Source of the DNA: an uncultured Granulosicoccaceae bacterium
Lineage (GTDB): Bacteria > Pseudomonadota > Gammaproteobacteria > Granulosicoccales > Granulosicoccaceae
DNA: 64,000 nt
Assembly (NCBI GenBank): GCA_938003855.1
Contig: CALKXD010000098.1
Location: 16,975 to 80,974 of the forward strand
Direction of reading: 5' to 3'
Shown here: one piece after another, positions 1 to 64,000 of the stretch
Layout: each line of letters opens with the position of its first letter
How positions within the stretch are numbered: the first letter of the stretch is position 1
Program-made: the position numbers and the translations under genes
Notes under the pieces: model-generated
Told to the model about the DNA's origin: nothing
Database searches by the model: none
What the model saw: the letters and a program-made list of their open reading frames with translations, nothing else

Positions 1-617
1 TCGATAATAACCATAGTGATTCCACGGGTGTCGCTGATATGACGAAGCACATCAATGGTGTTGTTGGTATCGGCGCGGCTCATCCCGGCGGTTGGCTCGT
101 CGAGTAACAACAGCTTGGGGTCCTGCACCAGGCCCATAGCCATCTCCAGTCGGCGCTTGTCACCGCGATACATCGACGCGGCGACCATATCGAGGCTTTC
201 CTCGAGACCGATATCTTCAAGGACGTCGATGGCTTTCTGACGAATAATGCCTTCATCACGCAGCCGCCGCATGGGATTGAGTCGAAAAGCCCCGTCACGA
301 TGCGCCAGCGCCGGAATCATTACGTTCTCGAGGACGGTAAGATCGGTGAAAATCTCAGGGGTCTGAAAAACCCGGGAAACACCAGCCTGGTTGATCTCGT
401 GCGGTTTGATACCGAGCAGACTCTGACCATTGAAAGTTACGCTGCCGGAGTCAGGTGTCAGCCGCCCGACAAAGCAATTCAGCAGCGTAGATTTGCCGGC
501 ACCGTTCGGGCCGATGATCGCATGAACACCGCCGTCCTCTACGCTCAGGTTGACGTCGTTAAGTGCTTGCAGGCCGCCAAATCTTTTGTTGACGCCCCGG
601 ACTTCGAGTATTTTCAT
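1..617 (-). CDS. ABC transporter ATP-binding protein, LivG/UrtD-like (3' end outside window)
   Basis: Reverse-strand reading from ATG at 615-617 gives MKILEVRGVNKRFGGLQALNDVNLSVEDGGVHAIIGPNGAGKSTLLNCF...LLLLDEPTAGMSRADT: Walker A and Walker B present; directly follows the permease genes. Confidence 0.88.
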   Translation of the reverse strand, partial: MKILEVRGVNKRFGGLQALNDVNLSVEDGGVHAIIGPNGAGKSTLLNCFVGRLTPDSGSVTFNGQSLLGIKPHEINQAGVSRVFQTPEIFTDLTVLENVMIPALAHRDGAFRLNPMRRLRDEGIIRQKAIDVLEDIGLEESLDMVAASMYRGDKRRLEMAMGLVQDPKLLLLDEPTAGMSRADTNNTIDVLRHISDTRGITMVII

Positions 618-627
618 AGTTGCCTCC

Positions 628-1776
628 TTACCGACGCCCTGCGGAATCACTTTGGCCTCTGCGGAACAGTCGACCAAGGCGAGTCAGTCCACCGATCAGA
701 CCACCCGGCAGGAAGATCACGATCACCATGAACAGCAGCCCCAGAGTCAGGTGCCAGCCTTTTCCGACAAACGGATGAACGATAGCGACAATAAAATTAT
801 CCGCGCCCTCTGGCATGAAAGAAAAGACACTGTGCAGTACCTGATCGTTGATTTTGGAGAAAATCGCTTCAAAGTATTTGATAAAACCAGCCCCGAGCAC
901 CGGCCCCAGCATCGTGCCCGCCCCGCCGAGAATCGTCATCAGGACCACCTCGCCTGAGGCTGTCCACTGCATGCGTTCAGCACCGGCTAACGGATCCATG
1001 CACGCCCACAGGCCACCGGCCAGGCCGGCATACATACCAGAGATGACAAACGCCGCCAGCGTGTACGGACGTGTCGATATGCCGGTGTAGTTAAGGCGAT
1101 TCTGGTTGGTCTTAATGGCACGTAACATCATACCGAACGGTGAACGGTTGATGCGCAGCGCGACATAAAACGCAATGATCAGAAATATCGCACAGAAGTA
1201 GTACCCCACATTGAACTGAGCTTCGAAACCCAGATACTCCGGTCGCCAGAACACGTCATTCATTTTCAGGCCGAACAGGTTGGTGGTTAACGGGCTGTCG
1301 GCTCCCTGCAGCCATTGCGGATCGTCGTTATAAATCTGCAGGCCGGTCTCACCGTTGGTGATCGGCGTGGCAACCGAATAGGCAATGTTGAACATCATCT
1401 GGGCAAAGGCGAGTGTGAGAATTGAAAAATAGATCCCCGAACGGCGCAGTGATATGTAGCCGATCACGACGGAAAACAGCCCCGCCACCACCACTGACAG
1501 CACCAGCGCCGGCAGCACGTTGTAACTCAGCAGCTTGAACATCCAGACGGCGGCATAAGAGCCCACCCCGAGAAACGCAGCGTGGCCGAATGACAGATAG
1601 CCCGTCAGTCCAAACAGAATATTAAAGCCAATGGCAAAAATACCGAAAATGGCAAACTTCTGTAGTAGATCGGGGTAGCTGGCACCAATCGGTGCGAGCA
1701 GTATCGGGCCTGCTATTACCATAAAAATAAAGAACAGGAAAAGCGCGGTATCGTTTGTTTTACTTGCACTGGTCAT
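628..1776 (-). CDS. Branched-chain amino acid/urea-type ABC transporter permease (LivM family)
   Basis: 382 aa, multi-TM, '[18 protein letters not shown]' LivM signature, operon context. Confidence 0.9.
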
Positions 1777-1779
1777 GGC

Positions 1780-2823
1780 TTATTCCTCCATCACGCCTTT
1801 GCGCCCCATCAACCCGCGAGGTCGAACGAGTAGCACAATGACGGCGACAAGATAAATGATCACCTGGTCGATGGACGGCAGATAGATTGATTCAAAAAAC
1901 TGTTTTACTTCATTCATTGAGGCAAAACTCTCTAGTATTCCGAGTAGGAAGCCGGCCAGCACTGCCCCCGGCAGAGAGCCCATACCGCCCACCACCACAA
2001 CAACAAATGACAGCACCAGAAAGTCCATGCCCATGTGGTAGTTTGGAGAGTTGATCGGGGTGTACATCACACCAGCCATACCAGCCACACAAGCCGCCAG
2101 CCCGAACATGATGGTGAATTTTTTATTGATATTGATGCCCAGCAAGCCGACTGTTTCGCGATCCGCCATGCCGGCGCGAACGACCATACCGAAGGTGGTG
2201 AACTGCAAAAATGCAAACACGCAGAAAATAACCAGGCAGGCAAAGCAGAAATACACCAGTCGCCAGTACGGATAAGAGATCGCGTTCTGGGCAAAACCCA
2301 ACATGACGCCTATATCCAGCGTGCCGACAAACGCCGCAGGTGCCGGAGTCTGGATCGGGTTTGCGCCATAAAACGCTTTGACGATTTCCTGTAGGACAAT
2401 GGCGAGGCCGAATGTCACTAGAATCTGATCGGCGTGCGGGCGCTTATAGAAGTGCCTGATCAAACCACGCTCCATCACAAAGCCAATCAGCAGCATGACC
2501 GGAATTGACACCAGTATCGCCAGCGGCACGGACCAGTCCATCAGCAGGCTGCCAAAGTCACCGAACCATTTTTCCAGGTAAGGGGTTTTGACTTTCAGCG
2601 GATTACCGAGAAAGTCAGTTTTAACAGGATCGATAGCGACCGACGACAAGGCGAAGACCTTGTTCAGTGTCACCGCGCAAAAAGCGCCAATCATAAAGAG
2701 CGCACCGTGCGCGAAATTTACGACGCCCAGCGTCCCGAAAATCAGTGTCAGCCCGAGTGCGATAAGAGCGTAAGCGCTGCCCTTGTCGAGCCCGTTCAGT
2801 ATTTGCAGTAGAACGGCGTCCAT
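1780..2823 (-). CDS. Branched-chain amino acid/urea-type ABC transporter permease (LivH family)
   Basis: 347 aa, 'GLTLIFGTLGVVNFAHGALFMIGAF' LivH signature. Confidence 0.9.
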   Translation of the reverse strand: MDAVLLQILNGLDKGSAYALIALGLTLIFGTLGVVNFAHGALFMIGAFCAVTLNKVFALSSVAIDPVKTDFLGNPLKVKTPYLEKWFGDFGSLLMDWSVPLAILVSIPVMLLIGFVMERGLIRHFYKRPHADQILVTFGLAIVLQEIVKAFYGANPIQTPAPAAFVGTLDIGVMLGFAQNAISYPYWRLVYFCFACLVIFCVFAFLQFTTFGMVVRAGMADRETVGLLGININKKFTIMFGLAACVAGMAGVMYTPINSPNYHMGMDFLVLSFVVVVVGGMGSLPGAVLAGFLLGILESFASMNEVKQFFESIYLPSIDQVIIYLVAVIVLLVRPRGLMGRKGVMEE

Positions 2824-2860
2824 CGACCCCTATCCAGAGTTAGGTGTTAAAAAAGAAAAA

Positions 2861-2883
2861 GGCTAGCCCGAAGCGGGCTAGCC
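2861..2883 (-). terminator. Rho-independent-type terminator/attenuator between SBP gene and livH-like gene
   Basis: Perfect 10-bp stem GGCTAGCCCG-N3-CGGGCTAGCC; on the minus strand it is followed by TTTTTCTTTTTT. Confidence 0.85.
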
Positions 2884-2901
2884 AGCAGACAGCACCAGCG
2901 A

Positions 2902-4257
2902 CTATGCGCCGTTGTTGCAGCTACCCAGATCACCGCCAGCGAACATCGGATGATCAGCAGGGTACTCAACTTGCTCACGTGGAGTAACTTCCACAACTTC
3001 GAGTAGGTCGAAGTCGGTAGTCGGGTTGTCTTTACCCTTTACTACCAGCACGTCTTTAAAGCACTGGTGATCGTCGGCACGGTAATGCGTCGGACCGTTT
3101 CCGAGGCCGTCGAAATCGAAGCCTTCCAGCGCTGCAGCTACCATACAAGGCTCAAATGTGCCCGCACGCTCACAGGCATCTGCATAAAGCAGAGTCTGTA
3201 CGTATGTTGTATGTGCCGCCTGACTTGGTGGGAAACCATACTTGGTACCGAAGGATTTAACGAAAGCTTTAGAGCCTTCATCCTGCAGAGACCAATGCCA
3301 GTTAGTTGAACCAAAGATACCCTTTACGTTGGTGCCCGCACCTTGAGCCATCAAACGTGAGTAAAGAGGTACAACGATCTCGAAGTTCTTACCGTTAACG
3401 ACTTTGTCGCGCAGGCCGAACTCAACAGCGTTGGTCAGTGAGTTAACCATGTTGCCGCCGTAGTGATTCAGAACCAGTACGTCAGCACCGGAATTCAGTA
3501 CCGGAGCAATGTAGGACGAGAAGTCAGTTGAGGCAAGCGGTGTACGCACTTTCTCGACTGTTTTCCAGCCTTTGGCTTCAGTCGCTGCTGCGATAGATTC
3601 TTCCTGTGTCCAGCCCCAGGTGTAATCAGCAGTCAGGTGGTAAGCGACGCGGTCGCCACCGTACATCTTCTCGAGTACCGGAGCGAGTGCTGCACCGGAC
3701 ATGTAACCATTGAAGAAGTGACGGAAACCATTGGCTTTCTTATCTTTACCGGTGGTGTCGTTTGAGTGAGTCAGACCAGCCATGAAGATAACACCGGCTT
3801 CCTGACACAGACCCTGTACGGCAATCGCCACACCGGAGGAAGACCCCCCTGTGATCATAACCGCACCGTCTTTCTCGATCATCGACTTGGCTGATGCACG
3901 GGCGGCATCGGACTTAGTCTGAGTGTCACCAGTGACATACTCAACCTTCTTGCCGAGGATACCGTTGCCTTTCAGCGCTTTAGATGAAAAGGTATTCAGT
4001 AAGCCGCCGTCACCACCACCGTTGAGGTGCTCAACAGCCAACTCGTAGGCTCGCAGTTCGTCAGCACCCTCATTCGCATAAGGACCAGTTTGAGGAACGT
4101 TGAAACCGAGAGTAACGCTGCCGCCTTTAGGCGCGTTGGTGTAAGCGTGTGCGTTGCGGTGAAAAAACATTGGCGCGACACCGAAAGCGGTGCCGGCGGC
4201 ACTTGCTTTCAGCACCTTACGCCGTGATACCTGATTGTCTTTAATTTTCTCTGTCAT
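2902..4257 (-). CDS. ABC transporter substrate-binding protein, HAAT/urea-amide-like, Tat signal
   Basis: 451 aa; N-terminal 'VSRRKVLKASAAGTAFG' twin-arginine signal; periplasmic binding protein-like sequence; heads the LivHMG operon. Confidence 0.87.
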   Translation of the reverse strand: MTEKIKDNQVSRRKVLKASAAGTAFGVAPMFFHRNAHAYTNAPKGGSVTLGFNVPQTGPYANEGADELRAYELAVEHLNGGGDGGLLNTFSSKALKGNGILGKKVEYVTGDTQTKSDAARASAKSMIEKDGAVMITGGSSSGVAIAVQGLCQEAGVIFMAGLTHSNDTTGKDKKANGFRHFFNGYMSGAALAPVLEKMYGGDRVAYHLTADYTWGWTQEESIAAATEAKGWKTVEKVRTPLASTDFSSYIAPVLNSGADVLVLNHYGGNMVNSLTNAVEFGLRDKVVNGKNFEIVVPLYSRLMAQGAGTNVKGIFGSTNWHWSLQDEGSKAFVKSFGTKYGFPPSQAAHTTYVQTLLYADACERAGTFEPCMVAAALEGFDFDGLGNGPTHYRADDHQCFKDVLVVKGKDNPTTDFDLLEVVEVTPREQVEYPADHPMFAGGDLGSCNNGA

Positions 4258-4711
4258 AAATCGTGACCTCCTGCGGGTGCGTGAGCCCCTTTAGTAGATA
4301 AGCACAGGCTCAATGCCTGTGGGTTGTCTTTGGTCGGTAGACTGCCCGACAAAACGACCCGCCTATCTTAGTGAGTCGTTCGCTTGCCGTCCAAATCTGT
4401 TTTTTTGTTTATTTTCAGATAGTTAAAAATATTGCCCGTTTTACAATGGCAGGTTTTGAGGCCTGAAACCCATTTTGTTACGAAAGGTAACAGGAATATT
4501 ATTCACAATTGCCTATCTTTAGTTAACACAGGGGTATCAGCCCAGCTGTTTATCTGTGTCGGTACAACGCCCGACACCCGGCCGACGGCAACAGGCGGCG
4601 CAGAGGGTCTTTGTCTGCCGCGCGAGTTGTATAGATTTTGATACTGCCTGCCGCCCTTTACTGTTGCGAATCTAAAACACCCGCGATAACCGGACTGCCC
4701 TCGGATGCTTG

Positions 4712-6007
4712 CTAGGCGCGCGGCAGATCCATCTTCTGGCGACGCTCCCACAACGCTTTGCGACTGATGCCGAGCTTGCCGGCGAGTTCAGTCTCTGACA
4801 GTTGACCTTGGAAATTTAGCACAAAATAGCGAAAGTAGGCGTCGAGGCTGAGATCGAGCGGGAGCGGCCGGCTGCTGCCATCGACAACACCAATGCCGAG
4901 GTGAAGCGGTTTGATTTCGTCGGTTTCAATCAGCAGTACAGCACGTTTCACGACACTTTTAAGCTCCGTGACGTTACCTGGCCACGGGTAGGCCTGCAGC
5001 GCATAGCGCGCTTCGCGGGAGAAGCTGATTTTTCGTTTCCGGTATCGCTTAACGAACTGCGCCAGGTAGGTTTCGGCCAGTGGCAGTAAATCTTCACGCC
5101 GTTCACGCAACGGGACCACCGCATAGGCGTTCCGGCTGAACAACGCGGCAAAATTCTCGTCAATCAACCCGTCGGCAACCCGTGACTCTAGTTGTTCGGT
5201 GCCAAGCGCTATAAACCGAACATTTAACGGCTTGCTGTGATTGACGTTGCTGTCGGTGAGTTGCAGCAGCTTGTACTGCGTCTGCAGTGGCAGCGTTGCA
5301 ATGCTGCGCAATACCAGGGTACCGCCGTGCGCCGCCTGCACCAGCCCGAGCCGTCGATGAGTGTGTTCATCAACTTTTTGCGTACCGAACAATACGGCGT
5401 CTATCTGGTCGGCGCTATACAGCGGCAAATCGGCAAACACCAGCGGACCTCGCAGACGCTCACCGGTTTCGTGGCAGAGCCTCGCCAGCAACTCTTTGCC
5501 GGTGCCGCGCTCACCGTGAAGGTAGACAAACAGATCACGCTCTGTGAGGTTTTCCAGCGCATCAATGGTCTGCCCGAGCAAGCCGTTGTCGGTTGAGATT
5601 TCGTGGTGTGGAAATATCCGTTCCAGGTCACGCCGCATCGCTGAATTCTGCGAGGCGAGCCGGTTCTCACGCAGCGACCGGTTGATCACAAACAGCAGCT
5701 CTTCGTGATCAAATGGTTTGCTGATGTAATCGACAGCCCCGAGCTTCATGGATTCAACGGCCGAGCGCACACTGGCGTAGCTTGTCATCACCACCACCGG
5801 CACTTGCTCGCTGCGCTGGATGATGTCAGTGCCAGCAGCACCGGGAAGCTTTATGTCGGCAAGGATCACGTCAAAGGATTCAGGGTGGGCGTTGATCGCT
5901 TGTTCTATAGTTGCGGCACCGGTCACTTCGTAGCTGTTGCGCTCCAGTAGCAACGTGATCTGCTTACGGATGATTTCTTCATCTTCTATAACAAGGATTC
6001 GATTCAC
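4712..6007 (-). CDS. NtrC-family response regulator (REC-AAA+-Fis HTH), CbrB-like, divergent AAA+ domain
   Basis: REC 'RILVIEDEEIIRKQ...DVILADIKLPG'; AAA+ Walker A 'GERGTGKELL'; C-terminal Fis-type HTH 'LSETELAGKLGISRKALWERRQKM'. Likely GTG start at 6005-6007 overlaps the kinase stop codon (GTGA), so the ORF-track start at 6058 is probably too long. Confidence 0.82.
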   Translation of the reverse strand: MNRILVIEDEEIIRKQITLLLERNSYEVTGAATIEQAINAHPESFDVILADIKLPGAAGTDIIQRSEQVPVVVMTSYASVRSAVESMKLGAVDYISKPFDHEELLFVINRSLRENRLASQNSAMRRDLERIFPHHEISTDNGLLGQTIDALENLTERDLFVYLHGERGTGKELLARLCHETGERLRGPLVFADLPLYSADQIDAVLFGTQKVDEHTHRRLGLVQAAHGGTLVLRSIATLPLQTQYKLLQLTDSNVNHSKPLNVRFIALGTEQLESRVADGLIDENFAALFSRNAYAVVPLRERREDLLPLAETYLAQFVKRYRKRKISFSREARYALQAYPWPGNVTELKSVVKRAVLLIETDEIKPLHLGIGVVDGSSRPLPLDLSLDAYFRYFVLNFQGQLSETELAGKLGISRKALWERRQKMDLPRA

Positions 6008-8952
6008 GATTGAAACATCTGTGCTTGCGCTATGGGCAGGGAGAGCTCGAAACGGCACCCGTCAGTAACCGAGGGATCGATTCGAATAATACCGGCGTGG
6101 TCTTTGAGCAGACTATAGACCAGTGACAGCCCCAGGCCGGTCCCCTGGCCGACAGACTTCGTTGTATAGAATGGTTCAAACACACGCTTCTGATGGTCTA
6201 TCGGTATGCCCGGGCCGTAGTCCCGGATAGACAGTACTGCACGGTTGTCGACAGCGTCACCGGAAATCACGATGCGATCACTCGAGGTAGAAACATCTGA
6301 GGCATTACTTAACAAATTGACAAACACCTGAACCATTTGGCGCGCATTGGCATGAACATGCAGCGGTGAACCAAACCGGACGATAAAATTTAAATTCTTG
6401 GCCTGCTCAGCCAGGCTGACTAACTGAATGGCCTGCTCGACGCAGTCGGCCAGATCTATGACCTCACGATCATCGCCCACCGACGGTTCGTTGCGCGCGA
6501 ATGTTAGCAGAGATTTTACAATGGCATTGATTCGATCCACCTGCGCCAGAATGTCGCTGGAGTTTTCACTGGCTGTCACTTGCTCGCCGTTGTACTCCAG
6601 GTTCTGCGCAATACTCGCTATACCGGTCAACGGGTTGCCTATTTCGTGGGCGACACCTGCGGCCAGCCGACCGATCGACGCCAGACGTTCGCTGTGGGCC
6701 AGCTCTGACTCCAGTAGCTCAACATTGGTTCTGTCTTCCACCAGAATCACCTGGCCGGCAGATGAACCACTGCTGCCGGCCGGTGTCGGCACCGATGCCT
6801 TGTGAAAATTAAACGTCTTACTACCGCCGTCGACGCTGGTGTGCAGTTTGAACTGATGGCGTTGTGAGGATCGCGAGAATTCTTCCAGCAATTGATTCCA
6901 GGGGTCGGGTAACTCCCGTAGTTTGCCGTGCCGGGCAACCGAATCACCAATGCCCGAGATGGTCTGCATGGCCTGATTCCAGATCAGCACTTCGCCGTTC
7001 GGCCCCACTGAGCAGACACCCAGTGGCAGCTGATGAAGCACACCGCGCAGATACAGGCGCAGATCATCAAGCTCTTTGGTCATACCCCGCATTTGCAGGC
7101 GCGAAGTCTCGAGGCGGGTTTCCATCGCCCGCAGGCTTTCGGTAAGCGCCAGATCAGCCGGTTGAGTCAGCTGTAAGTTGCCGCGCAATGTCAGCCGCGC
7201 CACCGTCGGGCCCAGCAGGCCGGACAGGTTGCGCTCGAGCCGCTCGTGCAACAGGCGTAACTCGGCAGCATTGCCCTGTGAGTCAGTCATGTTTAACTCG
7301 TACAGTGCGCGCTGCACTTCTTTTTCGGCGGCTTCCCTGCCGAGCAACTGACCCAGCTGCTTAGAGTACTCTGCCGGTGAGCGGGCGTTTACCAGGCCCG
7401 ATAATGGACGCAGTGCATCTGAAACACAGGCCTGCGCGGCTTCCTGTTCTTCTGCCGTCGGTTCAGTTAACAGTGACACCAGTGTGTAAAGAAAACAGTT
7501 TACCGTCAGTGAGCAGAAAGTCGCGATACTCCAGACATCGATGCCGGTAAACCCGAGACTGCTGGTGAGCTTCTCGACGCTGCTGATCGATGCGGTATCG
7601 ATCAACAGAGGGCTCACCAGTAAGACAAACCAGACAGCCGCACCACCGAGTAAACCGGTCAGAAACCCGGCCTGAGTAGCGCGCGACCAGAACAACAAAC
7701 CGATCACACCCGGCAGCAATTGAATGGCGGCAACAAAAGAGATCAGCCCAAGGCTTGCCAATCCTTCATTGAGCTCGATCACCAGATAAAATCCGTAGCC
7801 CGCAGCAATAATAGCGGCGATGATAATTCGCTTGCTCCACAGCAGACGCCGGTACAAATTGGTATCCGGGTTATTGGTCGCGATACTGACCGGCAGCAAC
7901 AACTGGTTGAGACACATATAAGACAACGCCAGCGTGGTAACTATCATCATGGCGCTGGCGGCGGATAATCCACCGATATAGATCAACAATGCCAGCCAGT
8001 GGTTTTCAAGCACCATCGCCACGCCAAGCACATAGAAATCTGCTGACGTCTCCAGCGACAGCTGCTTGCCAGCCCACAAGATCGGGAAGATCGGCAGATT
8101 GAGCAGCAACAAGTACAGCGGAAACAGCCAGTAGGCGGTGTTCAACGAAGAGGGTTTCTGGTTTTCGACAAACGTCATGTGGTATTGCCGTGGTAACAGA
8201 AACGCCGCCCCGAAAGCCAACAGCAGCAAGGTACTCCACAGCGACGTGCTGGCTGGTTCGTAGAGCGCGGTGAGTTCTTGCGGGTTGCTGTCAATCCACG
8301 ATTGCAATCCATTAAAACCGCCAAACACCTGAGTCACGGCAAATAACCCGGCGGTCAGCAGGGCCACCAGCTTCACCGCAGACTCAAACGCAATTGCCAC
8401 CACCAGCCCAGAGTGTTTTTCGCGCGGTGTTAAATGGCGCGCACCGAACAACACGGCGAAAACCACGATAATCAGGCAGAACGCCAGCGCCAGCAGATTC
8501 GGTGCTGTCTCATTGGCAAGCACTTGCATGGATCGGGTCACGGCATGAATCTGCAGTGAAATATAGGGCAGAATACCGATCAGCATAAACACGGTGACGA
8601 CAAAGCCGGTGGCTCTGCCGCCATAGCGAAATGCCAAAAGGTCAGCCACCGAAGAGAGCTGATACTCCCGACACAATCGCAGTATTGGTTTTAACAGATA
8701 CGGCCCCAGCAAAAACGCGGCAGTCAGACCGAGGTAGATTGTCAGGAACGCCAGACCACTGCTGTTGGCCAATCCAACACTGCCGTAGAAGGTCCAGGAC
8801 GTCGCGTACACACCCAGTGACAAGGCATAGACCACCGGGTGCTCAACAAGTCCGGCTGGCAGCAGATCGTTATCTGCACAATAGGCGATCAGGAACAGCA
8901 GGCCCAGATAGACCAGCGCCACCAGAAACAACACCCACGATTCAATCTCCAT
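6004..8952 (-). CDS. SSS (Na+/solute symporter) domain fused to PAS and histidine kinase, CbrA-like
   Basis: 982 aa; N-terminal 12+ TM transporter-like half; 'VAHEIGNPLTGIASIAQNLEY' H-box; 'GPGIPIDHQKRVFEPFYTTKSVGQGTGLGLSLVYSL' ATPase boxes. Confidence 0.9.
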   Translation of the reverse strand: MEIESWVLFLVALVYLGLLFLIAYCADNDLLPAGLVEHPVVYALSLGVYATSWTFYGSVGLANSSGLAFLTIYLGLTAAFLLGPYLLKPILRLCREYQLSSVADLLAFRYGGRATGFVVTVFMLIGILPYISLQIHAVTRSMQVLANETAPNLLALAFCLIIVVFAVLFGARHLTPREKHSGLVVAIAFESAVKLVALLTAGLFAVTQVFGGFNGLQSWIDSNPQELTALYEPASTSLWSTLLLLAFGAAFLLPRQYHMTFVENQKPSSLNTAYWLFPLYLLLLNLPIFPILWAGKQLSLETSADFYVLGVAMVLENHWLALLIYIGGLSAASAMMIVTTLALSYMCLNQLLLPVSIATNNPDTNLYRRLLWSKRIIIAAIIAAGYGFYLVIELNEGLASLGLISFVAAIQLLPGVIGLLFWSRATQAGFLTGLLGGAAVWFVLLVSPLLIDTASISSVEKLTSSLGFTGIDVWSIATFCSLTVNCFLYTLVSLLTEPTAEEQEAAQACVSDALRPLSGLVNARSPAEYSKQLGQLLGREAAEKEVQRALYELNMTDSQGNAAELRLLHERLERNLSGLLGPTVARLTLRGNLQLTQPADLALTESLRAMETRLETSRLQMRGMTKELDDLRLYLRGVLHQLPLGVCSVGPNGEVLIWNQAMQTISGIGDSVARHGKLRELPDPWNQLLEEFSRSSQRHQFKLHTSVDGGSKTFNFHKASVPTPAGSSGSSAGQVILVEDRTNVELLESELAHSERLASIGRLAAGVAHEIGNPLTGIASIAQNLEYNGEQVTASENSSDILAQVDRINAIVKSLLTFARNEPSVGDDREVIDLADCVEQAIQLVSLAEQAKNLNFIVRFGSPLHVHANARQMVQVFVNLLSNASDVSTSSDRIVISGDAVDNRAVLSIRDYGPGIPIDHQKRVFEPFYTTKSVGQGTGLGLSLVYSLLKDHAGIIRIDPSVTDGCRFELSLPIAQAQMFQS

Positions 8953-9127
8953 CGTGCTTGCCGCGAGCCATGGTATTAAACGCGATCAAACCAATAAGCC
9001 CGAGCCACAGCAGAAAAACGGTGTACCAGGGCAAGCCAAGACTGGTCCACCAGCGCGTAAATGGTGAATGAAAAACAAACAGTGCCAGCAACACCAGCAG
9101 CAACGAAAAATCAGTTTGAGGGAACAT
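8942..9127 (-). CDS. Small hydrophobic protein, CbrX-like, overlapping cbrA-like gene
   Basis: 61 aa MFPQTDFSLLLVLLALFVFHSPFTRWW...TMARGKHDGD; its 3' end overlaps the start of the kinase gene by 11 nt. Confidence 0.65.
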   Translation of the reverse strand: MFPQTDFSLLLVLLALFVFHSPFTRWWTSLGLPWYTVFLLWLGLIGLIAFNTMARGKHDGD

Positions 9128-9460
9128 TAAAGCGTATCCAGTTCGACGGGTGAACCGTGATGCGATTGCTGACACGGAGTTGCCATTGCTGCCAGAGAAG
9201 CACCGGTGTGGTGCCACCTCGGTTAACGCACTGCGCTTGACAAACAACCGGCCAAACCCTCAGCAGTTTATCGCACTGCGGGCACATTCAACACCTCACT
9301 TGCGCGCCCGGGAATCGCCGCCCCGGGGGTGGAACATCCATTTTTTTAGCATCACTACAGATAATGGCATATCATGTTAACCTACTTAACAATTGTGGGA
9401 TGATCACCTGCCGGTATCGTTGCGCCCGCTGGAAAACACAAAATCGGGGGATCCAAAAAC

Positions 9461-9775
9461 ATGTGTCAATTGTTCGCAGGCCAGGCACGTTCAAACTACG
9501 AGTCGCAAACTCGCTCGCTCAGACTCAACGGACAAAGCACCAGTATCAGACTGGAAAACACCTTCTGGCGCACCCTTGACGAAATTGCCGACTCAGAAAA
9601 ACTATCAACGCCGCAGTTTATTTCGAAACTCCACTCCGAAGTCATGAGCCTGCACGGCGAAGCTACCAATTTTTCATCACTGCTTCGCTGCACCTGCCTG
9701 GTACACGCTGAAAGAAACAAGCAAACACAGACACCTGACTGGCAGCGTGAAATTGCACAGGCCGAAGCCATCTGA
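9461..9775 (+). CDS. Ribbon-helix-helix (RHH_4-like) domain protein
   Basis: 104 aa; 'RSLRLNGQSTSIRLENTFWRTLDEIADSEKLSTPQFISKL...NFSSLLRC' matches the remembered RHH_4 pattern. Confidence 0.7.
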   Translation: MCQLFAGQARSNYESQTRSLRLNGQSTSIRLENTFWRTLDEIADSEKLSTPQFISKLHSEVMSLHGEATNFSSLLRCTCLVHAERNKQTQTPDWQREIAQAEAI

Positions 9776-10086
9776 GCAAACTGCCGCGCGACAACGGCGC
9801 GGCCGGTGATGTTGAAAGCGTTATATCGACGCTCCGCCACACCTGGTTAACGGCTGATTTACAGTGCGTCGTCCAGCGCATTTCCGGTCACTCACGCCTG
9901 TCCGGGACGTTCTATCATGGCCGTAAAGTACCCCCCCGCCGGCGACCCGGTGTCACGCCGCCAACAATTATCACTGCAATTATTGATAATTATTTCAGTC
10001 AGTTAGACCAGCCGCATCGGCTCCCTGCAAGCTAACTTCCGCTGGTAGTACTCAAATAACACCAGCTGGCGTCACGCAATTCTAGA

Positions 10087-10512
10087 ATGGATGTACATTT
10101 ATACAGGAATGGCCGCGTGGCAAAGACTATTCACACCATGATCCGCGTACTGGACGAAAAAAAATCTTGTGATTTTTACACCAGTGCCTTCGACCTGTCG
10201 GTGGCTGATCGCTATGACTTCGAGACCTTCACACTGGTGTACCTCAGTAACACCGACAGTAACTTTGAAGTTGAACTGACAATCAACAAGGATCAAACGA
10301 CCCCCTATGATCTTGGCAACGGTTATGGGCATCTGGCCGTCAGCGTCGATGATCTCGACGCCGAGCATGCCCGCATCGCCAGTCTCGGTTTAAAACCACG
10401 CGACATAGTCGAGTTTCACCGCGAAGGCTCTCTGATGGCGCGCTTCTTTTTCATCCAGGACCCTGACGGGTACCAGATCGAAGTACTACAGAGACACGGC
10501 AGATTTAAGTAA
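10087..10512 (+). CDS. VOC family protein / lactoylglutathione lyase-like
   Basis: 'TMIRVLDEKKSCDFYTSAFDLSV...FFIQDPDGYQIEVLQR' glyoxalase I-like motifs; a GTG at about 10117 may be the true start. Confidence 0.8.
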   Translation: MDVHLYRNGRVAKTIHTMIRVLDEKKSCDFYTSAFDLSVADRYDFETFTLVYLSNTDSNFEVELTINKDQTTPYDLGNGYGHLAVSVDDLDAEHARIASLGLKPRDIVEFHREGSLMARFFFIQDPDGYQIEVLQRHGRFK

Positions 10513-10540
10513 CTCACATTCAAACCCCGGAGGAATACTT

Positions 10541-11089
10541 GTGACAGTTAACATCGTTAGCATGCCTGCACCTGCGCTCACGCGTCGGCAATTACTGAAA
10601 CGAAGTCTGGCAGTCAGTGCCGGCCTGGTGGTCGGCAGTGGTTTTCTGGCCGGCAGCAGCGGCGCCTGGGCGGTCGAGGTCAAGGCGCTTACACCGGCCA
10701 CGATGGCCACACTGGTGCAAATGGCTCGTGACATCTATCCGCACGATCGCTTCGAAGACGCGCTCTATGCCGCAGCACTCAAAGGCCATGACGAAAACGC
10801 CGCCAAGGACGATGCACTCAAGGCCATGCTGGAAGACGGAGTCGCCGCCCTGAACAAGTCAGCTGAGGCTGCAGGCAACGACAGCTACCTGGCCACCGGC
10901 TGGGAGATTGACAGGCTCGCCCTGCTCAAGGAAATAGAATCCACTGAATTTTTTCAAACTATTCGGGGCGGCCTTGTCGTCGGTCTGTACAACCAGCCGG
11001 CGGTTTGGGACAAGCTCGGATACGAAGGCTCCTCCTTTGAAAAAGGCGGCTACATTAATCGTGGTTTCAGCGACATCACCTGGCTTTAG
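10541..11089 (+). CDS. Tat-signal protein, gluconate 2-dehydrogenase subunit 3-like
   Basis: 182 aa; 'LTRRQLLKRSLAVSAGLVVGSGFLAG' Tat signal; precedes a GMC oxidoreductase gene. Confidence 0.7.
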   Translation: MTVNIVSMPAPALTRRQLLKRSLAVSAGLVVGSGFLAGSSGAWAVEVKALTPATMATLVQMARDIYPHDRFEDALYAAALKGHDENAAKDDALKAMLEDGVAALNKSAEAAGNDSYLATGWEIDRLALLKEIESTEFFQTIRGGLVVGLYNQPAVWDKLGYEGSSFEKGGYINRGFSDITWL

Positions 11090-11116
11090 CCCACGACCCA
11101 TCGGAGGAACAAAAGC

Positions 11117-12685
11117 ATGACATCACCTTATAAACTTGACGATGACAGCGTAATTGTCGTGATTGGCACGGGTGCCGGCGGCGGTACGCTGGCCAACGAA
11201 CTGGCACAAAAGGGTATCGATGTGGTCGCCCTGGAAGCAGGTGGCCGCCATCTGCCCGGGGACTACATCAACGACGAATGGGCAAGCTTCGGCCAACTGG
11301 CCTGGACCGACATGCGCACGACATCCGGGTCGTGGCGCGTCGCCAAGGACTTTGGCAACCTGCCCGCATGGATCGTCAAAGCCGTCGGTGGATCTACCAC
11401 GCACTGGGCCGGCGCATCGCTGCGAATACAGGATCACGAGTTCCGCGCTAAATCCACTTACGGTGAGATCGACGGTGCAAGCCTGCTGGACTGGCCAATC
11501 ACCCTGAAAGATCTGGAGCCCTACTACGACAAAGCCGAAGACAAAATGGGGGTTACCCGCACCAATGGCATCCCGGGCCTGCCGGGCAACAACAACTTCA
11601 AGGTGATGAAAGCCGGTGCAGACAAACTCGGCTACAAGAACTGCCACACCGGCAACATGGCCATCAATTCACAACCACGCGATGATCGCGCGTCTTGTCA
11701 GCAACTCGGCTTTTGCTTTCAAGGCTGTAAAATGGGTGCCAAGTGGTCGACCGCTTACACGGAAATTCCACTCGGTGAAGCCACCGGCCATCTCGAAGTG
11801 CGTGAGCATGCCCACGTCCTGAAGATTGAACACGACGATCAAGGCAATGTATCCGGTGTGCTGTATGCCGACAAAGACGGCAATCAGCAGCTACAGAAAG
11901 CACGTGCCGTGTGCGTGGCAGGCAACTCGATTGAAAGCCCGCGTCTACTGCTGAACTCGGCCTCGTCGATGTTTCCCGATGGGCTTGGCAATTCGTCAGG
12001 GCAAGTCGGCAAAAACTACATGCGTCACATGACCGGGTCGGTTTACGCGGTCTTCGACAAACCAGTGAACATGTACCGTGGCACCACGATGGCCGGCATC
12101 ATTACCGACGAGTCGCGCCACGACACCAGCCGCGGTTTTGCCGGTGGCTATGAGATGGAAACACTCGCTCTGGGTGTACCATTCATGGCAGCGTTCCTGA
12201 ATCCGGGGGCCTGGGGCCGCGAATTTACCGCCGCGATGGACATGTACGAAAACATGGCGGGCATGTGGCTGGTCGGCGAAGACATGCCGCAGGAATCAAA
12301 CGCGGTAAGCCTGTCTGACGCCAAAGACCAGCACGGCATGCCGGTGGCGAATGTACACTTTGACGACCACCCCAATGATCTGGCAATGCGCAAGCACGCC
12401 TATCAGCAGGGCGCGGCGGTCTATGATGCGGTCGGCGCAACACAGACCTACCCGACACCGCCCTACCCGTCGACCCACAATCTGGGCACCAACCGCATGA
12501 GCGCAAACGCGGCGGATGGTGTGGTGAACAAATTCGGCCAGTCGCACGACATCAAAAACCTGTTTATCTCGGACGGCAGCCAGTTCACCACCGGCGCTGC
12601 AGAGAACCCGACGCTGACTATTGTCACGCTGGCGATCAGACAGGCAGACTACATCGCGCAACAAATGAACGAAAAAGCGATCTAG
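11117..12685 (+). CDS. GMC family oxidoreductase (gluconate dehydrogenase flavoprotein-like)
   Basis: 522 aa; 'VVIGTGAGGGTLANELAQKGIDVVALEAG' Rossmann FAD motif; 'STHNLGTNRMS...NLFISDGSQFTTGAAENPTLTIVTLAIRQAD' GMC C-terminus. Confidence 0.9.
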   Translation: MTSPYKLDDDSVIVVIGTGAGGGTLANELAQKGIDVVALEAGGRHLPGDYINDEWASFGQLAWTDMRTTSGSWRVAKDFGNLPAWIVKAVGGSTTHWAGASLRIQDHEFRAKSTYGEIDGASLLDWPITLKDLEPYYDKAEDKMGVTRTNGIPGLPGNNNFKVMKAGADKLGYKNCHTGNMAINSQPRDDRASCQQLGFCFQGCKMGAKWSTAYTEIPLGEATGHLEVREHAHVLKIEHDDQGNVSGVLYADKDGNQQLQKARAVCVAGNSIESPRLLLNSASSMFPDGLGNSSGQVGKNYMRHMTGSVYAVFDKPVNMYRGTTMAGIITDESRHDTSRGFAGGYEMETLALGVPFMAAFLNPGAWGREFTAAMDMYENMAGMWLVGEDMPQESNAVSLSDAKDQHGMPVANVHFDDHPNDLAMRKHAYQQGAAVYDAVGATQTYPTPPYPSTHNLGTNRMSANAADGVVNKFGQSHDIKNLFISDGSQFTTGAAENPTLTIVTLAIRQADYIAQQMNEKAI

Positions 12686-12708
12686 TTAATCAGAGGCGAT
12701 AAGTGCCG

Positions 12709-12733
12709 CTGCAAGCCCGTCACGGGCTTGCAG
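12709..12733. terminator. Strong hairpin downstream of GMC gene
   Basis: Perfect 11-bp stem CTGCAAGCCCG-TCA-CGGGCTTGCAG; no clear U-tract. Confidence 0.5.
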
Positions 12734-12983
12734 ACCGCCACCGTTCCTGAACCCGTCCAGGTACACAACACACAGGCTCATCCTCTCCCGATTTAGAGAG
12801 CACACCACATGCCCGAACCGTGCACCGGACTCATAACCGCCTGCTGGCTGCAATAGCCAGGCAATTAGCCACGCCAGCAAACACTCACCGACCACGGTGA
12901 ACATCAATCCTGTTGTCAGCGGCACTTTGATCTTGATTGCGACTCTGCGACACTAGCGGGTCTATGCATCAGCCGGATCATCA

Positions 12984-15900
12984 ATGACGTCAGCACAATG
13001 GGATTTCTGGATAGACCGGGGTGGCACTTTCACCGACATTGTCGCGCGCAACCCCGAAGGCGGTATTCAAGCACACAAGCTGCTTTCAGAGAACCACACC
13101 GCCTACCGCGATGCTGCCATTCAGGGAATCCGCGATCTGCTTGGGTTAGCGCCGGACCAGCGCATTCCAGCCGATAAAATCGCCACGGTAAAGATGGGCA
13201 CGACAGTCGCCACCAATGCGCTGCTTGAGCGCAAAGGTGACCGCACCGCACTGGTGACCACACGTGGCTTTCGCGATGCGCTGGCGATCGGTCATCAGGC
13301 GCGTGCCGATATCTTTGCCAAGCAAATCATCAAGCCGGAACTGCTCTACGAGCAGGTGCTCGAAATTGACGAGCGTGTACGCAGCGATGGCACCGTTGAG
13401 AAGGCACCGGATACGGACCATCTGAAAACCACACTGCAGGGGCTTTACGACTCGGGTATTCGCGGCATTGCCATTGTCTGCATGCACGCCTATGCCTATC
13501 CACAACACGAATTACTGATCGAGCAAGTAGCACGTGACACCGGCTTCACGCAGGTGTCAGTCAGCCACAAGGTTTCTCCGCTGATGCGTTTTATAGGTCG
13601 CGGTGACACCACCGTGGTTGACGCCTATCTGTCACCGATTCTGCAGCGTTACGTCGATCAGGTGGCCTGCGAACTCGAGGTCGATGACAGCAACAGCACT
13701 ACCCGTTTGATGTTTATGATGTCATCCGGCGGCTTGACCGAAGCGGCCCTGTTTAAGGGCAAGGACGCCGTGCTGTCCGGCCCTGCCGGTGGCGTGGTCG
13801 GCGCCGTTGAAGTCAGCCGCATGGCAGGCTTTGAGCGCATTATCGGTTTTGATATGGGTGGCACCTCGACCGATGTCTCCCACTACAGCGGCGAACTCGA
13901 ACGCACCTTCGATACCGTCGTTGCCGGCGTGCGGGTGCAGGCACCAATGATGCAGATCCACACCGTCGCCGCCGGTGGCGGTTCGATTCTGCACTTCGAC
14001 GGCAGTCGCTATCGTGTTGGTCCGGACTCCGCAGGGGCACAACCCGGTCCCGCCTGCTATCGACACAATGGCCCGCTGACGGTGACCGATGCCAACGTGA
14101 TGGTGGGCAAGCTGAATCGGGATTATTTCCCGGCGATCTTCGGCCCGGATCAAAACCAGCCACTTGATTCTGACACCGTCGAGCAGCGATTTCAGCAACT
14201 GGCCAGTGACATTGGCGACGGACGCAGCGCCGAGGAAGTAGCCAGTGGCTATCTGGCTATCGCTGTTGAAAACATGGCCAATGCGATTAAAAAGATCTCG
14301 GTGCAGCGCGGCTATGACATCACCCGCTATGCATTAACCTGCTTTGGTGGTGCCGGAGGCCAGCACGCCTGTCTGGTGGCTGATGCACTGGGGATGACAC
14401 GTGTACTGATTCATCCGCACTCGGGAATATTATCAGCCTATGGCATGGGGATGGCCAACGTCCGGGCCAACCGCTCACAGGCCGTCATCAAACCACTGAC
14501 CGGGCAGTTGCCTGCCAATCTGCAGCCGCTGTTGACCGGATTATGCAATGACGTCATTGCTGAACTTGACTCACAGGGCATTGACGAAAGTGACGTCACG
14601 GTGATTCAGCGATACCACCTGCGCTACGATGGCACTGACACCACTATTCCGATTGATGCAGCACCTCATGAAAAGATGACAGCACGCTTTGAGGCAGCAC
14701 ATAAAGCGCAATTCGGTTTTATCTTTGAAGACAAAGCAATCGTGGTTGAATCGGTGGAAATTGAAGGCATCGGCGGTGCCGCGCAAATCGAAGAACACAA
14801 AGTAGCCGGCAGTAACCATCAGCGCCCTGCAGACGACACCACCCGCATCTTCACTGACGGGCAATGGCAGACCGCAGCGGTCCATACAAAACGCGATGCA
14901 TTAACCGCCGGCCTGACCATCGATGGTCCGGCCCTGATCGTCGAACCACACCAGACCATTGTTATAGAACCGGGCTGGCAGGCAGAAGTTAACACCTACA
15001 ATCATATTGTGTTAACCCGCACCATTGCCCTGGAAAGACAAAAGGTAATCGGCACTGATGCAGACCCGGTCATGCTGGAGGTGTTTAACAATCTGTTTAT
15101 GTCTATCGCAGAGCAGATGGGCGTGACGCTGCAAAACACCGCCTACTCGGTCAATATTAAAGAGCGGGTTGATTTTTCCTGTGCGGTATTCGATCAGCAC
15201 GGCAACCTGGTAGCAAACGCACCGCATATGCCGGTGCATCTGGGCTCGATGGACAAATCGGTTGAAACCGTTATAGCGCAGAACAAAGGGCGCATCCGGC
15301 CCGGCGATGTGTTTGCCCTGAATGCGCCGTACAATGGTGGCACGCATTTGCCTGACATCACCGTCGTAACACCGGTGTTTGACAGCGACGACAGCAGCAT
15401 ATTGTTCTATGTCGCCTCTCGCGGCCACCACGCTGACGTTGGCGGTACCGCGCCCGGTTCGATGACACCACTGGCCACCAGCGTCGATGAGGAAGGTGTG
15501 TTGTTCGACAATGTACTGCTGGTCGACCAGGGCGAGTTCTGCGAGGCGGCCATTACCAGTGTGCTCACCGATCACCCCTACCCGGTACGCAACATCACGC
15601 AGAATATTGCCGACATACAGGCGAGTATTGCCGCTAACGAAAAAGGCGTGCACGAGTTACAGCGCGCTGTATTGCAATTCGGGCTGGATGTTGTACAGGC
15701 CTATATGCAGCACGTACAGGACAACGCCGAGGAAAGTGTGCGTCGCGCAATTGCGGTGTTGCACGACTCGCAAGCCACCTGCGTGACTGACCAGGGCGCT
15801 ACTATAAAAATCAAAATCAGCGTGGATCACGACAACCGCGAAGCGACGGTCGACTTTACCGGCACCTCCGCGCAACAGGCGACCAACTTCAATGCACCCG

Positions 15901-16610
15901 CGCCCGTTACTCAGGCTGCCGTGCTGTACAGCTTCCGACTGCTGGTCGACAGCGATATCCCGATGAACGCCGGTTGCCTGAAGCCAATCAATATCGTGGT
16001 ACCCGACGACTGCATGCTCAGCCCGGTCTATCCCGCTGCGGTGGTGGCGGGTAATGTCGAAACCAGTCAACACATCACCAACACGTTACTGACTGCACTC
16101 GGCAGTATGGCCAACACACAGGGCACCATGAACAACCTGACCTTCGGCAATGACCAATACCAGTACTACGAGACTATCTGTTCAGGGTCTCCCGCCGGGC
16201 CGGGGTTCAACGGCACCGATGCCACTCAGGTTCACATGACCAACTCGCGGCTGACCGACCCTGAGGTTCTGGAATTCCGCTTTCCCGTGCTGCTGGAAGA
16301 CTTCCACATCAACCGTGGCGCTGACGGCAAAGGCTCGGGCGGCAGGGGCAAGTGGCAAGGCGGCAACGGCACCATCAGAACCCTGCGTTTTCTGGAGCCG
16401 ATGGACTGCGCAATATTATCTTCGCATCGCACTGTGGCACCCGCCGGACTCGCCGGTGGCGAGGCCGGACAGACCGGATCAACCCATGTGCGTCGCAATG
16501 ACGGATCGCTGGAAGAACTTGCCGGCTGCGCGCAAACAACCCTGAGTGCCGGTGAGGCGGTCATTGTGCAGACCCCGACCCCGGGCGGCTACGGAGCACC
16601 GGAGTCCTGA
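12984..16610 (+). CDS. Fused HyuA-HyuB hydantoinase/5-oxoprolinase family protein
   Basis: 1208 aa; N-terminal '[19 protein letters not shown]' and '[14 protein letters not shown]' (HyuA); C-terminal '[20 protein letters not shown]', '[11 protein letters not shown]' (HyuB). Confidence 0.92.
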
Positions 16611-16702
16611 ATACACAAGCAATTACACCGAACACCGCGACTGACGCATCTGGCGGCGGGCTGACCGGCACAGGTTGCGGGAAGCAGTTTACTGTCATTC
16701 TG

Positions 16703-17404
16703 GTGCGCCCCAAGTACCCGCGCAACATCGGTATGGTGGCGCGTGCGATGAGCAACTTCGGGCAGGAGCGGCTGGTGTTGCTCGACCCCAAATGCGAGCT
16801 CGACGTCGACGCCCGACAAGGCGCGGCACAGGGACAACAACCCCTCACCGAATGCGTGACTTATCGATCGTGGGAAGACTACGCCGAGCACGAACCGGAC
16901 GGCACGCGCATCGCCTTCAGTCGCCGCGAAGGCCGTCGCCGACCGTCGCAACCGTTTGCCGAAGTGCTGCAATGGTCGGCACTTGCCGATGACCGGCCGG
17001 TATCGCTGATATTCGGCACTGAGGATCATGGCCTGTCGCGGGACGATCTGCTGTGGGCACATCGTACCGCAACGCTCGATATTCCGGGTCCGCTAAAGAG
17101 CCTGAATCTATCGCACGCCGTATTGCTTGCGCTGTCGCAGCTGCCCCGTGATCTGCCGCCTGCTGAAGTTCAAACGGATATTCAGTTGCCGGATGAGCTG
17201 CTGCGCGACTGGCTGGAATCACTGAATTTCGATCTATCAACGAAGAACTGGAATGCCTACTACTCACTGCGCCAGATGATCATGAAAGCCAGCCCCACGG
17301 ATCGGGAAATGGCGTTGCTGAGCTCAGTGCTGCACCAGACGCTTCGAGCCATCAATACCAATGGCTGCAGCGACAACTCTGCGGGCGACACCCCGAATAG
17401 CTAG
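16703..17404 (+). CDS. trmJ: SpoU/TrmJ-family tRNA (Cm32/Um32) methyltransferase; N-terminus probably extends upstream of 16703
   Basis: 'VRPKYPRNIGMVARAMSNFG...LIFGTEDHGLSRDDL...LNLSHAVLLALSQL' SPOUT motifs; the open frame continues upstream as '...CGKQFTVILVRPKYPRNIG'. Confidence 0.82.
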   Translation: MRPKYPRNIGMVARAMSNFGQERLVLLDPKCELDVDARQGAAQGQQPLTECVTYRSWEDYAEHEPDGTRIAFSRREGRRRPSQPFAEVLQWSALADDRPVSLIFGTEDHGLSRDDLLWAHRTATLDIPGPLKSLNLSHAVLLALSQLPRDLPPAEVQTDIQLPDELLRDWLESLNFDLSTKNWNAYYSLRQMIMKASPTDREMALLSSVLHQTLRAINTNGCSDNSAGDTPNS

Positions 17405-17465
17405 TGCCCATCCACAAACAAGCGCTACTGCGTACCACTCAGGCACGCAATCTTTTGCCGGCCAC
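17402..17465 (+). repeat. 64-bp interspersed repeat, arm copy 1
   Basis: tagtgcccatccacaaacaagcgctactgcgtaccactcaggcacgcaatcttttgccggccac; ungapped 55/64 match to the reverse complement of 19741-19804. Confidence 0.85.
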
Positions 17466-17620
17466 CGCTGCCAACCGGCAGACCACCCGCCCCATCGCGC
17501 GCGCTGCAGCGACGCGGCCACCACACTTCACACATTGCAGCCGCCGACCTTTACTTGCCGCTAAATTAACTTGCATGCCTGTCGCTGTTGGTATTTAATT
17601 AATACATTAACTATTTCACG

Positions 17621-18082
17621 TTGAATGAAATGCAGAACTTCGACCAGTCATTTCCCATGCTGCTGAACCGCGCGCTCGACGCCGTTATGCCCACCTACAG
17701 GGAGCTGTTCACGCGCTACAACCTGACCGAGCAGCAGTGGCGGGTATTGCGAGTGATCTGGACCAGCAAAAATGTCACATCAGCCAATCTCTCAGAACGG
17801 ACTCTGCTGTCGCCTCCCAGCCTGGTCAGCATCATCGACCGCTTAGAGAAAAAGAACCTGGTATCGCGGGTCAGATCGGTCGATGACCGGCGTCGCATCT
17901 ACGTGGTGGCCACCGCAGAGGGGCGAATCCTGCAGGCCGAAGTCACCCCCCAGGTGCTGGCAATTCAAACACGCATCCGCAATTGCGTGAGTGACAAAGA
18001 ATGGCTGGCAATGGAAAAGACATTGCAAAAAATCACAGAGGGCATGCAATCACCGGAGCAGTCACTCGCCGCAAAAGCGTGA
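17621..18082 (+). CDS. hpaR: MarR family regulator, HpaR/HpcR-like
   Basis: 153 aa winged-helix MarR 'LTEQQWRVLRVIW...LSPPSLVSIIDRLEKKNLVSRVRSVDDRRRIYV'; directly upstream of hpaB-like gene. Confidence 0.8.
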   Translation: MNEMQNFDQSFPMLLNRALDAVMPTYRELFTRYNLTEQQWRVLRVIWTSKNVTSANLSERTLLSPPSLVSIIDRLEKKNLVSRVRSVDDRRRIYVVATAEGRILQAEVTPQVLAIQTRIRNCVSDKEWLAMEKTLQKITEGMQSPEQSLAAKA

Positions 18083-18139
18083 GTACTGTTGTGGCGGGTA
18101 CAGCCCCTCTATTTATCGCACAACCTAAGGTATACGATC

Positions 18140-19645
18140 ATGGCCACTGCAAAAGTTGTCAAAGACGAAGCGAGCAGCGCAACCGGCTCAGGGATACGCA
18201 CCGGCGCGCAGTACCTGGCCGGACTACGTGATGACCGCGAGATCTGGACTCAGGGTCAGCGTATCACCGATGTCACCGCCGAACCCGGCATGATGCGAGG
18301 CGCGCACACCCTGGCCTCCTTTCTGGATAAACAGCACAGCGAAGAGTATCAGGACACGGTGACTTATGTTGCCGAAGACGGATTGCGCTGCGCGATGGCG
18401 TATCAGGTGCCCAAATCTATAGAAGACATTCGCGCTCGCGGCAGCGCCTACTACGAGTGGGCTAAATGGTCTAACGGCATGTTCGGTCGCACACCCGACT
18501 ATAAAAACGCGTCGCTGATGGCGTTCTCCGCAGCCACGCCTTTTCTAGCGCAGGGCACCAAAGGCCCCGGTGGCGACGCCATGGCACAGAACATGGTGAA
18601 CTTCTATAACGATGTGCGCAGAAACGACAAGGTCCTGACCCATACGCTGGTCAACCCGACAGTCAATCACGCGATGGCGGCGTCGGGAAAATTCTCCGAA
18701 AAAGTAGCGTTGCAGGTAGTCGAAGAAACCGCCGACGGGATCATCGTCAATGGCGCACGGCTACTCGCCACACTGGGACCGCTGTCCGATGAAATAGAAG
18801 TTTTCCCATCGACGGTGCTGCGTGCATCAGAAGAGAACATTCCCTTTGCCTTTGCGTTTGCTATTCCGATTGCCACACCGGGACTGAAACTGATCTGTCG
18901 CGATACCTACGACCACGGCAAGTCCAACTTTGATGCGCCGCTGTCGTCCCGCTACGAAGAAATGGATGCCGTGGTTATTTTTGAAAACGTCCTGGTTCCC
19001 TGGGAGCGGGTGTTCATGTACGGCCAGCCGGAATTGTGCAACCAGGCCTTTGGCACCACCAATGCTGTCGTCCACATGGCTCATCAGGTGGCTTGCGGCA
19101 AACTGGCCAAGTCCGAGTTCATGGTCGGCTTAATGTGTGCGATCGCCAAGGCGACGGGCCGCGATAAAGACATGTACACAAAGGGCCTGATCGCCGAAGT
19201 TATGCAAATGACAGAAACCGTCCGCGCCCTGCTCTATTCTGCAGAAGCGCAGGCACACGAAGATCAGTACGGCAATTTTGTGCCTCTCAGAGGGCCGCTC
19301 GATACCTCGCGTAACCTGTACCCGAAGATGTACCCGAGGATGGTTGAAATACTTCAGCTGATTGGCTCATCGTCACTGATGGCCACCCCCTCCGAGGCCG
19401 ATTTCTCAAATGAAATGGCCAACGACGTCGAACAGTACTTTCAGCTTACCAACCTTGAATCCAGAGACCGGGTTGGCCTGTACCGTCTGGCGCATGATGT
19501 TGCCGTTTCAGGATTCGGCAATCGTCAGGCATTATATGAGCGGTTCTTTTTCGGACCACCGGGACTGATGGCTTCTGCCTACTACGATATCTACGCCAAA
19601 GACCCGCTAACCGAACGCGTAGAGTCACTACTCGCTTCTAATTAG
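18140..19645 (+). CDS. hpaB: 4-hydroxyphenylacetate 3-monooxygenase-type oxygenase (HpaB family)
   Basis: About 501 aa from ATG 18140; 'RTGAQYLAGLRDDREIWTQGQRITDV', 'NPTVNHAM', 'RDTYDHGKSNFDAPLSSRYEEMDAVVIFENVLVPWERVF'. Confidence 0.88.
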   Translation: MATAKVVKDEASSATGSGIRTGAQYLAGLRDDREIWTQGQRITDVTAEPGMMRGAHTLASFLDKQHSEEYQDTVTYVAEDGLRCAMAYQVPKSIEDIRARGSAYYEWAKWSNGMFGRTPDYKNASLMAFSAATPFLAQGTKGPGGDAMAQNMVNFYNDVRRNDKVLTHTLVNPTVNHAMAASGKFSEKVALQVVEETADGIIVNGARLLATLGPLSDEIEVFPSTVLRASEENIPFAFAFAIPIATPGLKLICRDTYDHGKSNFDAPLSSRYEEMDAVVIFENVLVPWERVFMYGQPELCNQAFGTTNAVVHMAHQVACGKLAKSEFMVGLMCAIAKATGRDKDMYTKGLIAEVMQMTETVRALLYSAEAQAHEDQYGNFVPLRGPLDTSRNLYPKMYPRMVEILQLIGSSSLMATPSEADFSNEMANDVEQYFQLTNLESRDRVGLYRLAHDVAVSGFGNRQALYERFFFGPPGLMASAYYDIYAKDPLTERVESLLASN

Positions 19646-19706
19646 TGCCTATCCAGAAACACGGTGTCGCGAGGATCATTCAGGTGCGTGAGATTTTGCC
19701 GACCAC
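19643..19706 (+). repeat. 64-bp interspersed repeat, arm copy 2
   Basis: tagtgcctatccagaaacacggtgtcgcg...attttgccgaccac; ungapped ~42/64 match to the reverse complement of 19741-19804. Confidence 0.75.
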
Positions 19707-19740
19707 AGGTAGGCGCTTAGTTGTTCTTAAGTAACTACAC

Positions 19741-19804
19741 GTGGTCGGCAAACTATGGCGTGCCTGAGTGGTAGGCAGTAGCGCTTGTTTCTGGGTGGGC
19801 GATA
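19741..19804 (-). repeat. 64-bp interspersed repeat, arm copy 3 (inverted)
   Basis: Reverse complement tatcgcccacccagaaacaagcgctactgcctaccactcaggcacgccatagtttgccgaccac; matches copies 1 and 2 without gaps. Confidence 0.85.
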
Positions 19805-19997
19805 ATCAGCCGACAGTTCGCCACCAGACACCGGTACTGTGGTGTCTGCGCGGCGCGACTACGCAGGAAATTGCTCTTGCACCTGCGGGGGCCGGGCACG
19901 CTGACCCGGCTGTTGCAAAATTATTGTGTACCGCCTGACAATACCATCAGACACTAACACGCAGACAGTCACCAACAGCAAATACAAGGATAACGCG

Positions 19998-20954
19998 ATG
20001 GAAGATGCTCCGTTCAGCTCAAGAGACCTCCGTGACGCACTCTCAACCTTTGCGACCGGTGTTACGATTGTCACCTCAGTGGACGGCTCCGATGCGCCCA
20101 TCGGCATGACAGCATCGAGTTTTAATTCCGTCTCTATGGACCCGCCACTGATACTCTGGAGTGTCACCAAATCAGCGCTGTCGGCTTTAGCATTCAAGCA
20201 GGCCACACACTTTGCCGTACATATTTTGTCGAGTGATCAGGTCGCCTTATCGAATCGCTTCGCAAAGACCGGTGAAGACAAATTCAGCGGCACAGACTAC
20301 ACCACCAACCAGCATGGCGTACCGCTGTTGTCGCACTGCGCTTGCCGCTTTGACTGCAGCACCTGGGCTACCTATGAAGGTGGCGATCACTGGATTATTG
20401 TCGGCAGAGTCGAGGCGATCACCCGCGCCAATACCGAGTCGCTGGTGTTTAGCGCTGGCGCTTACTCCACCGCCAGCCCGCTGCGTAACATACAGCCTGG
20501 CACCGACACCGTAGACTCGCGTTCACATCCCATAGATGGCTTATTGATCTATAATTTGTCGCGTGCCTATCGACAGATGTCCGGCCATTTCCACAGCGTC
20601 GTTCGCGACAGCGGCCTTACCGTGCCGGACTGGCGGCTGTTGGCATCGCTTCACGGGCGCGCCAGTCGCAACCTGCCTGAGCTCGCAGAACGCACTTTCA
20701 TTGACATTGAATCCCTGACAGACATGCTGCAGGGGATGGAAGAAAACGGTTTGTGCAAAGTGACCAGAGTAGACGGACAGCTACAGGTGGAGGGCACAAA
20801 TGCAGGCCATGACCGGGTCGAACATCTGATCAAGCTTGGCAGGCAGCACGACGAGCTTGCCCTGCAGGGCACCGATGACAATGCCCTGCCAGAACTGATC
20901 TCACTGTTGCGCCGCATCGTAGTCAATTGCAGCAACATAAAGAGCCAGCACTAG
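19998..20954 (+). CDS. Flavin reductase (HpaC/C1-like) with C-terminal MarR-like domain
   Basis: N-terminal 'ALSTFATGVTIVTSVDGSDAPIGMTASSFNSVSMDPPLILWSV' flavin reductase; C-terminal 'LSRAYRQMSGHFHSVVRDSGLTVPDWRLLASLHGRASRNLPELAERTFIDIESLTDMLQGMEENGL' MarR-like. Confidence 0.85.
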   Translation: MEDAPFSSRDLRDALSTFATGVTIVTSVDGSDAPIGMTASSFNSVSMDPPLILWSVTKSALSALAFKQATHFAVHILSSDQVALSNRFAKTGEDKFSGTDYTTNQHGVPLLSHCACRFDCSTWATYEGGDHWIIVGRVEAITRANTESLVFSAGAYSTASPLRNIQPGTDTVDSRSHPIDGLLIYNLSRAYRQMSGHFHSVVRDSGLTVPDWRLLASLHGRASRNLPELAERTFIDIESLTDMLQGMEENGLCKVTRVDGQLQVEGTNAGHDRVEHLIKLGRQHDELALQGTDDNALPELISLLRRIVVNCSNIKSQH

Positions 20955-21245
20955 TACCAACTTATAGAAGCCACCACAAGTTTGGGCCTGCCGAACCACG
21001 CTTAGTGACTATCTATATAACGATGCTGCAAGCACTGTAAAATCCGTTATAGATTAACTGCAAACGTCAATTCTGTTTAAGAAACGCTGACTATTTCCCT
21101 AAGCGATGATTTTTCGCGAGACATCCGTTAAGATGCCTTGGCAACTAGCCCTCCCGGAGGCATGACAGTATCTAGATCTGTGCAGGAATTATTCACTCCC
21201 GCTGGTTGATTACCTTTATTGTCTACCTACTGGAGTTACATCACG

Positions 21246-22139
21246 ATGTTTATCAAATGGTTAAATGCTTCCACCCTCACACTGGTGGTGGTCACCGCCA
21301 GTGCCGCCGCCTCAGCACAGAGCTTTCCGGAGTGTACTCTGGCAGACTCCGATCCAGATGGTGATGGTTACGGCTGGGAGAACAATGCAACCTGCCGTGT
21401 CGCAGACCCGCTGGTCCCCCCTGTCATTACTCGCAATGACAACGGCCAGACAGTCAATCAGACACGTGCCTACTGGCTTGAGTCAGACCTGACTGCCGAC
21501 AGTGTTACCTGCCAGAGCTATATTTTCTACCCGGACCCGGCAGACAGCTCTACAGGCTCCTACATAGCCGATCCGTTCAGCCCGGTTTACACACACACTG
21601 CGGACGGACAGGTCACTCAGACAATAAACGGCAATTTTGCCGGTACATCAAGCTGGTCAATCACCGACGGCATCTATAGTGGCGCGGCATTTATGTCTCA
21701 GACGGCATTTGTTGACGTCGACTTCCAGGCTGCCAATGCAAACGCCAGCAGAGGCTGGAGCAGTGCTGCGGGCTACTGGCAATGTGACGGAGCAGCACCA
21801 ACCGGCAGCCCGCCGCCAACACCGGCCCCGTGCATTGATACGCCGCCAGCCGGTGATGGATGGGGCTGGAACGGTTCTACAAGCTGCCAGATCGCCAAAC
21901 CACCGCAGTGCATTGATACCGACCCGGTAGGTGATGGCTGGGGCTGGGATGGCACCAGCAGCTGCCGCATCACTACGACGCCGGTTTGCATCGACACCGA
22001 CCCGGTAGATGATGGCTGGGGCTGGAACGGCTCGACCTCCTGCACCGTCGGAAACCCGACCGAGGGCCCCTGTGTCGACAGTGAGCCCGTTGGCGACGGA
22101 TGGGGATGGAATGGCGTGACTTCGTGCGCTATCCCATAG
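21246..22139 (+). CDS. Secreted protein with five CxDxxPxGDGWGWxGxxSC repeats (CBM10-like motif)
   Basis: Signal peptide 'MFIKWLNASTLTLVVVTASAAASAQS'; repeats DGYGWENNATC, CIDTPPAGDGWGWNGSTSC, CIDTDPVGDGWGWDGTSSC, CIDTDPVDDGWGWNGSTSC, CVDSEPVGDGWGWNGVTSC. Confidence 0.7.
   Translation: MFIKWLNASTLTLVVVTASAAASAQSFPECTLADSDPDGDGYGWENNATCRVADPLVPPVITRNDNGQTVNQTRAYWLESDLTADSVTCQSYIFYPDPADSSTGSYIADPFSPVYTHTADGQVTQTINGNFAGTSSWSITDGIYSGAAFMSQTAFVDVDFQAANANASRGWSSAAGYWQCDGAAPTGSPPPTPAPCIDTPPAGDGWGWNGSTSCQIAKPPQCIDTDPVGDGWGWDGTSSCRITTTPVCIDTDPVDDGWGWNGSTSCTVGNPTEGPCVDSEPVGDGWGWNGVTSCAIP
21828..22133 (+). repeat. Tandem coding repeats encoding the C-x-D-x-x-P-x-G-D-G-W-G-W-x-G-x-x-S-C module
   Basis: Four near-consecutive copies visible in DNA and protein. 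Confidence 0.8.
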
Positions 22140-22414
22140 ACGCTTAGCGCGACCACCTGCATTGCGGCATTGGCGCTTCAATGCAGGTGACAGAGGCAAA
22201 CCTGGATTGGCTCGATGATCAGCTATACTTAACGCGAAATCACCTATAACTATAGTGATTTTGCTGTTTTTCAGCCTTGCCAATCACAATAGTGTCTTGC
22301 TCGACAAACCCGGTCATTTGCACCGGGCTGATCAGTCATCGTGTGCCACGAGTACGAAGTATTGTGCGTAATACATACTGGCCGGCCCGCATAGATTACG
22401 CAGCCTGACCAGCG

Positions 22415-23170
22415 CTACTCTTGCCGGTTGAACCGGGAGTGCTCCAGAAAGTGCAACACCTGATCAATCACCTCGCCGGCCCGCATGATGAACGTATGGG
22501 TATAGGGTAAATCGATGAAGTCGGTCATTCCAACGACTTTGGTGTTTTCGAGGGATACTTTGCCGTCGTCAGGGTTTGGCAGCAGCTGTGAAAGCAGCGG
22601 ATTAAATGTCCGGGTTCCGGCTATGACACCAACGGGGTAATCTACCGGCCCTAATTGTTGTGGAATGCTGTGCTTATCGGTACCGAGCTGCATGCCCGCC
22701 GGCCCGTTAATCAGAGAGTAGCCGGGCGCATTGCGCAATTGATCAACCACCTCACTGCCCTGATTCGGCGGCGCGATCATCACCACTTTGCCAAGTGATA
22801 GAAAATCGTTGTGCTGCAGATAATACCGCACCAGGATGCCACCCAGCGAATGGGTCACAAAGTGCACATTCGCACTGGGCGCGCATTGCTCATAACCCCG
22901 TGTTTTCACCGCTAGCGGGGCAAGCTCTTCGATCGGCTTATGTCGCGACGGGTAATTTACATTAACCACCGAAAAGCCTGCTTTTTGCAACGGGGCCACA
23001 AGCGGCGTCATTGAGCCCGAGGTACGTGCCAACCCGTGAATCAATACAACGCAATCTGCCAGTGCCACTGCACCGCCCATGGAAGCCGCCAGCACAAGTG
23101 CCGCTGTCACAATCAGGCGCCGCGCAAACGCCAGTGCGTTTATTACCAGTGCGTTTATTAGCAAAGTCAC
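22415..23170 (-). CDS. Secreted alpha/beta hydrolase / triacylglycerol lipase-like
   Basis: 'CVVLIHGLARTSGSM' oxyanion region; 'HFVTHSLGGILVRYYL' GxSxG-like nucleophile elbow; N-terminal signal. Confidence 0.8.
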   Translation of the reverse strand: MTLLINALVINALAFARRLIVTAALVLAASMGGAVALADCVVLIHGLARTSGSMTPLVAPLQKAGFSVVNVNYPSRHKPIEELAPLAVKTRGYEQCAPSANVHFVTHSLGGILVRYYLQHNDFLSLGKVVMIAPPNQGSEVVDQLRNAPGYSLINGPAGMQLGTDKHSIPQQLGPVDYPVGVIAGTRTFNPLLSQLLPNPDDGKVSLENTKVVGMTDFIDLPYTHTFIMRAGEVIDQVLHFLEHSRFNRQE

Positions 23171-24627
23171 GTTGTTGCCGAGAGTGGTTTCACCGCTGGA
23201 TACAAGGCCTGGAATCGCTCGTAGGCGTGCAAGTAACTGTCCCGCAGCGCGGTCACCGGTTCGACCGTTCTAGCGACAGGGGCAGCCCGACAAACGACCA
23301 TCGGATCGGCACTCTCAGCGGCAATCAGGCCCAGTCGTGCGGCACCGAAGGCCGCACCAAACTCCCCTGCCGTCAATATGTCTACCGGGCGATCCAGTGC
23401 CGTGGCAAGACTGCGCAGCCAGTACTCAGATTGCGAACCACCGCCGACAGCGGTCACTCGCGAGACATCACTGCCGGCTTCTTTCAGTGCATGCAGGTTG
23501 TCGCGGAACGCGAAGCTCACACCATCGAGTATCGTGCGGGTGATCTCTGCTCGCGATGTTGAGGTAGTCAATCCCGCAATAACCCCGCGGATGTGAGCAT
23601 CATTATGCGGCGTGCGCTCGCCCGACAAATACGGTAGAAATGTCAGCGACGACGGCGCCTGAAGCTCAGTGCCGAGCGCGTTGGTAAGATCGGCCGCATC
23701 TTCGCCAACCAGTCCGGCGTACCAGTTCAGTGAATCGGTTGCCGACAGAATCACACCCATCTGGTGCCACATTCCGGGCAGTGCATGACAGAACGCATGC
23801 ACCGCACTGCTGATGTTGGGCTTAAAGCTATCGTTACTGACAAACAGCACCCCTGAAGTGCCCAGCGATGCAAACGCCGACCCTGCTTCAATGGTACCCA
23901 GACCACAGGCCGATGCCGCGTTATCACCGGCTCCACCCGCCACTACAACTCGATTATTCATGCCCCAGCGATCAGCCAGCCCGTCACGCAACTGGCCGCT
24001 GACTTCTGTACCTTCTACCAGTGATGGCATTTGATCTCTGGACATTCCGGTGGCTGCAAGAATCTCGTCAGACCACTGGCGATTGGCAATATCCAGCCAG
24101 CCCATACCCGATGCATCAGACATATCCGACACGCTTTCCCCGGTCAGCCAGAGACGTAAATAATCTTTGGGCAACAGCACTTTCGCCACCTTGCTATAGA
24201 CCTCCGGCTCATGCGCTTTGCACCAGGCTAACTTTGGTGCGGTATAACCGGGAAACACAATATTGCCGAGGATCGACGCGATCGTGCTATCAGCATTCAT
24301 AGCGGCTGCTTCAACATAGCTGCGAGTGTCGTTCCACAAAATACAGGGACGCAGCACCTGATCCGATTTATCCAGCAAAGTGGCCCCGTGCTGCTGACCC
24401 GATAGACCAATACCCCGGACAGCGGCGAGTTGGTCGGGATGCGACTCTCGCAACGCATCAAAGGCCTGCTCGGTGGCACTGACCCAGTCCGCCGGTGCCT
24501 GTTCACTCCAACCGTGATGCAGGTTCGACACCGTCAGCGATGCAGATGCGCTTGCAACAATCCCTTGCGTATCATCGATGAGTAAGGCTTTTACCCCAGA
24601 GGTGCCAAGATCGATTCCCAGGTACAT
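23167..24627 (-). CDS. xylB: Xylulokinase (FGGY family)
   Basis: 'MYLGIDLGTSGVKALLIDD', 'GIGLSGQQHGATLLD', 'LPYLSGERTPHND', 'VGGGSQSEYWLRSLATALDRPV'; start set at MYLGIDLG. Confidence 0.92.
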   Translation of the reverse strand: MYLGIDLGTSGVKALLIDDTQGIVASASASLTVSNLHHGWSEQAPADWVSATEQAFDALRESHPDQLAAVRGIGLSGQQHGATLLDKSDQVLRPCILWNDTRSYVEAAAMNADSTIASILGNIVFPGYTAPKLAWCKAHEPEVYSKVAKVLLPKDYLRLWLTGESVSDMSDASGMGWLDIANRQWSDEILAATGMSRDQMPSLVEGTEVSGQLRDGLADRWGMNNRVVVAGGAGDNAASACGLGTIEAGSAFASLGTSGVLFVSNDSFKPNISSAVHAFCHALPGMWHQMGVILSATDSLNWYAGLVGEDAADLTNALGTELQAPSSLTFLPYLSGERTPHNDAHIRGVIAGLTTSTSRAEITRTILDGVSFAFRDNLHALKEAGSDVSRVTAVGGGSQSEYWLRSLATALDRPVDILTAGEFGAAFGAARLGLIAAESADPMVVCRAAPVARTVEPVTALRDSYLHAYERFQALYPAVKPLSATT

Positions 24628-24868
24628 TTTTTCTCTCCAGACAAATTTTTTTGCAAGCAACGACAACCACCAACACGTGACCGAGTCGATGTCAAATTAA
24701 AGACACTGACGATGTGCAGGGTTTAAATGTTAATACGGTCAGCGCAGAGATGCGACTGACACACGGCCAGTATGCCTGTAGTGACCCGAAGGCTGCCACC
24801 GTGCAGGGGCGCTATGAGCGCGTCAGTGCTATTGCAATGTGGCTGATCCAACCACCAAAGCCGGGGCG

Positions 24869-25969
24869 TTACTGTGTTTCGGGCAGGTCTGTTGACAGAG
24901 ACAGCGCAATATCTGCATCTCTGATCTGCTTTTGCACACTTTCTACGTCGCGAACAAACGCTCCATATCGCCGGGCTTGTTGTGGCAATGCAGCCAGTGC
25001 AGCCTCGGCTGACAGCTTGTCGGGGAAGATACCGACGCTCAGACCATATTCATTCCTTGCCGCCCGACGTAAACGGAACAAATAGATCGATGTCGGGTAG
25101 TCGTTAAACTGCTGAGCAAAACGCACCAGAAAAGGGCGATTAGCCGTTGATCCGATCTGAATCAGAAAACTGTCTTCGGGCTGAGCAAGGATCCAGTTGT
25201 TATCACGATCCTCGACCGTGGTGCCGGGTTCCACGGGAATAGACGCCGAGACAGCCGCTGACCGGACCTCTGACGCGACAGGGTCTCCGGGCTCAAGCGG
25301 ACGGATCAGCGGATCATCAACGTTGCTCTCTACCGCCGGAGTTACCGCCGCAACGAGTGCGCCGGTATCGACAGTTGCAGCGGTGGACACTGCGGCCACG
25401 CGGGGTAATGCCGCAACGATGGCCGGATCCAGTGCTTCGGTGTCTGCGGATGTTGCAGTGTCTGCGTCAAGTGGCAAGTCGGGCGCCGGTTCAGGCAGCG
25501 CGGCCTGCACTATTTCGTCAGTTACTACAAAAGGCTGAGGCTCTGCGTTGTCCTCAACCGCAAACACCCGCACGCTGTCATCGACCGGTAAAATCCCGGT
25601 GGCAGGCTTCGGGGAGGTCTCGACGCTGGCTGTTGCAACACGACTTTGATCGCTCGCTGCTGGTGTCTCATTGCTGCGGGTAGCAAGGCTTTTTAACAAT
25701 GCCACGCGTTCGGCAGTCAGCGGCTCAACATCGGCGGCAGCGGGTTTCTCTATAGTCGCGGTTGGCAACGGTAATTGCGCACTGACTACGGCACGATATG
25801 GATCGGCGGTGCCGTACAAAACGTACCAGATGCCATAACAAAACACACAGAGCAACAGAAGCTTGAACAGCACCGACACACCGTCGAGCACCCAGGATAA
25901 CGCGGCATAAGGTGAATTGTTGATACGAGCGATGCGCAAATCTTCACGTATCTCGCTGACTAGACTCAT
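24869..25969 (-). CDS. Inner-membrane protein with Ala/Ser/Asp/Pro-rich linker and C-terminal SPOR/DamX-like domain
   Basis: One TM near N-terminus; C-terminal 'DSFLIQIGSTANRPFLVRFAQQFNDYPTSIYLFRL...YGLSVGIFPDKLSAEAALAALPQQARRYGAFVRDVESVQKQI'. Confidence 0.6.
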   Translation of the reverse strand: MSLVSEIREDLRIARINNSPYAALSWVLDGVSVLFKLLLLCVFCYGIWYVLYGTADPYRAVVSAQLPLPTATIEKPAAADVEPLTAERVALLKSLATRSNETPAASDQSRVATASVETSPKPATGILPVDDSVRVFAVEDNAEPQPFVVTDEIVQAALPEPAPDLPLDADTATSADTEALDPAIVAALPRVAAVSTAATVDTGALVAAVTPAVESNVDDPLIRPLEPGDPVASEVRSAAVSASIPVEPGTTVEDRDNNWILAQPEDSFLIQIGSTANRPFLVRFAQQFNDYPTSIYLFRLRRAARNEYGLSVGIFPDKLSAEAALAALPQQARRYGAFVRDVESVQKQIRDADIALSLSTDLPETQ

Positions 25970-26144
25970 AGATTCTCGAGCTTCCCGATAGGCTGTTTAC
26001 TCAAGCCCGCTACTTTGCAACATCTCGGGCTTGTCAGCAGTTTTCTTACTGCTTTGCCATCATGAACTAGAGAAGCAAATTTGCGTTTATAGACCAACTA
26101 CCTTGTATGGAGGATGACGTAATTATGCGACTTTTCATGCCTGG

Positions 26145-27263
26145 TCAGTAGATGAATTCGCGAGCAAAATCATCTACCGTTTTTACCTGATCAACCCCGA
26201 TACCGACGATATAGAGCAACTCTACCGTGTCTGAGAAATCGAGCTTTTCGTTTGGGCTCAGGTAACCAAATGCCGCGCGCCACGCGGAAGTATACTGACT
26301 TGCCAGCACGCCATCAACAAAGCTCTGACTGTATTGTCTGAAGTCGGCTGTGCTGTTTGGTTCGTTGCCATCCTCGATCTTTATGTAGCGTACTTTGCCA
26401 CGCACGAAGTCCAGCGACGATCTCAGCGTGTGGTCTTCATTCCAGACACTGTGCTGCACAAGATGAATGCGCTGTGCAGTGGCGATCTCCGGGAATTGAC
26501 TGTTGATGTTGTTGATCACCGCGACAGTGAAGTCTGACGGGCCGCCCTCGGCAATCCAGACATCCCCCCCTGCGGCGATTGTCGTAACCCAGCGATTGGT
26601 GGCCTGCGCAACCGCCAACTCGCGGTTACTATGCGCGTTCAACCAGTTACTGCCCCACACTGAATTCATCAGTTGCTCTGACTCGGAGACATAACGGTCA
26701 GCGCTCCAGACGCCATAAGTACCACCAACTACCTGCACATTAAGACCGAGTTTAGTAGTTACTGCCAATGCCGCTGCGGCAGCATGGCCATCGTCGCGAT
26801 CAGGCGCGTGGTCAAAATGCAGCGCGACCAGGTCTGTGGATGAATTGAAACCGTTTGCACCAGTGTTGGTGGGTGATGTGACCGGGTTAGTTGCCGGTGT
26901 GGTGCTTGACGACAGTTGACACGACGAACTTCCATTCCAGCCCCAGCCGTCTCCATCGGCGTCGACACATTCAGCCGATGTCGATCCAGCCGATGTGGCA
27001 CTGCTGTCACTGTCACCGATGCGACAGGAGTTCTGTCCGTCCCATCCCCAGCCATCGCCATCTTCATCGACACACGCGCCGGCACTGCTGCCGGATTGCC
27101 CGACGATACAACTCTGGCTGCCATCCCAGCCCCAGCCATCATTGTCGGTATCAATACAGGCACCGGAAGACTGCGCAGCCGCCGGGTTGAGAGTTACCAT
27201 CGACGCCGCGATCAACAGCGCAGTGCCAGCGGCAACACCGGAGTTTAGGACTGACTTAGACAA
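26145..27263 (-). CDS. Secreted protein: three DGDGWGWxGxxSC repeats plus a possible nucleoside hydrolase-like domain
   Basis: Signal peptide; CIDTDNDGWGWDGSQSC, CVDEDGDGWGWDGQNSC, CVDADGDGWGWNGSSSC; then 'LVALHFDHAPDRDDGHAAAAALAV' Asp cluster. Confidence 0.6.
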   Translation of the reverse strand: MSKSVLNSGVAAGTALLIAASMVTLNPAAAQSSGACIDTDNDGWGWDGSQSCIVGQSGSSAGACVDEDGDGWGWDGQNSCRIGDSDSSATSAGSTSAECVDADGDGWGWNGSSSCQLSSSTTPATNPVTSPTNTGANGFNSSTDLVALHFDHAPDRDDGHAAAAALAVTTKLGLNVQVVGGTYGVWSADRYVSESEQLMNSVWGSNWLNAHSNRELAVAQATNRWVTTIAAGGDVWIAEGGPSDFTVAVINNINSQFPEIATAQRIHLVQHSVWNEDHTLRSSLDFVRGKVRYIKIEDGNEPNSTADFRQYSQSFVDGVLASQYTSAWRAAFGYLSPNEKLDFSDTVELLYIVGIGVDQVKTVDDFAREFIY

Positions 27264-27503
27264 AATGACGTACTCACATAATTCACAGGAACGCGAATAT
27301 TAGAGACACAGTTCCACCAACTCTGTGCGGTGTGTCAAACTTCCGGCGGGGCTGGCAAACCTGAAGATTTTGTCATAAAACAAGGCGCAATTTACGTGTG
27401 CATCCCAAGCCCTGATGCCACACCTACCGCACCGACCACCGGTTTCCTCTAGGGACGGTAAGCAGCTTCCAAGGTGAGGTCGATGCCGGCAAACGGCCTG
27501 TTA

Positions 27504-28352
27504 TCAGTCATCATCACGCATGCGCTCATCGCGGGCGACTTTCTCTGCATAAGCCTCTTTAATTTGCAGCATGACAGAATCAACGTCAGCGGTTTTTTCA
27601 ACCTGGTGAAAATGGCCGGTCAACTGGTGGTCAGGGTGCAGTTTGCCGGTTTCGTACAAGGCCCATATTTCGCTGGCGTAGCGTGAACTCAGTAATTCGG
27701 GAGCAAACTGCCCATAGTAGTTGGTCATATTCTGGACGTCCCGGTCAAGCATGCTGCGAGCGTGGTTGTTGGCTGCAGCGTCCACCGCCTGTGGCAAATC
27801 GATGATGATCGGCCCCTCTTCGTTGACCAGCACGTTAAATTCTGACAAATCTCCGTGCACCAGGCCGGCACAAAGCATACGCATGACGTAGGTCATGACC
27901 AGTGCATGATCCTCACAGGCTTGTTCAGAGCTCATCGAGACATCATTCAGACGTGGCGCGACTTCACCGTCTTCATCGGTCACCAATTCCATCAACAGAA
28001 CCCCGTCGAAACACCCATAGGGCTCGGGAACCCGAACGCCGGCTGCAGCCAGCTTGTAGAGCGCGTCGACTTCAGCGTTGTGCCATTCTTCCTCCTGCTG
28101 AGCGCGCCCGTATTTCGACCCTTTTTCTATTGCTCGACTACGACGCGAATTGCGCCCCTTGCGGCCTTCCTGATATTGCACGGCCTGCTTGAAGCTGCGT
28201 TTATTGGCTTCTTTGTACACTTTGGCGCAGCGTATTTCTGTACCGCATCGAACTACGTAAACGGTGGCTTCCTTGCCGCTCATTAATGGCCGCAACACTT
28301 CATCCACCAGACCATCTTCGACAAGCGGCTGGATTCTTTTGGGGGTTTTCAT
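27504..28352 (-). CDS. RIO1-family serine kinase (PA4780-like)
   Basis: 282 aa; 'GKEATVYVVRCGTEIRCAKVYKEANKRSFKQ', 'GLVHGDLSEFNVLVNEEGPIIIDLPQAVD'. Confidence 0.92.
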   Translation of the reverse strand: MKTPKRIQPLVEDGLVDEVLRPLMSGKEATVYVVRCGTEIRCAKVYKEANKRSFKQAVQYQEGRKGRNSRRSRAIEKGSKYGRAQQEEEWHNAEVDALYKLAAAGVRVPEPYGCFDGVLLMELVTDEDGEVAPRLNDVSMSSEQACEDHALVMTYVMRMLCAGLVHGDLSEFNVLVNEEGPIIIDLPQAVDAAANNHARSMLDRDVQNMTNYYGQFAPELLSSRYASEIWALYETGKLHPDHQLTGHFHQVEKTADVDSVMLQIKEAYAEKVARDERMRDDD

Positions 28353-28656
28353 AGAGTAAAAATTGATCTGCGCCGTGCAAACGTCGCAAAATCAGCGTGT
28401 GTCGCCTCAACTTTGAAGTGTGAAAACAGCGCATTGTACAACATCCCGACGCTGTGTATGAAAACCTGCCGTACGCCATGCCGGTTGGCAGGCTTCGCCG
28501 GAACCGATAGCGACTCTGATACAGCCACTGCGCAGCGCTAACGGGCCAATCCGTCCGACGTCAAATCGCTGCACCGAAACAGCACCTGAATCTCGTTGTG
28601 TATTGCACACCGGCACTTGGCTTATACTGCAGTTTTCACCAAGACGGAGTCACTCG

Positions 28657-29628
28657 ATGGCCTATGCGACGGCAAAAACCCTGGACGCGAATGTCATTCC
28701 GGTGATCGACATCACCGCACTTCGCGACGGCAGCAACCCTCAGGTGGTTGCTCAGCAACTGCACGCCGCCAGTCGCGGCCTGGGTTTCATCTACATCAAG
28801 GGACACGGCATCACAGATCAGTCGATCCACTCGGCGCGCGATGCTGCCTACCGTTTTTTCCGGTCTCCCGACCAGCAGAAGTCCAGCGTGACCATATCCC
28901 CCAAGCACCGTGGCTGGCTTAGCCAGGGGCAGTCGAAAATGAAAGACAATGTTCCCGCCGACCTCAAAGAAAGCTATGTGTGGGGGTATCAGGACGCCAG
29001 CGGATTCACCGAGGAAGATCATTCGCTTCGTGGTAAAAATCAGTGGCCGGATTTTGTACCGGAAATGCAAGCCTGTGCGGTGGACTACTTCAGGCAGGCA
29101 CACGAGGTGGCCTTTCAGCTCATGCGCGGGTTTGCCATAGGCCTCAACCTGCCGGAAGATTTTTTCCTGCAGCACGTGCAACGACCTCTCAGCCGGGCGT
29201 CGTTTGTTTATTATCCGGCACAACCGGCAGACAGTGGCGACAATCAGTTCGGGGTTGCACCGCATACCGACTTCGGGGTGCTGACGGTCCTCTGCCAGGA
29301 CAACACCGGCGGGCTGCAGGTTCAGGACATCCACGGTGACTGGATTCATGCACCACCCATCGAAGACACCCTCATCGTTAATGTTGGCGATCTACTCTCG
29401 CGCTGGACCGACGGTGAGTACAAATCTACACCACATCGGGTGGTCAACAATTCCGGGCGTGAGCGTATGTCGCTGGTTCTGGCATTTGATCCGGAGCCAG
29501 ACACCCTGATTGATGCCAGCCAGGTGTTCGGGGAGGCTCACCAGCCACGCGAACCGGCAATCACCTGTGGCGACTACCTGATATGGCGCTTCGCCAAAGC
29601 TTTTTCCTACCGTGAGAAAAACACCTGA
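28657..29628 (+). CDS. 2-oxoglutarate/Fe(II)-dependent oxygenase, isopenicillin N synthase-like
   Basis: 'VIPVIDITAL', 'APHTDFGVLTVLCQDNTGGLQVQD', 'TPHRVVNNSGRERMSLVLAFDPEPDT': HxD...H and RxS motifs; start at MAYATAK. Confidence 0.9.
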   Translation: MAYATAKTLDANVIPVIDITALRDGSNPQVVAQQLHAASRGLGFIYIKGHGITDQSIHSARDAAYRFFRSPDQQKSSVTISPKHRGWLSQGQSKMKDNVPADLKESYVWGYQDASGFTEEDHSLRGKNQWPDFVPEMQACAVDYFRQAHEVAFQLMRGFAIGLNLPEDFFLQHVQRPLSRASFVYYPAQPADSGDNQFGVAPHTDFGVLTVLCQDNTGGLQVQDIHGDWIHAPPIEDTLIVNVGDLLSRWTDGEYKSTPHRVVNNSGRERMSLVLAFDPEPDTLIDASQVFGEAHQPREPAITCGDYLIWRFAKAFSYREKNT

Positions 29629-29722
29629 CACGACGCGCCGCAGCAGTTGCACTATTTTGGTCTGTTATACACCGGACTCTTGTGGTAGCTTCGACTGTTG
29701 CACTTACTATACGCAGACCCTT

Positions 29723-30307
29723 ATGAGCGCATGGATAGACATGATCAGCGACGACGACGCTGATCCCGAACTACTGGATACACTGGCCCTTGCACGCACT
29801 CCGCATGGCACAGTCGACAACGTTATGCGTGTACATTCGCTGCGACCCAATACCATGCGCGGGCATGTCACTCTGTATCGCGCTGCACTGCACGACGACA
29901 CCAACACGCTACCCACCTGGTTGCAGGAAACTATCTCTTCTTATGTCTCGATCCTCAACAAGTGTGACTACTCCCTGGCCAACCACTGGGCCAATGCCAG
30001 ACACCTGATCAGCGATGATACCCGCGCCGATCAGATAGCAGCGGCTCTGCACAGCGATAATCCCGCATCGGTGTTCGACGGTGCTGAACTGGCACTGATG
30101 CAGTACGCCCGTAAACTGACTCTGGCTCCAGCTGATATGCAGGAAACCGATGTTAAAGCGCTGCGTGACACGGGGCTGAACGATGGCGAAATACTAGAGG
30201 CGAACCAGATCGTCGGCTATTTCAATTACGTCAATCGACTGTTAAATGGGTTGGGGGTCACTACCGACGGAGATACTGTGGGTTACTATCAAAGCAACAG
30301 CGACTAG
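29723..30307 (+). CDS. Carboxymuconolactone decarboxylase/AhpD-like peroxidase-related protein
   Basis: 'VMRVHSLRPNTMRGHVTLYRAALHD...ISSYVSILNKCDYSLANHWANA'; CMD-like fold expected. Confidence 0.75.
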   Translation: MSAWIDMISDDDADPELLDTLALARTPHGTVDNVMRVHSLRPNTMRGHVTLYRAALHDDTNTLPTWLQETISSYVSILNKCDYSLANHWANARHLISDDTRADQIAAALHSDNPASVFDGAELALMQYARKLTLAPADMQETDVKALRDTGLNDGEILEANQIVGYFNYVNRLLNGLGVTTDGDTVGYYQSNSD

Positions 30308-30344
30308 CACTCCAATGAAAGACGACGATCGGCACACTTAAAAA

Positions 30345-31433
30345 ATGGACACGGGCAAATCAGCGGTATCAGTTGGCGCACTCACACTGTTGTGTGACTG
30401 TGTGGGCGGCCGTGCCGGTGAGCGGCTACTGATCGTCAGTGAACCCAAGGGCAACGGCTTCTACGATGACGATGCCCCGGCGCTTACAGCGGCTGCCGGT
30501 CGGGCAATCGGTATGACAGTCTACGAAACCGAAGCGGAAAACTTTATTACTTCAGTGGCCGATACCCAGACACTGGTAAAAACCCTGAGCGGCTTTGACC
30601 ACGTGGTGTTTTTCTCTCGTTTAGGGGATCAGATCCGCTTTTCTGAACACGTCGAAATGCCACCGGCAACCATGTGCTACACGCTCAATCGGGAGTCACT
30701 GAACTCCGCGTTTGGTACCGCCTGTTATCGCGGCTTGTGCGAAGTAAAAAGCGTTATCGATGACGCGTTCCTGAACGCCAGCCACATCCGCGTAACGTGC
30801 CCGAGGGGTACCGAATACAGCGGCAAGCCATTAGCCGGCGAAAAGCCACCGCTGGAAGTCACCTTAAAGCGGTTTCCCATGCTTGTGCCGCAACCTGTAG
30901 CCTGCGAGGGTTTTAGCGGTCAGATAGCCTTAAGCCGCTTTTTAATTGGCACCGGGTCGCGCTTCTACGAGCCCTACTATCTGCCGTTGCCGACTGATGT
31001 CATGGCCATGGTCAGTAACAATCGCATCACACACTTTGACGGCACCGCCCGGGACGTCGAAGCGGTCGAACAACATTACCGGCACGTGGCCGGACAATTC
31101 GCCATAGACCCCTGGTATATCCACTCCTGGCACGCTGGTATGCACCCGGGTTGTCAGTTCAGCAATGATGCAGAGTCCGATATCATCCGCTGGTCCGGCA
31201 GCGCCTTCGGCAGTCCTCGAATTCTGCATTTCCATACCTGCGGAAACTACGCACCCGGGGAAATCTCCTGGAATATTCTCGACCCGACAATCACCATCGA
31301 TGGCATCGCTGTCTGGGAGGACGGTTGCCTGCATCCGGAACGCCTGAACAATATGGCAGAGGTTCTGGACCGACACCCGAATCTGGCAGCGCTCTATCAG
31401 CAACCGGTTCGCGAAATCGGTCTGGTGGGTTAA
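30345..31433 (+). CDS. Putative COG2309-like metalloprotein (M29 aminopeptidase / NicX dioxygenase superfamily?)
   Basis: 362 aa; 'GERLLIVSEPKGNGFYDDDAPALTAAAGRAIGMTVYETE' N-terminus and 'YIHSWHAGMHPGCQF...RILHFHTCGNYAPGEISWNILDPTITIDGIAVWEDGCL' His-rich C-terminus; remote assignment by recall. Confidence 0.45.
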   Translation: MDTGKSAVSVGALTLLCDCVGGRAGERLLIVSEPKGNGFYDDDAPALTAAAGRAIGMTVYETEAENFITSVADTQTLVKTLSGFDHVVFFSRLGDQIRFSEHVEMPPATMCYTLNRESLNSAFGTACYRGLCEVKSVIDDAFLNASHIRVTCPRGTEYSGKPLAGEKPPLEVTLKRFPMLVPQPVACEGFSGQIALSRFLIGTGSRFYEPYYLPLPTDVMAMVSNNRITHFDGTARDVEAVEQHYRHVAGQFAIDPWYIHSWHAGMHPGCQFSNDAESDIIRWSGSAFGSPRILHFHTCGNYAPGEISWNILDPTITIDGIAVWEDGCLHPERLNNMAEVLDRHPNLAALYQQPVREIGLVG

Positions 31434-31546
31434 CCCACTGGAAGCCGAGGACTATCGCTGCAACAATAGTCGTCCACCGGCACTGATGCATCAGCACCGC
31501 CCTTCAAGCCCCGAGGTCCGTCAAAAAACATGTTGCCCGACTATCA

Positions 31547-32560
31547 ATGCACACCGTGAAACCGCAGCCTGACGCAATTCTGACTCCGATCACCCAGGCG
31601 CTGCAGGAAGGTGCCCTCACCCGCCGCGAACTCAAAGCTCTGATGCAACGCTCCAACGGCCCTGCCGCGCGGCGGCTGTTGTATTTTCTAGCCACCACGC
31701 TGGCAACCGGCACCCTGGTGTATCTGTCGCAAGGCAGTCTGTGGCAGCTGCCGGCGATGTTTGTGCACGGCATTGTGCTGGTGCATTTTTTCTCGCTACA
31801 ACATGAGTGCATTCACTACACGGCATTCAAAACCCGTCGCCTCAACGATATCGTCGGTAATTTCTGCGGGATGGTGATCATGTTGCCGAATCGCTTCTTC
31901 CGCTATGAACACTGCGATCACCATACCTACACACAGTTGAGGGGCTCTGACCCCGAGATGATTCCGCTGCCGCAAACCGTATCCGGCTACCTCTATTATC
32001 TGTCGTCAATCCCCTACTGGAAAGCCAAGTTCAGCGAGTTGTGGCGTCATGTAAAAGGTGAAATGACGGCGACAGAAAAACGCTTCGTACCGAAAACCGA
32101 GGTCCGCACTCTGATAACAGAAGCGCGATGCCTGCTGGCTTTTTATCTGACCGTGCTGCTGATCTGCGTGGTGTTCAACTGGTGGGCCCCGCTATGGTAC
32201 TGGTGGTTGCCGGTAATTCTCGGCGAACCGGTAATGCGCGCCGTGCGGATGACGGAGCACGTCGGCCGTCCGACCTGCAGCGATTTCAAGGTCAACACGC
32301 GCAGTAATCGCGTAAATCCCATCATGCAGTTTCTCTGCTGGAACATGAACTTCCATGCCGAGCACCACTATGCATCGTCAGTACCGTTTCATGCCCTGCC
32401 CGCACTCCACAAAAAGCTCGATGGCTACGTACACGTTGAGGAAAAAGGCTACCTCGGTGCGCACAAGGACATCCTGCAGCAGTTACTCGGCTTCAGCCCC
32501 CGTGTCGATAGTGGTACTGATGACATAAATCAACAGCGGCCGGATTCAACCCAACCGTGA
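31547..32560 (+). CDS. Membrane fatty acid desaturase/hydroxylase-like di-iron protein
   Basis: Three His boxes: HECIH, HCDHH, HAEHH; several TM segments. Confidence 0.88.
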   Translation: MHTVKPQPDAILTPITQALQEGALTRRELKALMQRSNGPAARRLLYFLATTLATGTLVYLSQGSLWQLPAMFVHGIVLVHFFSLQHECIHYTAFKTRRLNDIVGNFCGMVIMLPNRFFRYEHCDHHTYTQLRGSDPEMIPLPQTVSGYLYYLSSIPYWKAKFSELWRHVKGEMTATEKRFVPKTEVRTLITEARCLLAFYLTVLLICVVFNWWAPLWYWWLPVILGEPVMRAVRMTEHVGRPTCSDFKVNTRSNRVNPIMQFLCWNMNFHAEHHYASSVPFHALPALHKKLDGYVHVEEKGYLGAHKDILQQLLGFSPRVDSGTDDINQQRPDSTQP

Positions 32561-32931
32561 GTGACACCACACCCGCTCCGTCAGAACACTGGGCGTTCTT
32601 GATTGATCTCGCTTCGCTCGAGAAGAACGATGCCACCGCCGTCGAATTCAACAATCGACTGCTCGCGGTATTCGATACTGTTCAGGGAATATTTGTCAGT
32701 GATGCACGCTGCACCCATGCCGGTGCCAATCTGTGCGACGGGTATTTTGACGGTAGATTTATCGAGTGCCCGTTGCATCAGGGGTTGTTCGACGCCACTA
32801 CCGGCTCAGCGGTCGCCGCACCAGTCACCCGCAACTTGCGCATGTACAAACACCGAACAATAAACGGCAAAATACAGATACTCGTACCGGGCAGCAGGGG
32901 TGAATTACAGCCGGCTGAAAAACCCACATGA
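32557..32931 (+). CDS. Rieske [2Fe-2S] ferredoxin
   Basis: 'CTHAGANLCDGYFDGRFIECPLHQGLFD' CxH...CxxH; overlaps the desaturase stop by 4 nt. Confidence 0.92.
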   Translation: MSDTTPAPSEHWAFLIDLASLEKNDATAVEFNNRLLAVFDTVQGIFVSDARCTHAGANLCDGYFDGRFIECPLHQGLFDATTGSAVAAPVTRNLRMYKHRTINGKIQILVPGSRGELQPAEKPT

Positions 32932-33410
32932 CTAAAATTTCAACGGCTGCAACGGACTGGCTGGAAACCCTGACCGGAACCCGCATACGCATCAAAATAG
33001 CGGGCTCGGAGACTGACCACCGGCTCACCGTTATTGACTACATCGAACCGCCCTATAGCAAGCCGCCGATCTTTACCCGTCACGAGTTCGTTGAAGTTTT
33101 CTGCGTTATTGACGGGACGCTTATGTTTCAGTTTCAGGGGCAAGAACGTTTTGAAATTAGCGCAGGCCAGACTGTCACCTGCGCAAGCTGGAAGCCGCAT
33201 TCGTTCTGGAACGAAACCGCCACTCCGGTCAGCGTACAATTGATCTGCTCACCGGCAGGTCTGGATGACTTCTTCAAAGCATCGGATCAACTGCTGACCC
33301 GAAGTCGCCAGTCGGGCCACGACGGGTCCGGGACACTACAAACCGCCATGAAAACACTGAGAACTACCCATGGACTGGAGCATGTTGGCGAGCCGCCGGA
33401 CCAAACCTAA
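32928..33410 (+). CDS. Cupin domain protein
   Basis: 160 aa; 'PPIFTRHEFVEVFCVIDGTLMFQFQGQERFEISAGQTVTCASWKPHSFWNET'; overlaps ferredoxin stop by 4 nt (ATGA). Confidence 0.8.
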   Translation: MTKISTAATDWLETLTGTRIRIKIAGSETDHRLTVIDYIEPPYSKPPIFTRHEFVEVFCVIDGTLMFQFQGQERFEISAGQTVTCASWKPHSFWNETATPVSVQLICSPAGLDDFFKASDQLLTRSRQSGHDGSGTLQTAMKTLRTTHGLEHVGEPPDQT

Positions 33411-33498
33411 CCGGGACCGACAGCCGCTGAGCCGATCGTACCGACCCGCAGTGCCAGAGCGCACTGCAAGCCGGTAGATCATATCGCCTGGCAGTGTG

Positions 33499-34269
33499 CT
33501 ACAGACCCCACTTCGCCGCAGTCTCGGCAAAGAAACCACGCGCCTGCTTAATTTTAATCCAGTTGTTCACATAGTTGATCCACACTTGATCATCCTGTGG
33601 CAGCAGCATTGCAATCGGCGTTGGAGCACGTGCAGATTCCACTTCAATGGCTACAATTTTGTCGAATTTCTCGGTGAGAGTGGCACCTTCTATATTCGAT
33701 GTAACGAACACATCAGAGCGGCCGGACAGAACCTCCTGGTGCTGCAACGCAGGTGCTTCCACAGCCTTTATTGAGGAATCTGGAAACCACTCTTTAACCA
33801 GCTTTTCGAACGTGGTACCCAGGGTGGCGGCAACTTTGACGTCAGCCTGGTTGATTGAATCCCAACCGTCAAATCTATCTACTTTATCGACGGTAGTGAA
33901 AGGTCGGATCTCGACCGAAATATAACTGTCCGAGTACCCGGCCGCCTTCATGCGCGCAGCGCTGATCGACGCAGACCCGGTCAGGTGATAGTTACCACCA
34001 ACCACACCGTTAACCAGTGTTTTCCAGTCCGTGGGGACGAACTCGAGCTCAACGCCCATGTCTTTCGCCAGTTCGGTCATAATATCGATGTCGTAGCCCT
34101 TGTAGGTGTTGGTCGCAGGGTCTTTAACGGTCATGGGGTTCCAGTCCCCCGTTGTACCAACCTTAAGCACTCCATCATTGAGAATGTCTTTCAGTGCCGA
34201 GTCGGCGAAAACCGGGGTGGTTGCAAAGCTGACCAGAGCAGCGGTCGCAAGTGCTTTAAATATTCTCAT
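33499..34269 (-). CDS. Polar amino acid-type ABC transporter substrate-binding protein (SBP family 3, PheC-like)
   Basis: Signal 'MRIFKALATAALVSFATTPVFA'; 'LKDILNDGVLKVGTTGDWNPMTVKDPATNTYKGYDIDIMTELAKDMGVELEFVPTDW'; start set at MRIFKA. Confidence 0.85.
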   Translation of the reverse strand: MRIFKALATAALVSFATTPVFADSALKDILNDGVLKVGTTGDWNPMTVKDPATNTYKGYDIDIMTELAKDMGVELEFVPTDWKTLVNGVVGGNYHLTGSASISAARMKAAGYSDSYISVEIRPFTTVDKVDRFDGWDSINQADVKVAATLGTTFEKLVKEWFPDSSIKAVEAPALQHQEVLSGRSDVFVTSNIEGATLTEKFDKIVAIEVESARAPTPIAMLLPQDDQVWINYVNNWIKIKQARGFFAETAAKWGL

Positions 34270-34406
34270 TTCGAGTTCCGTATTTGTTTGAACCGGTATC
34301 GTTGCATGGACCCTCTGGATTTGCAATGTACGCCGCAATCCGCGCATCCTGAAGTGCCGGCTATGATACCCTTTCTACTGCTTCCCAACCCCCTGAGTAA
34401 CCGCAA

Positions 34407-35174
34407 ATGGTGCAGCAGTCAGACCTGAAGGCAACCGATAGTCCAATCATCCAGATGCGTTCGGTGTCCAAGTTCTTCGGAACATTCCAGGCCCTCAACG
34501 AAGTCTCCATTGATATCGGCCTTGGCGAGCGAGTGGTGGTTTGCGGTCCATCGGGGTCGGGTAAATCCACCTTGATTCGTTGCATCAATCAACTCGAGAA
34601 ACATGACAGCGGCACCATATCCATCGATGGCACAGCCATTGATGGCAGCAAGGCCAGCCTCAACACCGTGCACGCCAATGTCGGCATGGTGTTTCAGCAG
34701 TTCAATCTGTTTCCTCACCTAACCGTGCTTGAAAATCTGACACTGGGGCCGGTAAGAGCAGGCCGGCTGAGTAAAACAGAGGCCAACGATATCGCTATCC
34801 GCTACCTCGAGCGTGTGCGTATCCCGGAGCAGGCGGACAAGTACCCGGCTCAGCTCTCGGGTGGACAGCAGCAACGGGTCGCCATTGCTCGATCCCTGTG
34901 CATGGAGCCGAACATCATGCTGTTCGATGAGCCAACCTCGGCGCTCGACCCAGAAATGATCAACGAAGTACTCGATGTTATGGTCGAGCTGGCCGAGAGC
35001 GGAATGACCATGATATGCGTCACCCACGAAATGGGCTTCGCCCGCCGTGTCGCAGACAAGATGGTCTTCATGGATCACGGTAAAATCGTCGAGATGTCCG
35101 ACAAAGAAAAATTCTTCAAAGCCCCTGACAGCGAGCGGTGTCGGGAATTCCTGCAACAGATTCTGCCGCATTAA
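34407..35174 (+). CDS. Polar amino acid ABC transporter ATP-binding protein (GlnQ-like)
   Basis: 'VVCGPSGSGKSTLIRCINQLEKHDSGTI', 'LSGGQQQRVAIARSLCMEPNIMLFDEPTSALDPEM'. Confidence 0.95.
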   Translation: MVQQSDLKATDSPIIQMRSVSKFFGTFQALNEVSIDIGLGERVVVCGPSGSGKSTLIRCINQLEKHDSGTISIDGTAIDGSKASLNTVHANVGMVFQQFNLFPHLTVLENLTLGPVRAGRLSKTEANDIAIRYLERVRIPEQADKYPAQLSGGQQQRVAIARSLCMEPNIMLFDEPTSALDPEMINEVLDVMVELAESGMTMICVTHEMGFARRVADKMVFMDHGKIVEMSDKEKFFKAPDSERCREFLQQILPH

Positions 35175-35189
35175 ACTGATTAACACTCA

Positions 35190-35933
35190 ATGATAAGAAT
35201 ACTGCTCGCAGGCAGCCTTTGCCTGCTGATAGCCGGTTGCTCAAGCGACTGGGGCTGGTACGTCGTTAATCCAGCCACCAAAAAGGGCATGACAAACCTG
35301 CAGTTCCTGTTGAGCGGGTTTTACTTTACGGTCCTGCTGTCCGTTACCGCCATTGTCATATCAGTCGTGCTTGGTTTGCTGGTGGCCCTTCCCGGCCTGT
35401 CCTCCAGAAAAGGCCTGAGACGATTCAACCGGGTTTACGTTGAGCTGGTTCGTGCGGTGCCCATCCTGGTGATGATTCTTTGGGTCTACTATGGATTACC
35501 GCAATTACTGGGCATCACTATCACTGTATTCTGGGCAGGTGTCATTGCACTGGCCCTGTCAGACAGTGCATTTGAAGCCGAAATATTCAGAGCCGGCATT
35601 CAATCAATAGACAAAGGCCAGTACGAAGCCTCACATACGGTGGCACTCAGCTACACCGACACAATGCGCTTTATTATTCTGCCGCAGGCGATTCGCCGGA
35701 TACTGCCCGCATTGGGCAATCAGTTGGTCTATATGCTGAAGATGTCGTCACTGGTGTCTGTAATCGGCATGCAGGAGCTGACACGCAAGGCCAATGAATT
35801 AGTCGTCACCGAATACAGGCCACTGGAGATTTACACAGTATTGCTGCTGGAGTATCTGGTGTTGATTCTTATTGTGTCTGCCGGGGTCCGGTGGCTGGAA
35901 CGGCGCCTGCAAACCGATCAGCGTAATCGCTAG
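35190..35933 (+). CDS. Polar amino acid ABC transporter permease (HisM/GlnP-like) with lipobox-like N-terminus
   Basis: 'FRAGIQSIDKGQYEASHTVALSYTDTMRFIILPQAIRRILPALGNQ' EAA loop; N-terminus 'LLIAGCSSDWGW'. Confidence 0.9.
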   Translation: MIRILLAGSLCLLIAGCSSDWGWYVVNPATKKGMTNLQFLLSGFYFTVLLSVTAIVISVVLGLLVALPGLSSRKGLRRFNRVYVELVRAVPILVMILWVYYGLPQLLGITITVFWAGVIALALSDSAFEAEIFRAGIQSIDKGQYEASHTVALSYTDTMRFIILPQAIRRILPALGNQLVYMLKMSSLVSVIGMQELTRKANELVVTEYRPLEIYTVLLLEYLVLILIVSAGVRWLERRLQTDQRNR

Positions 35934-36065
35934 CCCGCAACGTAACCTTAAGCCCTGCTGACTGTTACTTCAAACGGCGTTTGCAGACTTACCCCAGTGT
36001 TATGGTGGAAAACCATCACGGGTTGACACACCAGCCCTGATAAGCGGCGCTGATCAGGCGCCGGG

Positions 36066-36470
36066 TTAAATCTCACGGATTATCAAAGTATAACTGGTTG
36101 TTCGCGAGCGATAGCACAGACCACTATCGAAAGCGTCAAGCCCATCATCTACAGAAACATACAGTGTCAGCGGGTACTCACCCGCCTGTGTCGCCGTGCC
36201 GGAGAAGATAAAATCCCTGCCAGCTTGCCTGCCTTCAATACCCGGTGGCAACGCCCCCGTTAAAGTAAAGGTATAATCAAAGCGGTCGTCGCGGGGTTCG
36301 TTGTCGACACTGACACCGATCACATCTGAGAAAACCTCGTTCAGCACACCTTCGTTCAGCGTTTTTTTACTCACCACAGGACCATCGTCATCCAGGCAGT
36401 CGACAATGGAATCACACCCGACAATCGTACCCAGCCATACACCGATGGCCGCAATTTTCAGTGTTTGCAT
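36066..36470 (-). CDS. Putative lipoprotein with Ig-like (He_PIG-like) domain
   Basis: 'MQTLKIAAIGVWLGTIVGCDS' lipobox; 'FDYTFTLTGALPPGIEGRQAGRDFIFSGTATQAGEYPLTLYVSVDDG'. Confidence 0.55.
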   Translation of the reverse strand: MQTLKIAAIGVWLGTIVGCDSIVDCLDDDGPVVSKKTLNEGVLNEVFSDVIGVSVDNEPRDDRFDYTFTLTGALPPGIEGRQAGRDFIFSGTATQAGEYPLTLYVSVDDGLDAFDSGLCYRSRTTSYTLIIREI

Positions 36471-36806
36471 TCTGAATTCTCCCATTGATACCCCGGCGAA
36501 AGTTTGCAGTGTAGCAATTATCTGCAGCCGGCGACGCGAATAGCTAACACCGCAGGGTCAACGGTACCGACGCTTTGCCAGCCCGCCTCATACAGTTACG
36601 CTCGAGAGATCGACAGTGATTCACTGTGACACCTCCCAAACCTTGTAACATTGTTTACATTGCAAAGGTAACACACGAACACCCTATGACAACGATCACA
36701 GATGGAAATGACTGGCATCACACCTTGCCGTTTTTCAGCACAGCCAGCTGACGATTCGTCGATAGCTCCCTAACACTATCGTCTTCATATATCGCCGGAT
36801 TTTTCT

Positions 36807-37817
36807 ATGGTCGACTACCGAGACAGCCCTATCCTTGTTGTGGATGACGATCACTCTGTGACCGATGTCATCAAGGAAATGCTCGAGGCACATGGCTGCT
36901 CAGTGCTTACTGCATACAGCGGGGAACAAGCGCTTGAACTCTATGCCCGCAATCCGATCGGGCTCGTTATTACTGACATTCAGATGGGCGGAATCTCCGG
37001 CTTTGAGCTGATCACCCGATTACGTCTTGTGGACACGACTGTCAAAGTCATTGTGATTACCGGCAATGACACATACGAGTCTGTACTCAAATCTCTTCAG
37101 CATGGCGCATATGATTACCTGAAAAAGCCACTGCAGGATAGTAGAACAGTTATCGCCGCTGTAGAGCGCGCAAAAGAAAGCACCATACTGCAGCGGGAAA
37201 ATACCGCACTGATGATGGAGTTACGCAAAAGCCACCGGAGCCTCGAAGAGGCCAACAAGAATCTGCGCTCCGTTAATCAGAAGCTTAAAAAACTGGCAGC
37301 AACCGACAGCCTGACTCTCCTGTACAATCGCCGCTTCTTTGACCAGGTGGCCAAGCGCGAAATTGATCGGCGCAACCGTTATCAGTCAGAACTCTCAATC
37401 ATCCTGATCGACGTCGATCACTTCAAAGCTTTTAACGACACTTACGGACATGCGGGTGGCGACCAGGCATTGAAACATATCAGCAAGTTGCTGGTGGACT
37501 GCGCACGGGCCACCGACTTCGTCGCCCGATACGGCGGTGAGGAGTTCATCATTCTACTGCCGCAAACCTCACCTGCGAATGCCGTAGTGTTCGCAGAAAG
37601 GGTGCGCCGTGTAATGGCCAAAACACCACTGGTGCTGGGCACGACCACCACCCCGATCACCATCAGCATGGGCATCTGCGGCACCGGAAATACGTCGACA
37701 TTCATCAGTCTCAAGGCAATGTTCGCTTCGGCAGACAAGGCACTGTACCAGGCTAAACGCGAAGGGCGTGATCGCCACGTTGTCGCCGACGGCAACATCA
37801 ATGACGAAGCTGCCTGA
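36807..37817 (+). CDS. Response regulator-GGDEF diguanylate cyclase
   Basis: REC 'PILVVDDDHSVTDVIKEML...LVITDIQMGG' and 'RYGGEEFIILLPQT' (GGEEF); coiled-coil linker. Confidence 0.93.
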   Translation: MVDYRDSPILVVDDDHSVTDVIKEMLEAHGCSVLTAYSGEQALELYARNPIGLVITDIQMGGISGFELITRLRLVDTTVKVIVITGNDTYESVLKSLQHGAYDYLKKPLQDSRTVIAAVERAKESTILQRENTALMMELRKSHRSLEEANKNLRSVNQKLKKLAATDSLTLLYNRRFFDQVAKREIDRRNRYQSELSIILIDVDHFKAFNDTYGHAGGDQALKHISKLLVDCARATDFVARYGGEEFIILLPQTSPANAVVFAERVRRVMAKTPLVLGTTTTPITISMGICGTGNTSTFISLKAMFASADKALYQAKREGRDRHVVADGNINDEAA

Positions 37818-37925
37818 GTATAGAAATCACGTGTGGTTTCAGCACTTGTACCGACAAACGGGATAAACAGTCACCGGCAATAATACCTGTCTGCATTACA
37901 CAATGGTTTTCGTAATACGCCCTTT

Positions 37926-39443
37926 CTAGTGCGGGTAGCATTTCGGTTGCCGCGGGCATGCACCACTACGGGGGCAGATAACCCGCGCTTCATTCTCTAT
38001 ACCGCGTTCGAGCCAGGCGATATTGAGAATTTTCGCTATGCTGGTTAGTTCCTGCTTGATCGACTTTGGTATCATTGCCGACCCGCCACTGCCTCCACAG
38101 TGTGCTTTAAGCTCGGCCGCCAGTGCAAACGGATCCTTGCCCTGAGCGGCAATTGCCGGATTCATGTCGATACCTGCGCACAGCACCTGCTTGTTACCAG
38201 CCAGATCATCGACTTTCACTGACTCACAACAATAGATTCTGGATTCCATCCCTACATCCAGCAGGGAGATCTGTGCCGATGAATAAGACATCTCGGAATC
38301 TATCTTGCGAAATACCGCCCAGTGCTGACACGGATCCTGCACCATTCTCATGTTGCCCCATGGCAGCGGGATGCCATTTCCCCGATACACCGCATTCAGC
38401 TTACCTGGCGGGTAGGCATCAAAATAGTGCCAATGAGGATACGGTGATACCGCCGTCATTCTTCGCATTACGATAGAGGTCGAGACATCAACGTACTTGC
38501 CTATGTTCACCTCGTAGGCATGCTGTTCAAGCAAACGCCGGAACGGCACCTTGGGACACAGCAGAGCGGCTGCAAAAAAGCTGCATTCAAAGTCACGCCA
38601 TGCATGCATGATATCCTGAGCATCCACTGCACTCGACTGGCTCATATGATTGACAACTTCGCGAATTTCCTCGATCTGGTGACGTCCGGTGAGCATCACG
38701 CTTTTTAATCCATCACCGTTGTGCAGTATCTTATGGGCAATATAAACAGCAAGATCATACTTGTGCCGGACCGGCTGTTTTTTTAAAAGTTTGCTCAGGT
38801 GAATAGTGCCGGGCGCCTCGAAGAACGATCTCACCAGGAAATTCGAACTCACCCCGAGCCGGGTTAATTCTTCCTTGCGCAGTTTGTCGAACCACTTAAT
38901 TTTCAGCCCCAGTTTCTTGCATATAGATAACAGCGCATCAAGGCTAAGAGGCATTTCTTTTTTACCTACATCCTCCGCCGCTCTTTCTAGATCGGGAAAA
39001 TGATTTTGATTTCTCTCCTGATGGGCACGTATCAGCAGATGCGCAAACTGCCGGCCCGACGTCCCTGTTTGTGACAACATTTCAGGGATCGCAATCTGCA
39101 GTATCTCATTGGTGAATAAAAAACCCGGCTCAAGTGCCATACCGCTGATCCCGCCATGATTGCCACGATCAGGAACAATAGCCTCCTCTTCCGGGACATC
39201 ATCGAGAAACCAGTTAACGTCTTTCTGAAACACCTGCGCGATCACCTCGAGCATTTGTCTGCTCGGTGTGCGCTTACCGCGTTCGATCATCGACAGGTAA
39301 GACACCGAGGGCGCTACCTCAGCATTCACCTTGATGCAGCGCGCGGACAAGTCCTCCATGGTGAGCTTATTGCGCTTGCGCAAATTACGCACTTTGGTAC
39401 CCAGAAAGTGAGCATTTCGGATCATCGTGGTTTTGGTGTTCAT
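37926..39443 (-). CDS. XRE-family regulator of the ScfR/RamB type (DUF3612-like)
   Basis: 505 aa; HTH 'FLGTKVRNLRKRNKLTMEDLSARC...PSVSYLSMIERGKRTPSRQMLEVIAQVF'; Cys-rich C-terminus 'ICPRSGACPRQPKCYPH'; divergent to the aceA locus. Confidence 0.75.
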   Translation of the reverse strand: MNTKTTMIRNAHFLGTKVRNLRKRNKLTMEDLSARCIKVNAEVAPSVSYLSMIERGKRTPSRQMLEVIAQVFQKDVNWFLDDVPEEEAIVPDRGNHGGISGMALEPGFLFTNEILQIAIPEMLSQTGTSGRQFAHLLIRAHQERNQNHFPDLERAAEDVGKKEMPLSLDALLSICKKLGLKIKWFDKLRKEELTRLGVSSNFLVRSFFEAPGTIHLSKLLKKQPVRHKYDLAVYIAHKILHNGDGLKSVMLTGRHQIEEIREVVNHMSQSSAVDAQDIMHAWRDFECSFFAAALLCPKVPFRRLLEQHAYEVNIGKYVDVSTSIVMRRMTAVSPYPHWHYFDAYPPGKLNAVYRGNGIPLPWGNMRMVQDPCQHWAVFRKIDSEMSYSSAQISLLDVGMESRIYCCESVKVDDLAGNKQVLCAGIDMNPAIAAQGKDPFALAAELKAHCGGSGGSAMIPKSIKQELTSIAKILNIAWLERGIENEARVICPRSGACPRQPKCYPH

Positions 39444-39444
39444 T

Positions 39445-39482
39445 TGTAAAATTCACACTGTGTAATTTCTATTGTGAAATTA
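39445..39482. promoter_or_regulatory. Candidate operator: TTGTRAAATT direct repeat and TAATTTC-N6-GAAATTA inverted repeat
   Basis: ttgtaaaattcacactgtgtaatttctattgtgaaatta immediately upstream of the regulator ATG. Confidence 0.45.
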
Positions 39483-39548
39483 TAGTTCTTCCGGCATACA
39501 ATTTCCATCGTTGCAGAAACACACGACACTCGCACTGGAGTTCATGAC

Positions 39549-40736
39549 ATGACCGCAAATACCAACAAACCTATGAATTACACTATAGATTCTCAATTTG
39601 CCAACTTTGTCACCAAGGTGTTACAGCCGGTATCCGGTGTCGACATCTCCTCAATCTGGGACGATCTAGGCAAACGCCTGACACGCGACAACGACACGAC
39701 CGGAGCACCTGCCACCGGCACTGACGCTATATCGCTGTCAGACCCCAGACTCACACTACGCAGCCTTAATTCGCGCTGGGGCAGCCTGTATTCGGCCCTT
39801 TATAATGCGGACACTATTCCGCACAGCGCCGGCTTGAAGATCGGCCGCAAATACAACGCTGCTCGCGGCAAGCGCGTAACTGCCTATGCCCGCGACTTCC
39901 TTGATGCCACTTTTCCGCTGACGGAAGGCTCACATTCCGATGCGGTGTCCTATCTTGTTTACTTTCAGAATCTCATGGTCATTCTTGCCGATGGCAGCAC
40001 AGCCGGATTACGCAATCCAGCTCAATTTGTTGCTAAAAACGGCCCCAAAGACGACCCGGAATCACTCCTGCTGCAACATCAGGATCTGCATATAGAAATA
40101 CTTTTTGATCGCAATGGCGCTCGCGGCGCGCAGGATTTATCAAACATTGAAGACATTCAAATAGAGGCACCGGCCATCACTGCCCTGTCGCTCGAAGCTG
40201 AATCGCCAGAGCAAAAGTTCGCTGCCTATAGCAATTTACTGGATTTGGCTCAGGGCCGACTGACTTGCAGTTTTGATTCGAACGGCAGAAAAACCACCCG
40301 CCGATTAAATCGCTGTGTCCCGTACACTCTTAAAAACGGGGATGAAGCCACCATTAGTTGCACCAACGAGGCCGTTATCAGCCTGGATGAATCACGCTGT
40401 GAACTCGGCATGATTACAGACAGCGATGGCAATGCACTCGCACAATGGCGGGTTGACGCCGCCATTGCCTCGTGGATTACGGATAACTTTAGTCAGCCTC
40501 AATCGAGCATCAGCCTGACGATAACCCCCCGGAAAACCACCAAAGAATCGAACACTAGACAAAAGCAAACACCTGACGCATCAGTTTTACCCGCCGTTGC
40601 CGACACGCTGCCCACTCAAGTTAACCACACAACCAACAAGCGTGCTCCCGCAGACGCTACTGATAATAACAAAGGCGTGTATGCAGGCAATCCGGTCATG
40701 GTCGCTCTGCATCGTCACGGGTTTGCGCAGCACTAG
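39549..40736 (+). CDS. Malate synthase G N-terminal-half-like protein, catalytic C-terminal half absent
   Basis: 395 aa; 'LNSRWGSLYSALYNADTIPHSAG...ARDFLDATFPLTEGSHSDAVSY...LRNPAQFVAKNG...DLHIEILFDRNGARGAQDLSNIEDIQIEA...AYSNLLDLAQGRL...NGRKTTRRLNRCVPYTLKNGDE' collinear with the remembered GlcB N-terminal half; then a low-complexity tail. Confidence 0.65.
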   Translation: MTANTNKPMNYTIDSQFANFVTKVLQPVSGVDISSIWDDLGKRLTRDNDTTGAPATGTDAISLSDPRLTLRSLNSRWGSLYSALYNADTIPHSAGLKIGRKYNAARGKRVTAYARDFLDATFPLTEGSHSDAVSYLVYFQNLMVILADGSTAGLRNPAQFVAKNGPKDDPESLLLQHQDLHIEILFDRNGARGAQDLSNIEDIQIEAPAITALSLEAESPEQKFAAYSNLLDLAQGRLTCSFDSNGRKTTRRLNRCVPYTLKNGDEATISCTNEAVISLDESRCELGMITDSDGNALAQWRVDAAIASWITDNFSQPQSSISLTITPRKTTKESNTRQKQTPDASVLPAVADTLPTQVNHTTNKRAPADATDNNKGVYAGNPVMVALHRHGFAQH

Positions 40737-40771
40737 TAAAAGCACACACCAAACCTAACACAGCGGATGCA

Positions 40772-40796
40772 CGAAGCAGACGTAAGCACTGCTTCG
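40772..40796. other. Hairpin in aceA 5' leader
   Basis: CGAAGCAG-N9-CTGCTTCG perfect 8-bp stem. Confidence 0.35.
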
Positions 40797-40836
40797 CGCG
40801 CCTGAGCCAGTCACACTTCACCTAGCAGAGAAAATT

Positions 40837-42435
40837 ATGAACAGCTACTCCAGTCATATTTCGCAAAGCGCAGAAACCATTAGCAAGCATGGCAATCAAT
40901 GGCGTGCCATCGACGCCGAGTATGTGGCACGTATGCGCTTGCAAAATCGTTTTGCCACCGGTCTGGATATCGCCAAACATACAGCCACAATCATGCGTGA
41001 AGACATGGCAGCCTACGATGCAGATCATGCGAAGTACACCCAGTCACTCGGTGTCTGGCACGGCTTCATTGCGCAGCAGAAAATGATTTCCGTCAAAAAG
41101 CATTTCGACACTCCGCGCGGCCGTTACTTGTATTTATCCGGCTGGATGATCGCCGCACTGCGATCCGAGTTTGGCCCCTTACCAGATCAATCCATGCACG
41201 AAAAAACCTCTGTGCCGGCGCTGATCGAAGAACTCTATACCTTCCTGAAGCAAGCCGACGCCAGAGAATTGCAGCACCTTTTTACCGACCTTGATAAAGC
41301 GCGAGCCACAGGCGACGAACTTGCTGCCAAAGCGACCACTGACAAGATTGATAATTTCGAATCTCATGTGGTACCAATCATCGCCGACATCGATGCCGGG
41401 TTTGGCAACGAAGAAGCCACCTACCTGCTTGCAAAGAAATTGATCGCTGCCGGCGCTTGCTGCCTGCAAATCGAGAATCAAGTCTCTGACGCCAAGCAAT
41501 GCGGTCATCAGGATGGCAAAGTCACCGTCCCTCACGAAGATTTTCTAGCCAAGATCAACGCCCTGCGCTACGCGTTTCTGGAGATGGGTGTCGACAATGG
41601 TGTGATCGTCGCACGTACCGATTCACTGGGTGCCGGGTTAACCCAGAAGATTCCGGTATCGCAGTCACCCGGCGATCTGGCAGACCAGTACAATGCTTTC
41701 ATTGCCGGCGAAGAAGTTACCTCTGCGGATCAGCTTGGTTCAGGCGACATTGTCATCCAGCGCGAAGGCAAAATGATCAAAACATCCCGCCTGCCAAACG
41801 GCTTGATTCAATTCAAACCCGATACCGGTGAAGACCGTGTCGTGCTGGATTGTGTGACTGCTTTGCAAAACGGTGCTGATTTGCTCTGGATCGAAACTGA
41901 AAAGCCGCACGTCGGTCAGATTGCCGCCATGGTCGACCGTGTTAAAGCGATCGTCCCTGACGCCAAGCTGGTCTATAACAACAGTCCGTCGTTCAACTGG
42001 ACGCTCAACTTTCGTCAACAGGTGTTCGACGCGTGGCAGGAAGCCGGAAAAGACACTTCGGACTACAATCGCGATGATTTAATGAGCGTTGACTACGACC
42101 ACTCTGCACTGTCCATCGAAGCCGATGAGAAAATCCGTGCTTTCCAGGCTGACGCGTCAGCAAAAGCGGGCGTCTTCCATCACCTGATCACCCTGCCGAC
42201 ATACCATACCGCTGCTCTGTCTACTGACAGCTTGTCGAAAAACTACTTCGGTGAACAAGGCATGCTGGCCTATGTGCTCGATGTGCAGCGCAAAGAAATT
42301 CGTGATGGCCTGGCGTGTGTGAAGCATCAGGATATGGCGGGTTCCAACATCGGTGATGATCACAAAGAGTACTTCAGTGGCGCTCAGGCACTGAAAGCTT
42401 CCGGTGAAGACAACACCATGAATCAGTTCGGTTAA
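40837..42435 (+). CDS. aceA: Isocitrate lyase (about 530 aa class)
   Basis: 'VVPIIADIDAGFGNEEATYLLAKKLIAAGACCLQIENQVSDAKQCGHQDGKVTVPHEDFLAKINALRYAF'. Confidence 0.95.
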   Translation: MNSYSSHISQSAETISKHGNQWRAIDAEYVARMRLQNRFATGLDIAKHTATIMREDMAAYDADHAKYTQSLGVWHGFIAQQKMISVKKHFDTPRGRYLYLSGWMIAALRSEFGPLPDQSMHEKTSVPALIEELYTFLKQADARELQHLFTDLDKARATGDELAAKATTDKIDNFESHVVPIIADIDAGFGNEEATYLLAKKLIAAGACCLQIENQVSDAKQCGHQDGKVTVPHEDFLAKINALRYAFLEMGVDNGVIVARTDSLGAGLTQKIPVSQSPGDLADQYNAFIAGEEVTSADQLGSGDIVIQREGKMIKTSRLPNGLIQFKPDTGEDRVVLDCVTALQNGADLLWIETEKPHVGQIAAMVDRVKAIVPDAKLVYNNSPSFNWTLNFRQQVFDAWQEAGKDTSDYNRDDLMSVDYDHSALSIEADEKIRAFQADASAKAGVFHHLITLPTYHTAALSTDSLSKNYFGEQGMLAYVLDVQRKEIRDGLACVKHQDMAGSNIGDDHKEYFSGAQALKASGEDNTMNQFG

Positions 42436-42478
42436 AAACACGGACTATCGCCTGCATTATTAGCCGCATTCAGGCAAT

Positions 42479-42510
42479 GGTATGCGGGGCGGATCTACGC
42501 CCTGCATACC
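42479..42510. terminator. Strong hairpin downstream of aceA
   Basis: GGTATGCgGGGCG-GATCTA-CGCCCtGCATACC: 12 of 13 bp pair; no U-tract. Confidence 0.5.
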
Positions 42511-42600
42511 AACAGGACTTCCCCTTACAACACGGCCCTTCAGGGCTGGCACAACAATAAAAGCGATCTGATGTGGCTGCGAATGTTAAGGGGTGATCGA

Positions 42601-44028
42601 TCATTCTGACTGGTCAGACACCTGCTGGAAGCCGCCCTGTTTTTCGAACAACGTCATTTTGTTGATCAACCTGACCGCCAGCAATAACGCCGCAACCGAT
42701 AGCCCGATAATCAGACCCCACCAGAGCCCTGCCGCCCCGTATCCCCAATGGTGCGCACTGAAATACCCAAGTAGAAACGCTATACCCCAATACGAAAACG
42801 CATTGATCAGCATAGGCACCCGCACGTCCTGCAGGCCGCGCAAGATGCCAATCAGTGCCACTTGTGCACCATCCGACAACTGAAACAACGCAGCCAATAC
42901 CAGCAATTGCGCCGCAATAGATATCAGCTGTGCATCATCGGTATAGAGAGATATTAGCGGATAACGCAGCAGCAACAGAGCTGACACTGTCAGCATTGCC
43001 ATGATTAGTGTAATAATCAGGCCACTGCAAATTCTGAGCTTGGCAGCCGGTAATGACTGACGACCATAGACACGCCCGAGGCGGGCGGTCACCGCAAACG
43101 ACAGGCCGAGCGGCAACATAAAGCAAATACTGGTGACACCGATAGCGATGTAATGTGCTGCCGCTTCCAACGTACCGATCATGCCCATTTGCATGGCAGT
43201 CGCAAAAAACAAACCCGCCTCGAACAGCAGCGTAAAGTAGATCGGAATCGACAGCACCAGCATCGGCTGTATATCGCGCCAACGCGGCCACTCGAACGTA
43301 GACAGAAGATTAAACCGCGCAAAGCGATCTCGACGCAGATACAACAACAGCGCGATCGCCATTGATATCATCACCGCTGACGTCGCCATGCCGATGCCGA
43401 ACAAACCCAGTTTCGGAAAACCGAACCAGCCCAGACCAAAGGCCAGATCAGCAAATATATTGATAGCCAGCCCCAGTATCTGCACAAACAGCACCGGGCG
43501 GGTAAACCCGGTGGCTTCACACACATTGCGGCAGGCCATGACGACGGCAAATGCCGGTAAACTCCACGAAGCGGATATAAGATACTGGCGAATAAACGGC
43601 ACCAGTTCGGCCTGCAGTGACAAATAGGGCAGCAAGGCCGCAATCAACAACGCGGTGGCCGTTGCAATACACCCGGTAATTACCCCGAGCCACAGACCCT
43701 GCCGAAACACAGAACCGACAATCACCCGCCGACGCTGGCCGATTAATTTCGACAACGTCGGCGACAGACCGGCCATCAGGCCGATGCACGACAAGGACGC
43801 AAAAAACCAGATACCCGCAGCAATACCGCCGGCGGCCAGCTCTACCTGACCAAGTTGACCGGCCACCAGGGCATCCGCCAAACCGTTGCCCACCTGCAGC
43901 AACTGGGCACCAATCAACGGCAACGCAATCACCAGCGTGCGTTTGATGTCGAGTAAAACACGACGGCGGGTCGCATCGCTATAAAATGACAGAGTGTTCA
44001 AAGTAATACGTGCACTGCAGTTATCCAC
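42601..44028 (-). CDS. MATE family efflux transporter (NorM-like)
   Basis: 475 aa, 12-TM; 'ALPLIGAQLLQVGNGLADALVAGQLGQVELAAGGIA' MATE N-terminus. Confidence 0.9.
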   Translation of the reverse strand: MDNCSARITLNTLSFYSDATRRRVLLDIKRTLVIALPLIGAQLLQVGNGLADALVAGQLGQVELAAGGIAAGIWFFASLSCIGLMAGLSPTLSKLIGQRRRVIVGSVFRQGLWLGVITGCIATATALLIAALLPYLSLQAELVPFIRQYLISASWSLPAFAVVMACRNVCEATGFTRPVLFVQILGLAINIFADLAFGLGWFGFPKLGLFGIGMATSAVMISMAIALLLYLRRDRFARFNLLSTFEWPRWRDIQPMLVLSIPIYFTLLFEAGLFFATAMQMGMIGTLEAAAHYIAIGVTSICFMLPLGLSFAVTARLGRVYGRQSLPAAKLRICSGLIITLIMAMLTVSALLLLRYPLISLYTDDAQLISIAAQLLVLAALFQLSDGAQVALIGILRGLQDVRVPMLINAFSYWGIAFLLGYFSAHHWGYGAAGLWWGLIIGLSVAALLLAVRLINKMTLFEKQGGFQQVSDQSE

Positions 44029-44316
44029 AATGGATTGGAAAAAACAAAGTCACCGGGCTGGATGCCGCAGTATGCGCAGCGGTGCTCTGGAAAACGATGG
44101 ATCAGTGCGCCAGGGCACGCCGAAAACTATCATACATTAATTGCATTGTGACAAGCCCCGGAACAATGCCACCACGCGCGACCATTAGATAAACGGTTAC
44201 CGCTAAATGCATCCACGCTGATACGCGAAGACACAACCGTTAATGATCACGGCGGTATCGCAAAAATAATTTCCCGGTTACGGAACTGACATCGACATTA
44301 ACGCAACAACAAACCG

Positions 44317-44961
44317 CTACAACTCGTGAGGCATGGTATTTTGCAGCGATGCGCGCGTCGAAATCTTGTTGTGCCATTCGGCAAGTGCGGGGCATTGATC
44401 GCGCCAGGCCTCGTCTGCATAGCGAAAGTCGAGGTAATCGAGCGCAATAGCAACGGACAACGTCCCGATATCCACCGTATCACCGTAGCCAGCGCACCCG
44501 GATTCCAGTGCCACCAACGCTCTGCGAAACTTATTTTTCTGCGCGTCAGACCAGTCATTCCAGCGCTTTTCTTCAGGGCGAACAAATCCCTCGTAGCGCG
44601 CCAGTATGGCCGCATCACAGATGCCATCCGCACAGGCTTGACGCTGCAATGCCAACCATCGCGACTGTCCGTCGACGAGAAACAAGCCGCCGGCACCTTG
44701 AGTATCAAGGTATTCGCAAATCACACGCGAATCGTACAGCGATGTACCATCATCCAGTACCAGTGCGGGAATTTTACCCAGAGGGTTGTCAGCATTCAGG
44801 TCATCACTCGGGTTTACCGGTGTCAGGCCAATTCCCACACAATTGATTTTTTCAGCCATTGCGCACTCGTGTGCAACCACCATCACCTTACGTGCATAAG
44901 GAGAAGCCGGGTTAAAAAAAAGTTTAATGGGGGATCCTGAGGCTGTCGCTGTAGACCGCAC
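44317..44961 (-). CDS. Glutathione S-transferase
   Basis: 'LFFNPASPYARKVMVVAHE...NPLGKIPALVLDDGTSLYDSRVICEYLD'. Confidence 0.9.
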   Translation of the reverse strand: MRSTATASGSPIKLFFNPASPYARKVMVVAHECAMAEKINCVGIGLTPVNPSDDLNADNPLGKIPALVLDDGTSLYDSRVICEYLDTQGAGGLFLVDGQSRWLALQRQACADGICDAAILARYEGFVRPEEKRWNDWSDAQKNKFRRALVALESGCAGYGDTVDIGTLSVAIALDYLDFRYADEAWRDQCPALAEWHNKISTRASLQNTMPHEL

Positions 44962-45113
44962 AGTATGGCTCGAAACGCACAGCGGGTCTATGCGTCGCGG
45001 ACCGGCACGACAACCACATTCCCGCCACCGCTATGCAGACTTGCCGGTCACCTGTTTATGACGTGGACAGACCACAGGTCGATACCGCTCAGTAACACTG
45101 TCTGCCGATTGTA

Positions 45114-47027
45114 TTATGAGCGCATCGCCTGCGCCCACAAAGAGGCCATGCGGGTGTAGTTTTCAGCCACAGTCTGCACTAATTGCGTGTCATTGATATC
45201 ACCGGCCAGCCAGGCTCTGGCCGGCTTGCCGAAAATAGTCCGGCCCACCGCAAACCCTTTCACCAGTGGCATACCGCGAAAGGCCTTGAAGCCCTCGGCA
45301 AGGTCGGTGTCCGAAGCATCCAGCCCGAGAATCACTATGCCGTAGCAATAAGGTGTCGTGGTGTTGATTAGATTATGGACTTTGCCGGCCCATGAACTCG
45401 ACATGCACGGTAGTTTCCACCAGTCCGGCCTGATGCCAAGCTCAAACATACGACCGACGCTGTTATAGATTGATTCACCGACTTCGGTTTCTTCATCGGG
45501 CGGGATCACTTCAAGTAACAGCTCGTGCCCACTGTGGCAACAAGCGTCGTAGAGCTCGAGTAATTTGTACTCTTGCTGTGTTCGCAGTTCGAGGTTGTCA
45601 GCAGCGCTGTAATACACCAGGCATTTTACCTTGTGCTCCAGCGGCCAGCTCTTTAGCAGCGTACCGATGCTTTGTTGTCCTTCGAATTCCAGCGGACAGG
45701 ATTTCGGTAACTCAACCGGCCGTGCGATCCACAGATTGCTGCCTGTGGCTGCATTGAGAACGTCCTGACCGAAGATACCATCGCATAAAATTCCGCTTCG
45801 CCCCTGCAGCTGCTGCGATTCGACTACCTGCGTTGTAGCCTGAAACAACAGCGTTTTAAGTGCTGTGATGCGGTCGTGAGCAGCACCGCTGGCGTCCGCC
45901 ATCTCTGCAAACTGAATGCGATGATCAAACGCATGAATATTCAGTTCCGGCCACGCCTGCGACCTCACTGTGACACGATGCAGATAGTTTAGCTCCGTGT
46001 CTATATCCGGCCGCACTATTGACGCGCTATTGGCGAGAAAGTAGTCGAGTTCATCACGGGTTGGCATCGCCGGTGTGCAACCGTGGCGCGACACTACCAA
46101 AGCGCCACAGGCATTGGCGTAGCGAAGCGCCTGCTCATAGCCTTCGTCGTTTATCCAGCCACGTAGAAAGCCCGAAATAAACGCATCACCAGCGCCCAGC
46201 ACATTGAGTACACTGACAGTCACACCTTCGACTGTCACACCATCGTTGAGGTTGTCGGGGATATCACCGTCATAGACACTGGCACCAAATGGCCCACGCT
46301 TCAACACCAATACGGCGCCGCTGACTGCACGAATATTCCGCATCGCCTGAACCGTATCAGTGCTGCCGCCGGCAATATGTATTTCTTCTTCCGTACCGAC
46401 AATCAGATCGAAGTCGCCGAGAATTGACTGCAGATGCGTGGTAACCGTTTCACTGGCAATGAAGCGTGTTTCGCCATCGCCTTTAGAGGTGAGGCCCCAC
46501 AACACAGGTCGATAGTCGATATCAAGCACCCGCTTAACCCCGGCCTGCTTTGCCAGTGCCAGCGCATGCTTTGACGTGCGGTAGACGTGCTCGGTGGAGA
46601 AGTGTGTGCCGGTGATAAGCAGCGCACGACTGTCTGCAATCATCTCTGGATCGATGTCTGATTCATCGACCGCCATATCCGCACAGTTCTCGCGGTAGAA
46701 AATCAACGGGAAGGTATCCTGGTCTTTTATACCCAGTACCACCAGCGCGGTTAATCGATCAGGGTCAGTTATCACACAGCGCGTATCCACGCCTTCACGC
46801 TGCAACTGCTCTCTGATGAACTGGCCCATGTGCTCATCGCCGACGCGGGTAATAAGCGCCGTGCTCAAGCCCATACGAGACGAGCAGCAGGCAATGTTGG
46901 TAGACGAGCCACCAATGTATTTTGCAAAACTGCCGACGTCCTCCAGTCGACTGCCAATCTGCTCGGCGTAGAAGTCCACCCCGGCGCGGCCCAGACAAAC
47001 CAGGTCCAGTTTTTTTTCAGCACTCAT
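45114..47027 (-). CDS. iolC: 5-dehydro-2-deoxygluconokinase fused to C-terminal DUF2090 (aldolase-like) domain
   Basis: PfkB kinase 'LVCLGRAGVDFYAEQIGSRLEDVGSFAKYIGGSSTNIACC...VLGAGDAFISGFLRG' plus ~300 aa C-terminal domain. Confidence 0.9.
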   Translation of the reverse strand: MSAEKKLDLVCLGRAGVDFYAEQIGSRLEDVGSFAKYIGGSSTNIACCSSRMGLSTALITRVGDEHMGQFIREQLQREGVDTRCVITDPDRLTALVVLGIKDQDTFPLIFYRENCADMAVDESDIDPEMIADSRALLITGTHFSTEHVYRTSKHALALAKQAGVKRVLDIDYRPVLWGLTSKGDGETRFIASETVTTHLQSILGDFDLIVGTEEEIHIAGGSTDTVQAMRNIRAVSGAVLVLKRGPFGASVYDGDIPDNLNDGVTVEGVTVSVLNVLGAGDAFISGFLRGWINDEGYEQALRYANACGALVVSRHGCTPAMPTRDELDYFLANSASIVRPDIDTELNYLHRVTVRSQAWPELNIHAFDHRIQFAEMADASGAAHDRITALKTLLFQATTQVVESQQLQGRSGILCDGIFGQDVLNAATGSNLWIARPVELPKSCPLEFEGQQSIGTLLKSWPLEHKVKCLVYYSAADNLELRTQQEYKLLELYDACCHSGHELLLEVIPPDEETEVGESIYNSVGRMFELGIRPDWWKLPCMSSSWAGKVHNLINTTTPYCYGIVILGLDASDTDLAEGFKAFRGMPLVKGFAVGRTIFGKPARAWLAGDINDTQLVQTVAENYTRMASLWAQAMRS

Positions 47028-47066
47028 CAGAGGTTCCGGTATTTTTTAAGATCAGCTCAGTCATAT

Positions 47067-47080
47067 GGAATAATTATTCC
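47067..47080. promoter_or_regulatory. Candidate IolR operator GGAA-TAATTA-TTCC
   Basis: Perfect 14-bp palindrome in the iolC / rpiR-type divergent intergenic region. Confidence 0.7.
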
Positions 47081-47126
47081 GAAATTGACACATAAACCGG
47101 CATTATGCCCATAAACCCGCTTGTTT

Positions 47127-47140
47127 GGAATATATATTCC
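47127..47140. promoter_or_regulatory. Candidate IolR operator GGAA-TATATA-TTCC
   Basis: Second perfect 14-bp palindrome, exactly 60 bp from the first. Confidence 0.7.
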
Positions 47141-47180
47141 ACTGTAAACTTTAAATACTCACCGACCGTTCACCACTGCC

Positions 47181-48038
47181 ATGCCGCCATCCTCATTTGA
47201 TCAACTGCAAAAGCGTCTCAGTGACGAGTATCCGTTGTTGTCACGGCGCTTGAAGGAAGTCTGCGACTACGTCACTCAACACCCCCAGTCGGTCGCACTC
47301 GATACCGCGGCCGTGGTCGCCGACAAAGCCGGTGTACATGCCTCAACGCTGGTCCGCTTTGCCAACTACTTTGAATTCAGCGGCTTCAGCGGTATGCAAA
47401 AACTCTACAAGCAACATTTGCTCGACGCGCTGCAGGGCAACTACAACGATCGCATCGCCACGCTAAGTAAATCAACCGGGCAAGAGGGCGACATCACAGC
47501 AATGACACTGCTGGCTGAATTCGGCAGTGCTAATCAGGAATCCCTGGGGACCCTTAAAGAGCAGACAGATCCCACCACACTGACACAAGCAGTCGACTTG
47601 ATTGAGCGTGCCGCAGCAATTCATATCGGTGGTGTCAGGCGCGCTTTTCCGGTGACCATGTATTTTGCCTACACCCTCGCCCACCTGCGCCGCAACTGCC
47701 ACGCCATCAGTGGACTTGGTCTGATGCACGAAGATCAACTGGCCAATATCAGAGCGGGTGAGTTACTGATTGCCATTACCTTTGCACCCTATGCTGATTC
47801 CACTCAGGCAATGATTGAAACTGCACATAACAATGGCGCAGATATATTATTAATCAGTGATGATGCAAATTGCCCGGGGGCTGCACGGTCGACAATTGTT
47901 TTGCCGGTTGCCGATGCCGAAGTGCGCGGCTTTCGATCACTGACCTCTTCGATGTGTCTCGCCCAGGCACTGTGTATCGCCCTGGGTTATCGACAACCCG
48001 AAGCCCGTCCGCTGGACGATAACAGAACTCAACACTGA
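47181..48038 (+). CDS. iolR: MurR/RpiR-family regulator, IolR-like
   Basis: 285 aa; 'LSRRLKEVCDYVTQHPQSVALDTAAVVADKAGVHASTLVRFANYFEFSGFSGMQKLYK' HTH_6; SIS-like C-terminus; adjacent to GGAA-N6-TTCC sites. Confidence 0.85.
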   Translation: MPPSSFDQLQKRLSDEYPLLSRRLKEVCDYVTQHPQSVALDTAAVVADKAGVHASTLVRFANYFEFSGFSGMQKLYKQHLLDALQGNYNDRIATLSKSTGQEGDITAMTLLAEFGSANQESLGTLKEQTDPTTLTQAVDLIERAAAIHIGGVRRAFPVTMYFAYTLAHLRRNCHAISGLGLMHEDQLANIRAGELLIAITFAPYADSTQAMIETAHNNGADILLISDDANCPGAARSTIVLPVADAEVRGFRSLTSSMCLAQALCIALGYRQPEARPLDDNRTQH

Positions 48039-48315
48039 TGCAGATAGCACTTCACCATGCACGGGAAAATCAACCGGTCCCGGCCAGCACACCGGCTACA
48101 CCGATAACCCGGCTGAGCGTCGCAGACAGCGTCAGCCGTGCGGCTTTATCTGCAAGCGCCAGCAAGCGCCACATCTACCCTGGCAGAGCGAACTTATCTC
48201 ATCGGCATAGGGCTATTGCATTGCGAACACGCTCTGACACACAGGGCTGTGAGCTTGCCGGTAAGCAGACAAGCGCCACAAAACCGATCAACATTCACCA
48301 TAGCGAAAACTACCC

Positions 48316-49311
48316 ATGAAGCAATTTGCACTGATTGGCGCCGGCCGCATCGGCAAGGTACACGCCATTGCGATCAATGCCGTCGCCAATGCCAGAATCA
48401 AGACAGTCTGTGACGTGCACCAGCCGTCGGCATCAGCGCTGGCCGGACAGTACGGCGCAGACGTAGCAGATATCGACAGCGTATTTACCGATGATGAAAT
48501 CGACGCGGTATTGATTGCCAGTGCCACGGACACACATACGCCCCTGTTAAAACGTTGTGCCGAAGCCGGCAAACCGGTGTTTTGTGAGAAACCCCTGGAC
48601 TTGAGCCTGGCCACCGCCAGAGAGGCTGCCGCAGCAATTAATGCCTCTGGCATTGTGTGCGGGATGGGCTTCAACCGCCGCTTTGATCCACAATTCAGCC
48701 GCCTTAGAAAACGCGTTGCCGACGGCGATATCGGCGCCTTGGAGACACTGATAATTATCAGCCGGGATCCGGCACCACCCCCAATCGACTACATCAATGT
48801 ATCCGGCGGTCTGTTCCGTGACATGATGATTCACGACTTTGACATTGCTCGATGGGTACTGGATGAACCAATAGAAACAGTCTACGCGACCGGCAGCTGC
48901 CTGGTTGACGATGCCATCGGGAAGGCGGGTGATGTCGATACTGCAAGTGTTACGTTACGCACGGCCTCGGGGAAAATAGCCCTGATCAGCAACAGCCGAC
49001 GTGCCGTGTACGGATACGATCAGCGCATAGAGGCGTTTGGATCAAACGGTATGCTGCAGGCGATGAACAATACCGAAACCAACCTGTTGCACGCCAGCGC
49101 TAACGGTGTGGTCAGTGAGCCACCGTTGCATTTTTTCCTAGAGCGCTATGAAGACGCCTACCGGATAGAGCTGGAAGATTTTATCAGCGCGCTGCAAAAC
49201 GGTACTAAACCTCTGGCCGACCACAACGATGGGGTCGCCTCACTGCAACTGGCAGAGGCGGCTAATGCCTCGCTGCAAAGTGGTGCCGCCGTCAAGGTTA
49301 ACTCCTACTAA
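48316..49311 (+). CDS. iolG: myo-Inositol 2-dehydrogenase (Gfo/Idh/MocA)
   Basis: 'FALIGAGRIGKVHAIAINAVANARIKTVCDV', 'GKPVFCEKPLDLSLATAREAA', 'GFNRRFDPQFSRL'. Confidence 0.88.
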   Translation: MKQFALIGAGRIGKVHAIAINAVANARIKTVCDVHQPSASALAGQYGADVADIDSVFTDDEIDAVLIASATDTHTPLLKRCAEAGKPVFCEKPLDLSLATAREAAAAINASGIVCGMGFNRRFDPQFSRLRKRVADGDIGALETLIIISRDPAPPPIDYINVSGGLFRDMMIHDFDIARWVLDEPIETVYATGSCLVDDAIGKAGDVDTASVTLRTASGKIALISNSRRAVYGYDQRIEAFGSNGMLQAMNNTETNLLHASANGVVSEPPLHFFLERYEDAYRIELEDFISALQNGTKPLADHNDGVASLQLAEAANASLQSGAAVKVNSY

Positions 49312-49351
49312 CGGAATCATTCTGTAAGGCTGCATGGTAGCCACGGCTAGC

Positions 49352-49374
49352 GGCGGTGCATCAACTGCACCGCC
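49352..49374. terminator. Hairpin downstream of iolG
   Basis: GGCGGTGCA-TCAAC-TGCACCGCC perfect 9-bp stem. Confidence 0.5.
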
Positions 49375-49508
49375 TGCTGCTACTTTGTTCGGGAAGCCCG
49401 GTCCCGCCTGACAGCACAGCACAGCTCGGTGCTTGCAGAAAATTCAGTAGCAATGCGATACAGTAAGTGCATTGATGTTCGCACAAGACCACAGGTTATC
49501 CCCGATTC

Positions 49509-52433
49509 ATGGCTTCTACTGATACTGACACCTTCCGATCGCAACTGAGACAGTCCGTTACCGGTCGATGTGATTTCAGCGACGCCGCTATCGCAATGTA
49601 CACCAGCGATGCGTCGAACTACCGGCAAGTACCGCTGGGGGTGGTCTACCCTGCTTCAACTGACGATATCATCACAACCACACGCTTATGTCGCGAACAC
49701 GGCTTAGCGGTTCTGATGCGCGGCGGCGGTACATCGCAGAACGGCCAGGCCGTCAACAATGCCATTATTCTCGATTGCTCACAGCACCTGACGCGGGTGC
49801 TGGAAATTGACGTCGAATCCCGCAGCGCACTGGTTGAACCGGGCATCATCTGTGACTCTTTAAAAGCAGAAGCCGAGCAACACGGTTTGACCTGGGGACC
49901 CGACCCGGCCACCCACAGTCGCTGCACCCTCGGCGGCATGATCGGCAATAACTCCTGCGGGCCCCGCTCCATGCTGGCAGGGAAAACCGTAGAAAACGTA
50001 CTGGAGCTGGAAGTACTTACCTCGGACGGTACACGCTTCTGGGCTGGCCCGACCAGCGAGACAGAGCTTGCAAAAATCATCGCGCGCGGTGACAGACAAA
50101 GTGAAATCTACAGCGAGCTTAAAGCCATCCGCGATCAATACGCAGAGTCCATTCGCGAGCGCTACCCCGATATAAAACGCCGGGTGTCCGGCTACAACCT
50201 CGATCAACTGTTGCCGGAGAACGGCTTCAATGTCGCCCGTGCGCTGGTCGGCACCGAAGGGACCTGCGTCAGTATTCTGCACGCGCGACTGAACCTTATA
50301 GAAAATCCAAAACACAAACGCCTTGTTGTGCTTGGCTTTGCAGACATCTTCATCGCTGGAGACAGTGTACCCGAGATCATGCCTTTTAAACCGATCGCCA
50401 TGGAAGGTCTGGACTGGACTATCATCGGCGGCCTGATCGATCGCAACCTGCGCAAGGCCGAGGTCGCCATGCTACCGGAAGGTCGCGCCTGGCTGCTGGT
50501 CGAGCTGGCAGCCAATGACGAGGCAGCACTGCAGCAAACCTGCAATGCGTTCGAAGCCGCCATGAATACTTCAGAACGGGTACAGTCAGTGTTGCAGGTT
50601 AAAGACAGTGCGACCACCAGCGGCATCTGGAGCATTCGTGAGCAAGGAGCCTCTGCCACATCGATGAGCCTGAACCCGGAAGATCCTGACCCCGTCGTCG
50701 GCTGGGAGGACACCGCCGTTGATCCGATGCAACTCGGTGATTATCTGCGCGAGTTCAGTGCGTTGGTAGATCGCTTCGGCTACACCACCAGTCTCTACGG
50801 GCACTTCGGTGACGGTTGCATTCACGCACGAATTACCTTTGACACCCGCTCAACCAGCGGCGTCGAGCACTGGCGTAACTTCAGTACAGAACTGGCGCAC
50901 CTGATTGTCCGCTATGGCGGCTCGCTGTCCGGCGAGCACGGTGACGGACAGGCCAAAGCCGAGTTCCTGCCAATTATGTTCGGCGATGAACTAATCACCG
51001 CGTTCCAGCGCTTTAAAAAGATCTGGGACCCCGATCTGCGAATGAACCCGCACAAAGTTATAGACCCCTACCGCATGGATGAAAACCTGCGCTACGGACC
51101 GGACTACCAAACGCCAGAGATCACCACAGTAATGCAATTCAGCGAGGACATCGGTGGCTTTGGACGAACCACAGAACGCTGTATCGGTATGGGAAAATGC
51201 CGCGCCAAAAGCGGCGCCATGTGCCCCAGCTATCAGGCCACCGGCGAAGAACGCTACTCAACACGCGGCCGCGCACATCTGCTTCATGAGCTAGTACGCG
51301 GAGATCTAATAAAAGACGGCTGGAAAAACCACGATATTGCAGATTCTCTGGAGCATTGTCTGTCATGTAAGGCCTGCAAAGTGGAATGTCCGACACAAGT
51401 CGACATTGCCGCCTACAAAGCCGAATTTATGGCCAGACACTACAAAAACAAAAGACGCCCCGTGCAGCACTACGCGCTGGGCCATATCGGCACACTGCTG
51501 CCACTGATGACAAAATTCCCGCGCCTGTCCAATACACTGCAAAGCGGCTTCAGCGGCAGACTCATGCAACGTCTGCTAGGCCTTGGTACCGAAAAAAAGA
51601 TACCCCGGCTGGCACCGCAGGCATTCAGTCAGTGGGCGCATCAAAACGCCGACCGGCAGGATGAAAATTTCCTCTGGTTCGGTGACCAGGCCCATCCCGC
51701 CGTGGTGCTTTGGAACGACAGCACCAACAATGCGTATCGACCACAACTACTGCAAAGCACCGTAAAGGTCCTGCAAAAGAGCGGCAGACAGGTAGCAGTG
51801 GCCAGGCAGCACTTTTGTTGCGGCAGACCACTCTATGAATATGGCTACCTTGATCAGGCGGCAAAGCAGCTGGCACACATACTCAACGGCTTTCACCAGG
51901 CACTGCCTGCCGATGCCGCCGTGATCGTGCTGGAGCCTTCCTGCCTGTCGGTGTTTAAAGATGAACTACTGAAGCTCTACCCCAACGATAAACGCGCGAC
52001 TGATTTATCAACGCGAACACGCACTCTGACCGACTACCTCAGCGGCACTGATCTGCGCCTTGCCCGCACCTTGCCACAGGGCGTCATGCATATTCACTGT
52101 CACAGTAAAGCGACCGGATCGCCATCGCACGAGCGCGACTGGATGGCCCGATGCTTCCAGCAACTGCAGGAACCAGAGAGCGGCTGCTGTGGTATGGCAG
52201 GCACCTATGGACTGAAAAACAACACCCGCCGTATTGGTCAATGGCTGTTTAACCGGCACCTGCGCCCGGCAATTGAAAAGCTCGACAGCGGCAGCATTGT
52301 TGTCGCCGATGGCTTCAGTTGTGCCGAGCAATTTTCCACATCCGCAAGCCAGCAAGGCTTGCAGGTACTACATCCTATAGAAGTGATAGAACTCTGCCTT
52401 GACCGCAGCCCCTTGCAAAGCGATGCCGGCTAG
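49509..52433 (+). CDS. FAD-linked oxidase (GlcD/DLD-type) fused to Fe-S/CCG-domain oxidoreductase
   Basis: 974 aa; 'PASTDDIITTTRLCREHGLAVLMRGGGTSQNGQAV' FAD_binding_4; 'CIGMGKCRAKSGAMCPSYQATGEE', 'CLSCKACKVECPTQVDIAAYKAEF', CCGRPLYEYG and CCGMAG. Confidence 0.93.
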   Translation: MASTDTDTFRSQLRQSVTGRCDFSDAAIAMYTSDASNYRQVPLGVVYPASTDDIITTTRLCREHGLAVLMRGGGTSQNGQAVNNAIILDCSQHLTRVLEIDVESRSALVEPGIICDSLKAEAEQHGLTWGPDPATHSRCTLGGMIGNNSCGPRSMLAGKTVENVLELEVLTSDGTRFWAGPTSETELAKIIARGDRQSEIYSELKAIRDQYAESIRERYPDIKRRVSGYNLDQLLPENGFNVARALVGTEGTCVSILHARLNLIENPKHKRLVVLGFADIFIAGDSVPEIMPFKPIAMEGLDWTIIGGLIDRNLRKAEVAMLPEGRAWLLVELAANDEAALQQTCNAFEAAMNTSERVQSVLQVKDSATTSGIWSIREQGASATSMSLNPEDPDPVVGWEDTAVDPMQLGDYLREFSALVDRFGYTTSLYGHFGDGCIHARITFDTRSTSGVEHWRNFSTELAHLIVRYGGSLSGEHGDGQAKAEFLPIMFGDELITAFQRFKKIWDPDLRMNPHKVIDPYRMDENLRYGPDYQTPEITTVMQFSEDIGGFGRTTERCIGMGKCRAKSGAMCPSYQATGEERYSTRGRAHLLHELVRGDLIKDGWKNHDIADSLEHCLSCKACKVECPTQVDIAAYKAEFMARHYKNKRRPVQHYALGHIGTLLPLMTKFPRLSNTLQSGFSGRLMQRLLGLGTEKKIPRLAPQAFSQWAHQNADRQDENFLWFGDQAHPAVVLWNDSTNNAYRPQLLQSTVKVLQKSGRQVAVARQHFCCGRPLYEYGYLDQAAKQLAHILNGFHQALPADAAVIVLEPSCLSVFKDELLKLYPNDKRATDLSTRTRTLTDYLSGTDLRLARTLPQGVMHIHCHSKATGSPSHERDWMARCFQQLQEPESGCCGMAGTYGLKNNTRRIGQWLFNRHLRPAIEKLDSGSIVVADGFSCAEQFSTSASQQGLQVLHPIEVIELCLDRSPLQSDAG

Positions 52434-52474
52434 CGCGACGGGTATTTTTCTTTCACGACACTAATGAGACCGCT

Positions 52475-53050
52475 ATGAAAACTGTTTGCCTGTTGGGCAG
52501 CCCACGGCGCGATGGCAACAGCGATACGCTCGCACAGCGTTTTACCACCACCGCGCAAACCCACGGCGCTTCAGTGCAGACCTTTGCACTTGCATCGCTC
52601 TCCTACAACGGCTGTATAAACCTGTTTCAGTGCAAAAACGGGTTGCAGCATTGTGGACAAAACGATGACCTCACCGCGGTGCTGGATGCTATTGCCGGAG
52701 CACAGGTACTGGTGCTCGCCAGTCCGATCTACTTTACCGGCCTGAGCGGACAGTTGAAGCTGGTCATTGACCGCATGTTTTCCTATTTTGTACCGGACTA
52801 CCCGACTGCCGCTATCAAGAGCCGGTTGTCCCCAGGCAGACACCTGGTATTGTTACAAACACAGGGAGAGCCTGAGGACAAATACGCCGACCTGCTGGAT
52901 CGCCACTCAGCAGGCTTCATTGGCCTGGGCTTCGACAACCTCCACCTGGTCAGAGCCTGGGGCGTCAGAGAACCGGGTGAGGTTAATAACCACCGGCAAT
53001 TCCTGCAGCAATGCGATGCGGTCGCTGGACAGATCTACCAGCCAGCGTGA
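52475..53050 (+). CDS. NAD(P)H-dependent FMN reductase / iron-sulfur flavoprotein-like
   Basis: 'VCLLGSPRRDGNSDTLAQRF...DAIAGAQVLVLASPIYFTGLSGQLKLVIDRMF'. Confidence 0.87.
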   Translation: MKTVCLLGSPRRDGNSDTLAQRFTTTAQTHGASVQTFALASLSYNGCINLFQCKNGLQHCGQNDDLTAVLDAIAGAQVLVLASPIYFTGLSGQLKLVIDRMFSYFVPDYPTAAIKSRLSPGRHLVLLQTQGEPEDKYADLLDRHSAGFIGLGFDNLHLVRAWGVREPGEVNNHRQFLQQCDAVAGQIYQPA

Positions 53051-53158
53051 GTACCGACAGTATTCGCCAAGCCGGTTTGAATTTACCAACGACAGAGCTT
53101 GCGGATGCGATGACTAACCGAACGCATGATGTCTGTGCTGGTCGTTGCAGAAAACACT

Positions 53159-53173
53159 GGCACCACTGGTGCC
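53159..53173. terminator. Possible bidirectional terminator between convergent genes
   Basis: GGCACC-ACT-GGTGCC stem between convergent CDS; short T run downstream on + strand. Confidence 0.35.
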
Positions 53174-53182
53174 GGTGCCGTG

Positions 53183-54040
53183 TTATATCGTTTTTTCGGC
53201 CATCCTGCCCGATACATAGCCCATCGATCGAAGTACTCGCGTACACGCCTGCAGCATAGGCACGTGGGTGTCTTTAAGTATCGCTACCCGGTCGAAGCGG
53301 TTTTCATCCCGGTTAACAGCGCCCCGCAGCGCCTCACCAAACGCCATACGCAACTCGGTGCCGATATTGTACTTGCAGATACTCGAGGAATTCGCCAGTG
53401 CGATTCGCTGCGCTACCGGCACACCGGACCCCCCGTGAATCACCAACGGGACGTCGGTTACTTTTTCTATCGCTCTGATACGCGGCTCATCCAAACCACC
53501 CGAGGTGTCTTGTTGCAGGTGCACATTGCCGACAGAAATCGCCATGGCATCGACGCCGGTCTGGCGGGCAAACCTGGCGGCCTCGACGGGGTCGGTGCCT
53601 GCCGACGCCTCTCCCTCGGCGTACCCGACAAAGCCTATTTCCCCCTCGCAGGAAATAGACGCCTGATGCGCAAGTTCGGCAATAGCAGCGGTCTCGTCGA
53701 TATTCTGTGCCAGCGGCTTACGCGATCCGTCAAACATCACAGACGTAAATCCACACTCCAGCGCCTCGCGACACTCATCGAAGGTATACCCGTGATCAAG
53801 GTGAGAAACCACCGGCACCGTGGCTTGCTCGGCCAGATACCGGAACATACTGCCGAGCACCGGTAGCGGTGTGTGCTCGCGGCAGCCGGGACCGGCCTGC
53901 AGAATAACAGGCACACCCTCGATTTCTGCTGCCTCGACGAAGGCGCACATATCTTCCCACCCCAGGGTCACCAGTCCTGCGACCGCATAACCGTCTCTAA
54001 GCGCCGGCTGCAAGACATCTGCGAGCGTTGCTACGGTCAT
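53183..54040 (-). CDS. iolJ: Class II fructose-bisphosphate aldolase family, IolJ-like
   Basis: 'VPVVSHLDHGYTFDECREALECGFTSVMFDGSRKPLAQNI', 'VPLVIHGGSGVPVAQRIALANSSSICKYNIGTELRMAF'. Confidence 0.85.
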   Translation of the reverse strand: MTVATLADVLQPALRDGYAVAGLVTLGWEDMCAFVEAAEIEGVPVILQAGPGCREHTPLPVLGSMFRYLAEQATVPVVSHLDHGYTFDECREALECGFTSVMFDGSRKPLAQNIDETAAIAELAHQASISCEGEIGFVGYAEGEASAGTDPVEAARFARQTGVDAMAISVGNVHLQQDTSGGLDEPRIRAIEKVTDVPLVIHGGSGVPVAQRIALANSSSICKYNIGTELRMAFGEALRGAVNRDENRFDRVAILKDTHVPMLQACTRVLRSMGYVSGRMAEKTI

Positions 54041-54879
54041 TTAAATTTGGCGATCATGTCTTTGATGCCCGGGATCGTTTCGATCTGATACGCATGGGTG
54101 GGCTGAAAAAACTGCACCAGAGATCGCTGCGTCAAACCACCGAGAATCGTAAAATAGTACATCTCATAGCCGGGTAAAGCGGCACACGGGTGGTAGCCCT
54201 TATCGAGGCAGATCGTTGATCCATCGACAATGTGGTAGGCATCGCCGGGTTCGTTATCAACACGCTGTAACATCTGCACGCCGGAGCCATGGTTAGGCTT
54301 GAAGCGAAAGTTGTAGGTTTCGTCGTGTCGGGTTTCATCAGGCAGACGATTGGTATCGTGCTTATGAGATGGAAAGCCTGACCAGCCACCCTGGCCTACG
54401 GTAAACAATTCACTGACCAGCAACCGGCCAACTTTACCGTGCTGCTTCTGCCCTAGAATATGTTTAATTTTACGATGTGTTTTTGTATCGTCAGAGCCGT
54501 ACTGGACCAGATCAAGATCAGCGGCACGCACCTCGAAGGGATCGAGTACTTCTTCAAACCGTGCGCCGGCAATAAAGGTCTCCGTGGCATCAGATACGCA
54601 GGAGATAATTACTTTTGCACCAGACGGAATGTACACACCTTCAGGTTCGCCGTCCCAGACATCGGCACCACGGTTACCTACACCCTTATAGCTGACACCC
54701 TCGAGCTCAATATCAACCGTACCGGTAGCCGGTACGATGCAGGTTTCATAATCCGGGACCTGGTACTCAAACGCCTGACCTTTTTCGAGCTTCACAATAT
54801 TAAAGTAGTTTAACGGCACAAGGCTATCGCCGGCATCCACTATTGGCTGATTGTTGTTGTTATAGGGTGCGATATGCAT
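54037..54879 (-). CDS. iolB: 5-deoxy-glucuronate isomerase
   Basis: 280 aa; 'GGWSGFPSHKHDTNRLPDETRHDETYNFRFKPNHGSGVQMLQ...HPCAALPGYEMYYFTILGG'. Confidence 0.9.
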   Translation of the reverse strand: MHIAPYNNNNQPIVDAGDSLVPLNYFNIVKLEKGQAFEYQVPDYETCIVPATGTVDIELEGVSYKGVGNRGADVWDGEPEGVYIPSGAKVIISCVSDATETFIAGARFEEVLDPFEVRAADLDLVQYGSDDTKTHRKIKHILGQKQHGKVGRLLVSELFTVGQGGWSGFPSHKHDTNRLPDETRHDETYNFRFKPNHGSGVQMLQRVDNEPGDAYHIVDGSTICLDKGYHPCAALPGYEMYYFTILGGLTQRSLVQFFQPTHAYQIETIPGIKDMIAKFK

Positions 54880-54891
54880 AAATCTGATCCT

Positions 54892-55872
54892 TTAAATTAT
54901 CTGTGGAGCCGGATGTGTTGCGAGGAACTCTTCCAGTTCGGTAGGGGTTGGCATCGCCGGTGCGCAACCTACGCGCGACACAACGATCGAGGCACAGGCA
55001 GAACCACGTAACACTGATTCCTCGAGTGCATAGCCATTTGCCAGTGATGCGATAAACCCGCCCATAAAGCTGTCGCCAGCCCCCGTGGGTTTCAGCGCGT
55101 CCACCGGATATATACCGGTGCGTATTTCATCTGTCGGGGTTATGGTGATAGCGCCTTTTTCCCCCATTTTATAGATCACAAGGCTGGCCGTGGTGTTGGC
55201 CAGTTCACGGGCTTTATCAAGACCACGATCATAATCACCGGCCATAAAACCGAACTCGACATCGTTGCCGATTATTATGTCGCACATGGCACCGGCACGG
55301 GAGTAAGTCTCTGCGGCATCTTCAGCAGACGGCCAGCTATACGGTCGGTAATCCACATCAAAGATAAGCGCCGCACCGGCAGCCCTGGCTAACGTAAAGG
55401 CGTGGAACGCCGCATCACGTGACGGCTGGGCGGCCAATACGGTACCTGTGGTAATGAGCGCTGAATAAGCACTGTAGTCAACGGCAGTGACATCGTCCCT
55501 GTTCATTTGAAAGTCTGCGGCGCCATTACGGTAGATGACGGTTTGATGATCCTCTACCCGGCTTTCCGAAACCGCCAGACTGTTACGGTATTCGCCGCCC
55601 TGTGATACGACGTATTGCGCATCAACGCCGTACCGTGCAAGTTGATTGCGACAGAAACGCCCGACAGCATCATCAGCAACTCTTGTCACCAGCGCCGCAT
55701 TGCCGCCGTGCTTTGCCAGTGCCACACAGATATTAGCCGACGACCCGCCTAGTGCCGCATAGAACTGCGTTGCGTCTTCAGTTTTGGTTCCCGGTGGCTC
55801 AGGATAGAAGTCCATGCCTGCGCGACCAATCACGACAAACGTATTGCGGGCCAGATCAGTCAGGTCAATCAT
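54892..55872 (-). CDS. iolC: PfkB-family kinase, second (stand-alone) 5-dehydro-2-deoxygluconokinase candidate
   Basis: 326 aa; 'VIGRAGMDFYPEPPGTKTEDATQFYAALGGSSANICVALAKHGG...PTGAGDSFMGGFIASL'. Confidence 0.88.
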   Translation of the reverse strand: MIDLTDLARNTFVVIGRAGMDFYPEPPGTKTEDATQFYAALGGSSANICVALAKHGGNAALVTRVADDAVGRFCRNQLARYGVDAQYVVSQGGEYRNSLAVSESRVEDHQTVIYRNGAADFQMNRDDVTAVDYSAYSALITTGTVLAAQPSRDAAFHAFTLARAAGAALIFDVDYRPYSWPSAEDAAETYSRAGAMCDIIIGNDVEFGFMAGDYDRGLDKARELANTTASLVIYKMGEKGAITITPTDEIRTGIYPVDALKPTGAGDSFMGGFIASLANGYALEESVLRGSACASIVVSRVGCAPAMPTPTELEEFLATHPAPQII

Positions 55873-55941
55873 TGGCTGATGCCCTGCAGCCAGTCGTCGA
55901 TGCCGTAATACTAAAGCGGGTATTGTTATGGCTCATACGCA

Positions 55942-57837
55942 CTACACGCCTCTGCGTTGCTTGGACCGGCTGGATTCCCAATCGATGTGAGCGGCGCGCA
56001 CTTTGTCATTAGAGGTTACGTGCGGTGTGCCGACCTCCCACCAGGTGTGCCCCTCTGTGGTCCAGCCGTCGAACGCGTCAACCTGCATGACAATAACGCT
56101 TGTGACATCGGAGGCTTTTGCGCGCTTGAATGCCTCGCCGAATTCAGTCGGGTTGGCGACGGTTTCAGCATGCGCCCCCATAGATCTGGCGTGCGCCTCA
56201 AAGTCCACGGCGAACGGCGTGTCAACCGTGGGGCAATCCTTGATCAGATTATTGAAGCTTTCGTTGCCGGTGTTGTTCTGCAGTTTGTTGATTACTGCAA
56301 AGCCGCCATTATCGAGCACTATGACAATTAACTTCTTACTGCTCAGTACAGATGAGTATATATCTGAATTCAGCATTAAATAGGAACCGTCACCGAGGAA
56401 CACTATGGTGTCCTGCTCCGGCTGATTTTCAGACTGCGCAATGCGGGCACCCCAGCCACCGGAAATTTCATAACCCATGCATGAAAATCCAAACTCTACA
56501 TCCACGGTACCAATGCCAAGCGTCCGCCAGTTTGCGGTTACTTCAGCCGGCAAACCACCGGCCGCGGCAACCACTCGATCTTCAGCGTCGCATAACGCAT
56601 TAACAACACCTATCGCCTGAGCGTACGAGTTTGGTCGGTTACCATAGGCCACATTAACAGCGACATATTCATCCCATTTTGCGCGCTGCGCGGCAGCAAA
56701 ACCGGTCCAGTCAGGCGGGCTTTTGTATTGACTGACCGCGGCGGTTAGTTCTTTGATGGCGAGCCTGGCATCCGCCACCACCGGCAGGGACAGATGCTTG
56801 CCGGCATCATGCCGCGCGGCATTGATCGATATAAACTTTGCATCAGCGGAAAAGGCCGTCCACGACCCGGTGGTAAAATCCTGCAAGCGGGTACCAATCG
56901 CCACGATGACATCCGCCTTTCCGGCTATGGCATTGGCAGAGTCTGATCCGGTAACACCGATAGGCCCGGTATTGAGTGGATGCGTGGCAAGCATGTTGGC
57001 GCGACCCGCAATAGTTTCGACGACGGGAATCTGGTGAGTCTCGGCAAAGGCCGTAAGCTCGGCCACCGCTTGCGAATATTGCACACCGCCACCCGCGATA
57101 ATCATTGGACGCTCGGCGGTACTGAGCAACGCCGCCGCGTCTTGTATTTCAAAGCTATCCGCACCACAGCGGCGGATGCGGTGCACTTTTTTGGCGAAGA
57201 ATGCTTCCGGATAATGATAAGTCCAGCCCTGCACATCCTGAGGCAGGCCCAGAAATGCCGGCCCGCAATCGGCGGGATCGAGCATGGTGGCAATTGCCGC
57301 AGGCAGCGATTGTATAATCTGGGCCGGGTGGCTAATGCGATCCCAGTAGCGAGTCACTGGTTTAAACGCATCATTAACACCAAACGTCGGGTCGTTGAAA
57401 TTTTCAAGTTGCTGCAGCACCGGGTCCGGCAGGCGGGTAATGAAGGTATCGCCGCACAGCAGCAACATTGGTAGACGGTTGGCGTGTGCCAGTGCCGCCG
57501 AGGTCAGCAGGTTTGCTGTGCCCGGTCCCGCAGATGCAGTGCAAAACATAAAACGCCTGCGGCAGTGGTACTTGGCATAACCCGCTGCAGCAAAGCCCAT
57601 GCTTTGTTCGTTCTGCCCCCGGTACAAGGGCAATGCGTCGCGATAGTCGTATAGCGCTTCACCAAGACAAGTCACATTGCCATGGCCAAAGATACCAAAG
57701 CCACCGCCAAACAAGCGCTGCTCTTTACCCTCTATGTCGATAAACTGGTTAGCCATCCAGCGCACAATCGCCTGCGCCAGTGTTAACTCAGTTGTTTGGT
57801 CTGCCATTGCCATTCTGTTTTCACCTTTATCGAGCAT
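55942..57837 (-). CDS. iolD: 3D-(3,5/4)-trihydroxycyclohexane-1,2-dione hydrolase (ThDP-dependent)
   Basis: 631 aa; 'LTLAQAIVRWMANQFIDIEGKEQRLFGGGFGIFGHGNVTCLGEAL', ThDP-binding 'FLGDGSYLMLNSDIYSSV'. Confidence 0.95.
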   Translation of the reverse strand: MLDKGENRMAMADQTTELTLAQAIVRWMANQFIDIEGKEQRLFGGGFGIFGHGNVTCLGEALYDYRDALPLYRGQNEQSMGFAAAGYAKYHCRRRFMFCTASAGPGTANLLTSAALAHANRLPMLLLCGDTFITRLPDPVLQQLENFNDPTFGVNDAFKPVTRYWDRISHPAQIIQSLPAAIATMLDPADCGPAFLGLPQDVQGWTYHYPEAFFAKKVHRIRRCGADSFEIQDAAALLSTAERPMIIAGGGVQYSQAVAELTAFAETHQIPVVETIAGRANMLATHPLNTGPIGVTGSDSANAIAGKADVIVAIGTRLQDFTTGSWTAFSADAKFISINAARHDAGKHLSLPVVADARLAIKELTAAVSQYKSPPDWTGFAAAQRAKWDEYVAVNVAYGNRPNSYAQAIGVVNALCDAEDRVVAAAGGLPAEVTANWRTLGIGTVDVEFGFSCMGYEISGGWGARIAQSENQPEQDTIVFLGDGSYLMLNSDIYSSVLSSKKLIVIVLDNGGFAVINKLQNNTGNESFNNLIKDCPTVDTPFAVDFEAHARSMGAHAETVANPTEFGEAFKRAKASDVTSVIVMQVDAFDGWTTEGHTWWEVGTPHVTSNDKVRAAHIDWESSRSKQRRGV

Positions 57838-57894
57838 CCGGCATAGTTACCGAATTTCAGGTTGACGGTTTGGAAACACCGAGGATACAATAAA

Positions 57895-57908
57895 TGCAAC
57901 CGGTTGCA
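57895..57908. promoter_or_regulatory. Candidate LacI/GalR-family operator TGCAACCGGTTGCA
   Basis: Perfect 14-bp palindrome with central CG in the divergent iolD/iolE intergenic region. Confidence 0.65.
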
Positions 57909-58105
57909 AACCAAATTCAACCCGCAAACACGGGTGCTAATCCCGGAGCTAATTCGATCCAGCGGTCAAATGCCAGGCAAAGCCGTGATAACTCGATCAG
58001 CCATAAGTGACCCCGCTTCGGTATTGTCACCCCGTGCGGTTAAACCCGTCTATCTTACTGTTTGCAGCAAACCAGCCCTTTAAACTTCTGAAGAGACAAG
58101 ACCAA

Positions 58106-58999
58106 ATGAGTATCAGAATCGGAAACGCCCCCTGCTCGTGGGGAGTCGAGTTTGCTAAAGACGAACGCAACCCAACCTGGCAGACTGTTCTTAAAGAATG
58201 TGCTGATGCTGGCTATACCGGTATCGAGTTGGGGCCGGTCGGGTTCATGCCTGAAGACCCCGCGCAACTGGGCGACGCCCTCGCCAAGCATAAGCTCGAA
58301 TTAATTGGCGGTGTCGTGTTCCGGGCATTCCACGACAAAGACCAGTGGGAAGATGTGCTCGACGGTGCAAAACGCACTTGCCAGGCACTAAAAGCTCACG
58401 GTGCCACGCATTTTGTTTTGATCGATTCCATCTCACCCCGCCGTGCACCCACCGCTGGTCGCGGCGGCGAAGCCGAGCAAATGGACAGCGCCGAGTGGAA
58501 CGCCTACCGCGAACGCATTGAGACCGTGGCAAAAATCGGTCGGGATGAATACGGTCTGATTCCCGAGATTCACCCGCACGCCGGCGGGTTTATGGACTTT
58601 GAACCAGAGGTTGAAAAATTACTCGCTGAAGTTGACGCAGACCTGCTGAAGATATGTATCGATACCGGCCACTGCACTTACGCGGGTTTCGATCCAGTCG
58701 CCTTTATGAAGCGCCATATGGATCGCATTACCTACGTCCACTTTAAGAATACCGACGCCAACGTCAGAGCGGCCGCCATTGCCAACCGAACCGGTTTCTA
58801 CGATGCCTGCGGCCAGGGCATCTTCTGCCACTTATCGGATGGCGAAGTAAACTTCCCCGAAGTCAGAGACTTACTGCTAAACGCCGGCTACGAAGGCTGG
58901 TGCACCATTGAACAGGACTGTGACCCGACGCTCGACCCCGACCCGCTTGGCGACGCACGTATTAACCGCCAGTATCTGCAATCGATCGGCTTCTCCTGA
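58106..58999 (+). CDS. iolE: myo-Inosose-2 dehydratase
   Basis: 'MSIRIGNAPCSWGVEFAKDERNPTWQTVLKECADAGYTGIELGPVGFMPED'; 'KICIDTGHCTYAGFDPVAF'. Confidence 0.93.
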   Translation: MSIRIGNAPCSWGVEFAKDERNPTWQTVLKECADAGYTGIELGPVGFMPEDPAQLGDALAKHKLELIGGVVFRAFHDKDQWEDVLDGAKRTCQALKAHGATHFVLIDSISPRRAPTAGRGGEAEQMDSAEWNAYRERIETVAKIGRDEYGLIPEIHPHAGGFMDFEPEVEKLLAEVDADLLKICIDTGHCTYAGFDPVAFMKRHMDRITYVHFKNTDANVRAAAIANRTGFYDACGQGIFCHLSDGEVNFPEVRDLLLNAGYEGWCTIEQDCDPTLDPDPLGDARINRQYLQSIGFS

Positions 59000-59029
59000 T
59001 CTTCGGATCTATAAAAACGGAATAACACA

Positions 59030-60187
59030 ATGACAAAGCTCAAATGGGGCATGATTGGCGGTGGCGACGGCAGCCAGATCGGGCCGGCACACCGGCTTGG
59101 TTCGGGGCTCGACGGGTTGTTTGAATTCAGTGCCGGTGCGCTTGATCACCGGGCCGATGAAGGTCGACGTTTCGGCCGGCAACTGGGCCTGGATAAAGAC
59201 CGCGCCTATGGCGACTGGCAGGAAATGCTCGCAGGCGAAAGCGCCCGCGACGACAAGATAGACCTGGTCACAGTAGCAACCCCGAACTCAACACACTTCG
59301 AGATAACCAAGGCATTTCTTGAAGGCGGTTTTCACGTACTCTGTGAAAAACCCATGACAATGACTGTCGATGAAGGCGAAGAAATTGTCAGAGTGGCACA
59401 AGCGACCGGGCAACTCTGCGCGGTAAACTACGGCTATACCGGTTATTCACTGGTCCGACACATGAAAGCCATGATAGCCCGTGGTGATCTGGGTGCTATT
59501 CGCGTAGTAAATGCTGAATTCGCACACGGCCATCATGCCGACGCCGCAGACGCCGACAACCCGCGTGTGCGCTGGCGCTACGATCCCGCCCAGGCGGGTG
59601 TTTCAGCGCAGTTTGCCGATTGCGGCATACACGCCATGCACATGGCCAGTTTTGTCACCGGACAGCAGGTCACAAAACTTGCCGCTGATACCGTGTCCTG
59701 CATCGCTTCACGAACCCTAGAAGACGACGCTATGGTCAACTTTCGTATGGACGGTGGCGCGGTCGGCAGGCTATGGACGTCGTCAATTGCCATCGGCCGT
59801 CAACACGGCTTAACCATTCAGGTATTTGGCGAGAAAGGCGGGCTGCGGTGGGCACAGGAGCAGCCAAACCAGTTGTACTGGATGCCTTTGAACGAACGCC
59901 TGCAGATTATCGAGCGCGGCGAGAGTGACCTCTCACCCGAAGCGGACCGAACGACCCGGGTCACCATCGGTCATGCCGAAGGCATGCCACTGGCCTTTGC
60001 CAACATCTATAAAGACCTTGCCGAAGCTATTCAGGCACACAAGGAAGGCCGTGCTGTTGACCCGGCCGCCGATTTATACCCGCGAGCAGAAGACGGTCTG
60101 CGCTCTATGGCCGCTGTTGCTGCTGTTGCCGAATCCGGAGCATCCGATGCCGTGTGGGTAGACGCAAGGCCCCCGATGTATCGATAG
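59030..60187 (+). CDS. Gfo/Idh/MocA family oxidoreductase
   Basis: 385 aa; 'WGMIGGGDGSQIGPAHRLGSGLDGLFEFSAGALDHRADEGRRFGRQLGLD', 'FHVLCEKPMTMTVDEGEEIV'. Confidence 0.9.
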   Translation: MTKLKWGMIGGGDGSQIGPAHRLGSGLDGLFEFSAGALDHRADEGRRFGRQLGLDKDRAYGDWQEMLAGESARDDKIDLVTVATPNSTHFEITKAFLEGGFHVLCEKPMTMTVDEGEEIVRVAQATGQLCAVNYGYTGYSLVRHMKAMIARGDLGAIRVVNAEFAHGHHADAADADNPRVRWRYDPAQAGVSAQFADCGIHAMHMASFVTGQQVTKLAADTVSCIASRTLEDDAMVNFRMDGGAVGRLWTSSIAIGRQHGLTIQVFGEKGGLRWAQEQPNQLYWMPLNERLQIIERGESDLSPEADRTTRVTIGHAEGMPLAFANIYKDLAEAIQAHKEGRAVDPAADLYPRAEDGLRSMAAVAAVAESGASDAVWVDARPPMYR

Positions 60188-60198
60188 CATCCATCAAT

Positions 60199-60223
60199 CA
60201 GGCAGTCGCGCTGTGACTGCCTG
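60199..60223. terminator. Hairpin downstream of Gfo/Idh/MocA gene
   Basis: CAGGCAGTC-N7-GACTGCCTG 9-bp stem. Confidence 0.45.
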
Positions 60224-60262
60224 TTCGTATCCCGTCTGCGATAACCCGGGCGAATTAATCCG

Positions 60263-60709
60263 ATGATAATCAGACGGTCTACAGAGACAGACTTCGACGC
60301 AATCATTGAGATCTATAATAACGCCAAGCTCGACGAGTTAATCTACGAGAGCAGAACTTATACACTGCTACCACTGCTACAGGACAATCGCCGTTTGCAG
60401 CGATTAAAATCCTCTGATATTTACGTTTTAAAGAATGATCACATCGACGCCTACGGTGCTGTTGTCGACCGCGAAATTCGAGCACTGTACGTACACTCAA
60501 ACGCACGCGGCAAAGGACTGGGCGAGCAACTTCTCCAGTACCTGATTCAAAGGATTAACGGACCGGCAACACTGTGTGTGGCCAAATCGAACCTACCGGC
60601 GGTAACGCTCTACAACAAACATGGCTTTGTTGTTGTACGTGAATTCAAGTCAAGCTATAACGGTGTGCCGGTGCAGGTTAACGAAATGGTACGGCCACCG
60701 CTGTTGTGA
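60263..60709 (+). CDS. GNAT family N-acetyltransferase
   Basis: 'IRRSTETDFDAIIEIYNN...IRALYVHSNARGKGLGEQLLQYLIQ...NLPAVTLYNKHGFVVVREF'. Confidence 0.9.
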   Translation: MIIRRSTETDFDAIIEIYNNAKLDELIYESRTYTLLPLLQDNRRLQRLKSSDIYVLKNDHIDAYGAVVDREIRALYVHSNARGKGLGEQLLQYLIQRINGPATLCVAKSNLPAVTLYNKHGFVVVREFKSSYNGVPVQVNEMVRPPLL

Positions 60710-60740
60710 AATAAGACCGCACCCGGCACAACGCCCGGCC

Positions 60741-61739
60741 TTACAGTCGCGGCTTCAGAGTGCCGCGTTCAACCACCATACTGGGGAACAGGCGCGCCTC
60801 CGGGTAACGCTCCGGGTCGTCGAGCATGGCGACAATCAACTCAATCGAAGAGCTGATAATCTGCTTTATGGGCTGATGAATTGTCGTCAGGTTTATGTTC
60901 TCCCACCCGGCCATTTCCATATCATTGAGGCCGATCAGGCCGATGTCGTCGGGGACGGTCAGGTTGGCATCCTGCACCGCGCTCAATGCGCCAATCGACA
61001 GCACATCATCACCACAAAAATAGGCCTGTGCGGGATCACTTTGCAACAACCGCAGCATTTCCCGACGACCCGCCTCGAACGAATAGGCATCCGCAAACGA
61101 ACTGCTGTGCGCAATTGCCGGATGTCCGGCGATCTCGGCAATAAAACCCTGGTAACGATCTTGTGTTGATGTCGCCGTTTCCGGCCCGCCAAGAAAACCA
61201 ACCCGGGTGTAACCCCTGGCGGCAAACTCCCTGACTGCCATGCGACCACACTCGACGTTATCGATGCCCACAACGTGTACTTGAGGCGAGCTGCTGTGCC
61301 GTCCAAATGAATGCACCACCGGGATACGCGCATCGCGAAAGGCCTGCGAAAACGCCGGGGTTAACGTCGAGGATGCAACGACGACACCATCAACAGAATA
61401 CTGTTGTAGCATTTTTACCGAATTGGCCGGATCAGTTTCATTGGTAAGATTCACCAGCAACGGTCGCAGCCCACGCTCCTGCAAGCCGCGCGTAAAGAGA
61501 TCAAAAACTTCAAGGAAAATAGGATTGTGAAAATTGTTTGACACCAGGCCAATCAGACGCGTGCGCCCGGTGGTTAGACTGGACGCCAGCGCGTTGGGCG
61601 TATAGCCTAGTTCAGCGGCGGCTTTCTCTACCCGCAAGCGCATGCTGTCCGAGACGGATGCCCCGTGGGTAAACGTCCGCGAGACAGCAGACCTCGATAC
61701 CCCGGCCCGCTCTGCTACCTCTTTCAGCGTTACCGACAC
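60741..61739 (-). CDS. LacI family transcriptional regulator
   Basis: 'VTLKEVAERAGVSRSAVSRTFTHGASVSDSMRLRVEKAAAELGYTPNALASSLTTGRTRLIGLV'. Confidence 0.95.
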   Translation of the reverse strand: MSVTLKEVAERAGVSRSAVSRTFTHGASVSDSMRLRVEKAAAELGYTPNALASSLTTGRTRLIGLVSNNFHNPIFLEVFDLFTRGLQERGLRPLLVNLTNETDPANSVKMLQQYSVDGVVVASSTLTPAFSQAFRDARIPVVHSFGRHSSSPQVHVVGIDNVECGRMAVREFAARGYTRVGFLGGPETATSTQDRYQGFIAEIAGHPAIAHSSSFADAYSFEAGRREMLRLLQSDPAQAYFCGDDVLSIGALSAVQDANLTVPDDIGLIGLNDMEMAGWENINLTTIHQPIKQIISSSIELIVAMLDDPERYPEARLFPSMVVERGTLKPRL

Positions 61740-61818
61740 AATGGCTTCTCAATTGAATCAACAGCAGCTGACGTGTCCCTGAATTGCCGGCTGCCGTGCA
61801 TTATGCAGAGCTGACTAT

Positions 61819-62022
61819 TCAAAGGTTTTTTTTATCAGGCCCGGGCCAACCATCAAAGAACAACTGCCACAGCGCATAGGCGCCCATGCCGGCAAAGACA
61901 ATTCCCCAGAACGGTGCACCGGTAACAAACTCAAATACACCCCAGCCAAGACACACGGCTACGACGGCAACACGAATCCACAGCGGCCGGAAAAAATCTT
62001 GTTTAAGGTCAAAAATATGCAT
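61819..62022 (-). CDS. Small two-TM membrane protein in sugar ABC operon
   Basis: 67 aa 'FFRPLWIRVAVVAVCLGWGVFEFVTGAPFWGIVFAGMGAYALWQLFFDG'; same strand, short gap to ABC ATPase gene. Confidence 0.6.
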   Translation of the reverse strand: MHIFDLKQDFFRPLWIRVAVVAVCLGWGVFEFVTGAPFWGIVFAGMGAYALWQLFFDGWPGPDKKNL

Positions 62023-62052
62023 GGCCTGGTATCTCTTAACGCCTGCAGGAAG

Positions 62053-62826
62053 TTACGCGGCTCCCTCGAATTCTGCGCCGGTTTTGGCTCCGGTTATATA
62101 GGACACAACGTCTTGTCCGTCAGTCTCACTTTTCAACAGATTTGCAACGATTCGCCCGCGCCTGAACACAATGATGCGATCCACCAGATCAAACACCTGA
62201 CGCATATTATGGCTCACCAGAATCAGTGGTTCGCCATTGTCCTTCAAAGTTCTGATGATATTCTCGACCTGTTCAGTCTCCTGCACACCGAGTGCTGCAG
62301 TCGGCTCATCCATAATGGTGAGTTTCGACGAGAATGTGGCTGTTCGGGCAATTGCAACACATTGCCGCTGCCCACCGGACATGTTCTGAATCGTGTTGCG
62401 AATATTAGGAATCTTCACCGCGGTGCGCTCAAGCCCTTCTATTGTGGCTTCCCGCATTGCTTTGTAGTCAAGGAAACGAAAAGGCCCCAACCAGTTGAAT
62501 CGGGTTATTTCACGCCCCAGAAAAAGGTTATCGGGAACATCCAGATCGTCCGCCAGCGCCAGCGTCTGAAAGACTGTTTCAATGCCCGCTTCCCGCGCGT
62601 CTATCGGGCCGGCAAATCGCACGTCTTTACCATCAAAGGTAATCGTCCCGCTGGTGCGCTGCTCTACACCGGTGATCTGCCGGACAAAGGTTGATTTCCC
62701 TGCCCCGTTGTCACCCATAATCGCGACATGCTCACCTTTTTTAAGTGCAAAGTCAGCATCATTTAGGGCGTGAACGCCACCGTAGTGTTTGGTGAGGCCC
62801 TTAGTTTCAAGGATTATATCAGTCAT
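62053..62826 (-). CDS. Sugar/inositol-type ABC transporter ATP-binding protein
   Basis: 'VAIMGDNGAGKSTFVRQITGVEQRTSGTI', 'MSGGQRQCVAIARTATFSSKLTIMDEPTAALGVQE'. Confidence 0.93.
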   Translation of the reverse strand: MTDIILETKGLTKHYGGVHALNDADFALKKGEHVAIMGDNGAGKSTFVRQITGVEQRTSGTITFDGKDVRFAGPIDAREAGIETVFQTLALADDLDVPDNLFLGREITRFNWLGPFRFLDYKAMREATIEGLERTAVKIPNIRNTIQNMSGGQRQCVAIARTATFSSKLTIMDEPTAALGVQETEQVENIIRTLKDNGEPLILVSHNMRQVFDLVDRIIVFRRGRIVANLLKSETDGQDVVSYITGAKTGAEFEGAA

Positions 62827-62837
62827 TTTCGCCTCTC

Positions 62838-63920
62838 CTATGTCCGCTTTGCAGCTCGTTCCTGGCGCACCTTATCCAGAACGACCGCCCCGATTATGAT
62901 CGCCCCCATAGCCATTAACTGGTAATAGGCATCGAGCTTTATGTAGGTAAAACCTGACTGAATAACACCAAACACCATCGCGCCAAGCACGGTGCCGACA
63001 ATTGACCCTCTTCCGCCGGTCAGGCTGACCCCTCCAATAACGGCCATGGCAATGGCATACAGCTCATAGAAAATACCCATACCGGACTGCGCAGTGAGAT
63101 TTTTTGAGCTTAGAATTATCGCCGCAAAAGCCGCCAGCATTGAGGCGATCATGTACACCAGCACTTTATGCTTTTGCACATTAATACCGGACATACGCGC
63201 GGCGTCCTCGTTTGATCCGATCGCGTAAGTGTGTTTGCCATACACCGTGTACTTCAAAACCACGTGAAATACGACCGCCAGACCCAGAAACCAGAACACC
63301 GGCATCATACCGCTTCCCAGTCCTGCAAAACCTTCAGTTGGAAATGACACCGGCTTGCCGCGAGTCCATGCCTGTGCAATACCCCGACAGATCAGGAACA
63401 TACCCAGTGTCGCGATAAAAGGCGGGATTCTGGTGAAAGCAATAAAGCAGCCGTTTATAAAGCCAATCAACGCCCCGAATGCCAACCCGACTATTATCGG
63501 TATTAGTATCGGCAGATCAAACGCCCACGCCCCGAACACGGCTTTGGGATTGGGACCACCGTTGACCAGTTCTGTCTGCGCAAACGACATGACTATCATG
63601 GCCGTCGCCCCGACCAGTGGCCCCGAGGATAAATCAATCCCGCCGGATATGATCACCTGTGTCACGCCCAGGGCTATGATGCCGATGATCGCAACCTGTA
63701 GAATAATAATTCGCAGGCGCGCCTCATTAAAAATTGAGTCAAAGCGATCACGCGTATCGAACAGAAAGCTCTGATCGTTCATGTATGGCAAGGTCTGCCC
63801 GAGTGCTTCGAAAATTGCGATGATCAGAATCAGCGCGATTAAAATGTTCAGTTCGTTGGGCCAGGTGCGCTTTTTACTATCGAACTTAAGCCCCCCGGTA
63901 CCTTGTGTTGAATCAGCCAT
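62838..63920 (-). CDS. Sugar/inositol-type ABC transporter permease (RbsC-like)
   Basis: 'VIISGGIDLSSGPLVGATAMIVM', 'AIAMAVIGGVSLTGGRGSIVGTVLGAMVFGVIQSG'. Confidence 0.93.
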   Translation of the reverse strand: MADSTQGTGGLKFDSKKRTWPNELNILIALILIIAIFEALGQTLPYMNDQSFLFDTRDRFDSIFNEARLRIIILQVAIIGIIALGVTQVIISGGIDLSSGPLVGATAMIVMSFAQTELVNGGPNPKAVFGAWAFDLPILIPIIVGLAFGALIGFINGCFIAFTRIPPFIATLGMFLICRGIAQAWTRGKPVSFPTEGFAGLGSGMMPVFWFLGLAVVFHVVLKYTVYGKHTYAIGSNEDAARMSGINVQKHKVLVYMIASMLAAFAAIILSSKNLTAQSGMGIFYELYAIAMAVIGGVSLTGGRGSIVGTVLGAMVFGVIQSGFTYIKLDAYYQLMAMGAIIIGAVVLDKVRQERAAKRT

Positions 63921-64000
63921 GAATGGCCACTCTCCTACATGAGCTTAACATCAGCCTGTTACGTGAAAAATATAAGTAATATCAGGATAACAAAGACAAG

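Follow-up and report, generated by a model that had tools for sequence, protein, structure and literature searches.

Why would a bacterium keep an open gene for what looks like half of a malate synthase G (MSG, GlcB) beside its isocitrate lyase gene? In the window, as we call the whole 64,000-nucleotide stretch of DNA from an uncultured Granulosicoccaceae bacterium that was analysed, this gene occupies positions 39549..40736 on the + strand and encodes a stand-alone MSG-derived protein of 395 aa, hereafter half-MSG, whose position is conserved in relatives. The original prediction had described an intact reading frame, and the gene does run from ATG to TAG without a frameshift. Its placement between a ScfR/DUF3612-type regulator and aceA was likewise borne out: a divergent 505-aa regulator composed of an XRE-type HTH, an IrrE/M78-like domain and DUF3612 (PF12268) lies on one side (37926..39443, − strand), and a PRK06498-type isocitrate lyase gene, aceA, follows on the other (40837..42435, + strand; NF005074, E 7.6e-304 in the profile search), with 65-94% identity among relatives.

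Profile searches matched the half-MSG to PF20658 (MSG_insertion) over residues 102-177 (E 1.5e-25; 89.6 bits against a cut-off of 24.8), residues 62-311 aligned to MSG positions 120-373 in the NCBIfam MSG model (E 3.2e-53), and a sequence search recovered PDB MSG chains at E ~3e-41. The AlphaFold2 model reached a mean pLDDT of 83.8, with high pLDDT in the first segment of the insertion domain, and the Foldseek matches listed for it were all MSG, as were those listed for the isolated domain, among which no other fold hinted at a function. The relatedness of the half-MSG to MSG far exceeds chance. It had been characterised as the N-terminal half of GlcB, which holds for the homology, but the part retained consists of the complete alpha/beta insertion domain and some N-terminal elements rather than of that half as such. 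The first segment of this domain, which is the best conserved portion of the protein, spans residues ~104-210 (39858..40178, + strand; PF20658 = 102-177) and contains a beta-hairpin signature at residues 137-141 (VYFQN; 39957..39971, + strand); the second spans residues ~241-282 (40269..40394, + strand), and its counterpart, a piece reading FTAKDGxDYxL, is kept in Shewanella.

The half-MSG scored 181 and 173 bits against the curated full-length MSG models, well below their cut-offs of 565 and 989, and in an alignment with operon-encoded MSGs all four catalytic motifs VRNVGH, DEERRT, DRTGDEIHT and EDRATLRIS were absent from it, while the operon MSGs retained them. We take the corresponding catalytic residues of MSG to be R338, E427, D455 and D631, respectively. 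The half-MSG is thus predicted to be catalytically dead, and the MSG segment 'LDCEDSVAAVDAEDK' reads 'ALSLEAESPEQK' in it, as had been noted. The further suggestion that a tail had replaced the C-terminal half stands as far as the loss of the catalytic residues is concerned, but the tail is not foreign: its last ~20 residues are a degenerate copy of MSG ~533-555 ('PVMVALHRHGF', 40677..40733, + strand; predicted helix 382-389), and this was the best MSG window for the tails of nine half-MSGs (shuffle p <= 0.0005). As alignment with intact relatives showed that an N-terminal helix segment is also kept besides the match to MSG 120-373, these two outer traces point to a full MSG that contracted internally without loss of frame. 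By this comparison, the half-MSG is the product of in-frame internal deletions, and its C-terminal half was not swapped out.

The arrangement recurs widely. Scanning GTDB genomes with DUF3612 yielded 80 named loci, in which the slot between the divergent DUF3612 gene and aceA holds a full MSG of 722-737 aa in Marinomonas, Motilimonas, Algicola, an Alteromonadaceae bacterium and a Pseudomonadales bacterium. In Marinomonas phaeophyticola (L170:4692-6904) the operon MSG is read as two frames that overlap (325 + 435 aa), which reflects either a sequencing error or a new pseudogene. Granulosicoccaceae slot proteins measure 474, 472, 400-418, 362, 172, 137 or 110-126 aa, so that homologues are by no means all full length; the half-MSG gene and its order recur in several further genomes with a half-MSG, and shorter forms are carried by dozens. 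The nearest kin of the window is 'Chromatiales bacterium (ex Bugula neritina AB1)', whose regulator is 91% identical. Some 40 Shewanella genomes hold a domain of 166-195 aa in the slot with aceA not adjacent, and aceA is likewise not adjacent to the domain at most Vibrio-like loci and in several other genomes. In Shewanella sp. ANA-3, no PF20658 protein was found besides the stand-alone, and no MSG. A sample across the phylum (399 genomes) added stand-alones from four family groups, of which f184 appears Vibrionaceae-like and f194 Shewanella-like by genome layout.

Gains and losses around the slot are also seen. The domain gene is gone from a five-member Granulosicoccaceae clade (L122, L140, L146, L164 and L177), where the DUF3612 operator described below directly faces aceA; the operator is the same at these five loci, and a stand-alone domain was found nowhere in their genomes. 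In G064, DUF3612 adjoins aceB-aceA, and the MSG-subfamily model was unmatched there. Four large Granulosicoccus-like genomes (G028, G034, G036 and G045) carry two short-domain copies each, one by aceA and one by DUF3612, so that a link to aceA may exist. At these two-copy loci (L042, L043, L046-L048, L050-L052), the checked copies each have their own operator.

The genome of the window also encodes a full glcB elsewhere, as a search proposed with the original prediction confirmed (722 aa, contig C280). This resident glcB (L053:2124-4292) reads MEDCATLRIS where aligned relatives read MEDRATLRIS, an odd change adjoining the presumed catalytic aspartate. A grouping of the half-MSG with it, as expected for a decayed copy, was rejected (AU p 0.002). 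In a tree built on the insertion domain, half-MSGs and short forms alike nest inside the DUF3612-linked MSG clade (support 99/87). In the tree of the DUF3612 regulator, the Shewanella and Vibrio-like groups fall with the full-MSG operons, apart from the Granulosicoccaceae, and a single clade of all stand-alones was rejected (AU p 0.0005), two state changes being needed if DUF3612 and the slot gene are treated as travelling together; on the short domain alignment, a single origin was not rejected (AU p 0.20). By this reconstruction, the slot MSG has been reduced in parallel, at least twice: in Granulosicoccaceae from 730 aa through 474 and 400 down to 110 aa, and separately in Shewanella with related groups from 730 aa through 334 down to 170-200 aa. 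As L111 and L223, which hold the longest reduced forms (474 and 334 aa), branch basally in the two reduced clades, the trees suggest that the slot gene shrank by stepwise erosion within each. A third case is G213, whose 188-aa domain groups with its own operon MSG on a long branch.

Selection estimates were consistent with retention of the domain and showed strong purifying selection. For pairs with unsaturated dS, the omega of Shewanella stand-alones was 0.01-0.09, and Granulosicoccaceae stand-alones gave 0.11-0.16; between the window and L101 synonymous sites are saturated, so the omega evidence comes from relatives. The same pair is 76-77% identical in the first insertion-domain segment and the preceding stretch, 35-57% in the rest of the half-MSG, and >90% in aceA and DUF3612. 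Selection, as judged from these comparisons, keeps the insertion domain while the remainder erodes. A pseudogene test on the half-MSG found the frame open and omega << 1 in relatives. The label of a decaying paralogue therefore does not suit a gene under purifying selection that did not derive from the resident glcB and that separate lineages have kept after reducing it in parallel, and that the stand-alone has a function is well supported by these comparative data.

What unites the stand-alones is a DNA element. A putative DUF3612 operator of 36 bp, made of three direct repeats AATTTYACA with a 14-bp period, lies at 39446..39481 (− strand, 0 mismatches), separated by 2 bp from the DUF3612 start codon and placed 67 bp ahead of the half-MSG gene, and near-identical elements precede the DUF3612 start codon in Granulosicoccaceae, Shewanella and Marinomonas. 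Among the loci fetched, the element (<=2 mismatches) was present within ~400 bp upstream of 82/82 stand-alone genes, many of them closely related and hence not independent, and upstream of all 18 DUF3612-linked full MSGs; upstream of other, ordinary MSGs it was found in 0/47, even at <=5 mismatches. Twelve of the 82 stand apart from any DUF3612 gene, namely second copies in Vibrio-like genomes and G678, aceA-linked copies in the large Granulosicoccus genomes, G213, and one cut by a contig end; the promoter of the regulator itself can therefore not explain most of these twelve. A genome-wide scan of 13 genomes gave 1-3 sites each, most at DUF3612 or at stand-alone or linked genes, and a reversed control pattern gave 0-1 per genome. 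In Shewanella, the sole site at <=3 mismatches was that of the DUF3612/domain pair in two of three genomes searched. From its position and co-occurrence, we infer that DUF3612 binds the 36-bp site, and membership of the stand-alones in the DUF3612 regulon is well supported by its distribution.

The genome of the window has one further operator copy only, which precedes a weakly PanE/ApbA-like gene by ~74 bp, an arrangement repeated in the relative G012, and this gene is probably a second member of the regulon. Both 36-bp copies are perfect (G000 C139:26453-26488, L209:6954-6989; G012 C67, L210:6747-6782), the gene encodes ~361-371 aa with weak similarity to ketopantoate reductase, and the site lies ~74-90 bp upstream. 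In Shewanella canadensis (L212:6780-6815), a zero-mismatch operator precedes an RnfB-like ferredoxin gene, with a 1639-aa ORF next in line; this site may be a real target or chance.

The regulator and the domain also co-occur. All 15 tested stand-alone-bearing genomes of the phylum sample carried DUF3612, whereas it was missing from two genomes that have two full MSGs each but lack a stand-alone; the converse fails, with DUF3612 present without the domain at no fewer than six loci (>=6). It would thus seem that the domain relies on the regulator rather than the reverse. At residues 137-141, DUF3612-linked MSGs and most stand-alones share a hairpin that reads Y[YF]xH or nearly so; Vibrio-like copies carry a weaker version of it (DYRH), G213 does not have it, and in ordinary MSGs an xDG turn takes its place. 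Since the change is already present in full DUF3612-linked enzymes, this surface would have been specialised ahead of the loss of catalysis. A count of conserved DUF3612 sites that are altered in one clade alone was no higher for the domain-less clade than for control clades, and an interface can therefore not be read from this comparison.

Part of this family has been catalogued. The 190-aa subfamily NF006511/PRK08951 'malate synthase' corresponds to the Shewanella stand-alone (222-280 bits, cut-off 173), whose members resemble the half-MSG in domain, DUF3612 neighbour and operator; the half-MSG itself differs in scoring 140 bits over the 190 positions, below that cut-off, in being twice as long and in preceding aceA. 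The name implies an enzyme activity that would be impossible for the members, which suggests that the family is misnamed. With MSG (GlcB; NF002825, TIGR01345; E. coli 1d8c), the half-MSG has in common the fold, the homology over MSG 120-373, the N-terminal helix and the C-terminal trace, but it is without the C-terminal domain and without the catalytic motifs of the TIM barrel, at 395 versus ~725 aa. Although the stand-alone is thus catalogued, the literature searched, with subscription journals mostly outside its coverage, contained no description of stand-alone MSG domains and no mention of DUF3612.

The ScfR-family regulators RamB and PrpR exert CoA-ester/acyl-CoA-responsive control over glyoxylate and methylcitrate genes, and PrpR bears a [4Fe4S] cluster (PMC10370305, PMC6765138). 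DUF3612 resembles them in its XRE-type HTH, IrrE-like domain, cysteine-bearing C-terminus and glyoxylate-shunt neighbours, and the passages on RamB and PrpR describe no insertion-domain partner for either. It scored only 23 bits against the RamB model, however, where 700 are required, and its cysteines, C490-x5-C496-x5-C502 (99-100% conserved), depart from the ScfR/IsaR [4Fe4S] motif C-X2-C-X4-C. For the Shewanella aceBA operon, five regulators have been predicted, DUF3612 not among them (PMC3223726). A sequence search of DUF3612 against the PDB returned HTH domains only.

As every stand-alone found carries the same regulator-type DNA site, a regulatory partner is likelier than an enzyme. Enzyme-derived regulators are familiar as trigger enzymes and as Gal3/Gal80-type pseudoenzymes, in which a relative of a metabolic enzyme is recruited to regulate its own pathway; here, by comparison, it would be a non-catalytic insertion domain, excised more than once, rather than a full-length pseudoenzyme, that took on the putative regulatory role. 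In the scenario we propose, the ancestral MSG would have sat in a DUF3612-controlled glyoxylate-shunt operon, divergent from the regulator and ahead of aceA, and would have contacted the ScfR/RamB-like DUF3612 via its alpha/beta insertion domain, doubling as a regulatory enzyme. Another malate synthase would then have taken over catalysis, the catalytic parts of the operon MSG would have eroded, and the insertion domain would have been left as a small protein devoted to co-regulation, its expression driven by the DUF3612 operator so as to form a feedback loop. We give roughly even chances to the half-MSG being such a dead, excised operon MSG whose insertion domain docks on, or reports to, DUF3612. 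Weighing against it are the loci that have DUF3612 and no domain, the lack of an excess of altered DUF3612 sites in the domain-less clade, the domain copies kept with aceA, and the weaker or missing hairpin in Vibrio-like copies and G213. The general form of this idea, in which the MSG insertion domain is a regulator-docking module and the DUF3612-operon MSG a trigger enzyme from which it was excised in parallel as a co-regulator, we advance tentatively, at somewhat less than even. The physical partnership of domain and DUF3612 would be part of this scenario, as would the sign of the co-regulator's effect.

The stand-alone could alternatively be an effector of the DUF3612 regulon with a job of its own, such as binding a ligand or modulating an enzyme, that leaves the regulator untouched. 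The operator accounts for co-regulation without physical contact, and the regulator works without the domain in some genomes, but we consider this rather unlikely, since the sole Shewanella site at the pair would leave the regulator mainly in charge of one small protein, and the hairpin signature is older than the enzyme loss. Less probable still is a post-translational scaffold or modulator of isocitrate lyase (or malate synthase) in the glyoxylate shunt: although the Granulosicoccaceae gene usually precedes aceA in the same orientation, and each locus retains a domain copy where DUF3612 and aceA separate, adjacency to aceA is lost in Shewanella and most Vibrio-like loci, strain ANA-3 is without MSG, and an enzyme partner shared across lineages would need to be of differing types.

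A relic of MSG in decay, or a leader ORF that serves operon architecture alone, would agree with the fast-diverging flanks of the half-MSG and with lengths graded down to absence in one clade, but omega far below 1, frames open throughout, parallel retention of the same domain and autonomous duplicates with their own operator make this very improbable. A broken gene or assembly artefact, in favour of which no evidence emerged, can hardly be entertained, as gene and order recur in homologues, and no MSG C-terminus, frame-shifted or otherwise, was seen downstream, where aceA starts after 100 bp.

The co-regulator reading thus preserves the core of the original prediction, a pseudoenzyme regulating or scaffolding the glyoxylate shunt, in that the evidence agrees with a pseudoenzyme that descends from MSG and has a regulatory role. 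Its emphasis on aceA as the key neighbour was misplaced, because the constant associates are DUF3612 and the operator, and Shewanella and several others keep the domain without an adjacent aceA. To our knowledge, no role has been assigned to the alpha/beta insertion domain of MSG, and the stand-alones would offer a lead on its purpose. They would also provide a stepwise example of an enzyme whittled down to a regulator-linked domain, and, in Shewanella and other culturable laboratory bacteria, a simple predicted regulatory pair together with its DNA site.
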